64,000 bases of DNA from Pseudoselenomonas ruminantium (GTDB taxonomy: Bacteria > Bacillota > Negativicutes > Selenomonadales > Selenomonadaceae). The translations under genes were made by a program, and so were the position numbers. The notes under the pieces are model-generated. The model worked only from the letters and a program-made list of their open reading frames with translations, was not told the DNA's origin and did no database searches. This document shows, in pieces, positions 1 to 64,000 of the stretch (within the stretch, counting starts at the first letter, position 1; every line of letters begins with the position of its first letter). Where the stretch lies: contig NZ_FNJQ01000004.1 in assembly GCF_900104055.1 (NCBI RefSeq), positions 62,001-126,000 on the forward strand. Direction: 5' to 3'.

Positions 1-2
1 TG

Positions 3-920
3 GCTATCTGTGCTTCCCCTGTATCGGTAGCTGTTGTATCCATCGTCAGCTTCTTTGCTACGGCAGATTTCCATTATTCTGTTCTGCAGATCTTGGCAGT
101 ATCTATCCCTGCGACCGGTTTTGGTGTGTTCTGTGCTGCGCTGTGGTCTTACCGCCGCGGCAAGGAACTGGCTGATGATGAACGCTTCCAGGAATTCATC
201 AAGGATCCGGAAAACCGTGACTATGTATACGGCGATACGGAATCCCTGATGGACAAGGAACTGCCCGCAACTTATTATCGGGCCATGTACATCTTCTTTG
301 CCGGCATCATCGTGATTGCCGTTCTGGGCAACTTCCCGGATCTGCTGCCGCATTTCAAGAATGCCAAGGGCGTGATGAAGCCGATCTCCATGACGATTGT
401 CATCCAGATGGTTATGCTCTTTGTGGCTGCTATGATCCTGCTGAGCTGCAAGATCAAGGCTAAGGACGTGGGCAACAGCCAGGTATTCCGCTCCGGTATC
501 GTAGCGCTCGTATCCGTATACGGCGTTGCTTGGATGGCCAGCACTTACTTCGGCGCACATATGACTTTCCTCAAGGAAAGCCTGGGCGCAGCAGTGACGA
601 CATATCCCTGGGCATATGCCATCATCGCGTTTCTGACTTCCAAGCTGGTTAACTCGCAGGCAGCTGCTATTGCCATCGTAGTGCCGCTGGCTCTGTCTGT
701 AGGCATGGATCCGGTGATGATCATGTCCTTTATCTCCGCTTGCTATGGTTACTTCTTCCTGCCGACTTATCCCTCCGACCTGGCCTGCATTGGTTTCGAC
801 CGTTCGGGTACGACTCGTATCGGTAAGTACATCCTGAATCACAGCTTTATGATTCCGGGCCTTATCGGTGTAGCAACTGGTTGCTGCATGGGCTTTGTCA
901 TGGCACATATCGTAATGTAA
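3..920 (+). CDS. Anaerobic C4-dicarboxylate antiporter, DcuA/DcuB family (5' end outside window)
   Basis: Inner-membrane carrier of the Dcu family, which exchanges fumarate, malate or aspartate for succinate during fumarate respiration. The frame is open from the first bases of the window, so about 305 C-terminal residues are present of a family length near 440. Visible signatures are ASPVSVAVVS near the left edge, several long hydrophobic helices, and the C-terminal block FDRSGTTRIGKYILNHSF, which is strongly conserved in DcuA and DcuB. I cannot separate DcuA from DcuB on this fragment. A hairpin lies 18 bases after the stop. A convergent LysR gene follows, so this is the last gene of its transcript. 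Confidence 0.9.
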   Translation, partial: AICASPVSVAVVSIVSFFATADFHYSVLQILAVSIPATGFGVFCAALWSYRRGKELADDERFQEFIKDPENRDYVYGDTESLMDKELPATYYRAMYIFFAGIIVIAVLGNFPDLLPHFKNAKGVMKPISMTIVIQMVMLFVAAMILLSCKIKAKDVGNSQVFRSGIVALVSVYGVAWMASTYFGAHMTFLKESLGAAVTTYPWAYAIIAFLTSKLVNSQAAAIAIVVPLALSVGMDPVMIMSFISACYGYFFLPTYPSDLACIGFDRSGTTRIGKYILNHSFMIPGLIGVATGCCMGFVMAHIVM

Positions 921-937
921 GGGAAATTTTTCCAAAC

Positions 938-971
938 AAAAATCGGCGGTTCATTTGAACCGTCGATTTTT
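938..971. terminator. Bidirectional terminator between the Dcu and LysR genes
   Basis: The hairpin has arms AAAAATCGGCGGTTC and GAACCGTCGATTTTT (one G-T pair) around a short loop. It has A/T tracts on both sides, so it can stop both converging transcripts. Confidence 0.85.
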
Positions 972-981
972 AGTTTGCGAT

Positions 982-1878
982 TTATTGCTCGTTGTTAGCT
1001 TTTCGTTCCTTCAGCAGGTCTTTGCAGAAATCGATAAAGGATTGGGCGGCTTTGGAGATATAGCGGTCTTTCTTCCAGGCCAGGCCAACATCCACGAAGA
1101 GGGGATCGGAGAGAGGGATAGCCTTGACACCAGGCGTATCTTCGACTACCATGTTAAGCAGGAAAGCGATGCCTACGCCACTGGCGACGAGGCCTTTCAG
1201 CGTGACTACCTGATTGGACTCCAATACGATATTGGGCGTGACATTTTCCTCTTTCATCTTGGAAAGGATGGTCTGACGCAGGAAAGAACCTTCCTTGAGC
1301 ATGATGATATTCTCTTCAGCGATATCCTGCAGGGAAATGCTCTTCTTTTCCGCCAGCGGACTGTCTTCCGGCACGCAGCAGACAATCTGATCCGTAGTCA
1401 TGGGCAGCAGCTGCAGGTGATTGGAAGCACCGGAGATGATGATGATGCCGAAATCCAATTCATCCCGTTCCAGCTGTTCACGGATGGACATGGAACCTTC
1501 CTCATGCATGAAGATTTCCAAGTGGGAATAACGGCGTTGGAAACTGGAGAAGATCTTGGGGAAGAGGTAGGCACCCATCATCGGTGGGATACCAATCTTG
1601 ATGGTGCCCTTTTGCAGTTGTTTGTAATCGTTGACTTCCAGCACGGCGTCCTGGATATTGCGGAGCGCCAGTTCTACGCGATTGAGAAAGACGGCACCTT
1701 CCGGCGTCAGGGACAGCTGCTTCTGACTGCGGTCAAAGAGCTGGATGCCCAGTTCGGCCTCTAGTTTCTTAATCGCTACGGTGATGTTGGGCTGGGACAC
1801 GCGCAGGCGTTCTGCGGCCCGGGTGATATTTCGCAGACGGCTGGCCATCTGGAAATATTCAAGTTGTCTAAGTTCCAT
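982..1878 (-). CDS. LysR-family transcriptional regulator
   Basis: DNA-binding regulator of 298 residues, a typical LysR length. The N-terminal winged helix-turn-helix (about 1-60) starts MELRQLEYFQ and contains SQPNITVAIKKLEAELG, the usual recognition helix and linker. Residues about 90-290 form the periplasmic-binding-like effector domain. The ATG at 1876-1878 is the natural family start. It is transcribed away from motA and converges on the dicarboxylate carrier gene; LysR genes often regulate a neighbour, so the carrier is a candidate target, by inference only. The effector cannot be predicted. Confidence 0.9.
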   Translation of the reverse strand: MELRQLEYFQMASRLRNITRAAERLRVSQPNITVAIKKLEAELGIQLFDRSQKQLSLTPEGAVFLNRVELALRNIQDAVLEVNDYKQLQKGTIKIGIPPMMGAYLFPKIFSSFQRRYSHLEIFMHEEGSMSIREQLERDELDFGIIIISGASNHLQLLPMTTDQIVCCVPEDSPLAEKKSISLQDIAEENIIMLKEGSFLRQTILSKMKEENVTPNIVLESNQVVTLKGLVASGVGIAFLLNMVVEDTPGVKAIPLSDPLFVDVGLAWKKDRYISKAAQSFIDFCKDLLKERKANNEQ

Positions 1879-1896
1879 CGTATCGCTTCTTTCTCT

Positions 1897-1911
1897 ATAA
1901 ACTAGTTTTAT
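1897..1911. promoter_or_regulatory. LysR/motA intergenic region (1879-2106) with a T-N11-A-like dyad
   Basis: The AT-rich 228-bp gap separates the divergent LysR and motA genes. A short dyad, ATAAA-CTAGT-TTTAT, lies 19 bp upstream of the LysR start and fits the loose LysR box. TATAAT-like hexamers occur on both strands. No convincing sigma-28 box was seen before motA. Confidence 0.4.
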
Positions 1912-2106
1912 TCACATCTATTATACCATATTTTTGATGAATGTATGATATAATAATAAAAATTTATTATAAAAAATAGAAAAATTTTTCTGACGCTATA
2001 GTAGGATTTTCGTGCTGTGTATGGAATTATACAAATTAGATACATGTGTATTTCGACTTAGATGATGTTCCTTCAATAGCAAAGGAAGGTTAGGGGGGCT
2101 TTTATC

Positions 2107-2880
2107 TTGGAAATTTCAACAGTCATAGGCGCAGTCGGTGGTCTTATCTCAGTATTCGTGGGTATGATCATCAAAGGTGCACCTCTCAGCTCGCTGAATA
2201 ACCCGGCTGCATTCCTGATCATTATCTGCGGTACCTTCTCCTGTTTGTTCACGGCTTTTAATATGAACCAGATGAAAAATCTGCCCAAGCTGGTCAAGAT
2301 GGTTTTTTTCAAGCCGGCACTTCATGAAAAGGCAGAACTGTTGGGGCTTTTTATCGAGCTTTCCCAGATTGCCCGCCGCGAAGGTATCCTGGCATTGGAG
2401 GGAAAGGTACAGGAGATTGAAGATCCATTTTTCCGTACCGGCTTAGGCATGGTAATCGATGGTATGGATCCGGAATTCGTTGGCGATGTACTGGATGCAG
2501 AATTGGCGGTCATGCAGGAACGTCATGCCGAAGGGCGTGCCATGCTCGAGCAGGCTGGCCTTTACGCTCCTACCCTTGGTGTGTTGGGTGCCGTTATCGG
2601 TCTTATCGCAGCACTTGGTAACCTGAACGATATCAACAAATTAGGTCATGCCATCGCGGCTGCATTCGTTGCTACGATCCTCGGTATTTTCACCGCATAC
2701 GTTGTATATCTGCCGATGGCCAACAAGCTGAAGCTCCTGTCCAAGGCAGAGGTCAGTGAGAAGCGCATGATCATTGAGGGAATCCTTTCCCTGCAGGCCG
2801 GTGATTCACCTACGGCCATTGAGGCAAAACTGATGGTATTCATTCCTCAGTCCGAACGTGAAGGGTTGAAGAAGGAGTGA
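2107..2880 (+). CDS. motA: Flagellar motor stator protein MotA
   Basis: MotA forms, with MotB, the inner-membrane ion channel that anchors to peptidoglycan and drives flagellar rotation. The protein has 257 residues, with two N-terminal membrane helices (ISTVIGAVGGLISVFVGMII onward), a cytoplasmic loop, and two C-terminal helices (about 150-205, with YAPTLGVLGAVIGLIAALG). The start is TTG at 2107, chosen because it gives the family N terminus and sits just after an AGGGGGG ribosome site. motB follows after 4 bases, so the two are coupled. No other flagellar gene is in view. Confidence 0.93.
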   Translation: MEISTVIGAVGGLISVFVGMIIKGAPLSSLNNPAAFLIIICGTFSCLFTAFNMNQMKNLPKLVKMVFFKPALHEKAELLGLFIELSQIARREGILALEGKVQEIEDPFFRTGLGMVIDGMDPEFVGDVLDAELAVMQERHAEGRAMLEQAGLYAPTLGVLGAVIGLIAALGNLNDINKLGHAIAAAFVATILGIFTAYVVYLPMANKLKLLSKAEVSEKRMIIEGILSLQAGDSPTAIEAKLMVFIPQSEREGLKKE

Positions 2881-2884
2881 TTTG

Positions 2885-3763
2885 ATGGCTAGAAAGAAAC
2901 CGCATCCGCCTCATGAAGAACATGAAGGCGAGCCTTGGCTCCTGCCGTATTCTGACTTGATGACGCTTCTGCTGGCACTGTTCATTGCACTCTTTGCTAT
3001 TTCCCAGACGGACCAGAAGAAGATGGCAGAACTGGCACAGGCTTTCACGGCAGCCTTCAATATGGGCGGTCCGTCCTTCTTTGACAAGGCTGGTCCGAAT
3101 GTCGGACGCCGGGCAGAGACCCCTTCGGATGAAGATCTGGGTAATTCTGCTTACTTTGCTGAGAACCGGCAGCTGGAGGAAATCCAGAAGAAGATGCAGG
3201 AATATATCGAGGAAAACCATCTGGAAGACCAGCTCAGCACGCAGATGGCCGAGGAAGGGTTGATGATTCGCATCAAGGAACGGGCGCTGTTCCCGTCAGG
3301 TTCGGCTCAGCTGGTCGGACAGGCACAGTCCATTATCCCTGTGGTGGCTGGCATGTTGGCCTCACTGCCCGAACGGGTGGTCATTTCCGGTCATACGGAT
3401 AATGTTCCCATCAATACGGCACAGTATCCGTCCAACTGGGAGCTCAGTTCGTCCCGTGCCATGAATCTGATGAAAGCTGTACTGGCTGCGGAGAAGTCTT
3501 TGAATCCTGCTAGGTTCAGTGCAATCGGTTATAGCGAATACCGCCCGATTGCCGATAATAAGACTGACGCCGGCAGGCAGCAGAACCGTCGTGTGGAGAT
3601 CTTCATCGCGCGGAATTATCGATTTAATCCCAATGAGCCGGTAGGCGGCAAAACTGCCCAGTCCGATACGGGGGCTGATGGCATGCCGGCTAACAATAGC
3701 GGTCCGGCTACTCCGTCCACGGATGGAGCGGCCAGCAGCAAAATGGCAACAACATCAATGTAA
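2885..3763 (+). CDS. motB: Flagellar motor stator protein MotB
   Basis: MotB pairs with MotA and binds peptidoglycan. The single membrane helix contains PYSDLMTLLLALFIALF; Asp24 in this run is the conserved ion-binding residue. A plug/linker region follows, then an OmpA-like peptidoglycan-binding domain (about 140-245) with VVISGHTDNVP and a C-terminal NRRVEIFI. The tail (about 250-292) is Ala/Ser/Pro-rich and looks disordered. ATG 2885 is used; the upstream in-frame TTG at 2882 is too close to the GAAGGAG site. The two-gene unit ends at a strong terminator. Confidence 0.93.
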   Translation: MARKKPHPPHEEHEGEPWLLPYSDLMTLLLALFIALFAISQTDQKKMAELAQAFTAAFNMGGPSFFDKAGPNVGRRAETPSDEDLGNSAYFAENRQLEEIQKKMQEYIEENHLEDQLSTQMAEEGLMIRIKERALFPSGSAQLVGQAQSIIPVVAGMLASLPERVVISGHTDNVPINTAQYPSNWELSSSRAMNLMKAVLAAEKSLNPARFSAIGYSEYRPIADNKTDAGRQQNRRVEIFIARNYRFNPNEPVGGKTAQSDTGADGMPANNSGPATPSTDGAASSKMATTSM

Positions 3764-3776
3764 ACAAGGCAGGATA

Positions 3777-3805
3777 AAGCCGGCTGGAAAGCCGGCTTGT
3801 TCTTT
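3777..3805 (+). terminator. Rho-independent terminator after motB
   Basis: The stem AAGCCGGC/GCCGGCTT has a 6-base loop and is followed by a T-rich run (GTTCTTT). Confidence 0.88.
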
Positions 3806-3846
3806 GCTTAAAAGACAAATAAATGGTAAAATTATAGGGGGATATT

Positions 3847-4218
3847 TTGATTACTGGAATTGGTATGGATATAGTAGAGGTAAACCGGGTGGAAAAAGCG
3901 ATTGCCAATGAACATTTCGTTACAAGGGTGTTCACTCCGGCGGAAGTGGATTATTGCCGCAGTCATGGCAAGCAGGCTGCACAGAGTTTTGCTGCGCGCT
4001 TTGCGGCCAAGGAGGCAATCATGAAAGCTTTCGGGACAGGACTTCGCGGCGGGAAACTCACGGATATGGAGATCCTGCCGGATGAATTGGGCTGTCCCCA
4101 GGCACGGTTGACGGGATACTTTGCAGATTTGGCCCGAACGAAGGGTGTAAAGAATATTTGGCTGTCGCTTACGCATACCAAGGAGTATGGGGCGGCACAA
4201 TGTGTGATGGAGGCATAA
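3847..4218 (+). CDS. acpS: Holo-[acyl-carrier-protein] synthase AcpS
   Basis: AcpS transfers 4'-phosphopantetheine from CoA to the serine of apo-ACP in fatty acid synthesis. The protein has 123 residues, the normal length. It has the two family motifs: GIGMDIVEVNRV at the N terminus (magnesium-binding Asp) and FAAKEAIMKAFGTG around residues 48-61 (catalytic Glu and Lys). The start is TTG at 3847, directly after an AGGGGG ribosome site. nnr begins 2 bases after the stop, and acpS-nnr pairing is common in Firmicutes. Confidence 0.95.
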   Translation: MITGIGMDIVEVNRVEKAIANEHFVTRVFTPAEVDYCRSHGKQAAQSFAARFAAKEAIMKAFGTGLRGGKLTDMEILPDELGCPQARLTGYFADLARTKGVKNIWLSLTHTKEYGAAQCVMEA

Positions 4219-4220
4219 GG

Positions 4221-5786
4221 ATGAAGATAGCAGTAAGTGAAGAAATGCGTAATATCGATCGACTGGCTGCCGAGGAATATGGCTTGCCGGAACTCCTGCT
4301 GATGGAAAGCGCAGGTCATCGTGTGGCGCAGGCCATGGAACATTTACTGGGCGAAGTGGCAGGCAAGACAATCTGCGTGTTGGCAGGCAGCGGCAACAAT
4401 GGCGGCGACGCTTTTGTGGCGGCCCGTTATCTGACGAATATGGGGGCAAAGATCAAGATCTTCCTGACCTGTGAACCTGCTCATCTGAAGACGGCTTCAT
4501 CCCGCATGAAAAAAGCCAGCGACAAGATGGGGATTGAGGTCCATGGCCTGGAAGAAGACCGGGATTGGAACCGGCTGCATGTGGCATTGAAATTTGCGGA
4601 TGGCATTGTGGATGGCATCCTGGGCACGGGCTTTAATGGTGAATTGAAGAAAAAAGTCCTGCGGCTGATCGAGGAGGTCAATGAGGCGGGGAAAAAGGTG
4701 CTGGCCATTGATATTCCCAGCGGTGTAGAGGCCGATACAGGCAAGGTCTCTACGGTAGCGATCATGGCGGATATGACGCTGACTTTGGGCCTGCCTAAAG
4801 TGGGCCACCTGCTGAGTCCCGGTGCTGATATGACCGGTCAGCTGATTGTTGATGATATCGGCATCCCCCAGAATCTGTTACAGAGCAAGCTGATCCAGCA
4901 GTCCTTGCTGGATGATAAGCTGGCGGTTACCTTGCTGCCGTTGCGCGGGAAAGCGGTACATAAGGGTGACTGTGGCCGAATCCTCGTGGTGGCAGGTTCA
5001 CTGGGCATGACTGGGGCGGCGGCATTGGCGGCAACGGCAGCTTTGCGGGCCGGAGCAGGAATCGTTACACTGGCTGTGCCGGAATCCCTGCAGCCGGTGT
5101 TGGCCGGTCAACTGCAGGAAGTCATGGTACAGCCTGTGGACGAAAAGACCAAGGGGGCAATGGGCGGCGAAGAGGCCTTGAAACGCTTGTTGGAACTGGC
5201 ACAGAGCCATGATGCCGTACTCATCGGTCCGGGAATGGGACGCAGTATGGAAACACAGGAATTGATCCGCATGTTTGTGCAGCGCGTCAACAAGCCGCTG
5301 ATCATGGATGCAGATGCCCTGTTTGCCTTCAATAGCCAGCCGGATGATTTGAGCAAATTGCCACAGGTACCGGTTTTGACGCCGCATTTGGGCGAAATGG
5401 CCGCTCTTTTAGGTGTATCCGTGCCGGAATTGCGTGAATCGCTGCTGCCGATTGTCCGCGAGGCGGCGGCAGAATATCAGTGCATCCTGGTGGTCAAGAG
5501 CGAATGCACGCTGGTGGCTTACCCTGACGGGATGATCTTCTTATCCACGCAGGGGAATCCTGGGATGGCAACGGCTGGCAGCGGAGATGTGCTGGCCGGC
5601 ACGATTGCAGGTCTGATGAAGCAGACGGAGAGCGGCCTGGCGCCATTGGCTGGTGTTTACCTCCATGGCCGGGCGGGGGATATTGCCTATGGAGAGAAGG
5701 GCGAATCCCTGCTGGCTGGCGATATCCGGGAAAATCTGGCGCAGGCGCTGAAGGAATTACGAAAAAAACAATTGACTGGTCAGTAA
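4221..5786 (+). CDS. nnr: Bifunctional NAD(P)H-hydrate epimerase/dehydratase Nnr
   Basis: Nnr repairs the damaged cofactors NADHX and NADPHX: the N-terminal domain epimerises R and S forms and the C-terminal domain removes water with ADP or ATP. The protein has 521 residues. The YjeF_N domain (about 1-215) has GSGNNGGDAFVAARYL near residue 56. The ribokinase-like domain (about 230-515) has GPGMGR and GNPGMATAGSGDVLAG near residue 450, with the catalytic Asp. ATG 4221 follows GGAGG and gives the normal N terminus MKIAVSEEM; an earlier in-frame ATG at 4158 lies inside acpS. Confidence 0.94.
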   Translation: MKIAVSEEMRNIDRLAAEEYGLPELLLMESAGHRVAQAMEHLLGEVAGKTICVLAGSGNNGGDAFVAARYLTNMGAKIKIFLTCEPAHLKTASSRMKKASDKMGIEVHGLEEDRDWNRLHVALKFADGIVDGILGTGFNGELKKKVLRLIEEVNEAGKKVLAIDIPSGVEADTGKVSTVAIMADMTLTLGLPKVGHLLSPGADMTGQLIVDDIGIPQNLLQSKLIQQSLLDDKLAVTLLPLRGKAVHKGDCGRILVVAGSLGMTGAAALAATAALRAGAGIVTLAVPESLQPVLAGQLQEVMVQPVDEKTKGAMGGEEALKRLLELAQSHDAVLIGPGMGRSMETQELIRMFVQRVNKPLIMDADALFAFNSQPDDLSKLPQVPVLTPHLGEMAALLGVSVPELRESLLPIVREAAAEYQCILVVKSECTLVAYPDGMIFLSTQGNPGMATAGSGDVLAGTIAGLMKQTESGLAPLAGVYLHGRAGDIAYGEKGESLLAGDIRENLAQALKELRKKQLTGQ

Positions 5787-5806
5787 TCATTGCGGGCCAG
5801 TTTTTA
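5775..5806 (+). terminator. Weak hairpin/attenuator between nnr and mutS2
   Basis: ACTGG and CCAGT arms, with inner CAGT/ATTG pairing, are followed by TTTTT. The stem is short, so partial read-through into mutS2 is likely. Confidence 0.4.
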
Positions 5807-5823
5807 GAGGAGCTTTAAATTTA

Positions 5824-8202
5824 ATGGAACAAGATTCATTTAAGGTTTTAGAATACAGTAAGATAACCGCCAAACTGGCAGAATATGCTGGTTCGGCATT
5901 GGGCAAGGAAAAGGCCCAGGAGTTGCTGCCCAGCTCGGATTTTGCCGAGGTGATGGAATGGCAGGAGCAGACAACGGAAGCTGTCAAGGTGCTTTCTCTG
6001 TCGGCACCGCCTTTAGGCGGTATCCGGGATATCCGTCTGCTCTTGAAGAAGGCGGGCAAGGGTGCTATTTTGGAACTGGAAGAACTGCAGAACATCATGA
6101 GTACCATGTATGCCATGCGCACCATCAAGTATTTCTTCCGGGATTTGGAAATAGAGTCACCCATCCTGCAGGAATGGGCGCGTTCTTTGGAAATCCTAGG
6201 GCAGCTGGAGCGCAATCTTAACAATGTCATTGATGAACATGGCAATATGCGGGAAGATGCCAGCGTGGAACTGCGGCGTATCCGCCGGGAGTTAAAATCC
6301 TCCCAAACCCGTATCAAGGACAAGATCAACAACATCCTGCACGATGGCGCGTATCAGAAGATGTTCCAGGATGCCATTGTCACGGTTCGTGATGAGCGTT
6401 ATGTTATCCCCATCAAGGCTGAGTACCGCGCGCATTTTCCCGGTCTTATCCATGACCAGTCGGCCAGTGGTTCCACGCTCTTTATCGAGCCGATGGCCGT
6501 CGTAGAACTCAATAATGATGTCAAGCAGCTGACCTTGGCGGAACAACAGGAAATCCAGCGAATCTTGAGGCAGCTGTCTGGGGAGATCCAGCGGGAAAAA
6601 GAAACCTTGGCGGCTAACTGCGAGATCTTAGGCGATATCGACTTCACCTTTGCCAAGGCAAGACTCGCAAATGCCATGAAGGCGGTAAGACCGCTTTTGA
6701 ATGATGAGGGACGCACCGTGCTGAGTAATGCCCGCCATCCGCTGATTGCCAGGGATAAAGTAGTGCCAACCAATATCAGCATTGGCGAGGATTACAGGAT
6801 GCTCTTGATCACCGGCCCGAACACCGGTGGTAAGACTGTCACCATGAAGACGTTGGGGCTTATGGTCCTGATGGCCCAGGCGGGCCTTTATCTGCCCGTA
6901 GACCAGGGCTCGGAAATCGCTCTTTATGCCAATATCTACGCTGATATCGGCGATGAGCAGAGCATTGAGCAGAGTCTCTCGACCTTCTCGGCGCATATGA
7001 CGCATATCGTCAGCATCCTCGACAAGGTCGAGAGCGATGACTTGCTGCTGCTCGACGAACTGGGGGCTGGCACCGATCCGGAAGAGGGCGCGGCTTTGGC
7101 CATGTCCATTCTTGAGAAGCTGCTCGAAGTGCAGGCTACGACGGTAGCGACCACGCATTATTCGGAGCTGAAGACCTTTGCCTATACGCGGGAGGGAATT
7201 GAGAATGCCTGCGTAGAATTTGATATCGAAACCCTGCGGCCGACTTACCGCCTGCTGATCGGTATTCCGGGCGCCAGCAATGCTTTTGCCATCAGCAAGC
7301 GCTTAGGTTTGGCTGACTCTTTGATCCTGCGTGCCCAGCAACTCGTCAAGGCGGACCATGCTCAGTTTGAACATGTTATCAATGAACTCGAAAATGAAAA
7401 GATGATGTACGAGCAACGCAATGCCGATATCGCCGAGCGTCAGGCCCGCGTCAAGAAACTCGAGGAAAAACTCCTGAAGGCCAAGGAAGAGCTCAGCCAG
7501 AAGAAGGGCGATATCATCCGCAAGGCCAAGGACAAGAGCGCGGCCCTTATCCGTCAGACGCGGCGGGAGTCCGAAGAGGTCATCAATCAGCTCAAAGAGC
7601 AGTTTGACGACCAGGGTATCAAGGCCCGTCAGCAGGCCATCCAGAATGCCCGGGCGAAAATCAATGAAGCCTCGGCCAAGGCCAGCCCTGGCATCATGGC
7701 GCAGAAGGGGGTAGGCCAGCGCATTGACCTCAAGAAGATCCGCGTGGGCGATACGGTCTATGTCAAGAAACTGGACCAGAAGGGCACAGTGCTCGAAATC
7801 CAGGGCAAGGACCTGACGGTACAGGTTGGCGCTCTGCGCACGAAACTCAAGGCCAATGCCTGCACGTTCATTGCCCATAAGGTGGAAGAAAAGCCGGCCG
7901 CCAGCAATAACAGCCGCAAGAACTCACAGTCATCCAGCTTCCTGCAGAAAACCCAGAACATCGGCCGTGATATCGACATCCGCGGCATGATGGTGGACGA
8001 AGCGGAAATGACGCTGGGCAAGTTTATCGACGATGCCGTGATTGCAGGTCTTTCTCAGGTATTGATCATCCACGGTAAAGGCACTGGGGCCCTGCGTAAA
8101 GGTGTCCATGCATATTTGAAGGGACATCGCAATGTACTTAGTTTCCAATTTGCGGATATTAACGAAGGTGGCACAGGTGCCACGGTAGTGGAGTTGAAGT
8201 GA
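5824..8202 (+). CDS. mutS2: Endonuclease MutS2
   Basis: MutS2 acts on branched or stalled nucleic acid. In some bacteria it suppresses recombination and in Bacillus it splits collided ribosomes. The protein has 792 residues, the family length. It contains the MutS core and lever region, the ATPase with Walker A ITGPNTGGKTVTMKTLG (about 330) and Walker B LLLLDELGAGTDPEEG (about 405), a Lys/Glu-rich coiled coil (about 510-620), a KOW-like segment (VGDTVYVKKLDQKGTV), and a C-terminal Smr nuclease domain (about 715-792) with DIRG and HGKGTGALR. It has no mismatch-recognition domain. It overlaps nothing, and the next gene starts 1 base after its stop. Confidence 0.95.
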   Translation: MEQDSFKVLEYSKITAKLAEYAGSALGKEKAQELLPSSDFAEVMEWQEQTTEAVKVLSLSAPPLGGIRDIRLLLKKAGKGAILELEELQNIMSTMYAMRTIKYFFRDLEIESPILQEWARSLEILGQLERNLNNVIDEHGNMREDASVELRRIRRELKSSQTRIKDKINNILHDGAYQKMFQDAIVTVRDERYVIPIKAEYRAHFPGLIHDQSASGSTLFIEPMAVVELNNDVKQLTLAEQQEIQRILRQLSGEIQREKETLAANCEILGDIDFTFAKARLANAMKAVRPLLNDEGRTVLSNARHPLIARDKVVPTNISIGEDYRMLLITGPNTGGKTVTMKTLGLMVLMAQAGLYLPVDQGSEIALYANIYADIGDEQSIEQSLSTFSAHMTHIVSILDKVESDDLLLLDELGAGTDPEEGAALAMSILEKLLEVQATTVATTHYSELKTFAYTREGIENACVEFDIETLRPTYRLLIGIPGASNAFAISKRLGLADSLILRAQQLVKADHAQFEHVINELENEKMMYEQRNADIAERQARVKKLEEKLLKAKEELSQKKGDIIRKAKDKSAALIRQTRRESEEVINQLKEQFDDQGIKARQQAIQNARAKINEASAKASPGIMAQKGVGQRIDLKKIRVGDTVYVKKLDQKGTVLEIQGKDLTVQVGALRTKLKANACTFIAHKVEEKPAASNNSRKNSQSSSFLQKTQNIGRDIDIRGMMVDEAEMTLGKFIDDAVIAGLSQVLIIHGKGTGALRKGVHAYLKGHRNVLSFQFADINEGGTGATVVELK

Positions 8203-8203
8203 T

Positions 8204-8764
8204 ATGAATAATCTGGAGCTATTGACCATTGATTCCGGCCAGCGAATGGCAGAGTTATTTTCGAAGATCGAATTATATGAGATTTATCTGGAATGTTTTG
8301 CTCAGCCTCCTTACGAGGAATATTTCACTGCTGATGAAGTGGCCGGTCTCTTTCGCAGTTGTGCAGACAAGGGACTGATCGTCCTCTGTATGGATAGCGA
8401 GCTTCAGCGCTGTGCAGGCTTCCTGGCCGCCATACCGCTGAAGAATGATGAGGAAATAGCCCAGATTGCCAAGGATAATGGCCTTGATCCGGAGGATTAT
8501 TGGTTCTTGGAAGAGGGGGGCGTGGGGAAGGCCTATCGCCATCGGCAGGTCTTTTCGAGCATGGAGCAGGAGGTGCGCCGGAAAATCCCGGTAAAGGGGA
8601 TCCTGAGCCGGACGAAAGCCACGAATACCGCTTCCCTGAAAGCACATAAGAAGTTGGGTTATCGCATCGTGCAGGGCATGACGCAGACGGTGACCTACAA
8701 GCATCTTTCCGGGGAGATTCGGCAGGATGACCGGGTGTTCATGAAATATTGGCCGAAGGCCTGA
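8204..8764 (+). CDS. GNAT-family N-acetyltransferase
   Basis: Predicted acetyl-CoA-dependent acyltransferase of 186 residues. The GNAT fold is suggested by LCMDSELQRCAGFLAAIPL (central strands) and by the C-terminal SRTKATNTASLKAHKKLGYR, where Asn followed by a kinked helix and K-K-LGY-R is the usual end of the acetyl-CoA site. The start lies 1 base after mutS2, so it is co-translated. The substrate is unknown. A strong promoter for rpsO lies directly behind it. Confidence 0.8.
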   Translation: MNNLELLTIDSGQRMAELFSKIELYEIYLECFAQPPYEEYFTADEVAGLFRSCADKGLIVLCMDSELQRCAGFLAAIPLKNDEEIAQIAKDNGLDPEDYWFLEEGGVGKAYRHRQVFSSMEQEVRRKIPVKGILSRTKATNTASLKAHKKLGYRIVQGMTQTVTYKHLSGEIRQDDRVFMKYWPKA

Positions 8765-8772
8765 TAATTTTC

Positions 8773-8801
8773 TTTACAAGGCTATTGGCCTATGCTATAC
8801 T
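8773..8801 (+). promoter_or_regulatory. rpsO promoter
   Basis: TTTACA and TATACT hexamers are separated by 17 bp, giving a start near 8808 and a leader of about 95 bases before rpsO. Confidence 0.85.
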
Positions 8802-8807
8802 AACAAA

Positions 8808-8895
8808 GGTGTTTGACACCAATCCACAGCCCGGACGGCGAAGAACTCCGACGCCATCTTAGCTGTAGGACATATTTTAGATTTATAGGAGGAGT
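8808..8895 (+). promoter_or_regulatory. Structured rpsO leader, candidate S15 autoregulatory element
   Basis: The leader can form GGTGT/ACACC just after the start and a larger stem in which CAGC pairs with GCTG, with inner CGGA/TCCG or GGCG/CGCC alternatives. S15 represses its own mRNA through different leader folds in different phyla. That this leader does so is inferred from its position and pairing only. Confidence 0.5.
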
Positions 8896-8901
8896 TTTCA
8901 C

Positions 8902-9177
8902 ATGTTGACTCAGGAAGCAAAACAGGAAATCATGCAGAAGTATGCCGTTCACGAAGGTGACACGGGTTCTCCGGAAGTACAGATCGCTGTACTGACCGCT
9001 CGCATTCAGTACCTCACGGATCATCTGAAGGAGCACAAGAAGGACCATCATTCCCGTCGTGGCCTGCTGAAGATGGTTGGTCATCGCCGCCGTCTCCTCA
9101 GCTACCTCTACAAGAAGGACATCGAGCGTTATCGTTCCATCATCGCTAAGCTCGGCATCCGCGCTACGATCGGCTAA
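8902..9177 (+). CDS. rpsO: 30S ribosomal protein S15
   Basis: S15 is a primary binder of the 16S rRNA central domain and forms the B4 bridge to the large subunit. The protein has 91 residues and starts [15 protein letters not shown]. It has the conserved [17 protein letters not shown] and [21 protein letters not shown] blocks. It follows a perfect GGAGGAG site. It has its own promoter and a strong terminator, and pnp follows separately, an order conserved widely in bacteria. Confidence 0.98.
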
Positions 9178-9200
9178 TAGCGAGATTACCTTAAGCAAAG

Positions 9201-9228
9201 AAAGCGGGAGATTTTCCCGCTTTTTTCT
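9201..9228 (+). terminator. Terminator after rpsO
   Basis: The stem AAAGCGGGA/TCCCGCTTT is followed by an uninterrupted T run. Confidence 0.92.
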
Positions 9229-9308
9229 TGTATATTTCCTTTATGACAGGATTAAATCAATAGATGTCGAACTATATCAAAGTATGAGTTTGACGTAGGA
9301 GGAGAATT

Positions 9309-11378
9309 ATGCAAAGTTTTGAAATGGAACTGGGCGGCCGCAAGCTGACGATTGAAACCGGCAAACTGGCAAAACAGGCCAACGGCGCTGCCTTTGTTCG
9401 TTATGGTGATACGGTGGTGCTCGTTACGGCAACCGCATCTGCTGAACCCCGCGAAGGCGTGGATTTCTTCCCGCTGACCGTGGATTATGAAGAAAAGATG
9501 TATGCTGCCGGCAAGATTCCCGGCGGCTTTATCAAGCGTGAGGGCCGTCCATCGAGTGACGCCATCCTTTGCGCCCGCCTGATTGACCGTCCGATCCGCC
9601 CGCTGTTCCCGAAAGGTTACCGCAACGATGTGCAGATCGTGGCTACGGTCATGTCCGTTGAGCAGGACAATGCACCGGAACTGGCTGCCATGATTGGTGC
9701 TTCTGCCGCCCTCTGCATCTCCGACATTCCCTTCATGGGTCCGATTGCTGGTGTGCGTGTCGGCCGCGTGAATGATGAATTCGTCATCAACCCCACGGAA
9801 GAACAGCGCAAGGTTTCCACGCTGAACCTCACCGTTGCCGGCTCCAAGGATGCCGTGATGATGGTGGAAGCTGGTGCTAACGAGCTGCCGGAAGATGTGA
9901 TCCTCGATGCCATCCTCTATGGTCATCAGGAAATCAAGCGCATCGTGGCGTTCCAGGAAGAGATCCAGCAGGCCTGCGGCAAGGAAAAGCGTATCACCAA
10001 GCTCTTCACTGTGCCTGAAGAACTCGAAGCTGCCATTCGTGAATACGCCAAGGACAGACTTGACGAAGCAACCCGCAATCCGGACAAGCTCGATCGCGAT
10101 GCCCATATTGCGGAAGTCAATGCCGATACCATGGAACATTTCCTCGTGGAATATCCGGAAATGGACAAGGAAATCGCCATGGCCCTGCATGATCTGGAAA
10201 AAGAGATCGTGCGCCATATGATCACCCATGAAAAGATCCGTCCGGATGGCCGTGGCCTCGAAGAAGTGCGCCCGGTCAGCTGCGAAGTAGGTCTGCTGCC
10301 CCGTGCACATGGTTCCGGCCTGTTCACGCGCGGCCAGACGCAGATCATGACGGTGACCACCTTAGGGCCGATGAGCGACGAACAGATCATCGATGGCCTT
10401 GGCCCCGAAACCACGAAACACTATATCCATCACTATAACTTCCCTGGCTACTCCGTCGGTGAAGCAAAGCCCATCCGCAGCCCAGGCCGCCGCGAAATCG
10501 GTCATGGTGCGCTGGCTGAGCGTGCGCTGGTGCCGGTTATCCCGTCCATCGAGGAATTCCCGTACACCATCCGCCTCGTTTCGGAAGTCCTGGAATCCAA
10601 CGGTTCCAGCTCCATGGGTTCTGTCTGCGGCAGCACCCTGTCCCTAATGCAGGCCGGCGTGCCCATCAAACGCCCGGTTTCCGGCGTGGCTATGGGGCTG
10701 GTCAAAGAAGGGGATGCCTATACGATCCTGACCGATATCCAGGGCATGGAAGATGCGCTGGGCGATATGGACTTCAAGGTGGCCGGTACGGAAAATGGTG
10801 TCACCGCTATCCAGATGGATATCAAGGTGGCCGGTATCGACCGCAACATCCTGTCCTCTGCTCTGCAGCAGGCTAAGCGCGGCCGTGCGTTCATCCTGGG
10901 CAAGATGCTCGAATGCATCGCTAAGCCCAACGATGACCTGTCTCCGTATGCTCCGCGTGTGGAAACCATGCAGATCAAGGTGGACAAGATCCGTGACGTT
11001 ATCGGCACCGGCGGCAAGGTGGTCAAAGGCATCATCGATGCGACCGGCGTACAGATCGACATCCATGAAGACGGCAATATCTTCATCTTCTCGAATGATG
11101 CCGAGGGCATGCAGAAGGCCCGCAAGATGATTGAAGACATCGTCAAGGAAGTCGAGGTCGGCGAAGTTTACACGGGTACCGTAACCCGCCTGATGAAGTT
11201 CGGCGCTTTCGTAGAACTCCTGCCGGGCAAGGAAGGCCTCTGCCATATCTCCCAGCTGGCTAAACGCCGCGTGGAAAACGTGGAAGATGTGGTACAGGTT
11301 GGTGACCAGCTCGAAGTCAAGGTCGTAGAGATCGATGACAAGGGCCGCGTAAACCTCAGCCATAAAGTATTGCTGTAA
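9309..11378 (+). CDS. pnp: Polyribonucleotide nucleotidyltransferase (PNPase)
   Basis: PNPase is a trimeric 3'-5' phosphorolytic exoribonuclease of mRNA decay. The protein has 689 residues, slightly short of the usual 700. It has two RNase PH domains (about 1-140 and 310-530, with FTRGQTQIM and [19 protein letters not shown]), a helical linker, a KH domain ([16 protein letters not shown], about 565), and a C-terminal S1 domain ([20 protein letters not shown], about 615-685). The C terminus ends right after the S1 domain, without the long tail of some relatives. The GGAGGAG site at 9299 decides the start. Confidence 0.97.
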
Positions 11379-11385
11379 ATAAATC

Positions 11386-11416
11386 AAGCCTTCCCCTGGA
11401 GGGGGAGGCTTTTTTA
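11386..11416 (+). terminator. Terminator after pnp (GCCTTCCCC type)
   Basis: The arms AAGCCTTCCCC and GGGGGAGGCTT around TGGA are followed by TTTT. It is one of four related hairpins in the host part of the window. Confidence 0.9.
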
Positions 11417-11442
11417 TCGTTTTTTGAAGGAATAGGATTTAA

Positions 11443-12285
11443 ATGCAAAAAGGTATTCTTACGAAAGAAATAAATGATGTATTAACCCAAGCCGTGGAGC
11501 TGGCACAAAATAAAAAAGCTGCCGAAGCAGAGGCAGCTTTAAAAGCAGAGATTGATAAGGTTGAACAGCTCAACCTCTATAATGATGGTCACGCAGATTA
11601 TTATGATTTCAATACGCTGATGGAAATGGTCATGTTCCAGAGCCAGCATCCGGAAATCCAGCCTGTGGCCGATATTGAAGAACCGCTGAATCGCCTTTAT
11701 GCCATGTATGGCTCCATCCTGCTCGAGCAGGGCAAATTAGACGAGGCCGAGGAGGCGCTGGCCATCGCCATGGACTGGAATCCCATGAGTGCCGCGATTG
11801 CCTTTGAATATGCAGAGGTCTTCAAGCAAAAGAAGGACTGGGAAAAGTTCAAGGAACTGACCACAGCGGTATTCCCCATAGCCTATAAGCGCAAGGAAAT
11901 CGCCCATTGCTATCGCAACTTGGGCTATTACTTCGTCGAGAAGCAGATGTGGGACGAGGCAGTGGGCTGTTATCTGCTGAGCATGAGCTTTGCCGATGCC
12001 GAAGGCCGCTATCAGGCCGAGTTGGAACTCAAGTACATCCATGAGGAAACCGAAGGCCAGGCCCAAAGGCCGTCCATTGGTGCCCTGCGCTCCTATGGCG
12101 AGAAATACGGCTTCCCTGTAGGTCCCGATGCCAAGATTATCGAGACTGCCATGCAGTACGGCAAATCCATGCTGGCCAACAAGAAATACGAACATGCCAA
12201 CTACTTCCTTGACATTGCCTATAAACTGACCGAAAGCAAGGAACTGAAGGAACTGCTCGACGGTATCAATAAAGCCATGAAATAA
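11443..12285 (+). CDS. TPR-repeat protein of unknown function
   Basis: Soluble protein of 280 residues, rich in helical pairs. At least two tetratricopeptide-like units are visible (LYAMYGSILLEQGKLDEAEE and KEIAHCYRNLGYYFVEK...DEAVGCYL), a fold used for protein binding. There is no signal peptide or membrane helix. It stands alone between the pnp terminator and a convergent ttcA. No specific function can be assigned. Confidence 0.85.
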   Translation: MQKGILTKEINDVLTQAVELAQNKKAAEAEAALKAEIDKVEQLNLYNDGHADYYDFNTLMEMVMFQSQHPEIQPVADIEEPLNRLYAMYGSILLEQGKLDEAEEALAIAMDWNPMSAAIAFEYAEVFKQKKDWEKFKELTTAVFPIAYKRKEIAHCYRNLGYYFVEKQMWDEAVGCYLLSMSFADAEGRYQAELELKYIHEETEGQAQRPSIGALRSYGEKYGFPVGPDAKIIETAMQYGKSMLANKKYEHANYFLDIAYKLTESKELKELLDGINKAMK

Positions 12286-12311
12286 AAAAGCCTTCCCCTT
12301 GAGGGGAAGGC
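12285..12311. terminator. Terminator between convergent TPR gene and ttcA
   Basis: The GCCTTCCCC/GGGGAAGGC stem has a TTGA loop. The T run (six bases) is on the minus strand, so it mainly stops ttcA. On the plus strand only the hairpin is present. Confidence 0.85.
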
Positions 12312-12318
12312 GGATAGC

Positions 12319-13116
12319 TTACTTATTCTTATACGCAAAATACGTCTGGCGCATTTCGGCGCGGGTTTTGGCTGCTGGCCAAAGCTCCCCGAGTGCGCCT
12401 TTTCGCATGGCAGCACCCAGATGATCATAGACATCGGGAATGGTCTGCCCGAGTTTGGCAATCAGTTCCTTGACCTCCTGACGGCAGGTATTGCCATCAT
12501 GGGGGCAGGGACTTTTGACCGGATCAAAGCCATGGATCTTGATGGCATCGATCATCTCCGACTCCCGGAAATAGACCAGCGGGCGGATGACGGTCAGTTT
12601 CGTGCGGTCCAGGTAGGTGACCGGGGTGAAGGTATGGAGCTGGCCGGAATAGAGCAGGCTCATCAGGAAAGTTTCCACGGCATCATCGTTATGATGGGCA
12701 TAGGCAATCTTATTTACACCATGTTCCAGCGCATAACGGTTCATGGCGCCGCGGCGGAAGAAGGCGCAGGTGAAGCAGGGATTCTTGTCCGGGCAGGTTT
12801 CAATGGTGCCGGCAATATCCACATCGATGATATCGTAAGGGATGGCAAGCTCGGCCATAAATTCCCGCGCCCGCTCGATATCAAACAGGGCAGGGCGGCC
12901 ATTTTCGTCCTTGAACTGAGGATTGATGGTCAAGGCCGACAGCTTGAAATCCTTGTGCAGGCGTTTTTTGAGGATGGCCATGGCATAGGCTAGGAAGATG
13001 CTGTCCTTGCCGCCGGAAATGCCCAACAGGATATGGTCGCCATCGGCAATCATGTCGAATTCGACAATGGCCCGCATCAGTTTGCTGTAATATAATTGGG
13101 GGATGTTGAGGTTCAT
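12319..13116 (-). CDS. ttcA: tRNA 2-thiocytidine(32) synthetase TtcA family
   Basis: PP-loop ATPase that activates tRNA bases for thiolation; TtcA makes 2-thiocytidine at position 32 and carries a labile iron-sulfur cluster. The protein has 265 residues. The P-loop motif SGGKDSIFLAYA lies near residue 34. The cluster pair CFTC (about 114-117) precedes RRGAMNRYALEHG, and a third conserved Cys lies in KSPCPHDG. AYAHHNDDAVETFLMSLLY is the family core. ATG 13116 is preceded by AAGGAGA. Related PP-loop enzymes are hard to separate, so the family is sure and the exact base less so. Confidence 0.85.
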   Translation of the reverse strand: MNLNIPQLYYSKLMRAIVEFDMIADGDHILLGISGGKDSIFLAYAMAILKKRLHKDFKLSALTINPQFKDENGRPALFDIERAREFMAELAIPYDIIDVDIAGTIETCPDKNPCFTCAFFRRGAMNRYALEHGVNKIAYAHHNDDAVETFLMSLLYSGQLHTFTPVTYLDRTKLTVIRPLVYFRESEMIDAIKIHGFDPVKSPCPHDGNTCRQEVKELIAKLGQTIPDVYDHLGAAMRKGALGELWPAAKTRAEMRQTYFAYKNK

Positions 13117-13147
13117 GAAGTTCTCCTTGCTTTATCGTTGAAATCAA

Positions 13148-13170
13148 AAAACCGGCTGTCAGCCGGTTTT
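13148..13170. terminator. Bidirectional hairpin upstream of ttcA
   Basis: AAAACCGGCT/AGCCGGTTTT with a 3-base loop and T tracts on both sides. It ends the transcript of the small gene at 13236-13514 before ttcA. Confidence 0.85.
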
Positions 13171-13235
13171 CTTACGCTTGCTGTAATTCACGGAGGTACG
13201 TCTGTTTGTAATATCCATCCTTGAAAATAGTGGAA

Positions 13236-13514
13236 TTAAGCAGTTAAATTAACATTGCTGCCGGTATCTTTTCCTGCACCATAGGCAGAAACATGTGCAC
13301 GTTTATCATACCGGAAAATAATCATAGCTCCGTCAGACATTCTCTTGGTAATCGTAGCACTCTCCACAGTATTACGATTAGCAGAGGCATCATGTGAGTT
13401 GGAACCATGCTGGAATGAATCCGATGATTTGGCTACGGCATCGACGGAAGCAATCCCTGATGCCATCAGATTCCAACGGTAGTTGAAACTGCCAATGCTG
13501 CTTGCACCGCTCAT
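13236..13514 (-). CDS. Orphan 92-residue protein
   Basis: Short polar protein rich in Ser, Ala and Asn, starting MSGASSIGSFNYRWN, with no membrane segment, signal peptide or known motif. It is real on three counts: a good promoter (13563-13591), a strong GGGAGGG ribosome site 6 bases from ATG 13514, and its own terminator. The ribosome site continues into GGGATA, the exact complement of the TATCCC loops of the small RNA at 16,059. I do not recognise the family. Confidence 0.7.
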   Translation of the reverse strand: MSGASSIGSFNYRWNLMASGIASVDAVAKSSDSFQHGSNSHDASANRNTVESATITKRMSDGAMIIFRYDKRAHVSAYGAGKDTGSNVNLTA

Positions 13515-13562
13515 AACTATCCCTCCCTTGCTTTTTGCAAACAGGACAGTACCTCTACTTAA

Positions 13563-13591
13563 ATTATAGCATATAAATAACTTGTGGACAA
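13563..13591 (-). promoter_or_regulatory. Promoter of the orphan 92-aa gene
   Basis: Read on the minus strand: TTGTCC, 17-bp spacer, TATAAT. The predicted start near 13556 leaves a 40-base leader. Confidence 0.75.
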
Positions 13592-13619
13592 TTGTTTTTT
13601 TACAATTTTTGCAAAATAA

Positions 13620-15896
13620 TCATTTTTGATTGAGATGATACATCGCTGCCACAGCCTGGCCCAAACAGATGCCGCCATCATTGGGCGGGATAAGGCTATG
13701 CCGCAGGACGTGGAATCCCTGTTGCTTTAACTTGGCTGTAGTCAGTTCGGTCAGCAGATGATTCTGGAAAACGCCCCCGGACAGGGCTGCGGTGGATATA
13801 TTGGTCTTAGTACGTGCCTGGACGCAGGCAGCGACAATGAACTGAGCAAGCTGGACATGGAACAGATAGGCCAGTTTGCCGCAGTCTTTACCTGCCAGCC
13901 GCTGTTCTAATATAGAGCGGAATATCTGTTCCGTGTTGAGCGTGACGCCTGGAAGGGGCAGGTCAGCGGGATGTTCATCCTGCCATTCCTGGGCAGCGAA
14001 TTCCAGGTACATGCTGGCTTCTCCTTCGAAGGTGGAGCTTTTGCGGATGCCCAGAACGGCACTGATGGCATCGAAAAGGCGCCCAGCGCTGGTGCTTTTG
14101 ATGACATTGACGTTGTTATCCAGCATGAAGAACATGGCGTTTAGATCGCTATCGCTGCAAAGCTGCAGTTTTTGCACGAGTTCCCGTGTCTTGTCCTGGC
14201 TGGCGGTCATATCGTGGAGCAGGGACACAGCAATGCGCCAGCCTTCGCGGCTCGCCTTGTCGCCGCCCGCCTGCCGGAAGGGGGTGATGGAATCCAGCCG
14301 CTCGAAGCCGGCAAGATCTGCCAGCAGGATCTCACCGCCCCAGATGGTACCATCGGTGCCATAGCCTGTGCCGTCGAAGGCTGCGCCGATGACCGGTTCG
14401 TCGTAGTCATTTTCAGCCATGCAGGAAAGGATATGGGCATAATGATGCTGAACCGGGAACAGGGGCAGACCCAGCTCTTTGGCAATGGTCACAGTATTAT
14501 AGCGTGGATGCATATCACAGGCCACAAGCTGAGGCTTACATTCGAGCAGCTCCGTTAGCCGCCCAATGGTTTCCCGCAAGGCCTGCATGGTGCGCAGGTC
14601 GCTCATATCGCCCACATAGGGGGAAGGATAGAAGATATTGTCACTGCCCACGCAGAATGTGTTCTTGAGCTCCCCGCCAATACCGAGCAAAGCTCCCTGC
14701 CAGTCATCTTTTAGCATGAAGGGCAGGGGCGCAAAGCCACGGCTGCGGCGGATCATGTAAGGCTGACCGTCAAGCCAGTCCATAACCGTATCATCGGCGC
14801 GGATGCGGATCTTGCGGTTATGGGACAGCATCAGGTCGCAGAAATCAGCAAGCGCTGCGAGTGCGCCCTGATCATCCCGGCAGATGGGAGCGCCAGCCGG
14901 ATTGCCGCTGGTCATGATCAGGGTGTCGGGCATGGTCAGGCCATCGGGATAGGTGAACAATAGCATATGCAGGGGAGCATAGGGGAGCATCACGCCAATC
15001 TTTGGATTGCCCGGGGCAACGCTGTCCACGATCTGACCGGTCGATTTTCGCTTCAACAGCAGGATGGGTTTTTGATGACCGGTCAACATTTCCTGCTGGC
15101 CGTCTTCTATTATGCATTCACGCTCGATAGTTGTCATATTTTTGGCCATAATGGCAAAGGGTTTAACCGGACGGTGCTTTAACTGCCGCAGACGGCGGAC
15201 AGCCTTATCATTGGCAGCATCACAACAGAGATGGAAGCCGCCAATGCCCTTGATGGCCACGATGCCGCCTGCGATGATTGTCCTGCGGGTAAGGGTGATC
15301 GCCTCTGCGCCGCGTATCGTCTCGTCACCGATGATATAGACCTCAGGCCCGCAGTTATTGCAGCAGACCGGCTGGGCATCGTAGCGGCGGGTGGCTGGAG
15401 AATCGTATTCAGCCTGACAATCCGGGCACATGGGGAATTCGCCCATGCTCGTGCGTTCCCGGTCATAGGGCATGGAGTCCAATATGGTCAGCCGCGGGCC
15501 GCAGGCCGTGCAGTTGATGAAGGGATGCAGATAGCGTTTATCCTGTGGATTGAAGAGTTCTGTCTGACACTTATCACAGGTAGCAATATCCGGTGACACG
15601 AAGATAGAACCTTTTTCCTTAGCGCTTTCAATGATCTGGAAATCCTGATAGCTTTCGGGCTGAGACAAAGACTCACGCGTCAATTTCAGGATAGAAGCCC
15701 GCTCCGGCGGCTCCTGCTCGATGGCGGTCAAGAAGTCATGCACGTCCTGTTCGTCGCCCTGAGCAAAAACTTCCACATAGGGCCCCTTGTTGCAAACGCT
15801 GCCATAGATATGAAAACGGGCGGCCAGCCTTGCCACAAAGGGACGGAAGCCCACGCCCTGAACAATTCCGAAGACTCTTGCTTGATAAAGTGCCAT
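13620..15896 (-). CDS. hypF: Carbamoyltransferase HypF (hydrogenase maturation)
   Basis: HypF makes the thiocarbamoyl group on HypE that becomes the cyanide ligand of [NiFe]-hydrogenase. The protein has 758 residues. It has an N-terminal acylphosphatase domain (about 1-90, VQGVGFRPFVARLA), two zinc fingers (CDKC...CTAC and CPDC...CNNC, about 105-190), a YrdC-like adenylation domain (about 200-385), and a Kae1-like C-terminal domain with HHYAH near residue 483. ATG 15896 is used; an in-frame GTG at 15903-15905 is a possible earlier start, and neither has a strong ribosome site. No hypABCDE or hydrogenase gene lies within 13 kb on either side. Confidence 0.93.
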   Translation of the reverse strand: MALYQARVFGIVQGVGFRPFVARLAARFHIYGSVCNKGPYVEVFAQGDEQDVHDFLTAIEQEPPERASILKLTRESLSQPESYQDFQIIESAKEKGSIFVSPDIATCDKCQTELFNPQDKRYLHPFINCTACGPRLTILDSMPYDRERTSMGEFPMCPDCQAEYDSPATRRYDAQPVCCNNCGPEVYIIGDETIRGAEAITLTRRTIIAGGIVAIKGIGGFHLCCDAANDKAVRRLRQLKHRPVKPFAIMAKNMTTIERECIIEDGQQEMLTGHQKPILLLKRKSTGQIVDSVAPGNPKIGVMLPYAPLHMLLFTYPDGLTMPDTLIMTSGNPAGAPICRDDQGALAALADFCDLMLSHNRKIRIRADDTVMDWLDGQPYMIRRSRGFAPLPFMLKDDWQGALLGIGGELKNTFCVGSDNIFYPSPYVGDMSDLRTMQALRETIGRLTELLECKPQLVACDMHPRYNTVTIAKELGLPLFPVQHHYAHILSCMAENDYDEPVIGAAFDGTGYGTDGTIWGGEILLADLAGFERLDSITPFRQAGGDKASREGWRIAVSLLHDMTASQDKTRELVQKLQLCSDSDLNAMFFMLDNNVNVIKSTSAGRLFDAISAVLGIRKSSTFEGEASMYLEFAAQEWQDEHPADLPLPGVTLNTEQIFRSILEQRLAGKDCGKLAYLFHVQLAQFIVAACVQARTKTNISTAALSGGVFQNHLLTELTTAKLKQQGFHVLRHSLIPPNDGGICLGQAVAAMYHLNQK

Positions 15897-16058
15897 ATCT
15901 GTCACTCGCTTTCGTAAAATCTACATCCATTATACTATAAGGTCAATCGGATTAAAAATGATTGAGTTAAATTTGCAATAGACAGAAAACTTTATAAAAA
16001 GAAAAATTTTTTGCGTAAAGGGGTATATTTTTCCTTTATAGTATGATACAATATAATT

Positions 16059-16210
16059 GTCGATAGGGGAGAGGTTGGATATCCCACCAGCCCCTGCATA
16101 AAAACCTATCGGTCTCTTCTCTGGAAACATATCCCAGTTTCCAGTATCCCATTTCCTTACATCTTTTTAGAAAGAACCGGAGTCAGTGGAGTGATACCGG
16201 TTCTTTTGTT
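16059..16210 (+). ncRNA. Candidate small RNA with repeated UAUCCCA motifs
   Basis: No coding frame fills this stretch, but it has the layout of a small RNA gene. A -10 region (TACAAT at 16047-16052 or TATAAT at 16053-16057) comes first, though a good -35 is not visible. Hairpin 1 pairs TTGG/CCAG and AGGGG/CCCCT around loop ATATCCCA (16079-16086). Hairpin 2 is a perfect 8-bp stem, CTGGAAAC/GTTTCCAG, around the same loop ATATCCCA (16129-16136). A third TATCCCA at 16145-16151 is single-stranded, and a strong terminator follows. An alternative outer stem, CGATAGG/CCTATCG, spans hairpin 1. CCC loops shown several times are typical of sRNAs that pair with ribosome-binding sites, such as Listeria LhrC. 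That role is inference. Confidence 0.7.
16171..16210 (+). terminator. Terminator of the small RNA
   Basis: A perfect 10-bp stem, AAAGAACCGG/CCGGTTCTTT, has a 16-base loop and is followed by TGTTTTG. Confidence 0.88.
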
Positions 16211-16313
16211 TTGCATAATTTGCCGGTGTTTCTTAAATCCTTGCCTGGAGAATGGCCTGCTGGTGATGTATAATAAGCGTAGCAAAATTTTTAGAACGAA
16301 TAGAGGCGTGACA

Positions 16314-16829
16314 TTGAAAGTAATCAATTTTTATGGCGGTGCCGGCATTGGCAAGAGCACGATTGCCGCAGATATTTTTTCCAAGCTGAAACGCAAAGGG
16401 CACAAGACGGAGCTGGTGGGGGAATATGCCAAGTGGCTCTGGTACCAGAACGCTACGGATATCGTGCAGGATCAGTTGTATCTCTTTGCCGAGCAGGTGC
16501 ATCGGCTGAAGACGCTGGAACGCTACGGCGTGGAGTATGCGATCTGCGATTCCCCGCTGCCGCTGAATATCATCTACAACAATACGCCGGATGAACTCTT
16601 TGACCAGCTGGTGATGCACGAGCATACCAAATTCGACAATGTGGAATACCTCCTGCGGCGCAATGATGAGTTCATCCGCATAGACGGGCGCAAGGAGACC
16701 AATCTGGAACGGGCCAAGGTGAAGGACGAGGAAATCAAGGCGGTTTTGGATGGGGCTGGCATAGGCTATACGGTCATATCCCCATGGGAAACCGATAAGG
16801 TATTGCTGGATCTGAAAATGAATGGATAA
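16314..16829 (+). CDS. Small P-loop ATPase/kinase-like protein (AAA_28-like)
   Basis: Nucleotide-binding protein of 171 residues. Walker A is FYGGAGIGKSTIA at residues 5-17. A hydrophobic strand ending in Asp (YAICDSPLPLNI) follows near residue 78. An arrangement of this kind occurs in NadR-type kinases and in phage AAA_28 proteins; the substrate is unknown. TTG 16314 is preferred because GAGGCG precedes it and it gives MKVINFYGGAG; the open frame extends upstream into the small-RNA terminator and is unlikely to be used. It is a single gene between the small RNA and prfC. Confidence 0.7.
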   Translation: MKVINFYGGAGIGKSTIAADIFSKLKRKGHKTELVGEYAKWLWYQNATDIVQDQLYLFAEQVHRLKTLERYGVEYAICDSPLPLNIIYNNTPDELFDQLVMHEHTKFDNVEYLLRRNDEFIRIDGRKETNLERAKVKDEEIKAVLDGAGIGYTVISPWETDKVLLDLKMNG

Positions 16830-16870
16830 TAGGCTGACATGGCACGGGTTAAAGGCTCGTGTCAATTTTC

Positions 16871-17005
16871 TTGTCTTCTTATCTTGTTTTATGGTAAAAT
16901 GAACGTTATGTGAGCTTCACGACACTCGCAAACGGTATGCAACCCCTTGAGGGAAATGACTCTCTCAAACGGTAAAAATGTGTTTGTATCAATTCTATAG
17001 GACAA
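16871..17005 (+). promoter_or_regulatory. prfC promoter and leader
   Basis: TTGTCT, 18-bp spacer, TAAAAT (16895-16900), then about 115 untranslated bases. The leader holds a repeated CAAACGGTA (16929 and 16966) on either side of a TTGAGGG/CTCTCAA hairpin. Such a long leader before prfC may be regulatory. Confidence 0.6.
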
Positions 17006-17023
17006 TTGGAGGCAGGATTTATT

Positions 17024-18649
17024 TTGTCAGCTTTAAGCGCAGAACTTGATAAAGAGATTGAAAAACGCCGTACCTTTGCCATCATCTCTCACCCGGATGC
17101 TGGTAAGACGACTTTGACGGAAAAACTTTTGCTCTACGGTGGTGCCATCCATCTGGCCGGTTCCATCAAATCCCGCAAGACCCAGCGCCATGCGGTGTCT
17201 GACTGGATGGAAATCGAAAAGCAGCGTGGTATCTCCGTAACTTCCTCGGTATTGCAGTTTGACTACGACGGCTGCCGTATCAATATCCTCGATACGCCGG
17301 GGCATCAGGACTTCAGTGAAGATACCTATCGTACGCTGATGGCCGTGGACAGTGCGGTCATGGTCATCGACGTGGCCAAGGGCGTTGAGGCCCAGACCAA
17401 GAAACTCTTCAAGGTCTGCAAGCAGCGTGGTATCCCCATCTTTACGTTTGTCAACAAGCTGGACCATTTCGGCAAGGCGCCGATCGACCTCATGGATGAA
17501 ATCGAAAACGTGCTGGGCATCCGTTCCTATCCGATGAACTGGCCGATTGGTCAGGATGGCCAGTATATGGGCGTCTATGACCGCCGCAATGACAAAGTGC
17601 TGCTTTTTGCCGCCGATACCACGCATGGTCAGGAAGCCCGTGTGGCGGATGTCTTTGAACCCAATGATCCGCAGGTTATCGAACGCGTCGGTGAAGATGT
17701 ATGGGAAGCCCTGCAGGAGGATTTGGAACTTTTGAATGAAGCCGGCGAAGAATTTGACATGGAAAAGGTCAATGCCGGTGAACTCACGCCGATGTTCTTC
17801 GGCTCGGCCATGACCAACTTCGGTGTGCAGGATTTTCTCGAAGGTTACATTTCCATGGCACCCACGCCGCAGCCCCGCAAATCATCGGATGGACTGATCC
17901 CGGCCAATGACGAGCAGTTCTCGGGCTTTGTGTTCAAGATTCAGGCCAATATGAACCCGGCCCATCGCGATCGTCTGGCCTTTATCCGCATCTGCTCTGG
18001 CAAATTTGAGCGCAATATGGAAGTATGGCATGAGCGTACAGGTAAGATGTTGAAGTTGGCTCAGCCCCAGCAGTTCCTGGCGCAGGACCGTCAGATCATC
18101 GACACGGCGTATCCCGGTGATATCGTCGGCCTTTTCGATCCGGGGGTGTTTGGCATCGGCGATACAGTCTGCGATGCTTCCCACAAGTTCAAATATGCCG
18201 ATTTCCCGGTATTTCCGCCCGAAAAATTCGCCCGCGTGCAGGCTAAGGATACCATGAAGCGCAAGCAGTTCGTCAAAGGCATTGAGCAGCTGACGCAGGA
18301 AGGCGCCATCCAGCTCTTCCAGCAGGCTGGTGCTGGTACGGAATCCTACATCGTCGGCACGGTTGGTACCCTGCAGTTTGAAGTGCTGGAATACCGCCTT
18401 AAGAATGAATATAATGTAGATATTGAAATGAATATGCAGCCGTATGAGGTTGCGCGCTGGATGGCCTTTGAAGATGGTCATGAAGTGACGCCGGCAGAAC
18501 TCAAAGGTGCTGACCGTGGCATGTTCGTCTATGACCGTCATAATAACCCGGTGCTGTTGGTTAATAATGAATGGGCGCTGGGCTGGATCATGGACAACAA
18601 TCCGAATCTGATCCTGAATCACGTGCCTTTTGACAAAAAAGAAGCATGA
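17024..18649 (+). CDS. prfC: Peptide chain release factor 3
   Basis: RF3 is the GTPase that recycles RF1/RF2 after termination and helps post-peptidyl-transfer quality control. The protein has 541 residues. The G domain has AIISHPDAGKTTLTEK (G1), DTPGHQDFSEDTYRTL (G3) and NKLD (G4), followed by beta-barrel and EF-G-like domains. TTG 17024 is chosen: GGAGG at 17008-17012 precedes it and the N terminus becomes MSALSAELDKEIEKRRTFA. An in-frame TTG at 17006 overlaps the ribosome site. Confidence 0.95.
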   Translation: MSALSAELDKEIEKRRTFAIISHPDAGKTTLTEKLLLYGGAIHLAGSIKSRKTQRHAVSDWMEIEKQRGISVTSSVLQFDYDGCRINILDTPGHQDFSEDTYRTLMAVDSAVMVIDVAKGVEAQTKKLFKVCKQRGIPIFTFVNKLDHFGKAPIDLMDEIENVLGIRSYPMNWPIGQDGQYMGVYDRRNDKVLLFAADTTHGQEARVADVFEPNDPQVIERVGEDVWEALQEDLELLNEAGEEFDMEKVNAGELTPMFFGSAMTNFGVQDFLEGYISMAPTPQPRKSSDGLIPANDEQFSGFVFKIQANMNPAHRDRLAFIRICSGKFERNMEVWHERTGKMLKLAQPQQFLAQDRQIIDTAYPGDIVGLFDPGVFGIGDTVCDASHKFKYADFPVFPPEKFARVQAKDTMKRKQFVKGIEQLTQEGAIQLFQQAGAGTESYIVGTVGTLQFEVLEYRLKNEYNVDIEMNMQPYEVARWMAFEDGHEVTPAELKGADRGMFVYDRHNNPVLLVNNEWALGWIMDNNPNLILNHVPFDKKEA

Positions 18650-18657
18650 TCATATAG

Positions 18658-18700
18658 CAAACTGCGAAAAAGCAATTGCGATTTTCGCAGTTTGTTTTTT
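18658..18700 (+). terminator. Terminator after prfC
   Basis: The 13-bp arms CAAACTGCGAAAA/TTTTCGCAGTTTG are followed by TTTTTT. Confidence 0.92.
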
Positions 18701-18740
18701 ATTATACGCGCGTATTTGCAGGGGTATCGCCAGATAATCC

Positions 18741-18769
18741 TTGTAAAACCGCATTTTCTATGATATTAT
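18741..18769 (+). promoter_or_regulatory. tig promoter
   Basis: TTGTAA, 17-bp spacer, TATTAT. It probably drives the tig-clpP-clpX block. Confidence 0.8.
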
Positions 18770-18854
18770 ATAACAAGTATGGCATATTTGCGGTTAAATG
18801 CGCAAAATCGTGTCCATACCTTGATTTAGACAATACAGGAGGTCGTTTCAGACA

Positions 18855-20141
18855 ATGAAAGTTACGGTTGAAAATGGTGAAAACCAGCAGGTTACTCTGA
18901 CGGTGGAGGTTGAAGCTGCGGAAGTTTCCAAGGCAGTGGAAAAGGCTGTAAAGCGTCTCAGCAACCGTGTAAATATTCCGGGTTTCCGCAAGGGCAAGGC
19001 TCCGCGCAAGATCATCGAGCGCAACGTGGGCATGGATGCTATCATGCAGGAAGCTTTCGACATCGTTGGCCCGAAGGCTTTCGCTGATGCTCTCGAAGAG
19101 CAGAAGATCGAGCCGGTCAGCCGTCCGCAGATTGATATCGAAACGCTCGAAGATGGCAAGGATCTCGTATTCAAGGCTACGGTTACGCCGCGTCCGGAAG
19201 TTACACTGGGCGAATACAAAGGCCTGAAAGTAGAAAAGAACGTAGAAGCTGTAACGGATGAAGACGTAGAAAAGCAGCTCAAGACGTTCCAGGATCGTCA
19301 GGGCAAGATGGTTGATGCTCCGGAAGGCGCAGAAGTCAAAGATGGCGACTTCACGACGCTTGATTTCGAAGGTTTCGTAGATGGCGAAGCATTCGAAGGC
19401 GGCAAGGGCCAGGATTACCCGCTGCAGATTGGTTCCGGCAGCTTCATCCCGGGCTTCGAAGATCAGCTCATCGGCGCTAAGATCGGCGAAGAGAAGGAAG
19501 TAAACGTGACGTTCCCGGAAGAATATCATGCTAAGGAACTGGCTGGCAAGGCTGCTATGTTCAAGTGCACGATCCGCAGCATCAAGCAGAAAGAACTGCC
19601 GGCTATGGACGACGAACTGGCTAAGAAGGTCAGCAAGTTCGAGACGCTCGACGAGCTCAAGGCTGATATCCGCAAGAACCTCGAAGAAAACGCTGCACGC
19701 AAGGCTGAAAACGATCAGAAGAGCGCTGCTATCGAGATGGCAACCAACAACATCACGGTTGACATTCCGGCTGTCATGATTGACAACCGCGTGGAAGGCA
19801 TGATCCGTGAGATGGCTATGCGCCTCGAACAGCAGGGCATGAGCTTCGATGCTTACCTGCAGTATGCTGGCACGGACATCAACAAGATCCGCGAAGATTA
19901 CCGTGAAACGGCTGAAAAGAATGTTCGCACGGACCTCATGCTCGAGGAAGTCGCAAAGGCTGAAGACATCAAGGTTGAGGCCAAAGACCTCGACGCTGAA
20001 GTTGCTGGCATGGCTGCCGCTTACGGTGCTACGCCGCAGCAGGTTCAGAAAATCATCAAGGAACAGGGACGCGTTGGCGATCTGGCTGCAACGGTACTGC
20101 GCAAGAAGACGGCTCAGTTCATCATCGACAGCATTGCCTAA
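18855..20141 (+). CDS. tig: Trigger factor
   Basis: Ribosome-bound chaperone and prolyl isomerase that meets nascent chains at the exit tunnel. The protein has 428 residues. The ribosome-binding tail carries the signature GFRKGKAPRKIIE (about 40-52, a variant of the usual FRxGK). The FKBP-type domain (about 155-240) includes GDFTTLDFEGFVDGEAFEGG. The remainder forms the helical C-terminal arms. The gene is the head of the proteostasis cluster, and clpP follows after 27 bases. Confidence 0.97.
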   Translation: MKVTVENGENQQVTLTVEVEAAEVSKAVEKAVKRLSNRVNIPGFRKGKAPRKIIERNVGMDAIMQEAFDIVGPKAFADALEEQKIEPVSRPQIDIETLEDGKDLVFKATVTPRPEVTLGEYKGLKVEKNVEAVTDEDVEKQLKTFQDRQGKMVDAPEGAEVKDGDFTTLDFEGFVDGEAFEGGKGQDYPLQIGSGSFIPGFEDQLIGAKIGEEKEVNVTFPEEYHAKELAGKAAMFKCTIRSIKQKELPAMDDELAKKVSKFETLDELKADIRKNLEENAARKAENDQKSAAIEMATNNITVDIPAVMIDNRVEGMIREMAMRLEQQGMSFDAYLQYAGTDINKIREDYRETAEKNVRTDLMLEEVAKAEDIKVEAKDLDAEVAGMAAAYGATPQQVQKIIKEQGRVGDLAATVLRKKTAQFIIDSIA

Positions 20142-20168
20142 TCATTCCCTGTATATGGGGGTATTCCA

Positions 20169-20780
20169 ATGAATTATGTACCTATGGTAGTAGAGCAGTC
20201 TAACCGTGGCGAGCGGGCGTATGATATCTATTCCCGCCTGCTCAAGGACAGGATTATCTTCCTGGGCGGTCAGATTGACGATAGTGTAGCCAATGTAGTA
20301 GTAGCGCAGATGCTTTTCTTGGAATCGGAAGATCCGGACAAGGACATCTACCTCTACATCAACAGTCCCGGCGGTGTGGTTACCGCTGGCCTGGCTATCT
20401 ATGATACCATGCAGTATATCAAGCCGGACGTGTCCACGATCTGCATCGGACAGGCAGCCAGCATGGGAGCAGTGCTCCTGACGGCTGGCGCCAAGGGCAA
20501 GCGTTTTGCTCTGCCCAACGCCCGGGTGATGATTCATCAGCCGCTGGGTGGTGCCCAGGGGCAGTCCACGGACATTCAGATTCAGGCCCGTGAGATTCAG
20601 CGCATCCGTGAAACCATCAATGACATCTTTGTTTCCTCCACGGGCAAGACCGCGGAAGAAATCAATAATGACACGGAACGCGATAACTTCATGACCGCAG
20701 CCGAGGCCAAGGCCTATGGCATTGTGGATGAAGTGATTACCCGTCCCAAGAAGACGAAGAAAAACGACGCTAAAGACTGA
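20169..20780 (+). CDS. clpP: ATP-dependent Clp protease proteolytic subunit
   Basis: ClpP forms the tetradecameric serine protease chamber that works with ClpX. The protein has 203 residues. It has a short propeptide, then [20 protein letters not shown], the catalytic Ser in [14 protein letters not shown] (about residue 101), the catalytic His in MIHQPLGG (about 126), and a downstream Asp. It is followed after 11 bases by clpX, the usual Firmicutes pairing. Confidence 0.97.
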
Positions 20781-20791
20781 GGGGTGGTGTC

Positions 20792-22057
20792 ATGTTGAAG
20801 TTTGGGGATGAAAAAGGTCAGCTCAAATGCTCTTTTTGTGGCAAGACGCAGGAGCAGGTAAGGAAGCTGGTTGCAGGTCCCGGCGTCTATATCTGTGATG
20901 AATGCATTGAGCTCTGCAATGAGATCATTGAAGAAGAGTTCAGTGAGGAAGCAGAAGTAGAACTGAAGGACGTCCCAAAACCGAAGGACATCCGCGCGAT
21001 CTTAGACCAGTATGTAATCGGGCAGGACGATGCCAAGAAGAGCCTTGCCGTGGCTGTTTACAACCACTACAAGCGCATCAATATGGGCCTTTCCAAAGGT
21101 GATGATGTGGAACTGCAAAAGTCCAACATCCTGATGATTGGCCCCACGGGCAGCGGCAAGACGCTGCTGGCACAGACCTTGGCCAAGATACTCAACGTAC
21201 CGTTTGCCATAGCCGATGCCACGGCATTGACCGAGGCAGGCTATGTGGGTGAGGACGTGGAGAATATTCTTCTGAAGCTCATCCAGGCCGCCGATTACGA
21301 AGTGGAGAAAGCCGAACGGGGCATTGTCTATATCGATGAAATTGATAAGATTGCCCGCAAATCGGAAAATCCTTCCATCACCCGTGATGTATCTGGTGAA
21401 GGCGTGCAGCAGGCCCTGCTGAAGATCCTGGAAGGTACTGTGGCTTCCGTTCCGCCGCAGGGCGGGCGCAAGCACCCCCATCAGGAGCTGATCCAGATTG
21501 ATACCACGAATATTCTCTTCATCTGTGGCGGTGCCTTTGACGGTATCGAGAAGGTTATCGAAAGCCGTATCGGCCAGAAACAGATGGGTTTTGGTGCCAA
21601 TATCAAATCCAAGAAGCAACAGCGCAGTGTGGGGGAAACCCTCAAGAAGCTCCTGCCCGAGGATTTGCTCAAGCATGGCCTGATTCCGGAGTTTATCGGC
21701 CGTGTGCCAGTGGTAGTGACTTTGGATTCGTTGGACGAAGATGCTTTGGTCAGCATCCTGACGCAGCCGAAGAACGCTTTGGTCAAGCAGTATGCCAAGC
21801 TGCTGGAGCTGGACGGCGTGAAGCTTTCCTTTGAAGATGATGCCCTGCGGCTGATTGCCAAGGAAGCTCTGAAGCGCAAGACTGGCGCCCGTGGCTTGCG
21901 GTCGATCATTGAAAGCATCATGTGCAATGTGATGTATGATATTCCTTCGATTGAAGGCGTCACGGCCTGTCATGTGACCAAAGAGACGGTAAACAATAAA
22001 AAAGATCCTGTTCTGACCATCGACAAGAAGGCACAGAACAGTGAAGCATCTGCCTGA
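20792..22057 (+). CDS. clpX: ATP-dependent Clp protease ATP-binding subunit ClpX
   Basis: Hexameric AAA+ unfoldase that feeds substrates to ClpP. The protein has 421 residues. It has an N-terminal zinc-binding domain (CSFC...CDEC, about 11-38), Walker [16 protein letters not shown] (about 117), Walker [12 protein letters not shown], and pore loop GYVG. The ClpP-docking tripeptide is MGF (in QKQMGFG) where IGF is usual. The start has GGGGTGGTG upstream. Confidence 0.97.
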
Positions 22058-22077
22058 CTTATGGCAGGCGTAAGGCG

Positions 22078-22110
22078 AGGCGTTGCTGAGGCAGCGCCTT
22101 GTTTATATAT
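22078..22110 (+). terminator. Hairpin between clpX and lon
   Basis: A 9-bp stem, AGGCGTTGC/GCAGCGCCT, with a 4-base loop is followed by a poor T tract (TGTTTATAT). It is probably a partial terminator or an mRNA-stabilising hairpin. Confidence 0.5.
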
Positions 22111-22139
22111 TACTATTTTAGGAAAAAGGAGGGAGTCAA

Positions 22140-24443
22140 ATGGCTGAACTGCGTACATTGCCATTGCTGCCCTTGCGGGGCATGGTCGTATTCCCTTATA
22201 TGATGATTCATATCGATGTGGGCCGTGACCGTTCCATGGCGGCTATCGAAGAGGCCATGGTGGAAAACCGCGAGGTCATGCTCACGACGCAGACGGATGC
22301 GGAAGCCGAGGAATTCACCTTTGAGGAGCTCTATCCCGTAGGTGTGGTGGCAGAGATTCGTCAGGTCATCAAACTGCCCGGTGATACGGTGCGGGTACTC
22401 GTGGAAGGTAAACGCCGGGCCTTGATTCATGAATTCCATGAGCAGGAGAATTTTGATGCTGTTGAAGTGGAGGAATTCACCGATAAGATCGATACGTCCA
22501 TGAATATGGAGGCGCTCAACCGGGCTGTTGTCCATCAGTTTGAGGAATGGGTGCGCCTGTCCAAGAAGATTCCACCTGAGACGTTGGTTTCTGTGGCCAT
22601 CATCGATGATGCCGGCAGACTGGCAGATCTTATCGCGAGCCACTTGAATCTCAAGGTGGAAACTCGTCAGGAGCTTCTGGCCGCCATTGATGTGAAGGAG
22701 CGTCTGGAAAAACTCTATGCCGTGCTCACCCGCGAAATGGAAATCCTGCAAATGGAGCATAAGATTGGCAAGCAGGTGCGCAAGCAGATGGACAAGATCC
22801 AGAAGGATTACTATCTGCGTGAACAGATCAAGGCCATCCGTCAGGAACTCGGCGACAGCAACAAGAGTGAGATTGACGAAGCCCGCAAGAAGCTGCAGGA
22901 GGGGAATTACCCGGAATTTGTACAGAAAGCCGTGGAAAAGGAACTGAACCGACTCGATACCTTCAGCAATATGCACGCGGAAGCCGGGGTGATCCGTAAC
23001 TATATCGACTGCCTGCTGGAACTGCCCTGGAATGAGGAATCCGAAGATACGGTGGACATTGCCGCTGCCAAGAAGATCCTCGATGAAGACCATTATGGCC
23101 TGGAAAAGGTCAAGGATCGGATTCTCGACTATCTGGCCGTGCATAAGCTGGCCAAGGATAAGAGCGCGCCGATTCTTTGTCTGGTAGGTCCTCCCGGCGT
23201 GGGCAAGACATCACTGGCAACCTCTGTGGCCCGGGCTACAGGACGGGAATTTGTCCGAGCTTCCTTAGGCGGCGTCCGCGATGAAGCCGAAATCCGCGGC
23301 CATCGTCGTACCTATGTCGGGGCTATGCCTGGCCGCATCATTGACGGTCTGCGCAAGGTGGGCAAGAAGAATCCCGTGTTCCTGCTCGACGAGATCGACA
23401 AGCTTTCGGGCGATTACCATGGCGATCCGTCTGCGGCTCTGCTGGAAGTTTTAGATCCTGCGCAGAATTCCACCTTCAGTGACCACTTTGTGGATCTACC
23501 CTTTGACCTGTCAAAGGTATTCTGGATCGTTACGGCCAACAATCTGGGCAATATTCCCCGTCCTTTGCGCGACAGAATGGAAATCATCCAACTGTCGAGT
23601 TATACGGAAGTGGAGAAGCTTGAGATTGCCAAGCGCTATCTGGTCGCCCGCCAGCGTACCCAGAATGGCTTGAAAGCCAAGGATATCAGTTTCGGTACCG
23701 GCGTGTTGCAAAAAATCATCAGTGATTATACAAGGGAATCCGGTGTCCGCGAACTGGAACGGGAAATCGGCAGCGTCTGCCGCAAGGCCGCCCGCAAGAT
23801 CGTGGAAGGCGAAGAAGCGCCCATCAAGGTCACGAAGAAAAATCTCACGGACTTCTTGGGCAAGGTGAAGTTCCAGGATACCAAGGCCAACAAGAAGCCA
23901 CAAGTGGGCGTGGTCACGGGCATGGCCTGGACCGAAGTCGGCGGTACCATCCTGCCCACGGAAGTCACCGTGCTCAAAGGCAAGGGCAAGCTGATCCTGA
24001 CCGGTCAGATTGGCGACGTGATGCAGGAATCAGCGCAGGCTGGCCTGACCTATGTGCGCAGCCGTTCGGATAAGCTCAAGCTGGCTGATGACTTCTACGA
24101 GAAGGAAGATATCCATATCCATCTGCCGGAGGGTGCTATTCCCAAGGATGGCCCATCGGCAGGCATCACCATGGCAACCGGCATGATTTCGGCCCTGACA
24201 GGCCGGAAGGTCAGAAGTGATGTGGCCATGACCGGTGAGATTACCCTGCGCGGTCATGTCCTGCCCATTGGCGGTCTCAAGGAGAAAGTACTGGCTGCCT
24301 ACCGTGAAGGCATGAAGACCATCGTTCTGCCCAAGGACAACGAGAAGGATATCGACGATATCCCTGAGGTTGTGCGGGAGAAACTGGAATTCAAGCCTGT
24401 GGAATCCATGGATGAAGTGCTGAAAATTGCATTGTTGAAGTAA
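22140..24443 (+). CDS. lon: ATP-dependent protease Lon (LonA)
   Basis: Soluble AAA+ serine protease of quality control. The protein has 767 residues. It has a LAN substrate-binding domain (about 1-200, starting [13 protein letters not shown]), coiled coil, Walker [16 protein letters not shown] (about 350), Walker [11 protein letters not shown], and a C-terminal S16 domain with the catalytic Ser in [13 protein letters not shown] (about 670) and Lys in [10 protein letters not shown]. The GGAGGGAG site decides the start. The clpX-lon-engB order is conserved in Firmicutes. Confidence 0.97.
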
Positions 24444-24444
24444 A

Positions 24445-24473
24445 AAAAGCCTTCCCTGAGGGGAAGGCTTTTA
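24445..24473 (+). terminator. Terminator after lon (GCCTTCCC type)
   Basis: The perfect 12-bp arms AAAAGCCTTCCC/GGGAAGGCTTTT have a TGAG loop. engB starts 18 bases later with its own ribosome site, so some read-through is likely. Confidence 0.85.
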
Positions 24474-24490
24474 CAAAGGAGATGAAATAA

Positions 24491-25114
24491 TTGAAAGATA
24501 GAGTAATCATCACCCAGGGACAGTATGTGGCTTCTGCCGTCAAAAAGGACCAGTACCCTGAGGCAGATCTGCCGGAAATCGTCTTTATCGGCCGTTCCAA
24601 TGTGGGAAAATCCTCGCTGATCAACTCCCTGACGCGCGTCAATAACCTGGCCCGCGTATCGTCACAGCCCGGCAAGACGCAGACCATCAACTTCTTTGAA
24701 GTAGGCGTCAAGATTGCGGAGGTAGAGGAACGCAAGGCCTTCTACCTCGTTGATCTGCCCGGTTATGGCTATGCCAAGACTGGCAAGGAGAAGCGTAAGA
24801 TCTGGTCGAAGTTTATCGAAGAATATCTGCTGAACTCCCCGCGGCTCTCGTTTGTCTGCCAGCTGATTGACAGCCGCCATGAGCCCATGGCTTCGGATGT
24901 GGAGATGTTCAACTGGCTCGTGGACAACGGCATTCCTGTGCTGATCATCGCCACTAAGGTGGATAAGATCGGCAAGAACGAGCGGGCCAAGAATATTGCG
25001 GCCATCAAGCGCAAACTGGGCATCAAGGAGATTTCCGTGCTGCCGTATTCCTCGTTAAAAAATGAAGGCCGTTCAGATTTACTTGACGTTATCGGTGATT
25101 CTTTGTTAGAATAA
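24491..25114 (+). CDS. engB: Ribosome-biogenesis GTPase EngB (YsxC/YihA)
   Basis: Essential GTPase for assembly of the 50S subunit. The protein has 207 residues. G1 is GRSNVGKSSLINSL, the switch region includes SSQPGKTQTINFFEV, G3 is DLPGYGYAKTG, and G4 is TKVDK. TTG 24491 is the start, 8 bases after AAAGGAG. A small insertion (VKIAEVEERKAF) lengthens the strand before G3. The 3' end of the gene contains the promoter for ahbA. Confidence 0.95.
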   Translation: MKDRVIITQGQYVASAVKKDQYPEADLPEIVFIGRSNVGKSSLINSLTRVNNLARVSSQPGKTQTINFFEVGVKIAEVEERKAFYLVDLPGYGYAKTGKEKRKIWSKFIEEYLLNSPRLSFVCQLIDSRHEPMASDVEMFNWLVDNGIPVLIIATKVDKIGKNERAKNIAAIKRKLGIKEISVLPYSSLKNEGRSDLLDVIGDSLLE

Positions 25115-25143
25115 AGACAGAGAAATATGAATCGGATTCATAT
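25083..25143 (+). promoter_or_regulatory. ahbA promoter with perfect 19-bp dyad operator
   Basis: TTGACG (25083-25088), 18-bp spacer, TAGAAT (25107-25112), followed 12 bp downstream by ATATGAATCGGATTCATAT (25125-25143). The dyad has 9-bp arms and a 1-base centre and covers the expected start point, so a bound protein would block transcription. The 1-base centre argues for a DNA site rather than an RNA hairpin. The binder is unknown; AhbA/AhbB themselves carry Lrp-type DNA-binding domains. Confidence 0.65.
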
Positions 25144-25199
25144 TACGCAGAAATCATGTGTATTGCGGACGAATCACGATGACGACAGGGAGAGGGATT

Positions 25200-25661
25200 A
25201 TGATGATGGCTTTGACGGATTTCGATAAATCCTTATTGAATCTGCTGCAGGGAAGCCTGCCCGTATGCAGCCGGCCTTTTGCTAAGCTGGCAGAGGAACT
25301 GGGCACTGATGAGCAGACCGTGCTGACAAGGGTGCAGGAACTGAAGAAAGAAGGCTACCTGCGGCGTATCGGTACGTTCTTTGATTCCAATAACTTGGGT
25401 TATAAGGGAACCTTGGTCGCACTCAAGGTCAACCCTGCGAAGATGCAGACGGTAGCCGAGGCCATCAATCACTATCCCGGCGCTACCCATAATTACGAGC
25501 GGGAAGGCCGCTATAATCTGTGGTTCACCCTGCTGACGCCGAATCTCGAAACAGAGGCAAAGATTCTCAGCGAAGTCCAGTCCTTGAATGGAGTGGAGGA
25601 TATGCTGAATCTCAAGGCCAATAAGAAATACAAGATCAATGTGCAGTTCAAACTGCATTAA
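25200..25661 (+). CDS. ahbA: Siroheme decarboxylase subunit AhbA-like (Lrp/AsnC family)
   Basis: AhbA and AhbB together remove the C12 and C18 acetate carboxyls of siroheme to give didecarboxysiroheme, the first step of the alternative siroheme-to-heme route. The protein has 153 residues. An N-terminal Lrp-type helix-turn-helix (about 15-60) precedes a RAM-like domain with PGATHNYEREGRYNLWFTLL (about 93-112). The H-N-Y and YNLWFTL residues are the hallmark shared by AhbA, NirD, NirL, NirG and NirH. Three consecutive ATGs occur (25200, 25203, 25206) behind GGGAGAGGG; the first is used. Plain Lrp regulator is the alternative reading but lacks the HNY block. Confidence 0.82.
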   Translation: MMMALTDFDKSLLNLLQGSLPVCSRPFAKLAEELGTDEQTVLTRVQELKKEGYLRRIGTFFDSNNLGYKGTLVALKVNPAKMQTVAEAINHYPGATHNYEREGRYNLWFTLLTPNLETEAKILSEVQSLNGVEDMLNLKANKKYKINVQFKLH

Positions 25662-25673
25662 GGGGGCGGGAAT

Positions 25674-26165
25674 ATGGCAGCAGAAGTTTTGGAAGAAATC
25701 AGTGAATTAGATAAACGTATTGTCCGTGCCCTGCAGGGCGATTTTCCGCTGGTAGCTGAACCTTACAAGACACTGGCCGAACAGGTCGGTGTCAGCGAAG
25801 AGACATTCCTGGAGCGCGTGCAGGCTATGCGGGACAGCAGGAAAATCCGCAAGATGGGCGCTGTCCTGCGCCATCGGGAAGTCGGTTTTACGGCCAATGT
25901 GCTGGTAGCTTGGGAAGTTCCCGCAGACAGGCTGGATACGATAGCGCAGCAGATGGCCGCCAGTCCGTCCGTGTCCCATTGTTATGACCGCAATACGGCG
26001 CCAGATTGGCCTTATAATCTTTACACGATGGTGCATGGCCATAGCCGTGAGGAATGTGAGCATGTCGTGGCAGAACTTGGCGAGGCCTGTCAGGTCAGCA
26101 AGCATGTGATGCTGTATTCCCGCCGCGAATGGAAGAAAACGGCCATGAAGTATTTTATGGAATAA
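25674..26165 (+). CDS. ahbB: Siroheme decarboxylase subunit AhbB-like (Lrp/AsnC family)
   Basis: Partner of AhbA in siroheme decarboxylation. The protein has 163 residues. The N-terminal helix-turn-helix contains EPYKTLAEQVGVSEETFLERVQ in shortened form. The RAM-like domain carries SVSHCYDRNTAPDWPYNLYT (about 100-119), the second-subunit version of the motif, where His-Cys-Tyr replaces His-Asn-Tyr and WPYNLYTMVHG is typical of AhbB. The start has AGGGGGCGGG upstream and lies 12 bases after ahbA. No ahbC, ahbD or other tetrapyrrole gene is in the window. Confidence 0.82.
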   Translation: MAAEVLEEISELDKRIVRALQGDFPLVAEPYKTLAEQVGVSEETFLERVQAMRDSRKIRKMGAVLRHREVGFTANVLVAWEVPADRLDTIAQQMAASPSVSHCYDRNTAPDWPYNLYTMVHGHSREECEHVVAELGEACQVSKHVMLYSRREWKKTAMKYFME

Positions 26166-26168
26166 GAA

Positions 26169-26206
26169 AAAGGTTCAAGGGTAGATCTTATCCTTGAACC
26201 TTTTTA
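26169..26206 (+). terminator. Terminator after ahbB
   Basis: The 12-bp arms AAAGGTTCAAGG/CCTTGAACCTTT are followed by TTACTTT. Confidence 0.9.
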
Positions 26207-26227
26207 CTTTATTTTACCCGCTGAATG

Positions 26228-26243
26228 TGTTAATATGTAAACA
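26228..26243 (+). promoter_or_regulatory. Rex-like dyad before the aminotransferase gene
   Basis: TGTTAATATGTAAACA closely resembles the TGTTAA-N4-TTAACA operators of the redox regulator Rex, with one mismatch per arm at most. It lies about 50 bp upstream of the start codon. The assignment rests on pattern only. Confidence 0.35.
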
Positions 26244-26291
26244 GTGTTTCGTCAACAAAAACAAATTTCACTTATAAGCGAGGTAATCCAT

Positions 26292-27476
26292 ATGGTCAAC
26301 AACAAAATGTATGAACTTGGCACGAAGAAATCCACGATTCGGACAATCTTTGAATTTGGCCGCAAGCGGGCTGCTGAAGTCGGGGAGGAGAATGTCTATG
26401 ACTTCAGCCTGGGCAATCCCAACGTGCCCACGCCGGATTTTATCAAGGAAGCCGCTGTGGATATACTGACAAATATGGAGCCAGCAGCCATTCATGGCTA
26501 TACGGTAGCACCGGGCAATCCGCAGGTGCGGGAGAAACTGGCGGAGAGCATCAACAGCCGCTTTGGTGTGAACATCGCTGGCAAGAACCTGTTTCTGACC
26601 GCTGGGGCAGCTGCCTCCATCACGATTTGCTTCAAGGCCTTGTCCCAGCCGGAGGATGAATATATTACCTTTGCGCCGTTCTTCCCCGAATACCGTGCTT
26701 TCGTGGAATCTGTCGGTGGCAAATTAGTCGTGGTTCCAGCGCAGCCGGAGGACTGGCAGATTGATTTTGAGGCCTTTGAAAAACTGGTGACCAATCATAC
26801 GAAGGCCGTTATTGTCAATTCCCCGAACAATCCCAGCGGCGCTGTCTATTCCGAGGATACCATAAAGAAACTGGCTGAGATCCTGCGGGTTAAGGAACAG
26901 GAATACCGTCACCCCATTTTCATCATTTCGGATGAGCCTTACCGGGAAATTGCGTTTGAAGGTTATACGGTGCCTTATATCCCGAAATACTATGACAATA
27001 CGCTGGTCTGCTATTCTTACAGTAAATCCTTCTCCCTGCCTGGTGAACGCATTGGCTATATCATGGTGCCGGACAGTGTGGCTGACTTTGGCAAGGTATA
27101 TGGTGCCATTGCCGGTGCTGCCCGCGTGCTCACACATGTGAATGCACCGTCTTTGTGGCAGTTGGTGATTGGTCGTTGTGCAGATAAGCCTTCGGATATC
27201 AGCACTTATGTGAAGAATGGCCAGCTTCTGTATCAGGGGCTCATCGATGCTGGTTTTGAATGCGTCAAACCGCAGGGGGCGTTCTATCTGTTCCCTAAGT
27301 GTCTCGAGGAAGACGATTATGCGTTCTGTGAACGGGCAAAGAAATACGATCTGCTGCTGGTTCCGGGTACGGATTTTGGCTGCCCTGGTTATTTCCGTGC
27401 CGCATACTGCATCAAGACTGAGACCATTAAAAAATCCCTGCCTTTGTTCAAGAAATTGGCAGCAGAATATAAATAA
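26292..27476 (+). CDS. Pyridoxal-phosphate aminotransferase, class I/II
   Basis: Fold-type I PLP enzyme of 394 residues, probably an aspartate- or aromatic-type amino acid aminotransferase. Conserved points are YDFSLGNPNVPTP near the N terminus, NSPNNPSGAVY (about 176-186, Asn of the cofactor site), ISDEPYREI (Asp to the pyridine nitrogen), and YSYSKSFSLPGERIGY with the Schiff-base Lys (about 247). ATG 26292 follows GAGGTAA; an in-frame ATG at 26244 is rejected for lack of a ribosome site. The substrate is not determined by sequence reading. Confidence 0.88.
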   Translation: MVNNKMYELGTKKSTIRTIFEFGRKRAAEVGEENVYDFSLGNPNVPTPDFIKEAAVDILTNMEPAAIHGYTVAPGNPQVREKLAESINSRFGVNIAGKNLFLTAGAAASITICFKALSQPEDEYITFAPFFPEYRAFVESVGGKLVVVPAQPEDWQIDFEAFEKLVTNHTKAVIVNSPNNPSGAVYSEDTIKKLAEILRVKEQEYRHPIFIISDEPYREIAFEGYTVPYIPKYYDNTLVCYSYSKSFSLPGERIGYIMVPDSVADFGKVYGAIAGAARVLTHVNAPSLWQLVIGRCADKPSDISTYVKNGQLLYQGLIDAGFECVKPQGAFYLFPKCLEEDDYAFCERAKKYDLLLVPGTDFGCPGYFRAAYCIKTETIKKSLPLFKKLAAEYK

Positions 27477-27483
27477 GCGATTC

Positions 27484-27525
27484 GGCTCCAACCTGTTGAT
27501 AGGTTGGAGCCAAACTGTTCTTTTC
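27484..27525 (+). terminator. Terminator after the aminotransferase gene
   Basis: The 11-bp arms GGCTCCAACCT/AGGTTGGAGCC with a 6-base loop are followed after 8 bases by TTCTTTT. Confidence 0.8.
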
Positions 27526-27598
27526 GCTAAAATCAGTAGGAATTATCGGTGAAATATGGTATCATATATCTTAGCTTAAATTATCAGGGGGGATTCTC

Positions 27599-27853
27599 AT
27601 GGTAAGTGAAGAAACTATGATGTTTAAAATGGGCAGCGAGGAAAACAAGGCGGAAACGATTATCCGTCAGGCGACTGCTGCCATGGAAGAGAAGGGCTAC
27701 AACCCCGTCAATCAGCTGGTCGGGTATCTTCTGTCCGGCGATCCGGCCTATGTGACCAGCTACAAGGAAGCCCGAAGTCTTATCCGCAAGCTGGAACGTG
27801 ATGAATTGTTGGAGGAACTGGTACGTTCCTATTTGGAGAAACTGAAAAAATGA
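27599..27853 (+). CDS. IreB family regulatory phosphoprotein (UPF0297)
   Basis: Small protein of 84 residues whose Enterococcus homologue IreB is a substrate of the Ser/Thr kinase IreK and affects cephalosporin tolerance. The family core is visible: TMMFKMG near the N terminus (Thr phosphosites in the homologue), [20 protein letters not shown] in the middle, and [25 protein letters not shown] precedes ATG 27599. The stop overlaps the ruvX start (ATGA), which is the conserved arrangement. Confidence 0.92.
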
Positions 27854-28266
27854 AGCGATACATGTCCCTGGATATTGGGGATCGGACGGTGGGTATTGCC
27901 GTCAGTGATTTATTAGGATTGACCGCGCAGGGTGTTGAAACCATCCGCCGGGGAGAGCTCGAAGCAGATCTTAATCGTCTGGACGAACTGATTGCCCAGT
28001 ATGAAGTGGATGAACTGGTTTCGGGCTATCCGAAGAATATGAATGGCACGGAAGGCGAGCGCTGTCAGATTGTCAAGGATTTTATGGCCGAGGTCAGCAA
28101 GCGCCATCCGGATCTGCCGGTGCATTTCTGGGATGAGCGGCTGTCGACGGTAGCGGCCACCCGCTCCCTGATTGAAGCCGATGTGTCCCGCAAGAAGCGG
28201 CGCAAGGTCATCGACAAGATGGCGGCTGTATTTATCCTGCAAGGCTGGCTTGACAGTCTTCATTGA
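27850..28266 (+). CDS. ruvX: Putative pre-16S rRNA nuclease / Holliday-junction resolvase-like YqgF (RuvX)
   Basis: RNase H-fold protein of 138 residues, implicated in trimming the 16S rRNA 5' end. It starts with [16 protein letters not shown], the Asp-containing first strand, and has [11 protein letters not shown] and the conserved [14 protein letters not shown]. The C-terminal [21 protein letters not shown] completes the active site. It is translationally coupled to the gene before it. Confidence 0.93.
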
Positions 28267-28311
28267 GATAGGATAAAATAAATTATTGATAAAATTCAAG
28301 AGGTGAAGAAA

Positions 28312-28641
28312 ATGGCACATAAAGAAGATATGCAGGATGAAGAGGGCGTAGTTGTTGTCATGACTGATGAGGAAGGCAACGAATACTATTACGAGGAAGA
28401 GATGATCATTCCCGTAGGCGACGATAAGTATGCACTGCTGATTGGCATCCATAACGATGAAGATGGTCATGACCACTGCGGTTGCGGCTGTGGCTGCGAA
28501 GATGAGGAAGAAGATGTCATCATCGCAAAAATCGTCAAAGGCGAAGATGGCGAAGACGAGTATGTTGAGCCTACCGATGAGGAATTCGAGGCGGTACAGA
28601 AAGCCTACGATGCTCTGGTTGAGGAATCCGAACAGGAGTAA
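28312..28641 (+). CDS. DUF1292 family protein with a His/Cys cluster
   Basis: Acidic protein of 109 residues. The DUF1292 core (VVVMTDEEGNEYYYEEEMII and the closing EEFEAVQKAYDALVEE) is as in Bacillus YrzB. In the middle (about residues 53-61) lies DHCGCGCGCED, a run of alternating Cys and Gly after His, which suggests metal binding. ATG 28312 follows AAGAGGTG; the GTG at 28303 lies inside that site. Function unknown. The position between ruvX and mltG is conserved in Firmicutes. Confidence 0.85.
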   Translation: MAHKEDMQDEEGVVVVMTDEEGNEYYYEEEMIIPVGDDKYALLIGIHNDEDGHDHCGCGCGCEDEEEDVIIAKIVKGEDGEDEYVEPTDEEFEAVQKAYDALVEESEQE

Positions 28642-28652
28642 ATAGGTTGAAG

Positions 28653-28683
28653 CTGCCATTCAGTTTACGGATGGCAGTTTTTT
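28653..28683 (+). terminator. Terminator after the DUF1292 gene
   Basis: CTGCCAT/ATGGCAG with an 11-base loop and TTTTTTAA. Confidence 0.85.
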
Positions 28684-28717
28684 AATTGGCAAAAAGATAT
28701 GACGGGGAGATGTTGGT

Positions 28718-29851
28718 GTGGGGGATTTGCTTTCCAAGATAGGAGAGTTCAAGGACAAACTGGGTAAATGGCTGAGTGGTGAGGATGTGTCACTGGGAAA
28801 CATCCATGATGGGCTCAAAGGCAGCAAGTCATGGATCAAATCCCTGACCTGGAAACATTGGGCGGCGGCTGCCATTTCGTTTATGCTGGTGATTGCCCTG
28901 ATGACGGCGGCTTTTTTAGGCATGGATGATAAAGCTGCCCCAAAGGATCTGGATCCCAATCAGACGATTTTCGTATCGGTGAAACAGGGCATGAGCGCCA
29001 GCGATATTGGCGATGAATTGGTCAAGCATGGTGTCATTACCAATAAGAAGACCTTTTGGCTGAAGGTCAAGAAAAGTGATGCGGCCGACAAGTTCAAGTC
29101 CGGGACCTATGCATTCAAGCCTAATACGCCGCCGGAGGAAATCATCGCCAAACTGGTAGCCGGGGAAACAACCCAGGTGAAGTTCACCATTCCGGAAGGT
29201 TTTGGCGTCAAGGAAATCGCCAAGCGGCTCAGCGATGAAGGTCTGGTCGATGAGGATGAGTTCCTGCGCAAGGCCAAGGATTTTGCACCCTATAGCTATA
29301 TCAAGCGGGATAAGGACATCCGTTATGCTTGCGAGGGATTCCTGTTTCCCGATACTTATTTGCTCCATGAAGATCCGTCTGTCGATGGCATCCTGAAGAT
29401 GATGGCTGAGGATATGGATAACCGCTTGACGCCGAAAATGCGGCAGCGGGCGGCAGAGCTCAATCTGTCCATCCATGAACTGATCACGATGGCTTCGTTG
29501 GTGGAAAAAGAAGCCATGTATGCTGAGGACCGGCCCATTATCGCGCAGGTATTCTTCAAACGTCTGCAGATTGGTATGCCCCTGCAGACGGACACAACGA
29601 TTCAGTATCTCCTTGATGCACCCAAAGAAGATGTGAGCATCAAGGACACGAAGATTGAATCCCCTTATAATACCTATCAGATAAAGGGACTGCCCCCAGG
29701 GCCAGTGGCCAGCCCGGGCATGGCGGCTATCGAAGCCGTGCTTTACCCGGCTGATACGGACTATCTCTATTTCGTAGCAGACCGTCAGGGACATAATCAT
29801 TATTCAAAGACGTACGCAGAACACCAAAAAATAGTAGATGAAGTAAGATAA
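28718..29851 (+). CDS. mltG: Endolytic murein transglycosylase MltG
   Basis: Inner-membrane lytic transglycosylase thought to end growing glycan strands. The protein has 377 residues. The cytoplasmic N-terminal segment (about 1-48) is longer than in E. coli, followed by one membrane helix (AAAISFMLVIALMTAAFLG, about 50-68), a LysM-like region, and the YceG domain. The catalytic Glu is in ASLVEKEA (about 267). PYNTYQIKGLPPGPVASPG is the family C-terminal block. GTG 28718 is chosen because GGGGAG lies 8 bases upstream. Confidence 0.93.
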   Translation: MGDLLSKIGEFKDKLGKWLSGEDVSLGNIHDGLKGSKSWIKSLTWKHWAAAAISFMLVIALMTAAFLGMDDKAAPKDLDPNQTIFVSVKQGMSASDIGDELVKHGVITNKKTFWLKVKKSDAADKFKSGTYAFKPNTPPEEIIAKLVAGETTQVKFTIPEGFGVKEIAKRLSDEGLVDEDEFLRKAKDFAPYSYIKRDKDIRYACEGFLFPDTYLLHEDPSVDGILKMMAEDMDNRLTPKMRQRAAELNLSIHELITMASLVEKEAMYAEDRPIIAQVFFKRLQIGMPLQTDTTIQYLLDAPKEDVSIKDTKIESPYNTYQIKGLPPGPVASPGMAAIEAVLYPADTDYLYFVADRQGHNHYSKTYAEHQKIVDEVR

Positions 29852-29892
29852 GCCTTCCCCTTGAGGGGAAGGTGTCAGTCCTTGGACTGACA
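29851..29892 (+). terminator. Two tandem hairpins between mltG and trmR
   Basis: CCTTCCCC/GGGGAAGG (29853-29872, the dispersed terminator type) is followed without gap by TGTCAGTCC/GGACTGACA (29873-29892). There is no T run, so this is more likely an mRNA processing or attenuation element than a terminator. Confidence 0.5.
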
Positions 29893-29910
29893 GATGAGGT
29901 GGAAGGATTT

Positions 29911-30504
29911 TTGGAAACTTTATTACGGGAGATGGAGGACTTCGCCGCCCTTCATCATGTTCCCATCATCAATGAGCGCGGGCGGCAGGCCTTCCTGCAG
30001 GTGGTGCAGAAAGCACAGCCGCACCGTGTACTCGAAATCGGCACGGCCATTGGCTATTCCAGTCTCTTGCTGGCCATGAATGGTGCCGAGGATATTGCTA
30101 TCACGACATTGGAGCTGAGTGACGAACGAATCAGGACGGCACAAGGCTATATTGACCGGTCAGCTTATGCTGACCGGATTCGCATTATCGGCGGTGATGC
30201 GGCAGAAAATCTGACCAAACTCCAGTTGACCGGTCAAAAATTTGACTTTGTCTTCATTGACGCGGCCAAAGGTCAGTATGTGGACTATTTCCACAAGATA
30301 CAGCCCATGCTGACGGATAACGCCACGATACTGGCGGACAATGTCCTGTTTCGGGGCTATGTCAAGGGCGATGTGCCCACGCCGCGGCGCTTCAAGACGA
30401 TTGTCAAACGGCTGCGGGAATATATCGGGTTGGTCAGCCAGCCGCCCTATGTAACGGAAATATTGGAAAACGGCGATGGTCTCGCCGTAACGAGGAGAGT
30501 TTGA
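29911..30504 (+). CDS. trmR: O-methyltransferase, TrmR-like (tRNA 5-hydroxyuridine methyltransferase)
   Basis: SAM-dependent methyltransferase of class I. In Bacillus, the homologue at this locus, YrrM/TrmR, methylates 5-hydroxyuridine at tRNA position 34 to methoxyuridine. SAM motif I is VLEIGTAIGYSSLLLA; FDFVFIDAAKGQYVDYF holds the metal-binding Asp; ADNVLFRGYV follows. TTG 29911 (197 residues) is preferred since GGAAGGA precedes it. A GTG at 29872 (210 residues) would start inside a hairpin. The U32 gene directly downstream makes the hydroxyuridine substrate, which supports the assignment. Confidence 0.82.
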   Translation: METLLREMEDFAALHHVPIINERGRQAFLQVVQKAQPHRVLEIGTAIGYSSLLLAMNGAEDIAITTLELSDERIRTAQGYIDRSAYADRIRIIGGDAAENLTKLQLTGQKFDFVFIDAAKGQYVDYFHKIQPMLTDNATILADNVLFRGYVKGDVPTPRRFKTIVKRLREYIGLVSQPPYVTEILENGDGLAVTRRV

Positions 30505-31737
30505 ATGTTGAAGAAACCTGAACTCCTTGCGCCGGCAGGGAATCTGGAAAAGATGAAGATGGCGGTGCTCTATGGTGCCGATGCGGTTTATCTGGGCGGC
30601 AAGGCCTTTGGCTTGCGGGCCTTTGGCGGCAATTTCACCTATGAGGAACTGAAGGAAGCCGTGGATTTTGCCCATGTCCGCGGCAAGAAAGTCTATGTGA
30701 CGGTCAATATCTTCCCGCATAACGGCGATATTGGGAAACTGCCGGATTATCTGCGTTATCTGCAGGAAATCCAGGTGGATGCCCTGCTCGTAGCGGATTT
30801 GGGCGTGTTTACCATGTGCCGCAAGCTGATTCCGGATATGGAACTCCATATCAGCACGCAGGCCAATAACACCAACTGGGCGACAGTCAATGCCTGGAAG
30901 GACCTCGGTGCCAAGCGCGTGGTGCTGGCGCGGGAAATGAGTCTCAATGAGATTCGCGAGATTCGCGAAAAATGCGATGTAGACCTGGAAATGTTCATGC
31001 ATGGGGCCATGTGCATATCTTATTCGGGGCGCTGCCTGCTGTCCAATTACTTCACAGGCCGTGACTCCAACCGGGGCAGTTGTGCCCAGTCCTGCCGCTG
31101 GAAGTATGCGCTCGTGGAAGAAACGAGACCGGGCAAGTATTTCCCGATTGAGGAGGACGAGCGGGGCACCTATATCATGAACTCCAAAGATATGTGCCTG
31201 ATGCCGCATATCCAGGACGTGATTGAAAGCGGCGTGGACAGTCTCAAGATTGAAGGCCGCATGAAGAGCGTGCACTATGCCGCCAGCGTGACCAAGGCTT
31301 ACCGTCTGGCCATCGACAGCTACTTTGCCGATCCGGAGCATTTCACGGTCCAGCAGGAATGGATGGACGAACTCGAAAAGGTTTCCCATCGGGCGTACAC
31401 AACAGGTTTCTACTACCATCAGCCGGATGCGGATGATCAGATCTACGGCAAGACTTCTTATGACCAGACCTCAGATTTCGTGGGGCTCGTGCGTTCCTAT
31501 GATCCGGCAACGGGGTATGCGGTGGTCGAACAGCGCAACAATATGAAAGTGGGCCAGGAAATCGAAGTATTCCAGCCCACGGGGCCGCTCTACCGGCAGA
31601 AGATTACCTCGATGATTGACAACGAGACCAATGAGGAAATCTCTGTGGCCCCGCACCCCCAGCAGATTATCCGCATGAAGATGGAACAGCCGGTGGAAGA
31701 ATACACGATTTTGCGGCGGGATATTGTAAATAAATAG
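30505..31737 (+). CDS. U32 family protein, tRNA hydroxylation protein TrhP-like
   Basis: Member of peptidase family U32, now known in several bacteria to introduce the 5-hydroxyl of tRNA uridine 34 using prephenate, with an iron-sulfur cluster. The protein has 410 residues and starts KPELLAPAGNLEKMKMAVLY. The hallmark block MFMHGAMCISYSGRCLLSNY (about 173-192) precedes NRGSCAQSCRWKYAL, which together hold the cluster cysteines. SLKIEGRMKS follows. The gene starts 1 base after trmR. Bacillus has two adjacent paralogues here (yrrN, yrrO); this window has one. Confidence 0.87.
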   Translation: MLKKPELLAPAGNLEKMKMAVLYGADAVYLGGKAFGLRAFGGNFTYEELKEAVDFAHVRGKKVYVTVNIFPHNGDIGKLPDYLRYLQEIQVDALLVADLGVFTMCRKLIPDMELHISTQANNTNWATVNAWKDLGAKRVVLAREMSLNEIREIREKCDVDLEMFMHGAMCISYSGRCLLSNYFTGRDSNRGSCAQSCRWKYALVEETRPGKYFPIEEDERGTYIMNSKDMCLMPHIQDVIESGVDSLKIEGRMKSVHYAASVTKAYRLAIDSYFADPEHFTVQQEWMDELEKVSHRAYTTGFYYHQPDADDQIYGKTSYDQTSDFVGLVRSYDPATGYAVVEQRNNMKVGQEIEVFQPTGPLYRQKITSMIDNETNEEISVAPHPQQIIRMKMEQPVEEYTILRRDIVNK

Positions 31738-31744
31738 GCTTTTG

Positions 31745-31773
31745 TTTACAAATGTTGATGGAAATAGTACAAT
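31745..31773 (+). promoter_or_regulatory. Promoter of acylphosphatase-aroQ
   Basis: TTTACA, 17-bp spacer, TACAAT; predicted start near 31780. Confidence 0.85.
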
Positions 31774-31818
31774 ATAAGCTGTAATTTGTAATATCGCATT
31801 TTGAGGAGGGTAATTATC

Positions 31819-32100
31819 ATGGCAGATTTGGTTCGTTATTTTGGCACGGCAACAGGCAGAGTGCAGGGCGTGGGTTTCCGCATGTTTGTGCAGCAGAATG
31901 CTTTGGAACTGGGCATCACGGGCTGGGTGAAGAATATGGACGATGGCACGGTGACCATGGAAGTGCAGGGCACCCAGGAGGCCATTGACCGGCTCGAAGC
32001 CATTATCCGCGAGGGCAATTACTTTATCAAGGTGCAGAGCTTCGGGCTGGAAGTCCGGGATGTGATTGCCATGGAACGGCGTTTTGACATTCGTTACTGA
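31819..32100 (+). CDS. acyP: Acylphosphatase
   Basis: Small cytosolic enzyme that hydrolyses acyl phosphates. The protein has 93 residues. The catalytic signature is [16 protein letters not shown] (Arg in GFR) and the second signature is [17 protein letters not shown] (Asn in KNM). ATG 31819 follows GAGGAGGG. It is co-transcribed with aroQ 11 bases downstream. A similar fold forms the N terminus of HypF in this window. Confidence 0.95.
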
Positions 32101-32111
32101 GGAGGCTGTGC

Positions 32112-32549
32112 ATGCGCAAGGTTTTGGTTTTAAATGGTCCGAATCTCAATCTGCTGGGCACCCGTGAGCCGGAGATTTACGGCAGCACTACGCTAAAGGA
32201 CATTGAGGAAATGCTGCAGAAACGGGGCAAAGAAGCTGGCATTGAGGTGGATTGCTTCCAGTCCAATCATGAGGGTGTGCTCGTGGATAAGATCCAGGCG
32301 GCCCGGGGTGTGTATGATTACATCATCTTCAATGCGGCGGCGTTTACGCATTACAGCATAGCCCTGCGGGATGCGATTGCGGCGGTGGAAGTGCCTCTGA
32401 TTGAGGTGCATATCTCCAATATCCATAAGCGGGAGGAGTTCCGGCATAATTCAGTGTTGGCGCCTGTGGCGATGGGGCAGATATGCGGACTTGGGGTTGA
32501 GAGCTACCTGGCAGCTCTCGAGGCCATTATTTACAAGTTAAAAAGCTAA
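32112..32549 (+). CDS. aroQ: 3-dehydroquinate dehydratase, type II
   Basis: Third step of the shikimate pathway, as a dodecamer. The protein has 145 residues. It starts [21 protein letters not shown], shortened here to its core [17 protein letters not shown] (Arg and Tyr of the active site). It has [29 protein letters not shown], and [22 protein letters not shown] precedes ATG. Confidence 0.96.
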
Positions 32550-32551
32550 AT

Positions 32552-32647
32552 GTACTTTTCTTTGGTGCAAAGAAAAGTACCAAAAGAAACTGCGACCTGA
32601 AATCCCATCCGGGGATTTACGGTCGCGAGCGCCCGTCCTTGGGCGCT
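32552..32647. repeat. Triple-hairpin intergenic element
   Basis: Three stems stand in a row. Stem 1: GTACTTTTCTTT/AAAGAAAAGTAC with a 5-base loop (32552-32580). Stem 2: GCGACC..AAATCCC/GGGATTT..GGTCGC (32592-32626). Stem 3: AGCGCCC/GGGCGCT (32628-32647). There is no T run after the last. It fills the aroQ-pepQ gap and has the look of a dispersed repeat; only one copy is in this window. Confidence 0.6.
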
Positions 32648-32683
32648 AGGATTTGCAGTATTTTTATAGGAGTTGACCCAGTT

Positions 32684-33763
32684 ATGAAAGACAGTCGGTT
32701 ACAGGCATTGCGTGCTTTGCTAAATGAAAAAGGTTTGGATGCAGTTATCATTACGAAATATGTGAATTTGCATTATTTCAGCGGGTTCCGTGGTGATGAT
32801 ACTACATTGGTAATTGGCAAGAATGATGCGATGCTGATTACGGACAGCCGGTATACGGAGCAGGCTGGGCAGCAGGCGCCGTTGTTTGAGATTGTGGAGC
32901 AGAAGGATGGTCTGCTCTCTAAGACGGCGGAGTGCGTGAAGAAGATTGGCGCGAAGAAGGTCGGGTTTGAGGGCAATGCCCTGATCTATGACTATTATGA
33001 AAAGCTCGGTGAGCTTTTGGATGGCTGTGAGTTCAAGACGCCGCTCAAGCTGGATACCCTGCGCCAGATTAAGGATGCGGAGGAGATTGCCAATATCCGT
33101 AAGGCCTGTGAGATTGTGGATATTGCCTTTGCCGATATGCTGACCTATATCCGTCCGGGCATGACGGAGGTGCAGGCAGCGGCGCATCTGGAAAACTGCA
33201 TGCGGGAGAATGGTTCGGAAGGGCCGTCCTTCACGACCATCATGGCTTCCGGCGTGCGTGGCAGTCTGCCGCATGGTATCGCTACGGACAAGGTCATCAA
33301 TGAGGGCGAATTCCTGACCATGGACTTCGGTGCGTTCTTTGGCGGCTATGCTTCGGATATCACGCGTACCATCTGCATCGGCAAGGCCGATGAGAAACAG
33401 CGCAAGATCTACAAGGCCGTACTGGAATCCCAGCTGCTGGGCCTCAATAAGATCAAGCCGGGCGTGTCCGGCAAGTCCGTCCATGAAGCGGTGCGGGCTA
33501 ATCTGGAAAAATACGACCTTGCGCAGTATTTCGGTCATGGCCTGGGCCATAGCTTAGGTCTGGAAATCCATGAGGAACCGCGCCTGTCACCGAAGAGCAC
33601 CTGTGAGGCTCTGCAGCCAGGCATGCTTGTGACGGATGAACCGGGTGTATATCTGCCGGGCTGGGGCGGTCTGCGTATCGAAGATACGGTTTTGGTGACG
33701 GAAACAGGCTGCGAGCCTTTGACCAAAGCACCGAAGGAACTGATTGAGGTAGGTGTGCGCTGA
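32684..33763 (+). CDS. M24 family Xaa-Pro peptidase (aminopeptidase P / prolidase type)
   Basis: Metallopeptidase that cleaves next to proline, 359 residues. The N-terminal creatinase-like domain (about 1-130) contains YFSGFRGDDTTLVI. The pita-bread domain has the dinuclear-metal ligands in DFGAFFGGYASDITRT (two Asp), GHGLGHSLGLEIHE (His), TDEPGVYLPGWGG (Glu) and RIEDTVLVT (Glu). ATG 32684 is the only start that gives the normal N terminus; its AGGAG lies 10 bases upstream. The stop overlaps the next start (TGATG). Confidence 0.93.
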   Translation: MKDSRLQALRALLNEKGLDAVIITKYVNLHYFSGFRGDDTTLVIGKNDAMLITDSRYTEQAGQQAPLFEIVEQKDGLLSKTAECVKKIGAKKVGFEGNALIYDYYEKLGELLDGCEFKTPLKLDTLRQIKDAEEIANIRKACEIVDIAFADMLTYIRPGMTEVQAAAHLENCMRENGSEGPSFTTIMASGVRGSLPHGIATDKVINEGEFLTMDFGAFFGGYASDITRTICIGKADEKQRKIYKAVLESQLLGLNKIKPGVSGKSVHEAVRANLEKYDLAQYFGHGLGHSLGLEIHEEPRLSPKSTCEALQPGMLVTDEPGVYLPGWGGLRIEDTVLVTETGCEPLTKAPKELIEVGVR

Positions 33764-34464
33764 TGAAGATTTTTCGTTTGCTGACCGCAGCTATGTTGGT
33801 CGTGGCGCTTTGCTCTGCTACCGCTTTGGCTGCCGAGGAATTGCCGGTCCTGTCGGTGGATGGCCGGGGAAGCGCGTCGATTGCGCCGGATCAGGCGGTC
33901 CTGGTTGTGGGCGTTACATCCCATGCTCATAGTGCCAATCAGGCGCAGGCAGAAAATGCCCAAAAGTCAGCCGCTATCGTGCAGGCGTTGAAGCAGTTGG
34001 GCGTTGCCGGTAATGATATTAAAAGCCAGAATTTTTCCTTCCGCCCGGACTATCGGACCGATGAAAAGCACCGCAATGAGATAACGGGCTATACGGCGAA
34101 TCATGCGTTGCAGATCAAGGTCCGGGATATTGCCAAGGCAGGGAAAATCGTGGATGCTGCCCTGCAGGCAGGTGCTAATGAGGTGAACTCCCTGCGCTTT
34201 TCCGTCAGCAACCAGGAACAGGTGCGGCGGGAGGCTTTGAATAAGGCCATTGCCGATGCCCGCAGCAAGGCGAATATCATCGCCAGCGGCTTAGGGCGGC
34301 AGATTGTCGGCATCAAGACCGTGGCGGAAAGCACCGGTTATATCGAGGCTCGTTCTTATAACGGGGATATGTTGATGGCTTCCAAAGCCGCGGCAACGAA
34401 CATCGAACCGGGCATGATTTCCCTAGATGCAAATGTGCATATTGAGTATCTTTTAAGCAAGTGA
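33763..34464 (+). CDS. SIMPL (DUF541) domain periplasmic protein
   Basis: Exported protein of 233 residues. A signal peptide (MKIFRLLTAAMLVVALC, cut near ALAAEE) is followed by a SIMPL domain covering the rest: LSVDGRGSASIAPDQAVLVV, then GYTANHALQIKVRD and DARSKANIIASGLG. Members of this family stabilise envelope or kinase signalling complexes in some species; no partner is evident here. It is translationally coupled to the upstream peptidase. Confidence 0.88.
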   Translation: MKIFRLLTAAMLVVALCSATALAAEELPVLSVDGRGSASIAPDQAVLVVGVTSHAHSANQAQAENAQKSAAIVQALKQLGVAGNDIKSQNFSFRPDYRTDEKHRNEITGYTANHALQIKVRDIAKAGKIVDAALQAGANEVNSLRFSVSNQEQVRREALNKAIADARSKANIIASGLGRQIVGIKTVAESTGYIEARSYNGDMLMASKAAATNIEPGMISLDANVHIEYLLSK

Positions 34465-34602
34465 TTTTTTATCAGCCTCTTTCGTGACCAATATCAATGG
34501 CCAGAGAAGGGGCTGTTTTCTGTTTATCACGAATAATTTTATGCCGGCGGCAGGAAAAATGCGGGCGAGGAGAGAAATTTCGCAGGTATGGGAGGTGGCT
34601 TT

Positions 34603-35577
34603 ATGTGGAATTTTAAATGGTGCAAACGTGTGGGCCTGGTGCTGGCAATCGGCGGTGCGTTCTTCTTCGGTGGCAGTCGGGCGGGGGCTGAGCCGTCCAT
34701 GGACGGCATGACGGCTTTCCGGGAAGCTTATATGGCCGTGTCGGCCAAGGAAGATAACCGGATATTTCTCGAAAATATCAACTTCCTTGGACCGACTTTT
34801 CATGCCGATATGGATTTCCAGGGACAAGTATTAGATAACGGATTTCTGCGCATGGCAGGGAAAATCAATTGGGGCTTTACCGCTAAAGACATGAATAAGG
34901 ATAATACGGTACAGATGGAGATTCCCTTTTATGTTGAGCACGAGAAAGACAGTCTGGTTCTCTATGGACAGTATGAGCAGAAATGGTACAGGCTGGCAGT
35001 ACCGGGGATTCCTGCAGAACTGACGAAATCTTTGAAGTCCACCAATGTGCAGGATTTGACGGAAGCCATGACGGTGGTGAAAGCGGTGACCATCCTCAAA
35101 GAAGATGAGAAACAACGGAGTATGAACATCCTGCTGGATGGAGCGAAAGTCGCAGATTTGCTGGTGAAATACAGCAAAGATGACAGGCTCAAGACCACCC
35201 CACAGGAAGAGAAAGAGCAGCAGGAAATCATGCAGCGTCTGTCTGCGGTATTGAAGCAGAAAGATGTGCCGATAAGCTGGACCGTAGACAAGGAAAACTG
35301 GCGTACGGTGACCGTCGGGATGGATTTCACCGATATCATGCGGAGCTATGCCCAGAGCATGCTGAAGGATGCGGCGGAAGGCAGGACTTCGGTGAAGGAC
35401 GATGACCGGGAATTCCTGGAGGCGTTAGGCTATTACAGCGAATTGCATGCTTATACGACCTATATGGGCGTAGAGAAAAAGAGCCTGACCGTTCCGGAGG
35501 AAGTGCGCAAAACTGCCACGGATGTGAATTTCTTTGCCGGTCTGCAACCGGAAGTAGCTTCGTCTGTAACGAAATAA
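34603..35577 (+). CDS. Secreted protein of unknown function
   Basis: Protein of 324 residues with a signal peptide (WCKRVGLVLAIGGAFFFGGS, cut near RAGAEP). The mature part alternates beta-strand-like segments with charged helices (for example MAGKINWGFTAKD and EMPFYVEHEKDSLVLYGQYE-like stretches), as in lipoprotein-carrier-like folds, but I cannot assign a family. ATG 34603 follows GGGAGGTGG. It is the last host gene before the prophage. Confidence 0.75.
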   Translation: MWNFKWCKRVGLVLAIGGAFFFGGSRAGAEPSMDGMTAFREAYMAVSAKEDNRIFLENINFLGPTFHADMDFQGQVLDNGFLRMAGKINWGFTAKDMNKDNTVQMEIPFYVEHEKDSLVLYGQYEQKWYRLAVPGIPAELTKSLKSTNVQDLTEAMTVVKAVTILKEDEKQRSMNILLDGAKVADLLVKYSKDDRLKTTPQEEKEQQEIMQRLSAVLKQKDVPISWTVDKENWRTVTVGMDFTDIMRSYAQSMLKDAAEGRTSVKDDDREFLEALGYYSELHAYTTYMGVEKKSLTVPEEVRKTATDVNFFAGLQPEVASSVTK

Positions 35578-35584
35578 AGAATTC

Positions 35585-35618
35585 AGGGCTTGCGAAAAAA
35601 TTAGCGCAAGCCCTTTTA
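35585..35618 (+). terminator. Terminator after the last host gene
   Basis: AGGGCTTGCG/CGCAAGCCCT with a 10-base loop and TTTTAATTA. Confidence 0.9.
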
Positions 35619-35619
35619 A

Positions 35620-35746
35620 TTATGGGCGGTTTTGTGCTAAAATAGGAACCCATTGCCGCAAGCCTTGAAAATAAAGGGCTGACGGGAATGGTGGACACGT
35701 TTTGACAACGCTTTGACAACATAGCCCAAATGCCCGCTGTTTTTGT
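35620..35746. other. Probable left attachment region
   Basis: Non-coding stretch between the host terminator and the integrase stop. It contains a tandem TTTGACAAC repeat at 35701 and 35712 (11-bp spacing), the kind of site bound by an integrase. No tRNA gene is present and the core att sequence cannot be defined without the right end. Confidence 0.5.
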
Positions 35747-36952
35747 CTATTGGTAGCGAACTATACTTTTCTCGATGATGTTCACGGTAGCCTGTTTCAT
35801 GGCTTCGGTATCGTGGGCGTAAAGCTTATTGACCATCGTTGCATCGTGATGACCAAGGCGGGCGGCTATATCGGTCGGCAGTGCTCCATAGGCTGCCAAT
35901 TCCGTGGTGTGGGTATGACGGAAACTGTGAGCATTCAGGCCGTATCTCCGCAGCACCCGTGATAAAGCCGGATACTTGATGAAAAGCCCTGTCTGGTCGG
36001 TGCATACCAGGTCTTTATATACGGCACCTGCAGGGCAATCCTCGGAAACAGGCAAGGAGAATGCCTGCCGATCCTTATCTTCATAGATGAGCTGATAGGC
36101 TTCACCACGTTTCATGCGGGCGGCTCCTTGTGCCATTTTCCACTTCTTCAATTCGCTGACCAGTTTACTGTCGATGTAAAAATCGCGATAGCTGGATTCA
36201 GTCTTTGGTGATTCAAAGAAGTATACTTGTACCTCACGACAGTTTTGGAGTTGCTGGCGGATGCGGATGGATTTTTTATCCAGGTCAATATCCTGCCATT
36301 CAAGACCGAGTATTTCGCCGATCCTCGCGCCGGTATGGTAAGCCAGTAGCACCGGTATGCGGTATTTGTGCCCTACAGGAAAATCATTCAGTAGAGATGC
36401 AAGCTGATCCGGCGTGATAATGGTGCGCTTGGTTACTCTGCGCGGGGCTGTTCGTGGCAGTTTGATAGCCAGGGAAGGATTAGAACTGATAAGCTCTGCA
36501 GGATAGATAGCGTAGTTCAGTGCTGCAGACAGTATCCCTTTTGTGATGGAAAGCGTTCCTCTGGAAAGCCCTCTTTTGGCCAGCTTGGTAATCCATTGGT
36601 CAATGTACAAGGGACGCAGCTCCTGAATAGCTATACTGCCAATATGGGGAATGATGCGAGCGTCGATAGCAATCTTGTAATTGATGTAGGTGTTGCGTTT
36701 GACGTTTGGCCGGATGGCGTTTTCCAGCCAGCTATGAAGGAAGTCGGCAAGTGTAATCTTTTCGGACACAATGCCGATATTGCCATGCTTCCATGCGACA
36801 TATGCTTCCATGCCTGCTTCCTCGGCATCGGCTTCGGTAAGGAAACCGCCCTTGGATACCTGCTTGCGCTTGCCATCAACGATACCAGCTTCAAAAGAGT
36901 AGTACCATTTTTCTCCGCGTTTGCGGGTTCGGATTGTTGGTGATTTTTTCAT
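35747..36952 (-). CDS. Phage tyrosine integrase
   Basis: Site-specific recombinase of 401 residues that integrates and excises the prophage. The N-terminal AP2-like arm-binding domain contains RGEKWYYSFEAGI. A SAM-like core-binding domain follows (about 65-170), then the catalytic domain with Arg in YHTGARIGEILGLEW (about 208), HSFRHTHTTEL (His-x-x-Arg, about 337), LGHH, and the nucleophile in NKLYAHDTEAM (about 376). ATG 36952 follows GAGGAGG; an upstream in-frame extension to 37069 has no ribosome site. Confidence 0.95.
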   Translation of the reverse strand: MKKSPTIRTRKRGEKWYYSFEAGIVDGKRKQVSKGGFLTEADAEEAGMEAYVAWKHGNIGIVSEKITLADFLHSWLENAIRPNVKRNTYINYKIAIDARIIPHIGSIAIQELRPLYIDQWITKLAKRGLSRGTLSITKGILSAALNYAIYPAELISSNPSLAIKLPRTAPRRVTKRTIITPDQLASLLNDFPVGHKYRIPVLLAYHTGARIGEILGLEWQDIDLDKKSIRIRQQLQNCREVQVYFFESPKTESSYRDFYIDSKLVSELKKWKMAQGAARMKRGEAYQLIYEDKDRQAFSLPVSEDCPAGAVYKDLVCTDQTGLFIKYPALSRVLRRYGLNAHSFRHTHTTELAAYGALPTDIAARLGHHDATMVNKLYAHDTEAMKQATVNIIEKSIVRYQ

Positions 36953-37013
36953 GATGTGCCTCCTCGTTTTCAGAAGGCAAAACCGTGTTGTTGACAAGTG
37001 GATATATGATGAA

Positions 37014-37037
37014 CGTCTGAGGGTGCAGCCCCAGACG
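37014..37037. other. Hairpin in the integrase/antirepressor gap (36953-37142)
   Basis: CGTCTGAGGG/CCCCAGACG forms a strong stem (one bulge) in the divergent gap. It has no adjacent T run on either strand. An AT-rich TATATT/TATAGG area at about 37085-37098 may hold the antirepressor promoter, without a clear -35. Confidence 0.4.
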
Positions 37038-37136
37038 GAACATCCAAAAATTTTTTGATTGTGGGACAAGGCTCGCGGAAAGCTATATTATGATTATAGG
37101 CTGTTCTCCACAAGCCGTCCGGTTTGTTGGTGTTAC

Positions 37137-37214
37137 ATGAGGAAGTCACTCGCTCTGGTGGGCGGGTGGCTTTTGCTATACGGAGAAAGTGAGGTTAACC
37201 ATGAACGAGATTAA
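37137..37214 (+). CDS. Possible leader peptide overlapping the antirepressor start
   Basis: A 25-codon frame, MRKSLALVGGWLLLY..., covers the leader hairpin at 37143-37172 and ends 14 bases inside the antirepressor gene. Its ribosome site is weak. If translated, ribosomes would melt the hairpin and couple the two genes. Confidence 0.3.
   Translation: MRKSLALVGGWLLLYGESEVNHERD
37143..37174 (+). terminator. Terminator-like hairpin in the antirepressor leader
   Basis: AAGTCACTCGC/GCGGGTGGCTT with an 8-base loop and TTTT lies 27 bases before the start codon. It is nearly the same as the hairpin behind the gene at 38014. Confidence 0.6.
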
Positions 37215-37983
37215 AATCTGGAATTTTGAAGACAGTGCTGTGCGCACATTGACCATCGGCAAAGAGGTATTCTTTGTGGGCAAGGATGTGGCTGAAATTC
37301 TCGGCTACACCAATCCGCGCAAAGCTATTGCTGACCATGTGGATGTTGAAGATAAGGGGGTAACGAAATGTGACACCCTTGGAGGTATGCAGGATTTGAC
37401 CGTAATCAATGAAAGCGGTCTGTACAGTCTTATCCTTGGCAGTAAACTTCCTGCCGCCAAGCGTTTCAAACGCTGGGTGACTTCGGATGTATTGCCGTCC
37501 ATCCACAAGCACGGCTTATATGCCATGGACGAAATACTGGAAAATCCCGATATTGCCATCAATGCCCTCATGGCACTTAAAGCCGAGAGGGAGAAGGCGA
37601 AAGCGCTGGAAAACACGGTGGCCGTTCAGAACCAGCAGATTGCGGAGCTTCGCCCCAAGGCAAGCTATTATGATGTTGTCTTGAACTGCAAAGACCTCGT
37701 TCCCATCAGCACCATTGCCAAGGATTATGGATGGAGCGCCAAGCATATGAACGCATATCTCCATGATCGTGGCATCCAGTACCGGCAGGGAGATATTTGG
37801 CTGCTGTATCAGAAATATGCCGAGCGTGGCTACACCAGCACCAAAACCCACACATATCCGGGCAACGATGGCGAAATCCATTCCAGGGTGCATACTTATT
37901 GGACACAACAAGGAAGACTATTTCTCTATGGCACATTGAAGGCAGATAATATCTTGCCAGTCATAGAGCGGGAAATCGCATGA
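37201..37983 (+). CDS. Phage antirepressor (BRO N-terminal and KilAC C-terminal domains)
   Basis: Protein of 260 residues that in related phages inactivates the CI repressor to start induction. The BRO-N domain (about 1-105) has VFFVGKDVAEILGYTNPRKA, followed by DVLPSIHKHGLYAMDEIL. A coiled linker (about 125-155) leads to the KilAC/ANT domain with VPISTIAKDYGWSAKHMNAY and GRLFLYGTLK. ATG 37201 follows GTGAGGTTAA. The gene runs opposite to both neighbours and has terminator hairpins on both sides. Confidence 0.92.
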   Translation: MNEIKIWNFEDSAVRTLTIGKEVFFVGKDVAEILGYTNPRKAIADHVDVEDKGVTKCDTLGGMQDLTVINESGLYSLILGSKLPAAKRFKRWVTSDVLPSIHKHGLYAMDEILENPDIAINALMALKAEREKAKALENTVAVQNQQIAELRPKASYYDVVLNCKDLVPISTIAKDYGWSAKHMNAYLHDRGIQYRQGDIWLLYQKYAERGYTSTKTHTYPGNDGEIHSRVHTYWTQQGRLFLYGTLKADNILPVIEREIA

Positions 37984-38013
37984 TACTAATCTCATTCAGA
38001 TATTTTTGGTTGG

Positions 38014-38167
38014 AGTCACTCGCTGGCGGGCGGGTGACTTTTTTCGTTTACATAAGGTAATACCGCTCTCCACGATGTGAGGGCGGTATTTTTGGCGAAG
38101 CTATTTCAGATGATGAAAAGGCAATATAGTGGCTGGGCCGTTTGCGACTGCAGACGGCTCTTTTTTT
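38014..38167 (+). terminator. Three stacked plus-strand terminators
   Basis: (1) AGTCACTCGC/GCGGGTGACT at 38014-38039 then TTTTT. (2) AATACCGCTCTC/GAGGGCGGTATT at 38059-38090 then TTT. (3) GCCGTTTGC/GCAGACGGC at 38137-38158 then a 7-base T run, overlapping the repressor stop. Together they isolate the repressor gene from antirepressor transcription. Confidence 0.8.
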
Positions 38168-38654
38168 ATGCCTCGTTTTCGGAGTCGGAAAAGGAAGAGG
38201 CTTCGGCATCCTCCTCTTCGGCTGCCAGTCCTTCATCCACGAGATGATGATACTTGGCGGCTTTGGCTTCGGCCTGCCTGCCACGTTCCATGGCAGCGGC
38301 GATGTTTCGCAGGTAGCCCATGATATTGCCTCGTTCTGCTTCGGACAGGCTCAGCAGGTATTTTGCTACTTCCTGTTCCTGGGCAGTCAACTTGTATTCA
38401 CGGGCGAACTCTGCAAATATGCCCGGCTCGCCAGATATAAACATTTCGCCTTCGCCATCCACCAGCCATTCACGCCGAACACGAAATTTTTGGCAGATAA
38501 GAGAGACGTTTTGTTCGGTGACTGTATTGCCTTCCTGCTCGATGTAACTAACACCACCTTGCTTTAGGCTGATGGCCTTTCCAAATTCGGCCTGGCTCAA
38601 ACCTTTGGCTTTGCGAATAGCCTTGACTCTGGCGTTAATTGAAATTTTTTCCAT
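38166..38654 (-). CDS. CI-like phage repressor
   Basis: Helix-turn-helix repressor of 162 residues. The HTH_XRE domain is in residues about 5-62 (ARVKAIRKAKGLSQAEFGKA and SYIEQEGNTVT). The C-terminal part is helical and acidic, with no LexA/CI-type Ser-Lys protease signature, so it is not likely to self-cleave. Control by the KilAC antirepressor next door fits this. ATG 38654 follows AAGGAGG; a GTG inside that site is ignored. It is transcribed leftward from a promoter that contains operator O1. Confidence 0.88.
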   Translation of the reverse strand: MEKISINARVKAIRKAKGLSQAEFGKAISLKQGGVSYIEQEGNTVTEQNVSLICQKFRVRREWLVDGEGEMFISGEPGIFAEFAREYKLTAQEQEVAKYLLSLSEAERGNIMGYLRNIAAAMERGRQAEAKAAKYHHLVDEGLAAEEEDAEASSFSDSENEA

Positions 38655-38678
38655 AAAATTTTTCACCTCCTTATGGCT

Positions 38679-38707
38679 ATTATATACTAGCGACTTGTAA
38701 AAAACAA
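38679..38707 (-). promoter_or_regulatory. Repressor promoter (leftward)
   Basis: On the minus strand TTGTTT, 17-bp spacer, TATAAT. Operator O1 (38686-38698) fills the spacer, implying autoregulation. Confidence 0.8.
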
Positions 38708-38790
38708 GCAGAAAAGTATTGACATATACAAGTGACTAGTATAGAATAAAGAAAAATAACAAGTGACTTGTAAAAATACTAGTCACTTTT
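38686..38790. promoter_or_regulatory. Four repressor operators, consensus ACWAGYSACTWGT
   Basis: O1 ACTAGCGACTTGT (38686), O2 ACAAGTGACTAGT (38728), O3 ACAAGTGACTTGT (38759, a perfect dyad around a central G), O4 ACTAGTCACTTTT (38778, one arm degenerate). All lie in the divergent gap beside the repressor gene, as in lambdoid switches. Confidence 0.88.
38719..38747 (+). promoter_or_regulatory. Early rightward promoter
   Basis: TTGACA, 17-bp spacer, TAGAAT. Operator O2 lies in the spacer and O3 just downstream. Confidence 0.85.
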
Positions 38791-38793
38791 GCG

Positions 38794-38837
38794 TACTTGC
38801 CTTAACAGGCAAGTATAGCACTATTCTTAGAATAGTG
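38794..38837 (+). promoter_or_regulatory. Two tandem hairpins in the early leader
   Basis: TACTTGCCT/AGGCAAGTA with a TAAC loop (38794-38815) is followed after 3 bases by the perfect dyad CACTATTCTTAGAATAGTG (38819-38837). There is no T run. In position and form they recall the paired stems of antiterminator put RNA of phage HK022; that role is inference. Confidence 0.55.
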
Positions 38838-38863
38838 GCGAAGCCGAGAGAGGGGGCGGGGGA

Positions 38864-39052
38864 GTGAAGCCGATTGAGGAACTGGATGAATACGAAGAAC
38901 AGGTCATTGCATTTTTAGAAGCACAGGCTTTGACTTTGGGCGAAGCCTTGACTGTGCTGGGGCGTGCCAGGGAACATCTGAAAAATAAAGGACTTAACGC
39001 AATGCAAGAATTAAAACTTGAAAGCGTTAAGCCCTACGGGAAACTTAGATGA
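38864..39052 (+). CDS. Small early phage protein
   Basis: 62 residues starting at GTG with GGGGGCGGGGGA upstream. Helical and acidic at the N terminus (MKPIEELDEYEEQVIAFLEA), with no recognised family. It is the first gene after the early promoter. Confidence 0.6.
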   Translation: MKPIEELDEYEEQVIAFLEAQALTLGEALTVLGRAREHLKNKGLNAMQELKLESVKPYGKLR

Positions 39053-39053
39053 A

Positions 39054-39254
39054 TCAGGGAGCGCCGTGACTGCTGTCGTAAATCTCATGAAGCTCTCCAA
39101 TAATTAGATAGAGCTCATGCATTCGTTGCTTGTTGGATAAGGTCTTAAAGTCATCACGAGCAACAAGAATCTGCAAAGCCAAAGCACTTAAACTGTCACG
39201 CAAGGCAAGGCTTACAGATGGCAAAGAATGAGATTCGTCATCGTAGTCAATCAT
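39054..39254 (-). CDS. Small phage protein on the minus strand
   Basis: 66 residues, starting MIDYDDESHSLPSV with a perfect AAGGAGGTGATTACC ribosome site. Helical and without a recognised family. It runs against the early operon and ends 1 base after the stop of the gene at 38864. The frame stays open upstream to 39815 but no start there has a ribosome site. Confidence 0.6.
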   Translation of the reverse strand: MIDYDDESHSLPSVSLALRDSLSALALQILVARDDFKTLSNKQRMHELYLIIGELHEIYDSSHGAP

Positions 39255-39341
39255 GGTAATCACCTCCTTCCAGTAAGGAGGTTCGACGGCGGGCGAATGA
39301 ATCCTGCCGAATAGTGGCGATGCGGAAAGGAGGTGGCAAGT

Positions 39342-39512
39342 ATGTATAAGAGTACGGAAGATGCTTTGATGGAAGCTTTGAAAAATGAGCGGGCTCGCAA
39401 TCAGACGATGGAAATCATCAATCAGATCAGAGCGATGGGCGGAGTTCCTGTCATCCTGAGACTGGCAGGAGCAATCCTTTCCGTTCCACCGGCCAAGACG
39501 GAAACCGCATAA
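39342..39512 (+). CDS. Small phage protein
   Basis: 56 residues (MYKSTEDALMEALKNERARN...), helical, with a short hydrophobic stretch (VPVILRLAGAILSV). AAAGGAGGTGG precedes ATG 39342. No family recognised. Confidence 0.6.
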   Translation: MYKSTEDALMEALKNERARNQTMEIINQIRAMGGVPVILRLAGAILSVPPAKTETA

Positions 39513-39525
39513 GGAGGTGAATCGG

Positions 39526-39825
39526 ATGGATGAAGTTTTGCAAAAGCTCATTGCCGATGCCGTCAAGCAGGCCATCACGCCCCTCGTGCAGGAGGTGCAT
39601 GAATTAAAAGCCCAGCTGGCGGCGGCAGACAAAGAAGAGCAGGCAGTAGACGACAGCATCCTCACAGTAGGGGAAGCAGCAGAGATACTGAAGTGCTCTA
39701 AAGCATCGATTGGCAAGTGGATGAACGAAGGGGATTTGAAATTCTTCACTCCCCCAGGACAATCAAAGAGAAAAACCAGGCGCAACTGGGTGGAGGAATT
39801 CATCCAGAAGCGCATGGCAATCTAA
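39526..39825 (+). CDS. Helix-turn-helix, excisionase-like DNA-binding protein
   Basis: 99 residues. An N-terminal coiled segment (about 1-40) is followed by a MerR/Xis-type winged helix: LTVGEAAEILKCSKASIGKW, then FFTPPGQSKRKTRR (wing). It may be the excisionase or an early regulator. ATG 39526 follows AAGGAGGTGA. Confidence 0.75.
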   Translation: MDEVLQKLIADAVKQAITPLVQEVHELKAQLAAADKEEQAVDDSILTVGEAAEILKCSKASIGKWMNEGDLKFFTPPGQSKRKTRRNWVEEFIQKRMAI

Positions 39826-39891
39826 GCAAAAACAGGCAAAACCGTGGAAATATTCTGTTAATAGGTCGTGTGGCGACATGGAAAATGGCAA

Positions 39892-39964
39892 TAAAAAAGC
39901 GCCCGTGGGTGCGGGCGCTAGGCTTGGGGCTAACGGAGAATTAACCTTAGCTATATTATACCAC
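39892..39964 (-). ncRNA. Candidate small RNA on the minus strand of the prophage
   Basis: The 306-bp gap between 39,825 and 40,132 has no gene, but on the minus strand it has an extended -10 box TGGTATAAT (39955-39963). A predicted start near 39948 is followed by a terminator AGCGCCCG/CGGGCGCT (39898-39919) with a 6-base U run. The transcript would be about 57 bases. A second hairpin can form from GCTAA/TTAGC near its 5' end. No minus-strand gene lies to the right that would need this terminator. The rest of the gap shows nothing else. Confidence 0.55.
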
Positions 39965-40131
39965 AGGCCATGCTGATAATCCATCAAGCAAATAAATATT
40001 GCCCAAAAAATGTGAAGCGGTGAAACACCGTTTGACACACTTGATTAAGGAATTAATAAACCGACAAAAAGAGTGCATGGATATGCATAAAATAAGGATT
40101 TCAAGGATAAGCAAGAGACGGAGAATTAGCT

Positions 40132-40944
40132 ATGGCTTACATGGAGAAAAAGTGGGTATCTCACGACAAAAGATTCATCATAGTGGACAAGTACCACTCG
40201 CTGAGAGCTATGCCTAAGAAAGGAAAGCTGGTAAGAGAGAGAAGAAGCCCCAGAGTGGGACATACCACAGAGCAGCAGGAGAAGATAAACCTGAGACATA
40301 GGACAGATAAGCTGTGTAGGTTAATCATGGATAACTTCCAAGCTGGAGATTGGTGGGTGTCCTTCACACTGGCAGAGAAGGTGGAGCTGAAGAAGTTCAA
40401 GGCGGAATATGAGAAGATGATCCGCAGCCTGAGAACGTTCTACCAAAAACATGGGATGGATTTGAAGTATATAGCCGTCCATGAGAATTTGGCCGGGAGG
40501 GGGCGACTGCATGGACACATTCTTCTGCCGGCACTTCCAGGCGTACAGTTTGCGAAAATGAAGCAGGCGATGAATGCGGCATGGAAGTTAGGCAATACCT
40601 ACTTCAAGCCATACGAGGGAACCACAATGGATGCTAGGCGTGTGGCGGCGTATATGACCAAGGAAGACGTCATAACCACCACGCTCAATGAGAAAATGCG
40701 CATCAAAAAAGAAGGTGGTGATGCCAAAGGGCTGGATGCAGATATCGAGGCTCAGCGTAGCCGCATCTGCACGAGCAAGAACCTCATCCGCACGAAACCG
40801 GAAAAGAAGCTGGTGCCCAGAGGAACGTTCCGAAAGGAAATCAAGGCACCCAAAGGCTACCATGTAGTGCTTCCATTGTCTTTCAAGGGAAAGACGGAAG
40901 ATGATTTTGACTACCAACACGCCGTTTTTGAGCGTGATGGATAG
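40132..40944 (+). CDS. HUH-type rolling-circle replication initiator (Rep)
   Basis: Predicted endonuclease of 270 residues that would nick one strand at an origin and join to it through tyrosine. Motif 2 is the His pair in GRLHGHILLP (about 122-131). Motif 3 is the tyrosine and lysine of VAAYMTKED (about 171-179), a one-tyrosine YxxK type. WKLGNTYFKPYEGTTMDARR between them matches the REP_ORF2-G2P layout. The basic N terminus and C terminus are phage-specific. Two DnaA boxes follow the stop directly. The family call is by motif reading. Confidence 0.78.
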   Translation: MAYMEKKWVSHDKRFIIVDKYHSLRAMPKKGKLVRERRSPRVGHTTEQQEKINLRHRTDKLCRLIMDNFQAGDWWVSFTLAEKVELKKFKAEYEKMIRSLRTFYQKHGMDLKYIAVHENLAGRGRLHGHILLPALPGVQFAKMKQAMNAAWKLGNTYFKPYEGTTMDARRVAAYMTKEDVITTTLNEKMRIKKEGGDAKGLDADIEAQRSRICTSKNLIRTKPEKKLVPRGTFRKEIKAPKGYHVVLPLSFKGKTEDDFDYQHAVFERDG

Positions 40945-40948
40945 AGAA

Positions 40949-40969
40949 TAATCCACAAGGTTATCCACA
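40949..40969 (+). promoter_or_regulatory. Two DnaA boxes, candidate replication origin
   Basis: TAATCCACA (40949-40957) and the consensus TTATCCACA (40961-40969) lie in the same orientation, 12 bp apart, just after the rep gene. Confidence 0.65.
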
Positions 40970-40986
40970 AAAAAGGGGGCTGAATT

Positions 40987-41238
40987 GTGACTAAGTATTA
41001 TTGCCGGGGAAACGTATGCAAGACTAAGAAAAATAAGCGGCAGATATGCTGCTATGACTGTCTCAATGCTTCATGGTGCAGTGATATGGGAGAATGGTCG
41101 CGGTGTATGCCGTGGACGTGTGGCAAGTCAGTCAAGGTAACAGATTATTATTTCCGGCGCTATGCAAAGTATGGAGCAGGAGAGCGGACTTTCCTCATCC
41201 GGAAATGCATCGGCAGAAAGCTGGAAGGAGAGAAGTGA
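40987..41238 (+). CDS. Cys-rich phage protein
   Basis: 83 residues with eight Cys, arranged YYCRGNVC...ICCYDC...WC...CMPWTC, likely binding zinc. GTG 40987 follows GGGGGC. No family recognised. Confidence 0.6.
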   Translation: MTKYYCRGNVCKTKKNKRQICCYDCLNASWCSDMGEWSRCMPWTCGKSVKVTDYYFRRYAKYGAGERTFLIRKCIGRKLEGEK

Positions 41239-41242
41239 TTAG

Positions 41243-41815
41243 ATGCAGTTCGGTATGAGCCGAAGCAATATAAGCAGGGTAAACAATAGCCAGGGGCGCA
41301 TCATGGAAGACATGATCATGGGCGCGGCAAGGATGTATGAGCGGGATGGCAGATTGGTGCTCCACAAGGAGAGCGAGCCGTTCCGTGTAGTGAAGAATAT
41401 CAACCGGGCAAGGGGAAGGGCAGAAGTCCAATTTACCGCCAAGGCACAGCCTGATTTCATTGGCTGCCTGAAAGGCGGGCGGATGATAGCCATTGAAGCC
41501 AAATACACCCAGAAAGAGCGAATCAAGCAGGATGCAGTGACCGAAACACAGGCCGCAATGCTCGAAAAATATCACAAGGCAGGGGCGGCATCATTCGTAT
41601 GCTGTGGAATAGGCACAGGCTTTGATTTGCGCTATTTCCTTGTGCCTTGGGCCGTGTGGCGGGGCATGAAGGAAGCCTATGGCCATAAATACGCCACGGC
41701 GGATGAACTGGCCAGCTATGAAGTGAAGGCTGACATGGTTATCCACTTCATGGATTACCTGAGTCCGGAGACCAGCAGGAAGGAAAACAGCCCATTTAAC
41801 CTGCTGACTATATAA
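41243..41815 (+). CDS. RecU-like Holliday-junction resolvase / PD-(D/E)XK nuclease
   Basis: 190 residues. The nuclease core is PDFIGCLKGGRMIAIEAKYT (about 74-93), with Asp, Glu and Lys in the PD...ExK spacing found in RecU. Phages use such resolvases to clear branches before packaging. AAGGAGAG precedes ATG 41243. It lies with the replication genes. Confidence 0.8.
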   Translation: MQFGMSRSNISRVNNSQGRIMEDMIMGAARMYERDGRLVLHKESEPFRVVKNINRARGRAEVQFTAKAQPDFIGCLKGGRMIAIEAKYTQKERIKQDAVTETQAAMLEKYHKAGAASFVCCGIGTGFDLRYFLVPWAVWRGMKEAYGHKYATADELASYEVKADMVIHFMDYLSPETSRKENSPFNLLTI

Positions 41816-41850
41816 ACATGAACACCAACAACCTAAGGAGGAATAAGACG

Positions 41851-42618
41851 ATGAAAGTTTTAACCATTGCAAATCTCAAAGGCGGCGTAGGCAAGACCAT
41901 TACCACCATCAACACCAGCTATATCCTGACGACGGATTGCGGGAAACGGGTGCTGCTGGTAGACAATGACCAGCAGGGCAACTGCTCCCAGTTCTTCGGC
42001 GTGTACGGCTATGACAAGCCAAGTATGACCGATGTCATGAAACGCAGAGTGACGGCGGAAGAAGTCATTCTGCACACCGAATATGAGGGGCTGGATATCA
42101 TCCCTGCCAATCTCTCCCTTGCGGAAGCAGAAAAGGCCGTGCTCATGGATAGCGTGACACCTCAGCAGGTACGGCTCAGAGAAGTCCTGAGACAGGTCAA
42201 GGATGATTATGATTATGTGCTGATAGATAATGCTCCAAGCCTGGGCATGTGCGTAATCAATTCACTTGCCACCAGCGATTATCTGATTATCCCGGCAAAG
42301 GTCGATAAGTTCACGTTTGATGGCATCGATTGCCTGCTGGATCAGATGAATACCGTCAAGGAATACTTCAATCCGCAGTTGCAGGTACTGGGTACGCTCA
42401 TCACGAGTTATCGCCGCAATGATACCAATCAGCAGGGCGCTGAATGGCTGAAACAGGCCGAAAAGTACAAAGCCTTTGATACCTTCATCCGCTGGACGGA
42501 TAAGGTAGATGAGTCCACCTTCACGGCTGAGCCGATTATGGTTCATTCTCCACGCTGTGGGGCGGCCAAGGACTACAAAGCATTTGTGGCAGAACTGCTG
42601 AAAATGGTGGAGGGATAA
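41851..42618 (+). CDS. parA: ParA-family partition ATPase
   Basis: ATPase of 255 residues that moves ParB-bound DNA. The deviant Walker A is NLKGGVGKTITTIN with the signature Lys at residue 10-11; Walker A' is LLVDNDQQGN, and Walker B is YVLIDNAPSLG. There is no N-terminal DNA-binding domain, as in type Ib or chromosomal ParA. ATG 41851 follows AAGGAGG. parB starts 3 bases after the stop. Confidence 0.92.
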   Translation: MKVLTIANLKGGVGKTITTINTSYILTTDCGKRVLLVDNDQQGNCSQFFGVYGYDKPSMTDVMKRRVTAEEVILHTEYEGLDIIPANLSLAEAEKAVLMDSVTPQQVRLREVLRQVKDDYDYVLIDNAPSLGMCVINSLATSDYLIIPAKVDKFTFDGIDCLLDQMNTVKEYFNPQLQVLGTLITSYRRNDTNQQGAEWLKQAEKYKAFDTFIRWTDKVDESTFTAEPIMVHSPRCGAAKDYKAFVAELLKMVEG

Positions 42619-42621
42619 GCA

Positions 42622-44130
42622 ATGGCAGGATTTAACCTGATGGGCCTGATGAACCAGGCAAGCAAAACGGCAGATGGAGCACCAAAATATGAGCTCAGAA
42701 AGCTAAATATCAATGAGCTCTATCCTGATCCGGAAAATCAGAAGGTGTACAGTGTCGAGAACATTGAAGAACTGGCTGACGCTATCGAGATTGCGGGCGG
42801 TGTGCTCCACAATCTCGTGGTGCGGGCGGCTGACGAGACAGGCAAGTACATGATCATCAGCGGGGAACGCCGCTGGACGGCCTGCAAACTGCTAGTGAAC
42901 GAAAAACGCATGCAGCAGTTCGCTGAGGTCAACTGCCTTATCGAGAATGAGCACGATGAAGATATGCTGGACTTGCTCCTGATGCTGACCAATAGCACGG
43001 CACGCCAGCTATCCGATGCTGAGAAGATGCGGCAGGCGGAACGCATGACAGACATCCTCAATCGTATGAAAGAGCAGAACGGACTGGAAGGCCGTGTGCG
43101 GGACATCGTAGGAAAGATGCTCCAGATGTCTTCAGGCAAGCTGGCAAGATATCACGCCATAGCCAAGAACCTGCAGAATGAGGATTTAAAGCAGGCGTTC
43201 CAGGATGGCCGTCTCAAAGTTACAGTGGCCTATGAAGCCAGCCAGCTATCCGAGGAAGGCCAACAGAAAGTGGCTGACCAGCTCAATGCTGAGGGCGGCA
43301 TATCCCTGAACCATGTGACCATCGTCAAACATGAAGAAAGGGAAGACGAACCGGGATGGGCGGAACGCATGGAAAAGATTGAAGCCCATCGCCAGCAGGA
43401 CGCACTGAATAAGATTTGGCAGAAAGCTGAAAAATACGGCTATGATGCGCTGACGCCATGCGAAAACTGCCATCTGGCCACGGCCTGCATGAAATGCTGT
43501 GAGTCCTGCCGGGAAGTCAATGAGGAATGTGGCGTGGCTCAAGGGTGCCATCGTAAGCTGGCAGCTAATTATGGAAAATGGGAACTGGTAGAGACCGAAG
43601 AGAACGGAGACGAAACATACAAGACTGGCAGGGGCGGTTACAAAAGCTATCTGAATTTCGTTGTGACGGCCACTGTGAGCAAAGATATGGCTGGAAGGTA
43701 TTGTGGTACCTATTGTGTGGAACAACAGGGCAGAGAGAGGAAATGGGAATATCTCAGCGGTACTTACGATACCAAAGACGATGTCTTGCGGGCGGCGGCC
43801 ATGGAAGTGGCCAAGACGGGCACGTCTAAAGCTATCCCGCTAAAGGATAACGGCTATATCGATGAAATCCCGGTGGCGGCAGTCGCTGCAGATGAGGAAA
43901 TGCGGGAACGCCAGCGGGAAGAAGCTGCCAGGCAGAAGGAAGCGGATCAGGCAGAAAATGACCTGCAGCTGGAAGCCGCCGAAGAAATGCGCAGCATGTA
44001 TGAAGCCTGGCTAGAAAAGCTGGAAACCATGGAAGGACCAAAGCGGGCTATCCTGCAGGCAAGAACCAAGAGAGAAATCAAGCGCCTGAGCGATGAAATC
44101 ACATGGCGCAAGAGCAGAACCTTTAACTAA
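42622..44130 (+). CDS. parB: ParB-family partition protein with Cys-rich insertion
   Basis: Centromere-binding CTPase-type protein of 502 residues, long for the family. The ParB/Srx domain (about 25-110) contains ISGERRWTACKLL. A helix-turn-helix follows (about 165-185, MLQMSSGKLARYHAIAKNL). About residues 275-312 hold CENC...CMKCC...C...C...C, a likely zinc cluster. The C-terminal half (about 395-502) is Glu/Ala-rich coiled coil. With ParA it forms a partition module unusual in a strictly integrated phage. Confidence 0.88.
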   Translation: MAGFNLMGLMNQASKTADGAPKYELRKLNINELYPDPENQKVYSVENIEELADAIEIAGGVLHNLVVRAADETGKYMIISGERRWTACKLLVNEKRMQQFAEVNCLIENEHDEDMLDLLLMLTNSTARQLSDAEKMRQAERMTDILNRMKEQNGLEGRVRDIVGKMLQMSSGKLARYHAIAKNLQNEDLKQAFQDGRLKVTVAYEASQLSEEGQQKVADQLNAEGGISLNHVTIVKHEEREDEPGWAERMEKIEAHRQQDALNKIWQKAEKYGYDALTPCENCHLATACMKCCESCREVNEECGVAQGCHRKLAANYGKWELVETEENGDETYKTGRGGYKSYLNFVVTATVSKDMAGRYCGTYCVEQQGRERKWEYLSGTYDTKDDVLRAAAMEVAKTGTSKAIPLKDNGYIDEIPVAAVAADEEMRERQREEAARQKEADQAENDLQLEAAEEMRSMYEAWLEKLETMEGPKRAILQARTKREIKRLSDEITWRKSRTFN

Positions 44131-44191
44131 TCCAAAAATCCAAAATTCAGAGTGAGCCGCTCTTAAGCGGGCGGCTATAGGGGGAATCAAA

Positions 44192-44803
44192 TTGAATAGC
44201 TATCTTTCCAAGGCTGAGAAGGCCAACATGACAAGACTCATGCTGCTGGTGGAGCTGATGGGGCGCGTCGTGGAAGACTATGAAAAGGTCGGCAATGCAG
44301 ATGCAGAATTCATGCGTAGCTTGCGCACTTGCAAGACGTGGGGCTATAAAGCCATCAAGCGCCGTTATGATTTTCTGGAAGAAGATGCTGCCAAGGACTT
44401 CACTCGCCACTTATCCCACATGGATATCATATTCATCCCGAATGATAAGGCCGCAAAATACTATGAGCGCGTCAAGACGATGAGCAGCAGCCTTTGCCTC
44501 ACTGGCGAAGACTTCGAAAAGCTTTATTCCGGTTTTATCCCGAAGACCTGCGGGAAGTGCCATAAGAAAGCATGGAAGAAATGCCTGATCCGTGAAGTGT
44601 TTCGCAAATACGGAGTGGAAACCGTCAACAACAACGCCAAGAATTGCCCATACAGCTATCTGGAAGCGGGCATCAATTTGGAAGCCTGGGCAAAGGCGTG
44701 GGCTGAAGAAAATGGCCTGAAATATGACAAGGAAAACATGTGGGAGTCAGATGGGGAGGTACATGAAGATGTCGAAGAGCAGGAAACGCAAAACGCTGGC
44801 TGA
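44192..44803 (+). CDS. Phage protein with CGKC/WKKC zinc-like motif
   Basis: 203 residues. The N-terminal two thirds are helical; near residues 126-140 lies CGKCHKKAWKKC, with a further Cys in NCPYSYL. Starts at TTG 44192 behind AGGGGGAA. The acidic tail overlaps the next gene. I recognise it as a common phage early gene but not its function. Confidence 0.65.
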   Translation: MNSYLSKAEKANMTRLMLLVELMGRVVEDYEKVGNADAEFMRSLRTCKTWGYKAIKRRYDFLEEDAAKDFTRHLSHMDIIFIPNDKAAKYYERVKTMSSSLCLTGEDFEKLYSGFIPKTCGKCHKKAWKKCLIREVFRKYGVETVNNNAKNCPYSYLEAGINLEAWAKAWAEENGLKYDKENMWESDGEVHEDVEEQETQNAG

Positions 44804-44990
44804 TCTATTCGCCAGGGAAGCTGAGTTGCTGGCTATGATGAACGGAACCGGACAACGGCCACGATATCTGAAACGCCAGCTGAAGTCCATCCGTATCAAA
44901 ATCAGAAGGAGCATACAAGAAGATGAAAAAAATCGTGGAATTAGGAGACATGTCAACGTTTATGAATATCAAGCCTGTGGTTCCGTATAA
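44763..44990 (+). CDS. Small basic phage protein
   Basis: 75 residues, starting MKMSKSRKRKTLAD, with GGGGAGGT 4 bases upstream; overlaps the previous gene by 41 bases. Rich in Arg and Lys, so it may bind nucleic acid. Confidence 0.55.
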   Translation: MKMSKSRKRKTLADLFAREAELLAMMNGTGQRPRYLKRQLKSIRIKIRRSIQEDEKNRGIRRHVNVYEYQACGSV

Positions 44991-45124
44991 AACCACGTGA
45001 TGAAGTCAATCATCCGGCACATTACCAGACGCCGGGCGGCATCAATTCGCTGAAAAAGGCCGCATGGTATCTGACAGAGCTCATCAAAACGGAAAAGGCA
45101 AGGGGGCAGCAGAATGGAGAATGA
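44923..45124 (+). pseudogene. DUF3310-like gene split by a frame change
   Basis: The frame from ATG 44923 (MKKIVELGDMSTFMN...) stops at 45000. The +1 frame, entered near 44996, reads RDEVNHPAHYQTPGGINSL and ends at 45124 overlapping the next gene. VNHPxHYQ-GGI is the hallmark of the phage DUF3310 family, but this frame has no start codon of its own. Either a 1-base indel broke the gene or a +1 shift joins the two parts. Confidence 0.55.
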
Positions 45125-45488
45125 AACCTACACGAGAACGAAAATCTGCGAATTGTGCGGAGAGGAATTCACGATAACGCAGAAGTTCAGCCGGGCAAAG
45201 CGTTGCCCGAAATGTGCCATCGTCATCCGCAATGGCAGAATAGAAGCCTACAAGGAGAAAAAAAGAATTCATAAGAAACATGTCGGCGTGTCCAAGTTGG
45301 ACACGTTGGCCAGAGAAGCCAAAAGTTATGGCATGAGTTATGGCCAGTACGTCGCGCTGAAGCGGGCGGGCTACAAAATCAGACCGGTGGTAAAGGATAA
45401 CGGCGTAAACCTTGCCTGGAAAGCATGGAAAGATGAGATATATGGCATCGTGGAAGCCTGCAAAGCGAGGGCGGAACGTCATGCGTAA
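45114..45488 (+). CDS. Zinc-finger phage protein
   Basis: 124 residues. Near the N terminus CELCGEEF...KRCPKC forms a probable C4 zinc ribbon. The rest is basic and helical. GGGGGCAG precedes ATG 45114. Codons 58-64 are written by a perfect 19-bp DNA dyad (see 45287). Confidence 0.6.
   Translation: MENETYTRTKICELCGEEFTITQKFSRAKRCPKCAIVIRNGRIEAYKEKKRIHKKHVGVSKLDTLAREAKSYGMSYGQYVALKRAGYKIRPVVKDNGVNLAWKAWKDEIYGIVEACKARAERHA
45287..45305. repeat. 19-bp perfect dyad, copy 1
   Basis: CGTGTCCAAGTTGGACACG, two 9-bp arms and a 1-base centre. It lies inside the gene at 45114. Two further copies are at 55076 and 63518. Confidence 0.75.
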
Positions 45489-46284
45489 TAAACCGTGGAC
45501 AAAGGAAGAGGAAGAATTGCTGGAAGACCTGTATGGGCGGGTGTCAATCCCTGGGATTGCCAAAAGGTTGGGCAGGTCGGTAGGCGCGATAAATGTAAGG
45601 AAAGCCAGATTAGGGCTGGGCGCGTTCCTCGATAATGGCGATTACATCACACTGGCGCAGCTCCTGCGGGCCGTGAAGGGCAGGGAGTCAGTGGACGGCT
45701 ATGCAAATATCAGCTGGATAAAGAACCGTGGCCTGCCGGTGCATTACAAACGAGTCGGCCAGTGTTCCTTCAAAGTTGTGAAGCTGGCAGATTTTTGGAA
45801 GTGGGCGGAAGCCAACAAAGCATTTCTAGATTTTTCCAAAATGCCAGAGCGGATATTAGGGAAAGAACCTGCCTGGGTAAAGGCGAAGCGGCGGGCGGAT
45901 GTGCAGAACAACAGCATCCGCAAGCTGACGCCATGGACAAAGGAAGAAGATGCCAGACTGAAAAGCTACATCGAGGAAGGCCAAAAGACAGGCGCTCAGA
46001 TAGCTAACCTGCTGAACCGCACCTATGGAGCGGTAATCAGAAGGTGCAGGGATTTAGGTATAGCTAATCCGAAGCGCATCAAGCCGCATGATCATAGCTG
46101 GACAGCCGAAGAGATGCAAAAGGTGTTCGATGGGGTGCTGAAGGCAATACCATACCCGGTATTGGCCAAAGAAACAGGGTTATCCGAGAAAGCAATCCGC
46201 GGATTGATGTATCGGACATATAAGACTGAGAACCAGGACAAGATTAGAGCTATCGCCAAGAAGGAGGCTGGAAAAAGTGAGTAA
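45481..46284 (+). CDS. Phage protein with three Myb/SANT-like repeats
   Basis: 267 residues. Three tryptophan-led helical units occur: PWTKEEEELLEDLYGR (about 5), PWTKEEDARLKSYIEEG (about 157), and SWTAEEMQKVFDGV (about 213). Each is followed by a helix-turn-helix such as IAKRLGRSVGAINVR or IANLLNRTYGAVIRRC. This is a multi-site DNA-binding protein. ATG 45481 lies inside the end of the previous gene (8-base overlap). Confidence 0.75.
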   Translation: MRNKPWTKEEEELLEDLYGRVSIPGIAKRLGRSVGAINVRKARLGLGAFLDNGDYITLAQLLRAVKGRESVDGYANISWIKNRGLPVHYKRVGQCSFKVVKLADFWKWAEANKAFLDFSKMPERILGKEPAWVKAKRRADVQNNSIRKLTPWTKEEDARLKSYIEEGQKTGAQIANLLNRTYGAVIRRCRDLGIANPKRIKPHDHSWTAEEMQKVFDGVLKAIPYPVLAKETGLSEKAIRGLMYRTYKTENQDKIRAIAKKEAGKSE

Positions 46285-46489
46285 GATACCGGAAATTGCA
46301 GAGATGTTTGGGAAAGAGGTCGGGGAGGTCTTCAAGATCCGTCTCAAGACCGGGGCAATCTGCGAAGCGAAATTCTCCACGAGCAAGGGCCTGTTATATC
46401 AGGACAGATTAGGCAGCTGGTCATGGGCAAGACTGGTACTGAATGATTTACTAACGGGCGAGGCAGAGATTATTGAAAAGGTGGCGTAA
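46277..46489 (+). CDS. Small phage protein
   Basis: 70 residues, GTG start behind AAGGAGGC, overlapping the previous gene by 8 bases. It has a small beta-rich core (VFKIRLKTGAICEAKFS). No family recognised. Confidence 0.6.
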   Translation: MSKIPEIAEMFGKEVGEVFKIRLKTGAICEAKFSTSKGLLYQDRLGSWSWARLVLNDLLTGEAEIIEKVA

Positions 46490-46491
46490 AC

Positions 46492-46710
46492 ATGAGTGGT
46501 GTATGTGAAGCAATAACAGCAGGTATCTATGTTATGGGAGACTATGGCGGGATTGCAATCCACTTCAAGCCTGGCGAAAAGTGGGACTTCCAGCAGGACG
46601 AAGAACATGAAGACAGACTGGTAGCCTATAAGAACGATGAAATGTCCATCAGCCTGACCGTGCAGAAATTCTATGAGGTTTTCAAGGTAAAGGAGCGCAA
46701 AATTGATTAA
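46492..46710 (+). CDS. Small phage protein
   Basis: 72 residues, starting MSGVCEAITAGIYV, beta-rich, acidic middle. Starts 2 bases after the previous stop. No family recognised. Confidence 0.55.
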   Translation: MSGVCEAITAGIYVMGDYGGIAIHFKPGEKWDFQQDEEHEDRLVAYKNDEMSISLTVQKFYEVFKVKERKID

Positions 46711-46861
46711 AGGCAGCAGAAATACCCATAAGCACACGAGAATTTCCCTGACGTGGGGCGAAGAGTACAGCTATTATGAGCGGTACATGCAGCTGAAAAA
46801 AGCCCATGATCTCATGGTCAAGCACCATCCGCATAGAAGCAGGAGGCAGGCAGATGTTTGA
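46703..46861 (+). CDS. Small basic phage protein
   Basis: 52 residues from TTG 46703 behind AAGGAG, overlapping both neighbours by 8 bases. It reads MIKGSRNTHKHTRISLTWGE then a basic helix with a His/Arg-rich end. Confidence 0.5.
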   Translation: MIKGSRNTHKHTRISLTWGEEYSYYERYMQLKKAHDLMVKHHPHRSRRQADV

Positions 46862-47057
46862 ATTTGATATAAAAGCGTTGCTATGGCTGGCCATCGGGGC
46901 GGGCGGCACGCTGATGGCACTGCTGATGTTGAGTCTTTGTTCTGTGGCCGGGAAATGCTCCCGGCTGGAAGAACAGGCAGAAAATCAGCTGAGAGTAAAG
47001 AACTGGAACAAAACGCCGGAACGGCTGGCAATGACGGAAAGGAAACGGATGCGCTAG
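46854..47057 (+). CDS. Small membrane protein
   Basis: 67 residues with one membrane helix (ALLWLAIGAGGTLMALLMLS, about 8-27) and a charged coiled tail. AGGAGGC precedes ATG. Its 3' half overlaps a second frame that ends in an SSB-type tail. Confidence 0.6.
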   Translation: MFEFDIKALLWLAIGAGGTLMALLMLSLCSVAGKCSRLEEQAENQLRVKNWNKTPERLAMTERKRMR

Positions 47058-47128
47058 CACCGGCAACGGCAGGCACGGCGGCGGGCGGATTTGGTCAGCC
47101 AGTGCCGGATGAAGAAATCCCATTCTAG
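46955..47128 (+). CDS. Frame ending in an SSB-type C-terminal tail (start uncertain)
   Basis: In the -1 frame relative to the membrane-protein gene, an Ala/Gly-rich stretch ends GGFGQPVPDEEIPF. D-E-E-I-P-F is the acidic tip by which SSB proteins recruit repair and replication enzymes. No OB-fold precedes it. It could be reached by a -1 shift from the gene at 46854 or from an internal start such as ATG 46955. Confidence 0.35.
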   Translation: MLPAGRTGRKSAESKELEQNAGTAGNDGKETDALAPATAGTAAGGFGQPVPDEEIPF

Positions 47129-47139
47129 GGGGCAAGATT

Positions 47140-47295
47140 ATGAATGAGACAGAAAAAGAGTTGCGGAAGCTACTGGATAATATGACCGAAATCCAATGGC
47201 GGGTATTACGCCGGGCTAAACGGGGCGATGCTCAAATCATGGCACTGCTGATGCTGGTCGGCAGGCAGAGAGGGTGGGTGCATGATGGCGTATAA
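47140..47295 (+). CDS. Small helical phage protein
   Basis: 51 residues, starting MNETEKELRKLLDNM, with GGGGGCAAG upstream. It overlaps the next gene by 14 bases. No family recognised. Confidence 0.5.
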   Translation: MNETEKELRKLLDNMTEIQWRVLRRAKRGDAQIMALLMLVGRQRGWVHDGV

Positions 47296-47560
47296 GCAGG
47301 CAAGGTACATGCACATACCAGAGTCCATGGCCAAGGGTATCCGCAAGTGTCACATGGAAAGCTGTGAGCGGATAGAACGGGGCGAAGAAAAGCCGTCCAA
47401 GCTGGCCAACATAACCATGAAGACCAAACATCCTACACGCTATCATCGTGGCATATGCTCCATCTGTGGAGAGTGGTGTGAGATGATAACCAAGGAACAT
47501 GCACATCGGCATGGCTTTGAAAGTGCAGATGCCATGGCCAGAGCAGGGGTTGTGAAGTAA
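47282..47560 (+). CDS. Phage protein with CSICGEWC zinc motif
   Basis: 92 residues. The C-terminal half has GICSICGEWCEMITKEHAHR followed by HGFESADAMARAGVV, a layout with Cys and His suited to zinc, seen in many Firmicutes phages. ATG 47282 or 47285 both fit. Confidence 0.6.
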   Translation: MMAYKQARYMHIPESMAKGIRKCHMESCERIERGEEKPSKLANITMKTKHPTRYHRGICSICGEWCEMITKEHAHRHGFESADAMARAGVVK

Positions 47561-47690
47561 TCGTTAAAATTGAGAGGTCAATCGTTCGAGAATCGTTCGA
47601 AATCGTTAGAAAAACGCCGCGAAGCCAGTATTTATGCGGGTGAAATCGTTTGAGAGGTATTCGAACGATTCTGCGAGGTTGGCGGGGATG
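47560..47690. repeat. Phased ATCGTT repeats plus inverted-repeat core, copy 1
   Basis: ATCGTT occurs at 47560, 47581, 47592 and 47602 (spacing 21, 11 and 10, about whole helical turns). Then a 27-bp core at 47644-47670 pairs AATCGTT with AACGATT across TTGAGAGGTATTCG-type spacer sequence. Flanking bases 47620-47690 recur almost unchanged at 48479-48538. This is protein-binding DNA by appearance: iterons or a partition site. Confidence 0.65.
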
Positions 47691-47701
47691 GAGGAATAGA
47701 G

Positions 47702-47893
47702 ATGATTAAAAAGAGTTGCAGAAGGTGCTATGCAGCAATCACAAACGCGGGGCATCCGATGTATGGAGACCCTCATGATTGCACTTTGGGATGTAAAACC
47801 GATGGGCATGGACATCCCAAAGAGGAATGCCCCAAACCGAAATCATGGAAACAACTGGAGCGAGCAAAGAGAATAGAAAAGGAGAGGGCTTAA
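47702..47893 (+). CDS. Cys/His-rich phage protein
   Basis: 63 residues, with CRRC near the N terminus, HDCTLGC and HGHPKEEC; likely zinc-binding. Starts behind GGAGGAA, just after the ATCGTT repeat array. Confidence 0.55.
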   Translation: MIKKSCRRCYAAITNAGHPMYGDPHDCTLGCKTDGHGHPKEECPKPKSWKQLERAKRIEKERA

Positions 47894-47896
47894 ATA

Positions 47897-48187
47897 ATGG
47901 ACGAGAAGAAAAATCAGGAATTTCCACAGGACAGCGAAAACAATGAATACCGCTATATATCTGCAGCATGGCTGGATGAAATAGCCGTAGGGCTGACGGC
48001 TGGGGCTGTGAAGCACCCAGGGGAGACATGGCGGACAATACCCACGGACGAACATCTGGCCAGAGCAATGCGCCACATCAATCTTTATCGCAAGGGTGAT
48101 AGAAGTGAGCCGCATCTGATTAACGCCAGCATGCGGATGATGATGGCGTTCTGTACAAGCAGGAACGAATATGGAGAAGGAGATTAA
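47897..48187 (+). CDS. dATP/dGTP diphosphohydrolase-like protein (DUF5664)
   Basis: 96 residues. The family layout is visible in AAWLDEIAVGLTAGAVKHPG, then WRTIPTDEHLARAMRHINLY and HLINASMRMMMAF, the all-alpha phosphohydrolase found in phages and thought to adjust purine dNTP pools. Identification is by memory of the family pattern. Confidence 0.65.
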   Translation: MDEKKNQEFPQDSENNEYRYISAAWLDEIAVGLTAGAVKHPGETWRTIPTDEHLARAMRHINLYRKGDRSEPHLINASMRMMMAFCTSRNEYGEGD

Positions 48188-48359
48188 GAATACAACGCCG
48201 GAAATTGAGCGTTGCGATTTTTGTGGTCAGTTAGTATTTACCGCTGTTGCCTGTCCTTGGACGGGCAGCGCGGTTCACATGTCGCATTGTCCGGAATGCA
48301 AATATTTTGAGCCGATGTTTTGGCATTGTCTGTACAGGAAAAATGATGAAAGGAGATAA
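48171..48359 (+). CDS. Small zinc-ribbon phage protein
   Basis: 62 residues; CDFCGQLVFTAVACPW and HCPECKYF provide two Cys pairs. Overlaps the previous gene by 17 bases. Confidence 0.55.
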   Translation: MEKEIKNTTPEIERCDFCGQLVFTAVACPWTGSAVHMSHCPECKYFEPMFWHCLYRKNDERR

Positions 48360-48363
48360 ACCG

Positions 48364-48426
48364 ATGGAAGGTTGTATTTTTGTTCTGATTGGCGTGCTGT
48401 TGGGCTATTTATTATACAGAAGCTAG
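48364..48426 (+). CDS. 20-residue membrane peptide
   Basis: MEGCIFVLIGVLLGYLLYRS is a single hydrophobic helix with a basic end. AAAGGAGATAAA is a strong ribosome site 7 bases before ATG 48364, which argues that it is translated. Confidence 0.5.
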   Translation: MEGCIFVLIGVLLGYLLYRS

Positions 48427-48478
48427 TATTGATATGGCGAGGAATAAAGTCGGGGAAATCAGGTGACATTAATCTCTA

Positions 48479-48538
48479 CGAAGCCAGTAAATATGCGGGC
48501 TCAATCGTTTGAGAGGTATTCGAACGATTTGCGAGGTT
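48479..48538. repeat. Inverted-repeat core, copy 2
   Basis: It has the same 27-bp core as 47644-47670 (ATCGTT at 48504, AACGAT at 48523), with the same flanks GAAGCCAGTA and GCGAGGTT. It lies in a gap between tiny membrane-peptide genes. Confidence 0.65.
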
Positions 48539-48555
48539 AGGGAGGAGGGCTGACG

Positions 48556-48648
48556 ATGGAAATGTTTGAACATCCGGTGCTGACAGGGATATTGTCCTGC
48601 CTGCCGGCGTGCCTGATACTGTTTATATGGGCAAGATGGAGTAAATAA
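48556..48648 (+). CDS. 30-residue membrane peptide
   Basis: Starts MEMFEHPVLTGILSCLPACL, then LILFIWARWSK: one hydrophobic helix with a basic end. GGAGGAGGG precedes ATG 48556. Its last codons are part of the 29-bp repeat. Confidence 0.5.
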   Translation: MEMFEHPVLTGILSCLPACLILFIWARWSK

Positions 48649-48664
48649 GGCATTGGAGGGAATA
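48636..48664 (+). repeat. 29-bp direct repeat, left copy
   Basis: Starts ATGGAGTAAATAAGG, ends GGAGGGAATA; identical to 49111-49139. It contains the end of one gene and the ribosome site of the next. Confidence 0.85.
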
Positions 48665-49119
48665 TGATTATGCTTACAACCAGGGGAAAATATGATAATA
48701 AAAAAGAACGTTTATTATACATGATTTATTGCAACGTTGGCATGACGCCGGGGCCTTTAGAGCTGAAAGCATGCTTAGGAGCATTTTCTGATAAGTTAAT
48801 TGATAAACTGAATAAGTCTGAAGAAGGCATGGATGATAGTAAGCGGGCGGAGATGCAAAAACTTAATTCGAAAATAAAATCGATGCAAGATATTATTAGA
48901 TGGATTGATAGCCGTGACAATCGTGAACTTAATGAGGGTATCATGTTAAATGAAACCGAAGCCAAATTTGTCGCGGATATGTTGAGGGAATATCTTAAAT
49001 TATTAAATGACCATTATTGGCAGGAAATTTTAGATGCATTTGGACGTCTAGAAGCCAAAGAACGTCTTAGAAAGCAGGTTCGTGCTGATGTCATGGGAAG
49101 CTTTCGTATAATGGAGTAA
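48664..49119 (+). CDS. AT-rich inserted phage gene (moron-like)
   Basis: 151 residues, helical and charged, with no recognised family (starts MIMLTTRGKYDNKKERL). Its codons are much more AT-rich than its neighbours (AAA, AAT, TTA, GAT). It is bracketed by a 29-bp direct repeat, so it looks like a late gain. ATG 48664 or 48670 may be used; both follow GGAGGG. Confidence 0.65.
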   Translation: MIMLTTRGKYDNKKERLLYMIYCNVGMTPGPLELKACLGAFSDKLIDKLNKSEEGMDDSKRAEMQKLNSKIKSMQDIIRWIDSRDNRELNEGIMLNETEAKFVADMLREYLKLLNDHYWQEILDAFGRLEAKERLRKQVRADVMGSFRIME

Positions 49120-49139
49120 ATAAGGCATTGGAGGGAATA
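49111..49139 (+). repeat. 29-bp direct repeat, right copy
   Basis: Same 29 bases as at 48636. It supplies the end of the inserted gene and the ribosome site of the next. Confidence 0.85.
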
Positions 49140-49144
49140 CCACG

Positions 49145-49336
49145 ATGACCATAGATGAAGCTATTGCCTATTGCCATAATATTGGCATCATGGGTAAAAC
49201 GCCAGCCGCAAGAAAGCACCGGCAACTGGAACAGATGCTCAAAGAGTATAAGGAAATCAGGCGTTTCAGTAATTGGCTGGTGGAGCGATGTTCTGAGCTG
49301 GAGAAGAAATGCCATGAAAAAGCTGGAACCGTGTGA
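49145..49336 (+). CDS. Small helical phage protein
   Basis: 63 residues, starting MTIDEAIAYCHNIGI, charged helices (QLEQMLKEYKEIRR). GGAGGG is supplied by the repeat. No family recognised. Confidence 0.6.
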   Translation: MTIDEAIAYCHNIGIMGKTPAARKHRQLEQMLKEYKEIRRFSNWLVERCSELEKKCHEKAGTV

Positions 49337-49490
49337 TATATGTGGCGGGCGGATGCGTATCATCCATAAAGTGTTTTGGTGGATCGAGTGCCAGGAATGC
49401 GGGCGGAAAACAATCTGTGCGCCGCCGAATACAGATGCCCGTATGGCCTGCATCGAGCGATGGAACAACTTGGAGCGTGATGAAAAGTGA
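49314..49490 (+). CDS. Lar-like restriction alleviation protein
   Basis: 58 residues with the Lar family pattern: EPCDICGGRM, then WIECQECGRKT, then a closing ARMACIERWNNL. Lar of Rac prophage relieves type I restriction; the small zinc-ribbon family is broad, so the activity is not certain. It overlaps the previous gene by 23 bases. Confidence 0.65.
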   Translation: MKKLEPCDICGGRMRIIHKVFWWIECQECGRKTICAPPNTDARMACIERWNNLERDEK

Positions 49491-49669
49491 AGAAAAGTGC
49501 AGCAACGAAAATACGGATAATGATGCGGCCACAAGCAAGGGAGCTTTGTAATAGAAGTACCAGCGCGGGGCGGGATGCATTCAGAAATATGCTGAGAGGT
49601 ATCGTGATGCCGGAAAACCTGACGCATATCGTGACTGAGAAGAGGGCAGGGGGCAAAAGTAATGTATAA
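49487..49669 (+). CDS. Possible small basic phage protein
   Basis: 60 residues from GTG 49487, starting MKKSAATKIRIMMRPQ. Weak ribosome site. A competing 23-residue frame starts at ATG 49480. Either or neither may be translated. Confidence 0.35.
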   Translation: MKKSAATKIRIMMRPQARELCNRSTSAGRDAFRNMLRGIVMPENLTHIVTEKRAGGKSNV

Positions 49670-49805
49670 GCTGTGTAAACATCTGCTTTATGCCATAGTG
49701 TTGATACTGTGCATCATATCTGAGGATATCTGGAATAAGTTGAACTGTATTGCGATATTTTTGTATCTGAAAGTATCGCTTACGGATGGGGATGACTGGA
49801 ATTGA
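49662..49805 (+). CDS. 47-residue membrane protein
   Basis: Starts MYKLCKHLLYAIVLILCIIS; one membrane helix with a short polar tail. GGGGGCAAAAG precedes ATG 49662. Confidence 0.5.
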   Translation: MYKLCKHLLYAIVLILCIISEDIWNKLNCIAIFLYLKVSLTDGDDWN

Positions 49806-50014
49806 GCATAGACAAAGCGATTGAACACGGCAAAGAGCATCGAAAGCCGTATCACGGGGCAAAAGCCATAGACAAGACATGCAGGAACCATGGCGGGTGC
49901 CCTCGTTGCGAATGCGGGCGGCTGCATAAGTTCCTGCGCCAGATGCCGGCTGAAGATGTTGGGGCAGTACAGGATTTGGAGTCGTTCAAAGAGAGGTACA
50001 AAGATGGGCGATAA
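49802..50014 (+). CDS. Small Cys-containing phage protein
   Basis: 70 residues from TTG 49802, overlapping the previous stop. CRNHGGCPRCECGRL suggests a zinc site. No family recognised. Confidence 0.5.
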   Translation: MSIDKAIEHGKEHRKPYHGAKAIDKTCRNHGGCPRCECGRLHKFLRQMPAEDVGAVQDLESFKERYKDGR

Positions 50015-50198
50015 GGAAGATAAGAGAGCTGCTTTTCAAATTGCTCATATGGTTAATACTAAATACTGTGAGTTATGCCCTGTGTCAGATGGCTGCAAGT
50101 TGAGTTTTTACAAGGATGGAGAGCTGTGTTGGCATAGGTTTCATGAGTGGTACAGGAGTGTAAGCCATGATAAACAGAAACTGGAAACCGGATCATAA
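50004..50198 (+). CDS. Small Cys-rich phage protein
   Basis: 64 residues. YCELCPVSDGCKLSF and ELCWHRFHEWY give three Cys plus His, suited to metal. GAGAGGTA precedes ATG 50004. Confidence 0.55.
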   Translation: MGDKEDKRAAFQIAHMVNTKYCELCPVSDGCKLSFYKDGELCWHRFHEWYRSVSHDKQKLETGS

Positions 50199-50249
50199 AA
50201 TAACAGAGATTGAGTACATCGAATTATAGGTAAGTTGGGAGGTTTGACA

Positions 50250-50348
50250 TTGACTAAATTACAGATGAAGATTTATAAGGCAAAACAGTATCGCCTGAAG
50301 ATGATGTGCATTCGGCATTTCGAGAAACCGCAGTATGCAAGAGAGTAA
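50250..50348 (+). CDS. 32-residue basic peptide
   Basis: From TTG 50250 with GGGAGGTTTGACA upstream; basic helix (MTKLQMKIYKAKQYRLKMM). The strong ribosome site is the main support. Confidence 0.4.
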   Translation: MTKLQMKIYKAKQYRLKMMCIRHFEKPQYARE

Positions 50349-50351
50349 CAG

Positions 50352-50459
50352 ATGCGGCGGGCGGTCATAATGATGATGGGAGGGCTCAGGAAGTCACTGG
50401 ACTGGGAACCTGAGAGAAACTACAATAAATTGAACGGCGACAAAAGGATGAGAAGGTAA
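50352..50459 (+). CDS. 35-residue basic peptide
   Basis: ATG 50352, starting MRRAVIMMMGGLRKSL. It lacks a strong ribosome site and is coupled to the previous stop by 3 bases. Tentative. Confidence 0.3.
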   Translation: MRRAVIMMMGGLRKSLDWEPERNYNKLNGDKRMRR

Positions 50460-50462
50460 ATA

Positions 50463-50621
50463 ATGATTAGAAGGTACCATAATAAAGCCGCTATTCGAAT
50501 TCAGCGCCAGCTATTCGATGAATGGCGTAGATATAGAGGTGATAGCCGCCATAGACACAGACGGCAGTTTGCGAGGGCTTATCTGATTACATATGATTTC
50601 ATGATTGGTGGAGGCTGTTAA
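50463..50621 (+). CDS. 52-residue Arg-rich protein
   Basis: ATG 50463 behind AGAAGGTAA; Arg/His-rich helix (RYRGDSRHRHRRQFARAYL). Its stop overlaps the next start (TAATG), which supports translation. Confidence 0.5.
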   Translation: MIRRYHNKAAIRIQRQLFDEWRRYRGDSRHRHRRQFARAYLITYDFMIGGGC

Positions 50622-51235
50622 TGGAAAAAGAAGAAATGCAGAAAATCGTTGATGATTTGGTGCAGTTGTCGGAAAGGAAAAATCTGAACAGGCAGCTTAA
50701 AGAGTCGGCAGGCAAGGCGGCTGAATACCTAAGTGACATTATCAATGGCAGATTGGCAGTGATGGATTGGCTGGAGAATGCAGAACTGAAGACATGCCCG
50801 CCTGAGCCTGCACCACCTGCTGACAGTGCGCAGGTGGTGCTGACCATTCCAAATTTGCCGAAAGAAACTGTCATCATGGATAAGTACAGTGCGGAAAAGT
50901 TGGCGGCGGCATTTCGTCAGCGAAACCGTCCGATATTTGCCTGCAACCTGCCTGCGGGCGGACTGTGGGAAATTGATTTGCAGAAGGTGGCCATCATTGC
51001 CAGCAATGGCCTGGAACTGCCTGAAAGCCAAGAAGAGCCACAACCACAAGAGAGAAATAAAAGGTCAGTTCCTTCATATAAGAATAGAAGCAGAGAAAAT
51101 GGCTGGCGCCGTGGAAATGTGACTTGCCATAACTGCGGGGCTGATTATGAGACAGATATAAATGAGAAATGGTCATTCGTAAGGTGCAAATATTGCCATG
51201 AAACAAATACCACTGTTACCTACGATGATGATTAA
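50621..51235 (+). CDS. Phage protein with C-terminal zinc ribbon
   Basis: 204 residues. Helical N terminus (about 1-60), Pro-rich linker, and a C-terminal CHNC...CKYC ribbon (about 168-193). GGTGGAGG precedes the start. Function unknown. It is the last gene of the early cluster before a probable new promoter. Confidence 0.65.
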   Translation: MEKEEMQKIVDDLVQLSERKNLNRQLKESAGKAAEYLSDIINGRLAVMDWLENAELKTCPPEPAPPADSAQVVLTIPNLPKETVIMDKYSAEKLAAAFRQRNRPIFACNLPAGGLWEIDLQKVAIIASNGLELPESQEEPQPQERNKRSVPSYKNRSRENGWRRGNVTCHNCGADYETDINEKWSFVRCKYCHETNTTVTYDDD

Positions 51236-51237
51236 AT

Positions 51238-51399
51238 ATGCAAATTTTAGATTGGATTGTTCGACAGATGCACAATATAATAGTAAAATTATTACCAAGG
51301 AGGTGGCTGAGACGTATTCAGCCACCAAAACACATTAAGGCCAGGAAACGCCGTAAGCGTGATGCGGCAGATAGAGACCGCAGGCGCGGGCGGCAATGA
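51238..51399 (+). CDS. Possible 53-residue basic protein
   Basis: ATG 51238 without a good ribosome site. The Arg/Lys-rich C terminus (KARKRRKRDAADRDRRRGR) would bind nucleic acid. It covers a promoter-like sequence and a hairpin, so the stretch may be untranslated instead. Confidence 0.3.
   Translation: MQILDWIVRQMHNIIVKLLPRRWLRRIQPPKHIKARKRRKRDAADRDRRRGRQ
51252..51326 (+). promoter_or_regulatory. Probable promoter and leader hairpin before the late regulator
   Basis: TTGGAT (51252-51257), 18-bp spacer, TATAAT (51276-51281). The leader then holds a perfect 9-bp stem GGTGGCTGA/TCAGCCACC (51302-51326), directly after AAGGAG. There is no T run, so it is not a terminator. Confidence 0.5.
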
Positions 51400-51459
51400 T
51401 ACCGAACGGCACATGGAGAACAGCCTAATTTTTCAGTGAGCGTATCGGAGGAAAAACCA

Positions 51460-51981
51460 ATGGCATTATCGGAGAAAGACTTGCAGCAGATTGTAAAGAC
51501 CATCGAAAGCGTTGGTCGAAAAATGATGACCGCTGGAAAGCAGTCAACCAAAAACGCATATCAGGCAACTGAACGAAGACTGCGTGCTTATCCGGCATTA
51601 AAAGCAAATATCAAGCGCTATGAAGATGACATCAAGGATATTGCACATGAGGACATGGGCAAGTCGGCGGACATCGTTATGTTTCAGAGTCATAGCGGGA
51701 AACCCCCGGAGCGTGATCTGGAAGAACTCCGGCAGGAGAAAATATTTTTATTAACAGAGCGCCTGCATCGCGACACCAAGGAGGTGCAGGAAATCGAAGT
51801 GGCCCTGGACTTTATAAAAGACCAGGAATATTTCCGGATTATTCCGCTGGTCTACTTCGAGGGCAGGAGTCAAAAAGAAATCGAAAAAGAATTGCATTGC
51901 GAGAGAAGTACAATCTGGCGAAACCGCAAAGCGCTGGTGGGCAAGATGAGCATTGTGCTCTATGGCGCAGATGCAATCTAA
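51460..51981 (+). CDS. Late transcription regulator, ArpU/RinA-type
   Basis: 173 residues. The C-terminal region (about 130-165) is a sigma-4-like helix-turn-helix: VYFEGRSQKEIEKELHCERS then TIWRNRKALVGKM. The helical N terminus and position just before terminase match ArpU/RinA regulators that switch on late genes in Gram-positive phages. ATG 51460 follows CGGAGG; an upstream GTG at 51436 is less likely. Confidence 0.78.
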   Translation: MALSEKDLQQIVKTIESVGRKMMTAGKQSTKNAYQATERRLRAYPALKANIKRYEDDIKDIAHEDMGKSADIVMFQSHSGKPPERDLEELRQEKIFLLTERLHRDTKEVQEIEVALDFIKDQEYFRIIPLVYFEGRSQKEIEKELHCERSTIWRNRKALVGKMSIVLYGADAI

Positions 51982-52148
51982 CGCAATCGGATGCAGTGGT
52001 GCTGGCTGGCCAAGGAAGGCTGGCTGAAACATGGCCGCGAAAAAAAGATGCAACACATTCGTGAAACAAAGTATGATATACTAGCAAGTGGAAGAAGTGT
52101 AGCTAATCAGAGGCACTGATTCCACCCCTGGATTTTGGATAGAGAGAA

Positions 52149-52180
52149 GAGGGCACTGGCTTTGGCCGGTGCCCTCTTTG
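52149..52180 (+). terminator. Terminator after the late regulator
   Basis: The 12-bp arms GAGGGCACTGGC/GCCGGTGCCCTC with loop TTTG are followed by TTTGTTG. Bases 51982-52148 upstream hold no further gene that I can support. Confidence 0.88.
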
Positions 52181-52204
52181 TTGTGCAGCAAGGTGGTGAT
52201 ATGC

Positions 52205-52414
52205 TTGATAGTCTACTGCGACAATGCAGGTTGTGAGTATAACGAGAGTCAGATGTGCACGAGGCATGAGGTCTACTATGTGCAGCGACGGTGTAGGTCG
52301 TCACGCAAGGCGACAGCCAAGCGGGCGGCTGAGCTGATGCGCTCGTCTTATCGGTCTGGATGCCGTAAGCGAGGCGGCAAGCATGTCACGGAAGATATAC
52401 GCCCGGTGCCGTGA
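52205..52414 (+). CDS. Small Cys-containing phage protein
   Basis: 69 residues from TTG 52205 behind GGTGGTGAT. Starts MIVYCDNAGCEYNESQMC, then a basic helix with a further Cys. No family recognised. Confidence 0.55.
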   Translation: MIVYCDNAGCEYNESQMCTRHEVYYVQRRCRSSRKATAKRAAELMRSSYRSGCRKRGGKHVTEDIRPVP

Positions 52415-52618
52415 GGCGTCGAGTAGGTTCTTCCAGCCCCAGGGAAAAGCCGCGCGTCCCCCGGCGCCCGGAATTTGCCTGCACATAAATTTTTTTTATG
52501 GCTAAGTAAGTAAACGAAAGTCTACTGGCTGAAAACAATACTTATCTAACGCCCAAAAATTTGGTACGTCAAAAATTGCTCGGAAATGTTTAGCTATCCG
52601 GCAGAAAGGAGGGGTTAC
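52415..52618. other. Non-coding region before the terminase genes (pac/cos candidate)
   Basis: 204 bases without a convincing gene. The left third is GC-rich (CCGCGCG and CCCCCGGCGCCCGG); the rest is AT-rich with an 8-base T run. Packaging sites usually lie beside terS, so this is the likely place, but no repeats mark it clearly. Confidence 0.4.
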
Positions 52619-53161
52619 ATGAAAGTGGCAGGAGATCCACGGAAAATCACGGTGTCACAGTCGAATTTTGCCAAGGCAATCGGGGTAACGACGGGGCGCG
52701 TGAGCCAGTTAATCAAAGAGGGTGTGGTTGTTCGTGACGATAAAGATGCCCGTGGCGGTGTGTTCTTGCTGGAAAGCGCCAGAAACTATGACCGGCTGAA
52801 GGGCGTGACGACTCAAGGCGATGGCGAAAACAGTCTTGACCTCATGGAAGAAAAAGCCCGCCATGAGCGTGTGAAGCGCGAACTGGCAGAATTAAAGCTG
52901 GCCAAGGCTGAGGCTAGGGTGTATGATGCCCGTACCGTGGAAATGGTTATGACAGAAATGCTGTCAAACCTGCGGACGCAGTTGCTAGGACTGCCGTCCA
53001 AGATGGCCCCTCAGCTGGAAGGCAAGGAAAAGGGCGAGATTTACGGCATCATGACCGGGGAAATCGAAGATAAGCTGAGCGAGCTGAGCGAATACACGCC
53101 GGAACTCTTCACCAATGAGGAAATCGAAGAGGAGGTGGCTGCCGATGAAGCGGCCGATTGA
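52619..53161 (+). CDS. Terminase small subunit (Nu1-like)
   Basis: 180 residues; binds the packaging site and recruits the large subunit. The N-terminal winged helix-turn-helix (about 10-55) contains SNFAKAIGVTTGRVSQLIKE, as in lambda Nu1. A long charged helix follows (about 70-105), and the acidic C terminus (EEIEEEVAADEAAD) contacts the motor. AGGAGGGG precedes ATG 52619. It overlaps the large-subunit gene by 17 bases. Confidence 0.85.
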   Translation: MKVAGDPRKITVSQSNFAKAIGVTTGRVSQLIKEGVVVRDDKDARGGVFLLESARNYDRLKGVTTQGDGENSLDLMEEKARHERVKRELAELKLAKAEARVYDARTVEMVMTEMLSNLRTQLLGLPSKMAPQLEGKEKGEIYGIMTGEIEDKLSELSEYTPELFTNEEIEEEVAADEAAD

Positions 53162-55070
53162 CCTCTGGCGGTATGTTTCGCGGAAAGGGCTGAAACCACT
53201 GCCGAAAACATCGGTCAGCCAGTGGGCGGATGATTACCGCATCCTGTCCAACAACTCAGCAGAGCCCGGACGCTGGAAAACCAGTCGCGCCCCTTACCAA
53301 AAAGACATCATGGACGCCTTCACACAGACAGGAGTCAGCCGTGTGGTGGTCATGAGTAGTTCGCAGGTCGGAAAATCTGACTTGATGAACAACATCATTG
53401 GCCGCTTTGCGCATCTTGATCCGTGCACAATCATGATGATTCAGCCCACGATAGACATGGCCATAGACTTTTCCAAGAGCCGTATCGCCCCCATGCTGAG
53501 AGATACGACAGTCCTGACGAACCTGTTTTATACCGTCAAGGACAAAGAAGCGAAGCCAGGGAAGCAGAACGATGGCAATAACACCATCTTGTCCAAGATA
53601 TTCCCTGGTGGCCGCCTGATCATGTGCGGGGCGAACTCCCCAGCAGGGCTGGCCAGCCGTCCAGTACGAATTCTGCTGGCGGATGAGGTTGACCGATTTC
53701 CAGATTCGGCAGGCGGCGAGGGCGATCCGGTAGATTTGGCTGCAAAACGTATGACAACATTTTGGAACCGAGTCATGGGGTTGTTTTCTACGCCAACCAA
53801 CGAGGGTGCCAGCCGCATCGAGAAGGAGTATCTGGCTGGAACACAGGAGGAATGGCAGTATGAGTGCCCAAACTGTGGCGAGTACCACACTTTGCGCTAT
53901 ATCGACATGAAAGCCGATTATACTGAGCACAAGGACAGCCAAGGCCGGCTGATGGTAGTTGTCAGCGGTGTGCAGTGGGTATGTCCGGATTGTGGCCATA
54001 CATTCCAGGAGCGGGAAATCAAGAACTCTCCAGCAAAATACACGGCAATGAACCCGGAAGCTATCAAGAATGGCATCCGGTCTTTTTTCGTGAATTCCTT
54101 TTCCAGTCCATGGCTGTCATGGGCAGAAATCATGCGGGAATGGCTGGAAGCAAAAGGCGATCCGACACGAGAGCAGGTTGTCGTAAATACCCGCTTCGGC
54201 GAACCATACCGCCAGCGCGGTGCCTTCGAAGACGAAATGCAGTTTGTGCGACGGCGGGAACAGTATGGAGCTGACCTGCCGAATGGCGTTCTGATGCTCA
54301 CAGCAGCAGTCGATACGCAGGATAACCGCCTTGAGTATGAGATTTGCGGGTGGGGCATGGCAGAAGAGTGCTGGGGAATAAGCAAAGGCGAAATCTTCGG
54401 CACGCCGGACAAGGCTGCCACATGGAAGGCACTGGATGCAGTGCTTGACCGCACCTATTACCTGCCAGATGGCACGGGGCTGCAGGTCGTGCGCACGTTC
54501 ATCGACTCAGGCGGCCATTATACCACGCAAGTATATGCCTACTGCACAAAGAACTGGAATAAGCAGCGTGTCCCGATAAAAGGACAGGCTGGCCCAGGTC
54601 TGCAGTTGCTTCACAAGCTGACACATGGCAAGAAAATGCCAATCCCGCTGCAGATGTTGGGTGTAGACGAGGGAAAGCAGCAGGTTATGAACCGCCTTTC
54701 TATCAAGGAGCCCGGTGAGCAGTATTTCCATTTCCCGCTGGATGGAGATAAGGGCATGGAAGTGCGAGGCTATGATCAGATTTACTTCAAGGGCCTTATC
54801 TCTGAGCAGAAAAAGCGCGTCAAGAAGGGCGGCATCGTAACAACCACATGGGAACCGGTAAAGGGCGTGCGAAATGAGCCGCTGGATTTACGGGTGTATA
54901 ACATAGCCTGCATGCAGTCTATCCGTCCAGATTGGGCGAGACTGCATGAAATGATAACGGGAAAACCGCAACCTGCTGCGGATTTAGCCCCGGCAGAGAA
55001 GAAAACGGCAGAACCACTGCGAGTGAAGCAGAGTCGCCGTCGTTCTTCCCGCCAGTCCAACATTTGGTAA
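53145..55070 (+). CDS. Terminase large subunit, GpA family
   Basis: ATPase-nuclease of 641 residues that packages DNA. Walker A is SSSQVGKSDLMNN (about 70), Walker B LLADEVDRFPD (about 178). A Cys4 zinc finger (CPNCGEYH and CPDCGHTF) sits at the start of the nuclease half. AAVDTQDNRLEYE and FIDSGGHYT carry nuclease acidic residues. GAGGAGG precedes ATG 53145. Members of the GpA family serve both cos and pac phages. Confidence 0.95.
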   Translation: MKRPIDLWRYVSRKGLKPLPKTSVSQWADDYRILSNNSAEPGRWKTSRAPYQKDIMDAFTQTGVSRVVVMSSSQVGKSDLMNNIIGRFAHLDPCTIMMIQPTIDMAIDFSKSRIAPMLRDTTVLTNLFYTVKDKEAKPGKQNDGNNTILSKIFPGGRLIMCGANSPAGLASRPVRILLADEVDRFPDSAGGEGDPVDLAAKRMTTFWNRVMGLFSTPTNEGASRIEKEYLAGTQEEWQYECPNCGEYHTLRYIDMKADYTEHKDSQGRLMVVVSGVQWVCPDCGHTFQEREIKNSPAKYTAMNPEAIKNGIRSFFVNSFSSPWLSWAEIMREWLEAKGDPTREQVVVNTRFGEPYRQRGAFEDEMQFVRRREQYGADLPNGVLMLTAAVDTQDNRLEYEICGWGMAEECWGISKGEIFGTPDKAATWKALDAVLDRTYYLPDGTGLQVVRTFIDSGGHYTTQVYAYCTKNWNKQRVPIKGQAGPGLQLLHKLTHGKKMPIPLQMLGVDEGKQQVMNRLSIKEPGEQYFHFPLDGDKGMEVRGYDQIYFKGLISEQKKRVKKGGIVTTTWEPVKGVRNEPLDLRVYNIACMQSIRPDWARLHEMITGKPQPAADLAPAEKKTAEPLRVKQSRRRSSRQSNIW

Positions 55071-55075
55071 TGCTT

Positions 55076-55092
55076 GTGTCCAAGTTGGACAC
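55076..55092. repeat. 17-bp perfect dyad, copy 2
   Basis: GTGTCCAAGTTGGACAC, in the short gap between the terminase and head-tail joining genes. Same core as 45287. Confidence 0.75.
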
Positions 55093-55108
55093 GCTGTGAG
55101 GTGATGAA

Positions 55109-55336
55109 ATGGCAAATGCGATACAGAATGAGCGCCTGAAGATGTATCTGGAAGCTGAGCGGGCAGTTTTGACCGGTCAATCCTATACAATCGGCAATAT
55201 GACGCTGACAAGGGCGAATTTGTCCTCGATACGAGCGGCTATTGACAGCCTGATAGCGGGCGGCGCTGTTCTCGATGAAAATGCCCCGGTGGGGCGTGGA
55301 ATGAGCAAAAGAGTGGTATTCGTAGATGGGAGGTGA
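55109..55336 (+). CDS. Head-tail joining protein, GpW-like
   Basis: 75 residues. MANAIQNERLKMYLEAERAV and TLTRANLSSIRAAIDSLIAG form the two-helix fold of GpW, which sits between terminase and portal genes in lambda-like head modules. GAGGTGATGAA precedes ATG. Confidence 0.78.
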   Translation: MANAIQNERLKMYLEAERAVLTGQSYTIGNMTLTRANLSSIRAAIDSLIAGGAVLDENAPVGRGMSKRVVFVDGR

Positions 55337-55340
55337 GTAA

Positions 55341-57023
55341 ATGAGCCGAAAAAAGCGGAAAATCAATAGCCGGGAAAGACCAGCCATAAAAAATACAGGT
55401 TATTCCGAGGGTGGTGCATCCCATAAGTCCAACATCCTGAAGAGCTGGAACCCGGTCAAATCGTCTTCAAAGTCAGATATTGACTGGAACGCCAACACAC
55501 TGCGGAACAGGGCGGCAGATTTGGCCATTAACACGCCTGTCGGCGCGGCGGCGCTGAATACCAGTGTAACGCATGCCGTAGGCACGGGGTTGACGTTGTT
55601 TCCTAGACCAAAATTCAGCGAACTGGGCATGACCGTAGAAGAGTCCCGCAAGTGGATAAAGAAAACCCGGTCAGAATTCGAGATGTGGGCGGAGTCTAAA
55701 CGTTGCGACATATACCGCCGCAATAACTTCTATGACCTGCAGCACATCGCATATCTGTCATACATGACGGATGGCGATGCTTTTGCATTGTTCCGGCGAA
55801 AATTGCCGGATGCAGTCAATCCGTACTCCCTGCGCATCCAACTCCTTGAAGCGAACCGGGTAAGCAACCCGCTGAGCAACGGATTTACCACGGTATCCAC
55901 CATCGAGATGAACGCCCCGACGCCGGGCAATCGCATTATTTCCGGTGTAGAAGTGGACAAGGATGGGGCCATCGAAGCCTATTGGGTATCGAATAAGGTG
56001 CCCTATGATCGTGTAGACCTGACTGGCGTCACGGAATGGCAGCGGGTTAAGGCGTTCGGGAACAAGACTGGCCTGCCGAATATCTTGCAAATCTGCCATG
56101 ATGTGCGTGCTGACCAATACAGAGGTGTGCCTTATCTGGCCCCAGTATTGGAAACGCTGAAACAGACCAGCCGATATACCACGGCAGAACTGGCCAGCGC
56201 CATCGTCAAATCGTTTTTCTCGCTGTTCTTCACGGGAACGGCACCAGGAGGCGAGGGGTTGAATAGTTTCATGCCGCCTCGTGGTGGATTTGAGGGCGAT
56301 CCTAATGAACCGGTTGTGAATGTGAACGAATACGCATTAGGCCCTGGTACACTCAATGCTTTGCCGCAGGGTGTAGACGTCAAGGCCATGGATGCCAGCA
56401 ATGCGCAGAGCACCTTCGGTGTATTCGTGCAGGAATTGGTCAAACAGACCGGGGCGGCGCTGGGGCAGCCCTATGAAGTGCTCATGAAGCACTTTACTTC
56501 CAGCTATTCAGCCAGCCGTGCAGCATTGCTGCAGGCATGGGATGAATATAAGCAGCGGCGCGTCTGGTTCGCTCGCGATTTTTGTCAGCCTGTATATGAG
56601 GTATGGTTAGCCGAGGCAGTGGCATTAGGCCGCATTGATTGCCCCGGCTTTTTTGACGATCCAGCTATTCGGAAAGCATGGTGTAATGCGGAATGGTTTG
56701 GGCCGACAATGAGCATACTTGATCCTGTGAAAGACGTGAACGGCTCAATCCTGCGTGTCCAGTGTGGTCTGAGCACTGGCGAACGAGAAGCAGCAGAAAT
56801 GACCGGCAGCGATTTCGAAGAGAATATGCAGCAGCTGGCATATGAAAAAGAGCTGCGGGAAAGACTGGGCCTTCCGACTGCGGATGATACCAAGGGAGGA
56901 GGTGATAAGGATGAGCAAAAAAACGATGACGACACCGACAATGACGACGACGTTTTGGAAGGTGACAAACAAGGCGGAGGAGGAAACCGCCGAGCTCCTG
57001 ATTTACGGAGAGATCGTATCTGA
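55341..57023 (+). CDS. Portal protein, lambda GpB family
   Basis: Dodecameric head vertex through which DNA enters; 560 residues. It has RNNFYDLQHIAYLSYMTDGD, FRRKLPDAVNPYSLRIQLLE and SASRAALLQAW-type conserved blocks of the family. The N terminus is basic. The last 38 codons overlap the protease gene by 113 bases, and the acidic C terminus (EQKNDDDTDNDDD) is disordered. Confidence 0.92.
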   Translation: MSRKKRKINSRERPAIKNTGYSEGGASHKSNILKSWNPVKSSSKSDIDWNANTLRNRAADLAINTPVGAAALNTSVTHAVGTGLTLFPRPKFSELGMTVEESRKWIKKTRSEFEMWAESKRCDIYRRNNFYDLQHIAYLSYMTDGDAFALFRRKLPDAVNPYSLRIQLLEANRVSNPLSNGFTTVSTIEMNAPTPGNRIISGVEVDKDGAIEAYWVSNKVPYDRVDLTGVTEWQRVKAFGNKTGLPNILQICHDVRADQYRGVPYLAPVLETLKQTSRYTTAELASAIVKSFFSLFFTGTAPGGEGLNSFMPPRGGFEGDPNEPVVNVNEYALGPGTLNALPQGVDVKAMDASNAQSTFGVFVQELVKQTGAALGQPYEVLMKHFTSSYSASRAALLQAWDEYKQRRVWFARDFCQPVYEVWLAEAVALGRIDCPGFFDDPAIRKAWCNAEWFGPTMSILDPVKDVNGSILRVQCGLSTGEREAAEMTGSDFEENMQQLAYEKELRERLGLPTADDTKGGGDKDEQKNDDDTDNDDDVLEGDKQGGGGNRRAPDLRRDRI

Positions 57024-58068
57024 GCAGTGGTTCGAGGATGAAACCGCCCCAAAGCAGTTCGCTGAGAGCTTGGCTGCACTCAATGGCAAGCCTTTGACAT
57101 TGCGGATTAATAGCCCCGGTGGCGATGTGTTCGCAGCACAGGCCATCTACAACCTGCTGCGGGACTATCCTGGAGCAGTGACGGCCAAGATTGACGGCCT
57201 TAGCGCCAGTGCCGCAACGCTCATTACCTGTGCGGGCGACACGGTTATTATGCCGTCTAATGCCTTGTTCATGATACATAATCCGCTGACTATTGCCTGG
57301 GGCAATGCCGAAGAGATGCGCAAGACGGCTGACAAGCTGGATACAGTTCGTGACAGCATCGTGAATGTCTATCTGAAGCGCGTGGGCGGCAAGACTAAAG
57401 CGGACGATATCAAAGCTATGATGGATGCAGAAACCTGGCTCACAGCTCAGGAAGCGCTTGATTATGGCTTTGTGGACAGCATCGACAACGAAACGCCCAT
57501 TGAGGATAGCATCAAAGGCAATATGCTGATCATGAACAATGTGGCGTGCGATCTAGTGAAATTCAAACACGGTGACAAGGTGCGGGATATTTTGAACCAG
57601 CGGCAGACACCGACAAATTCCCCTGCCATAAAGCCGAAAGAAGGAGGAAACAAGACTATGGAAAACCAGGAAAAAACCAACACCCTCTTGCAGAAAATCG
57701 CTGACAAGCTGGGTATCAGTGAAAAGCCGGAACCGACGGCAGGCAATCAGAGCATCGAGGATGCAGTAAAGGCAGAGCGTAACCGCATCTGCAATCTGGA
57801 GTCCATGTTGACCGGCGATAAGGTCATTGATGGCATCATCAATACGGCAAAATCCAACGGCCAGACGGCTGAGGATATCAAGCCTTATATTGATGCAGTC
57901 ACCAACGCTCGTAAGGAAGAGCCGAAAGATGGCGCTGCAGAGGCTATCAAGGACATCATCACGGACAATATGCAGTCTGGCGCTGAGGGTGTTGCCGCTG
58001 GCGCTCCCCCGGTGGATAAGAAACAGGCTGCCATTGACGAAATCGTGAACATTGCCAACGGCAAGTGA
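56911..58068 (+). CDS. Head maturation protease, ClpP-type, with scaffold domain
   Basis: 385 residues. The S14 protease domain (about 25-205) has INSPGGDVFAAQAIYNLL, catalytic Ser in LSASAATLITCAG, and catalytic His in FMIHNPLTIAWG. Residues about 240-385 are charged and Ala/Glu-rich, as in scaffold domains of fused capsid proteases; an internal ATG at 57658, after AGGAGG, could make the scaffold alone, like lambda Nu3. ATG 56911 follows GGGAGGAGG inside the portal gene. Confidence 0.92.
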   Translation: MSKKTMTTPTMTTTFWKVTNKAEEETAELLIYGEIVSEQWFEDETAPKQFAESLAALNGKPLTLRINSPGGDVFAAQAIYNLLRDYPGAVTAKIDGLSASAATLITCAGDTVIMPSNALFMIHNPLTIAWGNAEEMRKTADKLDTVRDSIVNVYLKRVGGKTKADDIKAMMDAETWLTAQEALDYGFVDSIDNETPIEDSIKGNMLIMNNVACDLVKFKHGDKVRDILNQRQTPTNSPAIKPKEGGNKTMENQEKTNTLLQKIADKLGISEKPEPTAGNQSIEDAVKAERNRICNLESMLTGDKVIDGIINTAKSNGQTAEDIKPYIDAVTNARKEEPKDGAAEAIKDIITDNMQSGAEGVAAGAPPVDKKQAAIDEIVNIANGK

Positions 58069-58085
58069 GAAGGAGGCTAAAGATT

Positions 58086-58496
58086 ATGGCTAGTTTAGAA
58101 ACCATGACCGGTGTAACCTATGATGAACTCATCGCCGGCCCCGAAGTCGCAACGATGACCAAGAATGTGACCTTCAAGAGTGGTACCAATGTCAAGCGCG
58201 GCGCTCTTTTGAGCATTGACGCAGGTACAGGCAAGGTTATCGCCACGCCGGCAGCTATTGCGGCCGTGGAAGCAGATGCAGAGCACAATATCGAAGCACA
58301 GGACGCTGTACCTGCTGGTGTGGCTGTATACATTGCCAAAGAAGATGTGGATGCCAGCGCAGCAGATGCGGTAGGCACGGTTTACACGCGTGGATTTTTC
58401 AATCGCGAAAAGCTCATTGCCAGCACAGGCGATACAGTTACGGGGCATGAAGAAGAACTGCGCGGCGTTGGTATCGTGCTGTCCAGCTTGAAGTAA
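58086..58496 (+). CDS. Head decoration protein, GpD-like
   Basis: 136 residues, trimer that stabilises the expanded capsid. GTNVKRGALLSIDAGTGKVI and YTRGFFNREKLI are typical of the family. GAAGGAGG precedes ATG 58086. It lies between protease and major capsid gene, as in lambda. Confidence 0.88.
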   Translation: MASLETMTGVTYDELIAGPEVATMTKNVTFKSGTNVKRGALLSIDAGTGKVIATPAAIAAVEADAEHNIEAQDAVPAGVAVYIAKEDVDASAADAVGTVYTRGFFNREKLIASTGDTVTGHEEELRGVGIVLSSLK

Positions 58497-58516
58497 GAGA
58501 AGGAGGCTAAAATATT

Positions 58517-59575
58517 ATGGCTATTGAACTGAAAGACACTGTAAGTCTCATGCAGGCTATGGAGCGCTTCAAGGCTCCTGCCACGACGCTCGTGGATACC
58601 TTTTTTCCCAATATCCCCACACCCGCCGTGACGTCTAAAATCATGGTGGAATACCGCAAGGGCGGCCGTCGTCTGGCACCGTTCGTTGTTGACGGCGAAG
58701 TAAAGGGCGTAAATGTCAGCCGTGAAGGCTCTCACGTCAACATCTATGAGCCGCCGATGGTAGCTCCCCGCCGCACGGTAAACCCTGCTGACATTGAACA
58801 GCGCGGCTTTGGTGAAACCATCTACACCAGCAAAACGGCTGCTCAGCGGGCGGCTGAGATTCAGGCAGCAGACCTGAAAGAACTGCAGGCTATGATTCTG
58901 AATCGCAAGAACCAGATGGCTGCCGAAATCCTTACCACGGGTGCATATACCATCAAGGGATATGCGGATGATGGTGTAACGCCGAAACAGGCCACCATCT
59001 CCTTCGACTGGAACCAGACCATTACGCCGCACACCGATTGGGACCAGGCAAACGCTGATATCTACAACGATATCAAGAACGCATCCGAGCAGATTCAGGA
59101 AAGCGCTGGCGTTGTTCCGACGGTCATGATTTGCGGCAAGAACATCGCAGATTATCTCATGAACAACACGGCCATCATGAAGTGGTTGGCTATCCCGAAT
59201 AACAACAACCTGTCCCTTATGAGCATCCAGCCTCGTATTGTCTCCCCACAGGTTATGCGCATCGGTATGATCCATAGCTTGAATTTGGAAGTGTTCTCCT
59301 ACATGGAGACTTACACGGCTGATGATGGCAGCGTTAAGCCGTTCCTTGGCGATAATGACGTTATCATCGGTATTCCGGGGCGTGGCCGCCAGCTCCACGG
59401 CGCCGTAAACCTCATCAACGATGCTGAGGATGACTTCGAGACCTATTCCGGTCTGTATGTACCAAAATATGCCGCATCCAAGGCCAGCAACACCATGAGC
59501 TTGACGGTTTACAGCCGCTTCCTGCTCGCACCGGAATTCACGGACGATTGGGCTTATATCAAAGCGAAAGCGTGA
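58517..59575 (+). CDS. Major capsid protein, lambda GpE family
   Basis: 352 residues, HK97-type fold by family. Conserved parts are FPNIPTPAVTSKIMVEYRKG, FDWNQTITPHTDWDQ and a C-terminal domain with FLGDNDVIIGIPG. AGAAGGAGG precedes the start. The stop overlaps the next start (TGATG). Confidence 0.95.
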   Translation: MAIELKDTVSLMQAMERFKAPATTLVDTFFPNIPTPAVTSKIMVEYRKGGRRLAPFVVDGEVKGVNVSREGSHVNIYEPPMVAPRRTVNPADIEQRGFGETIYTSKTAAQRAAEIQAADLKELQAMILNRKNQMAAEILTTGAYTIKGYADDGVTPKQATISFDWNQTITPHTDWDQANADIYNDIKNASEQIQESAGVVPTVMICGKNIADYLMNNTAIMKWLAIPNNNNLSLMSIQPRIVSPQVMRIGMIHSLNLEVFSYMETYTADDGSVKPFLGDNDVIIGIPGRGRQLHGAVNLINDAEDDFETYSGLYVPKYAASKASNTMSLTVYSRFLLAPEFTDDWAYIKAKA

Positions 59576-59892
59576 TGGATATGAAGATTTTAGTGACGAA
59601 AGGCATGATTAGCTATAACAGGAAACTGCACAAAGTTAATCAGATCGTGGAAGTGGATGAGGCGGCAGGCCGTCGCTTCATCCGTTTGGGCGTGGCCACA
59701 CTCCTGGAAGAGACTGTGGCAGATGCGCCTGCCGCTGGTACTGATGAGCCAGTAACTCCCGAACAGCAGCCGGAAGATGCTGAGCAGGCTGCAGATGAAG
59801 CGGAAGAGGAAGAGACTGTGGCGGATTTGCCGACGGTTGATCCTGCTGCAGGCGTAAAGAAGGCCAGCGGAAAGAAGAAGGCGGCAAAATGA
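59575..59892 (+). CDS. Small head-associated protein with acidic tail
   Basis: 105 residues. The first 45 form a small beta domain (KILVTKGMISYNRKLHKV, then VDEAAGRRFIRLGVATLL); the rest is Ala/Glu/Pro-rich, ending in a Lys-rich patch. Common after capsid genes in Firmicutes phages; role unknown. ATG 59575 or 59581. Confidence 0.7.
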   Translation: MDMKILVTKGMISYNRKLHKVNQIVEVDEAAGRRFIRLGVATLLEETVADAPAAGTDEPVTPEQQPEDAEQAADEAEEEETVADLPTVDPAAGVKKASGKKKAAK

Positions 59893-60221
59893 GCGCCTTC
59901 AGGGATATGCTGAGAGCCGATTTCGACAATGTTTTTCTCAATGCCGACGAATTCGCGGATGAGCATGAATTTAATGGCCAGACAGTGCTTTGCGTGGTGC
60001 AGACTCCCACGGAGCAGGGCATGTTTCTGCAGGGCTTAGATTATCGCGGATTTGAAGACGTGCATGGAAAAACAACCATCGTCCATATGAAAAAGGAGAC
60101 CATCGGCGAAGTTCCCTCAGAAGGAGAGATTATTACCTTCGACGGGGAACCGATGCAGGTGGATTCCTGCGCGGACAATATGGGTATGCTCAGCATCACA
60201 TTGCATTTCAACCATGCGTAA
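59889..60221 (+). CDS. Head-tail connector, lambda GpFII-like
   Basis: 110 residues. NADEFADEHEFNGQTVLCVV and EGEIITFDGEPMQVDSC fit the FII/Gifsy-2 head-tail joining family. It overlaps the previous gene by 4 bases (ATGA). Confidence 0.75.
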   Translation: MSAFRDMLRADFDNVFLNADEFADEHEFNGQTVLCVVQTPTEQGMFLQGLDYRGFEDVHGKTTIVHMKKETIGEVPSEGEIITFDGEPMQVDSCADNMGMLSITLHFNHA

Positions 60222-60233
60222 GGCGGTGAGGCT

Positions 60234-60749
60234 ATGGCCATCGAGATTGAATTGCGTGGCAATGAGTCGCTGACCAGGATGCTGAATTCCCTGAGCGGCA
60301 ACAATATGTATGCGGCTATATCGTCGGCGGCTCAGCGGGCGGCTACACATGCCCGCAAGGTTGGCACTAAGGAGATACGAAAGGTTTACGCCGTGAAATC
60401 AGGCACTTTGAAAGGGAAAACCAAAATCAAAAAGGATTTCGACGGTGCAGTTTTGGAAGTCAAGGGCGGTAGCGAACCAATCAAATCCTATAGCGTGGCA
60501 GCCAAGAGCAAGGGTGTATTCGTATCGGTCAAGAAGGGCAAAAAAACGCTGGTTCCACGTTCTTTTACCCTGAATAGCCGATTTGTGGCCCGCGAAACGA
60601 GCAAACGACTACCATTTCGCGATTTGTATGGCCCGGCAGTCCCGCAGTTGTTTGGCAATCCTGATGTGCTGGAACCTATGCAGGAAGCTGGTGCCGATAA
60701 GTTCGAGGAACGCTTGACGCATGAAATCGAAAGGAGGCTGGGGCAGTGA
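60234..60749 (+). CDS. Minor tail protein, GpZ-like
   Basis: 171 residues, basic. AAISSAAQRAATHARKVGTK and VYAVKSGTLKGK match phage minor tail protein Z, which acts in tail completion. GGCGGTGAGG precedes ATG. It overlaps the next gene by 4 bases. Confidence 0.75.
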   Translation: MAIEIELRGNESLTRMLNSLSGNNMYAAISSAAQRAATHARKVGTKEIRKVYAVKSGTLKGKTKIKKDFDGAVLEVKGGSEPIKSYSVAAKSKGVFVSVKKGKKTLVPRSFTLNSRFVARETSKRLPFRDLYGPAVPQLFGNPDVLEPMQEAGADKFEERLTHEIERRLGQ

Positions 60750-61228
60750 CACCTTTAGACTGTGCCCGCACAATAACCAGCTATCTCAAAAATGCATGTC
60801 AGGAATACGATGAATACACCACTGTGAGGGAAAATGGCCAGGAAGTCAAAGAACCGATACAGGTTTATACAGGCTTTCTGCCAAAGTGCGCCACGGCGGC
60901 GGCAAAGCGCAAGCAGTGCCCTGCTGTGGTGGTAAGGCCGGAAAACGTGACGGATGGGCAGGAAGAGTCGCTGGTAAGCATCGTTATCTATGTCACGGTA
61001 TACGATGACGATATGAACTATAGCGGCGATACCTTGTATCATCTGATGGAGTTTATCCGCATGAGGCTGCTGTCAGAAAATCCTGTGGGGAATGTGCTCA
61101 TTGCCCCAGGGATGAAAGCAACCATCACGGATGAGCAGGCTTTTCCACAGTGGTTGGGATTCATCGAATTGGATGCATATATCCAACAGCCTAAGAAATA
61201 TAGGCCAGAGTTGATTATAGGGAGGTAA
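60746..61228 (+). CDS. Tail terminator/completion-like protein
   Basis: 160 residues from GTG 60746. The alpha/beta pattern with VSIVIYVTVYDDDMNYSGDT and LYHLMEFIRMRLL is that of tail terminator proteins (GpU type), which cap the tube. Assigned by position and pattern. Confidence 0.6.
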   Translation: MTPLDCARTITSYLKNACQEYDEYTTVRENGQEVKEPIQVYTGFLPKCATAAAKRKQCPAVVVRPENVTDGQEESLVSIVIYVTVYDDDMNYSGDTLYHLMEFIRMRLLSENPVGNVLIAPGMKATITDEQAFPQWLGFIELDAYIQQPKKYRPELIIGR

Positions 61229-61232
61229 GAAT

Positions 61233-61511
61233 ATGGCGAAAACCAAGAAAAGCCAGCTGGCAGAGGCAGTACAGGCAAAAGGCCCTGTCGTCTATGTCGG
61301 CCCTGGCTTTAGGGATTCGATTCTGTCAACCTTTAGCATCTTTGCTGAGGGTATTCCGGCAGAATACGCAGACGATCCGGTGATGAAACATCTTTTTGTC
61401 AGCCCCGACAAACTGAATGAGGCCCGGACGGCAGTGGGGCGTAAAGGTACGGCTCTCCATACCTTCTATCATCAGGCATTGGAGAAACACAAGAAGGGAG
61501 AGAATAAATAA
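61233..61511 (+). CDS. Small tail-module protein
   Basis: 92 residues, starting MAKTKKSQLAEAVQAKG; VVYVGPGFRDSILSTFSIFA in the middle. Often found just before sheath genes; function unknown. Its stop overlaps the sheath start. Confidence 0.65.
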   Translation: MAKTKKSQLAEAVQAKGPVVYVGPGFRDSILSTFSIFAEGIPAEYADDPVMKHLFVSPDKLNEARTAVGRKGTALHTFYHQALEKHKKGENK

Positions 61512-62962
61512 TGGCATTTTTTCATGGCGTAAAGGCAAGTGAGGTACCTACTTCGGTCGTCGCCCCGGTAGCAACCACGGCAGGCTTGCCGGTAGTCTTC
61601 GGCACGGCCCCGGTGCATTTAACAGATGATCCGACGGCTTATGTCAACAGGCCGGTTATCTGCTATTCCTGGGCGGAAGCAGAAGCGGCACTGGGCTATA
61701 GTGACGATTGGGACAAGTACACGTTGTGCGAGGCTATGTATAGCGAATTCAAGCTGTACGCAGTAAAGCCTATCATCTTCGTGAACGTACTCAATCCTGC
61801 AGTGCATAAGTCGAGCGTCAGCGGCGCAGAAAAGAATTTGGCTGCAGACAAGACGCTGACACTGGAAGAACCGATTCTGCTTGCCAGCCTGAAGGTCAAA
61901 GCGTCTCCGGAAGCTGAGGCAGATGCAGTTTTGGGCACGGATTATACGGCGGCCTACAATGACGATGGCAAGCTGGTGATTACGGTGCTGGCAGATGGCG
62001 CTTTGGCCAGCAATACTTCCATTGTGCTGACCTATGACAAGGTAGATCCGACGGCAGTAACGGCTAATAGCGTAATCGGTGGTGCCGATTCCAATGGTAA
62101 CCCCACGGGGCTGGAACTGATTGACAGCATCTATACCCTGTTTGCGATGGTGCCGGGTATCGTTGCTGCTCCGGGCTGGTCTGAAAATCCCACGGTGGCA
62201 GCGGTAATGAAGGCCAAGTGCCTGAATATCAGCGAGCTGTTCAGGTGCATCTGCCTGACGGACGTTGATACGGCATCCGTTACCAGCTATTCCGGTGTCA
62301 ATACCTGGAAGAACAACAACAACTACACTGGTACCAATCAGGTGGTTTGCTGGCCGTGCGTGAAGCAGGGCGATATGGTCTTCCATATGTCCACGCACAT
62401 CATGGGTATTATCGGTGTAACGGATGCCGCAAATGATGATGTGCCGTATCAGTCGCCGTCCAACCAGACGCTGCAGGCTACAGGTCTTTGCTTGAAGAAT
62501 GGCACGGAAGTAAATCTGTCCCTGCCGCAGGCAAATCTGCTGAATAGCCAGGGCGTGATGACGGGCCTTAACTTTTCCGGTGGCTGGAAGTCGTGGGGCA
62601 ACTACACGGGTGCTTATCCTGGCACCACGGATGTAAAGGACTCCTTTATCTGCGTGCGCCGCATGTTTGACTGGCAGTATCAGACGTTTGTACTGACTTA
62701 CTGGCAGAAAGTAGACCAGCCGCTGACGCCGCGCCTGATTAAGACCATCGTAGACAGTGAGCAGATTCGTCTCAATGGCCTTGTATCCCGTGGCTTCCTG
62801 CTGGGTGCTGACGTGAAGTTCCTCGAAGAGGAAAATCCCGATACAGACCTGTTGGCAGGCATCATCCGCATCCACAGCTACATCACGCCGCCGGTACCGG
62901 CTCAGGAAATCGAAGATATCCTGGAATACGATGTAAGCAATTTCAAGGCATTGTTTAGCTGA
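61511..62962 (+). CDS. Tail sheath protein
   Basis: 483 residues. Contractile sheath subunit, which makes this phage a myovirus. FHGVKASEVPTSVVAPVATT is the typical first strand, and the C-terminal subtilisin-like core includes WGNYTGAYPGTTDVKDSFIC and FDWQYQTFVLTYW. The final domain reads PPVPAQEIEDILEYDVSNF. The start overlaps the previous stop (AATAATGG). Confidence 0.93.
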   Translation: MAFFHGVKASEVPTSVVAPVATTAGLPVVFGTAPVHLTDDPTAYVNRPVICYSWAEAEAALGYSDDWDKYTLCEAMYSEFKLYAVKPIIFVNVLNPAVHKSSVSGAEKNLAADKTLTLEEPILLASLKVKASPEAEADAVLGTDYTAAYNDDGKLVITVLADGALASNTSIVLTYDKVDPTAVTANSVIGGADSNGNPTGLELIDSIYTLFAMVPGIVAAPGWSENPTVAAVMKAKCLNISELFRCICLTDVDTASVTSYSGVNTWKNNNNYTGTNQVVCWPCVKQGDMVFHMSTHIMGIIGVTDAANDDVPYQSPSNQTLQATGLCLKNGTEVNLSLPQANLLNSQGVMTGLNFSGGWKSWGNYTGAYPGTTDVKDSFICVRRMFDWQYQTFVLTYWQKVDQPLTPRLIKTIVDSEQIRLNGLVSRGFLLGADVKFLEEENPDTDLLAGIIRIHSYITPPVPAQEIEDILEYDVSNFKALFS

Positions 62963-62977
62963 TTGGAGGTTTAAGCT

Positions 62978-63511
62978 ATGGCAGTAAATAAAGTACCTGA
63001 AACTATCAATGACATGCGCGCCTACATTGATGGCGGCAAGAATGAGGATATGATCGGCGTCAAGGAAGTGGAGCTCCCTGAGTTCTCGTCCATGACCACG
63101 GAAGTGACCGGTATCGGCCTTGCTGGCAAGGTGGACGCTCCTGTCCATGGACACTTCGAGGGCATGGAAACGAAACTCACTTGGCAGCTCCCCACCAAGA
63201 CGGCGGCCACGCTGGTGGGCGGCAAGCCCATCAGCCTGGAACTCTATGCGGACAAGCAGTATTTCGACAGCGGCTCTGATGCTTATGTCCATGAGCAGTA
63301 TCGCGTAGCTGTGCGCGGGCGTATCAAGAGCCACAAGCCTGGCTCGATTAAAGCTGGCGAGCCCACGGATAGTGAGACGGTCATTGAAACGCACTATATC
63401 AAAATCGACATTGGCGGCAGCACTGTTTGCGAAGTCGATAAATACGGCTATAAGTGCGTAGTCAACGGCACGGACTATCTGGAAGCCGTCCGCAGGAATA
63501 TTGGTATGTAA
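62978..63511 (+). CDS. Major tail tube protein
   Basis: 177 residues. The tube family (P2 FII) is shown by KVPETINDMRAYIDGGKNED, VELPEFSSMTTEVTGIGLAG and VNGTDYLEAVRRNIGM at the end. TGGAGGTTT precedes ATG. Confidence 0.93.
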   Translation: MAVNKVPETINDMRAYIDGGKNEDMIGVKEVELPEFSSMTTEVTGIGLAGKVDAPVHGHFEGMETKLTWQLPTKTAATLVGGKPISLELYADKQYFDSGSDAYVHEQYRVAVRGRIKSHKPGSIKAGEPTDSETVIETHYIKIDIGGSTVCEVDKYGYKCVVNGTDYLEAVRRNIGM

Positions 63512-63517
63512 TCATAG

Positions 63518-63536
63518 CGTGTCCAACTTGGACACG
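63518..63536. repeat. 19-bp perfect dyad, copy 3
   Basis: CGTGTCCAACTTGGACACG, in the gap between tube and chaperone genes. It is the reverse complement of copy 1, differing only in the central base as written. Confidence 0.75.
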
Positions 63537-63563
63537 TTGTTGGATATGGAGGATTGAACTATT

Positions 63564-63902
63564 ATGGCAGAAGAAAAACAGTTGGAAAAGATTGAAACAG
63601 TGGAAGCAGAAGTCATTGACGACGAAAAGGTACTGAAGCTCAAAAAGCCGCTTTCGAACGGGAAAAGCGAGCTGGTCTTTGATTTTGAAAAAATCAACGG
63701 CTATACCTTGATTAGATGCGAAAAGGCATCCAAGAAAGAAGATCCGTCCATTGCGGTGCAGTCTCTTTCCCAGATTTATCAGGCACATGTGGCCGCTGCT
63801 GCCGCGAATGTCCGCTATGATGATATCCTCAGTCTCAACGCATCCGATTTCACTGCTGCGTGCCTGAAGGCACAGGCTTTTTTACTCAATACGGGGAGAT
63901 GA
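63564..63902 (+). CDS. Tail assembly chaperone (P2 GpE-like), frame 0
   Basis: 112 residues. A small helical-beta domain: VLKLKKPLSNGKSELVFDFE and AVQSLSQIYQAHVAAAAANV. In contractile and flexible phages this product is made together with a longer form by -1 frameshifting; the slippery T TTT TTA is at 63878-63884, 6 codons before the stop. Confidence 0.88.
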   Translation: MAEEKQLEKIETVEAEVIDDEKVLKLKKPLSNGKSELVFDFEKINGYTLIRCEKASKKEDPSIAVQSLSQIYQAHVAAAAANVRYDDILSLNASDFTAACLKAQAFLLNTGR

Positions 63903-64000
63903 GCGGCTTACGCTTATCAGCCCTGAGATTGGCCAAGTATAGCAATACGCCCATCGGCTGGTTCCTGAAATTGCCGGTGGGCGAATTCTATGCATGGATG
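63878..64000 (+). CDS. Tail assembly chaperone extension (-1 frame, runs off the window)
   Basis: After a -1 slip on T TTT TTA (63878-63884) the frame continues TQYGEMSGLRLSALRLAKYS and on to the window edge without a stop. This matches GpE+E' of P2-like phages. ATG 63899 in the same frame is an alternative independent start. Confidence 0.75.

Follow-up and report, generated by a model that had tools for sequence, protein, structure and literature searches.

Introduction

The small RNA LhrC of Listeria monocytogenes carries three redundant UCCC motifs, all of which are able to bind a target, and in the excerpted account of this RNA the motifs displayed in loops count more than the one in single strand (PMC4132741). 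Flagellin mRNA is itself the partner of a small RNA in E. coli, in which FliX base-pairs with the fliC transcript and lowers fliC (PMC10578931). Flagellin synthesis is also subject to the CsrA-FliW-flagellin switch, which in B. subtilis (hag) and C. difficile (fliC) works on a leader with two GGA sites, one of them at the Shine-Dalgarno (SD) sequence (PMC8523840, PMC7652899). Joint action of FliW and small RNAs on CsrA activity is described as remaining to be determined in any species (PMC7652899).

Searches of the open-access literature, a body outside of which most subscription journals lie, listed no paper on a small RNA of Selenomonas, and among the papers listed for small RNAs in Selenomonas or Negativicutes and for small RNAs with flagellin mRNA none was seen to describe the RNA found here; nor does the word Selenomonas occur in two papers on structured RNAs. 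Selenomonas is a common rumen genus. The window, that is, the whole stretch of Pseudoselenomonas ruminantium DNA that was analysed, is 64,000 nucleotides long, and a sequence-only reading of it had claimed a small RNA gene at positions 16045-16210 in which the same octamer fills two hairpin loops and most of it recurs a third time. In the following, this gene, its predicted fold, its distribution and its candidate targets are described, and the RNA is compared with the systems introduced above.

Predicted gene and fold

The predicted transcript extends from position 16059 to position 16208 of the forward strand, on which all features of the RNA lie. We infer its transcription from an extended -10 element, TGaTACAAT (16044 to 16052), which was read by eye and has no clear -35 element, and from its position the 5' end was placed near GUCGAUAGG, seven nucleotides after the -10 at about 16059. 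A TGnTAnACT-like element occurs at the same spacing in relatives within the genus, and other sigma-A-type promoters occupy the same place in Mitsuokella and in G024, again as judged by eye. The 3' end lies within the T run of an intrinsic terminator (16171 to 16208) recognised from sequence, fold and covariation; the 10-bp terminator that had been said to end the gene corresponds to its outer stem in the fold (16171-16180 with 16197-16206). A simple promoter and terminator scan listed neither of these small RNA signals, both of which were identified by eye and by conservation.

The minimum free energy (MFE) structure of the small RNA, at -50.9 kcal/mol (z -3.71), is better than those of all 200 shuffles. 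In this structure the 5' arm of a closing helix, P1 (16060 to 16067), pairs with a 3' arm at 16105 to 16112 to give eight pairs, three of which are changed on both sides among relatives, and encloses hairpin H1 (16073 to 16092). H1 has a 6-bp stem (16073-16078 with 16087-16092), with changes on both sides at four of its six pairs, and displays motif 1 as the loop AUAUCCCA (16079 to 16086). Next comes a pyrimidine-rich linker, UCUCUUCU (16113 to 16120), which is identical in the genus and G024 and altered at its two ends in Mitsuokella, and then hairpin H2 (16121 to 16144), the stem of which is a perfect 8-bp helix (16121-16128 with 16137-16144; three of eight pairs changed on both sides) and the loop of which, AUAUCCCA again, forms motif 2 (16129 to 16136). 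Both octamers are thus hairpin loops in the fold, as had been claimed, and re-reading of the sequence confirmed ATATCCCA at 16079-16086 and 16129-16136 and TATCCCA at 16145. Helix P1 and the extended -10 element had been absent from the sequence-only reading.

The loops are kept in related genomes. In the alignment A3, which has 22 rows, every H1 loop has an AUCC core, the Mitsuokella loops in this set being taken from individual folds. The H2 loop contains UAUCCCA in all 19 rows of the genus, whereas the two rows from Mitsuokella have AAUCCC and that of G024 has UUACCC. Downstream of H2, site 3, UAUCCCAUUUCCUUACAUCUUUUUA (16145 to 16169), combines motif 3 with an anti-flagellin stretch and is distinguished by its invariance and by complementarity to the flagellin leader. 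The description of its UAUCCCA as single-stranded applies to most of the motif, but its initial bases are paired to the RNA's 5' end in the MFE structure, while being unpaired there in the centroid structure.

A fixed loop is not needed by terminators, and a GGA in a hexaloop is a known form of CsrA site. The terminator hexaloop of this RNA, GUGGAG (16186 to 16191), may be such a site. The surrounding terminator loop region (16182-16195) reads CAGUGGARUG in every row of A3 except G015, across three genera.

Distribution and conservation

In a DNA search of 60 genomes, the region was found in 21 of the 22 genomes of the genus (the Selenomonas ruminantium group) and partly in one other; the sole genus genome with no match, G006, is 68% complete. 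The covariance search that had been suggested as a check was carried out with a model, R1, which recovered the RNA in 24 of 189 family genomes: the 21 of the genus and, among the 167 others, two Mitsuokella (G061 and G062) and one Selenomonas-like genome (G024). When R1 was applied to 380 class genomes the same 24 were returned, all of them Selenomonas-Mitsuokella relatives, under filters that are stricter at such a size and may miss remote copies. An exact 19-mer scan of named genomes gave 23 stretches, 21 of which belong to Selenomonas or Mitsuokella, and placed G061 and G062 with uncultured Mitsuokella and G024 with uncultured Selenomonas. R1 was run on 18 of these 23 loci. The RNA is carried by HD4, a laboratory strain of Selenomonas ruminantium. 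The two exact 19-mers outside Selenomonadaceae, in Fervidicella (no R1 match at E 1) and in an uncultured Bacteroidetes (R1 E 0.083), were taken as chance. G060, the third genome of the genus Mitsuokella, gave no match to R1 or to a second model, R2, and the three weak matches obtained with R2 at relaxed settings in 39 chosen family genomes (E 0.45-0.87) were taken as noise. Within site 3, ATCCCATTTCCTTACATCTTT is present with zero mismatches in all 24 RNA-bearing genomes. Near-copies of site 3 with two or three mismatches occur at 13 places outside the three genera, and none of the eight examined has the fold or the terminator of the RNA.

LhrC, RsaE/RoxS, RNAIII, SprD and FsrA all have families in Rfam, and the folds of RsaE, RNAIII, SprD and FsrA differ from that of the RNA described here. 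The 64 kb of the window contained no Rfam family at gathering score, and 451 bases searched up to E 5 gave three matches far below the cut-offs; neither LhrC nor RsaE/RoxS was matched in either search. In a set of 17 distinct sequences, changes on both sides are seen at 13 of the 33 pairs, with all five helices represented, and 98.0% of cells are paired, versus 93.9% in shuffles and 27-47% in slid versions. None of 500 shuffles reached four of the five covariation measures, and eight reached the fifth (further pair types), so that compensatory changes support the predicted helices. On these comparisons, the predicted RNA, seen to date only in relatives of Selenomonas and Mitsuokella, represents a new family of small RNAs whose working type is already known.

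Flagellin leader as predicted chief target

A single long target was considered and rejected. The 16-nt complement of site 3, with wobble pairs and one mismatch allowed, has 74 matches in the 22 genus genomes, 21 of which are the RNA gene itself, and because the remaining 53 are no more than the 65 matches of a reversed control, long targets are not numerous. One of these matches, in G004, falls within a flagellin 5' leader, and for this reason flagellin homologues were collected across the genus; that of the window genome has Flagellin_N and Flagellin_C domains (Pfam). The gene encodes a flagellin of about 300 residues, and its 5' leader contains a block to which the invariant strand AUCCC-AUUU-CCUUAC of the RNA is complementary. 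The block lies 23-58 nt 5' of the start codon, upstream of the SD. It reads AAGGAAAUGGGAUU or a near form in 11 genomes, including that of the window, UAAGGUUUUGGGA or UAAGGUCUUGGGA in six other genus genomes that form a second clade, and GUAAGGUUUAAAGGGAUUU and GUAAGGUUUUUAGGGAUUU in G014 and G015. With the first 11 leaders aligned on GGGATT, which is invariant by construction, no other run within 30 nt is fully invariant except the upstream AGGA. In Mitsuokella, the leader of G062 contains GATGTAAGGATTTTCAGGGAT, a block with which none of 387 gene starts compares in duplex energy, and G061 has a similar one.

The block co-occurs with the RNA. Of the 22 flagellin leaders that come from RNA-bearing genomes, 20 have the pattern AAGG.{3,8}GGGA, as against none of the nine closest from RNA-less genomes and six of the 387 gene starts; these counts are not independent trials, since the pattern was defined after the leaders had been seen and the genomes are related. 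The two leaders that miss it are those of G003, which retains AGGAAATGGGAT, and of G024, in which both the RNA and the flagellin are present. Neither 16 further flagellin loci of RNA-less genomes nor 14 other, mostly larger flagellins of RNA-bearing genomes have the pattern; these totals cover the 60 flagellin loci that were fetched rather than every flagellin matched. The nine RNA-less flagellins are the nearest (E below 1e-29) from 15 genomes searched, and the background of 387 gene starts was drawn from 20 stretches of G010 and from the window, with starts picked by script. In G007 and G021, both of which possess the RNA, the best matches to the flagellin belong solely to the larger and more distant type.

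Duplex energies with site 3 differ between groups of leaders. The 11 first-clade leaders are equalled or bettered by 0, 0, 2, 2, 2, 2, 2, 6, 6, 16 and 45 of the 387 starts. For seven other genus leaders 16-132 starts are as good, for G015 48, for G024, which has no block, 24, and for the nine closest RNA-less flagellins 41-318. In the second genus clade (six genomes) and in G014 and G015, the match consists of two short blocks around mismatches. Measured against shuffled leaders, z was lower with the RNA than without it (21 versus 9 leaders, G061 being omitted; Mann-Whitney p 0.005, uncorrected for kinship). Taken singly, eight genus leaders and that of G024 are unremarkable (z +0.6 to -2.3 in the second clade and G014/G015), and G063, which is without the RNA, has a z of -2.03. 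The second-clade leaders L181-L183 and L186-L187 begin with a strong 5'-end hairpin, which the first-clade leaders do not have.

A two-strand fold of the RNA with the G000 leader places site 3 in a 13-bp helix and leaves H1, H2 and P1 in place, at -87.2 kcal/mol versus -50.5 and -11.3 kcal/mol for the two strands alone. Folding of 21 leaders with the block covered gave no consistent trend in SD exposure. Because site 3 is invariant, a compensatory change between RNA and target cannot be demonstrated. A conserved seed complementary to the flagellin leader is found, with a strong match in one clade and in Mitsuokella, a weak one in the other clade and none in G024, and flagellin mRNA is probably the chief conserved target of the predicted RNA.

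Other candidate targets

The 22 genus genomes together contain the exact 12-mer AGGAAATGGGAT at 36 places. The RNA gene accounts for 21 of these, and the other 15 comprise four flagellin leaders (G000, G003, G004 and G017), five leaders of genes with a Sigma70_r2 domain (Pfam) and six of something else. No start among the 387 scores as well as the Sigma70_r2 leaders, which belong to G001, G002, G012, G018 and G021. Their match lies 8-19 nt before the presumed ATG in G002 and G012, at about the same distance in G001 and further upstream in G018 and G021. Of the loci concerned (L230, L234, L237, L153 and L154), L230 and L234 are on contigs of 3.5-3.6 kb, possibly plasmids. Nor is the 12-mer rare in the rest of the family, most of the places examined there being inside genes; 30 loci in other genera include one that is the RNA of G061 and none that matches the flagellin of about 300 residues, and 11 more were judged by reading frame only.

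Within the window, the sequence-only reading had proposed as target a 92-aa gene on the reverse strand. The GGGATA on which this proposal was based is indeed in the ribosome site (13518 to 13523, reverse strand), but three of the four orthologues have GGGATT instead, and the duplex score of the gene is ordinary, with 88 of the 387 gene starts doing as well when site 3, and not the loops, is scored. The gene is conserved, and the encoded protein has no Pfam match. In the leader of this gene (13515-13560, reverse strand), ACUGUCC or ACUAUCC can pair with the gene's own GGGAGGGAU ribosome site, an arrangement that the window shares with four relatives and that is perhaps a control hairpin of its own. 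Better targets than the 92-aa gene lie outside the window. The broader suggestion, that ribosome-binding sites are covered by the RNA, agrees with three of the sigma-like genes but not with flagellin, in which the site is 23-58 nt upstream of the start codon. The ribosome site of dxr (G000, G010 and G011), to which five of 387 starts are equal, is a minor candidate, and a receptor-like gene of G018 and G019 matched nothing in Pfam with the first 140 residues of its product.

Alternative explanations

The triple repeat is by itself unusual, though not unique: TATCCCA was found three times in none of 5000 dinucleotide shuffles, whereas 42 of the 5000 had some 7-mer three times, as did 19 of 770 stretches of 166 bases across the 64 kb. 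The last of these counts would accommodate a chance structure without function, a reading to which next to no probability is assigned given the near-identity of the RNA across the genus, its compensatory changes and its retention in two further genera at other places; the case rests on this conservation. More has to be said about the P-loop ATPase gene (AAA_28, Pfam PF13521) that lies outside the element at 16314 to 16829 of the forward strand, with a start codon of our choosing, because service of the region solely as the 5' leader of that gene, whether as riboswitch or attenuator, had been named beforehand as an outcome that would overturn the claim of a small RNA. The ATPase gene begins 105 nt downstream of the RNA in the window and is within 1.5 kb of it at three of 22 loci. 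In other species, however, the next gene is unrelated and sometimes oppositely oriented, the genes 3' of the RNA including an RF3-type gene, uvrB (G024) and rimP (Mitsuokella) besides the ATPase (Pfam), so that the RNA is not always upstream of one gene; moreover, a terminator separates it from the ATPase gene, and its promoters vary between genera while the RNA itself is kept. On its other side, hypF (Pfam) adjoins the RNA within 1.5 kb in 16 of 21 genus loci. A nifH-like gene replaces hypF upstream at L087, L093, L095 and L099, which represent three species of the genus and G024 (Pfam for one). Because the downstream genes vary by species and the promoters by genus, the predicted small RNA is a stand-alone gene of about 150 nt, and use as an ATPase leader, the residual probability of which we put as very slight, is ruled out by the neighbourhood comparison. 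Conservation, covariation and changing neighbours thus bear out the gene claimed at 16045-16210, which has the features of a trans-acting small RNA, namely its own promoter (by inspection and conservation), an intrinsic terminator and independence of its neighbours.

What such a gene does allows of two further readings. A titrating RNA, the AUCCCA loops or GUGGAG loop of which would sequester an RNA-binding protein in the way that CsrB sequesters CsrA, could explain why an identical motif is present in two hairpin loops and once more, and why the GUGGAG region is kept, in all A3 rows but one, beyond the needs of a terminator; CsrA is moreover encoded in all 22 genus genomes, mostly in two copies (two CsrA-family genes in 17 of 22). 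This reading is considered unlikely. The repeated motif is C-rich and devoid of GGA, and a single GGA is looped, in the terminator, in contrast to the repeated GGA ascribed to CsrB in the excerpted literature; the repeated GGA motifs in loops or single strands that mark CsrB and RsmZ sponges are accordingly not found. The invariant single strand and the flagellin-leader match, for their part, require no protein. We know of no bacterial protein for AUCCCA loops. Somewhat less improbable, if still doubtful, is that the RNA does act by base-pairing but that flagellin is not its real target, the block being kept for CsrA or for another reason and the match being a by-product. The AAGGA and GGGA of the block are GGA motifs placed about like the two CsrA sites described for the B. 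subtilis hag leader (PMC8523840), and the matches in the second clade are weak. Genera without the RNA, however, keep their flagellins but not the block (none of nine closest and 16 other leaders), the AAGG half persists in the second clade as AAGGU, which contains no GGA, and Mitsuokella has a 10-nt match of its own, GATGTAAGGA.

Proposed mechanism and relation to CsrA

On balance, it is considered rather probable that the RNA is a trans-acting, base-pairing RNA of about 150 nt with three motifs, of which the flagellin leader would be the chief target and, in one clade, a Sigma70_r2 gene the second. The multi-site translational regulator of the sequence-only reading is accordingly retained, as what is likely a multi-site base-pairing RNA that works like LhrC and keeps its loops. 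In the proposed mechanism, the three AUCCC(A) motifs, two in loops and one in single strand, would make the first contact with GGGAU on target mRNAs, the loops perhaps acting in the manner shown for LhrC (PMC4132741), after which the invariant single strand AUCCCAUUUCCUUAC would zip up with the target. The main pairing site would be AAGG-N(3-8)-GGGA(U) in the flagellin leader, 23-58 nt before the start codon, and the Sigma70_r2 gene of one clade would be paired as well, in its leader or at its ribosome site; in three genomes, the RNA would block the SD region of the sigma-like gene.

The pairing block in the flagellin leader overlaps CsrA-type GGA motifs, and by masking this CsrA-type site upstream of the SD, the RNA would tune flagellin synthesis beside FliW-CsrA. 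Masking of a CsrA site is the leading guess because the position of the site, 5' of the SD, is like that in hag, GGA motifs are contained in the block and CsrA is present. Granted base-pairing, relief of CsrA repression is given about half of the weight and direct repression of flagellin a little less, with a small rest for other outcomes. At the one locus examined for gene order, in G019, fliW is directly upstream of csrA (Pfam). The CsrA-family genes of G000 are at G000:C29:34516 and G000:C55:6541, one being strong and the other weaker and elsewhere. A bolder version, possible although we would not expect it, is that the RNA joins the CsrA-FliW switch itself, pairing at the upstream CsrA site and displacing CsrA or being delivered by it through contact with GUGGAG, while the same seed shuts off the sigma-like factor. 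If this were true, one RNA would link motility with another programme.

The small RNA probably helps to set the amount of flagellum that is built. Should the link with flagellin hold, a base-pairing RNA would be added to flagellin control in bacteria with CsrA and FliW, and because the predicted contact is short and exact, it is directly testable.

Comparison with known systems

In its working type, and in that alone, the RNA resembles LhrC, in that three UCCC motifs are distributed over loops and single strand in both, with two of them in loops and the other in the unpaired stretch that separates hairpins. As far as LhrC is covered by the excerpted account (PMC4132741), the two differ in the position of one motif, the third being in the terminator loop of LhrC whereas here it is the second hairpin that presents a motif in its loop; in the contact made with the target, LhrC covering the SD of lapB while the main site predicted here is upstream of the flagellin SD; and in gene number, with five copies of LhrC versus one place per genome. 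A UCCC motif is also the target-binding seed of RsaE, RNAIII, SprD and FsrA in low-GC Gram-positive bacteria (PMC4132741), as is proposed for this RNA.

With FliX, the RNA would share a flagellin mRNA as base-pairing partner. FliX, however, originates from the 3' end of fliC and pairs with coding sequence, whereas the RNA described here has its own predicted promoter and matches a 5' leader (PMC10578931, as excerpted). The CsrA-FliW-flagellin switch is approached in another respect, since the genomes considered here likewise encode CsrA and, in G019, a fliW-csrA pair. No base-pairing RNA component appears in the excerpted accounts of that switch (PMC8523840, PMC7652899), and it is such a component that the predicted RNA would contribute.
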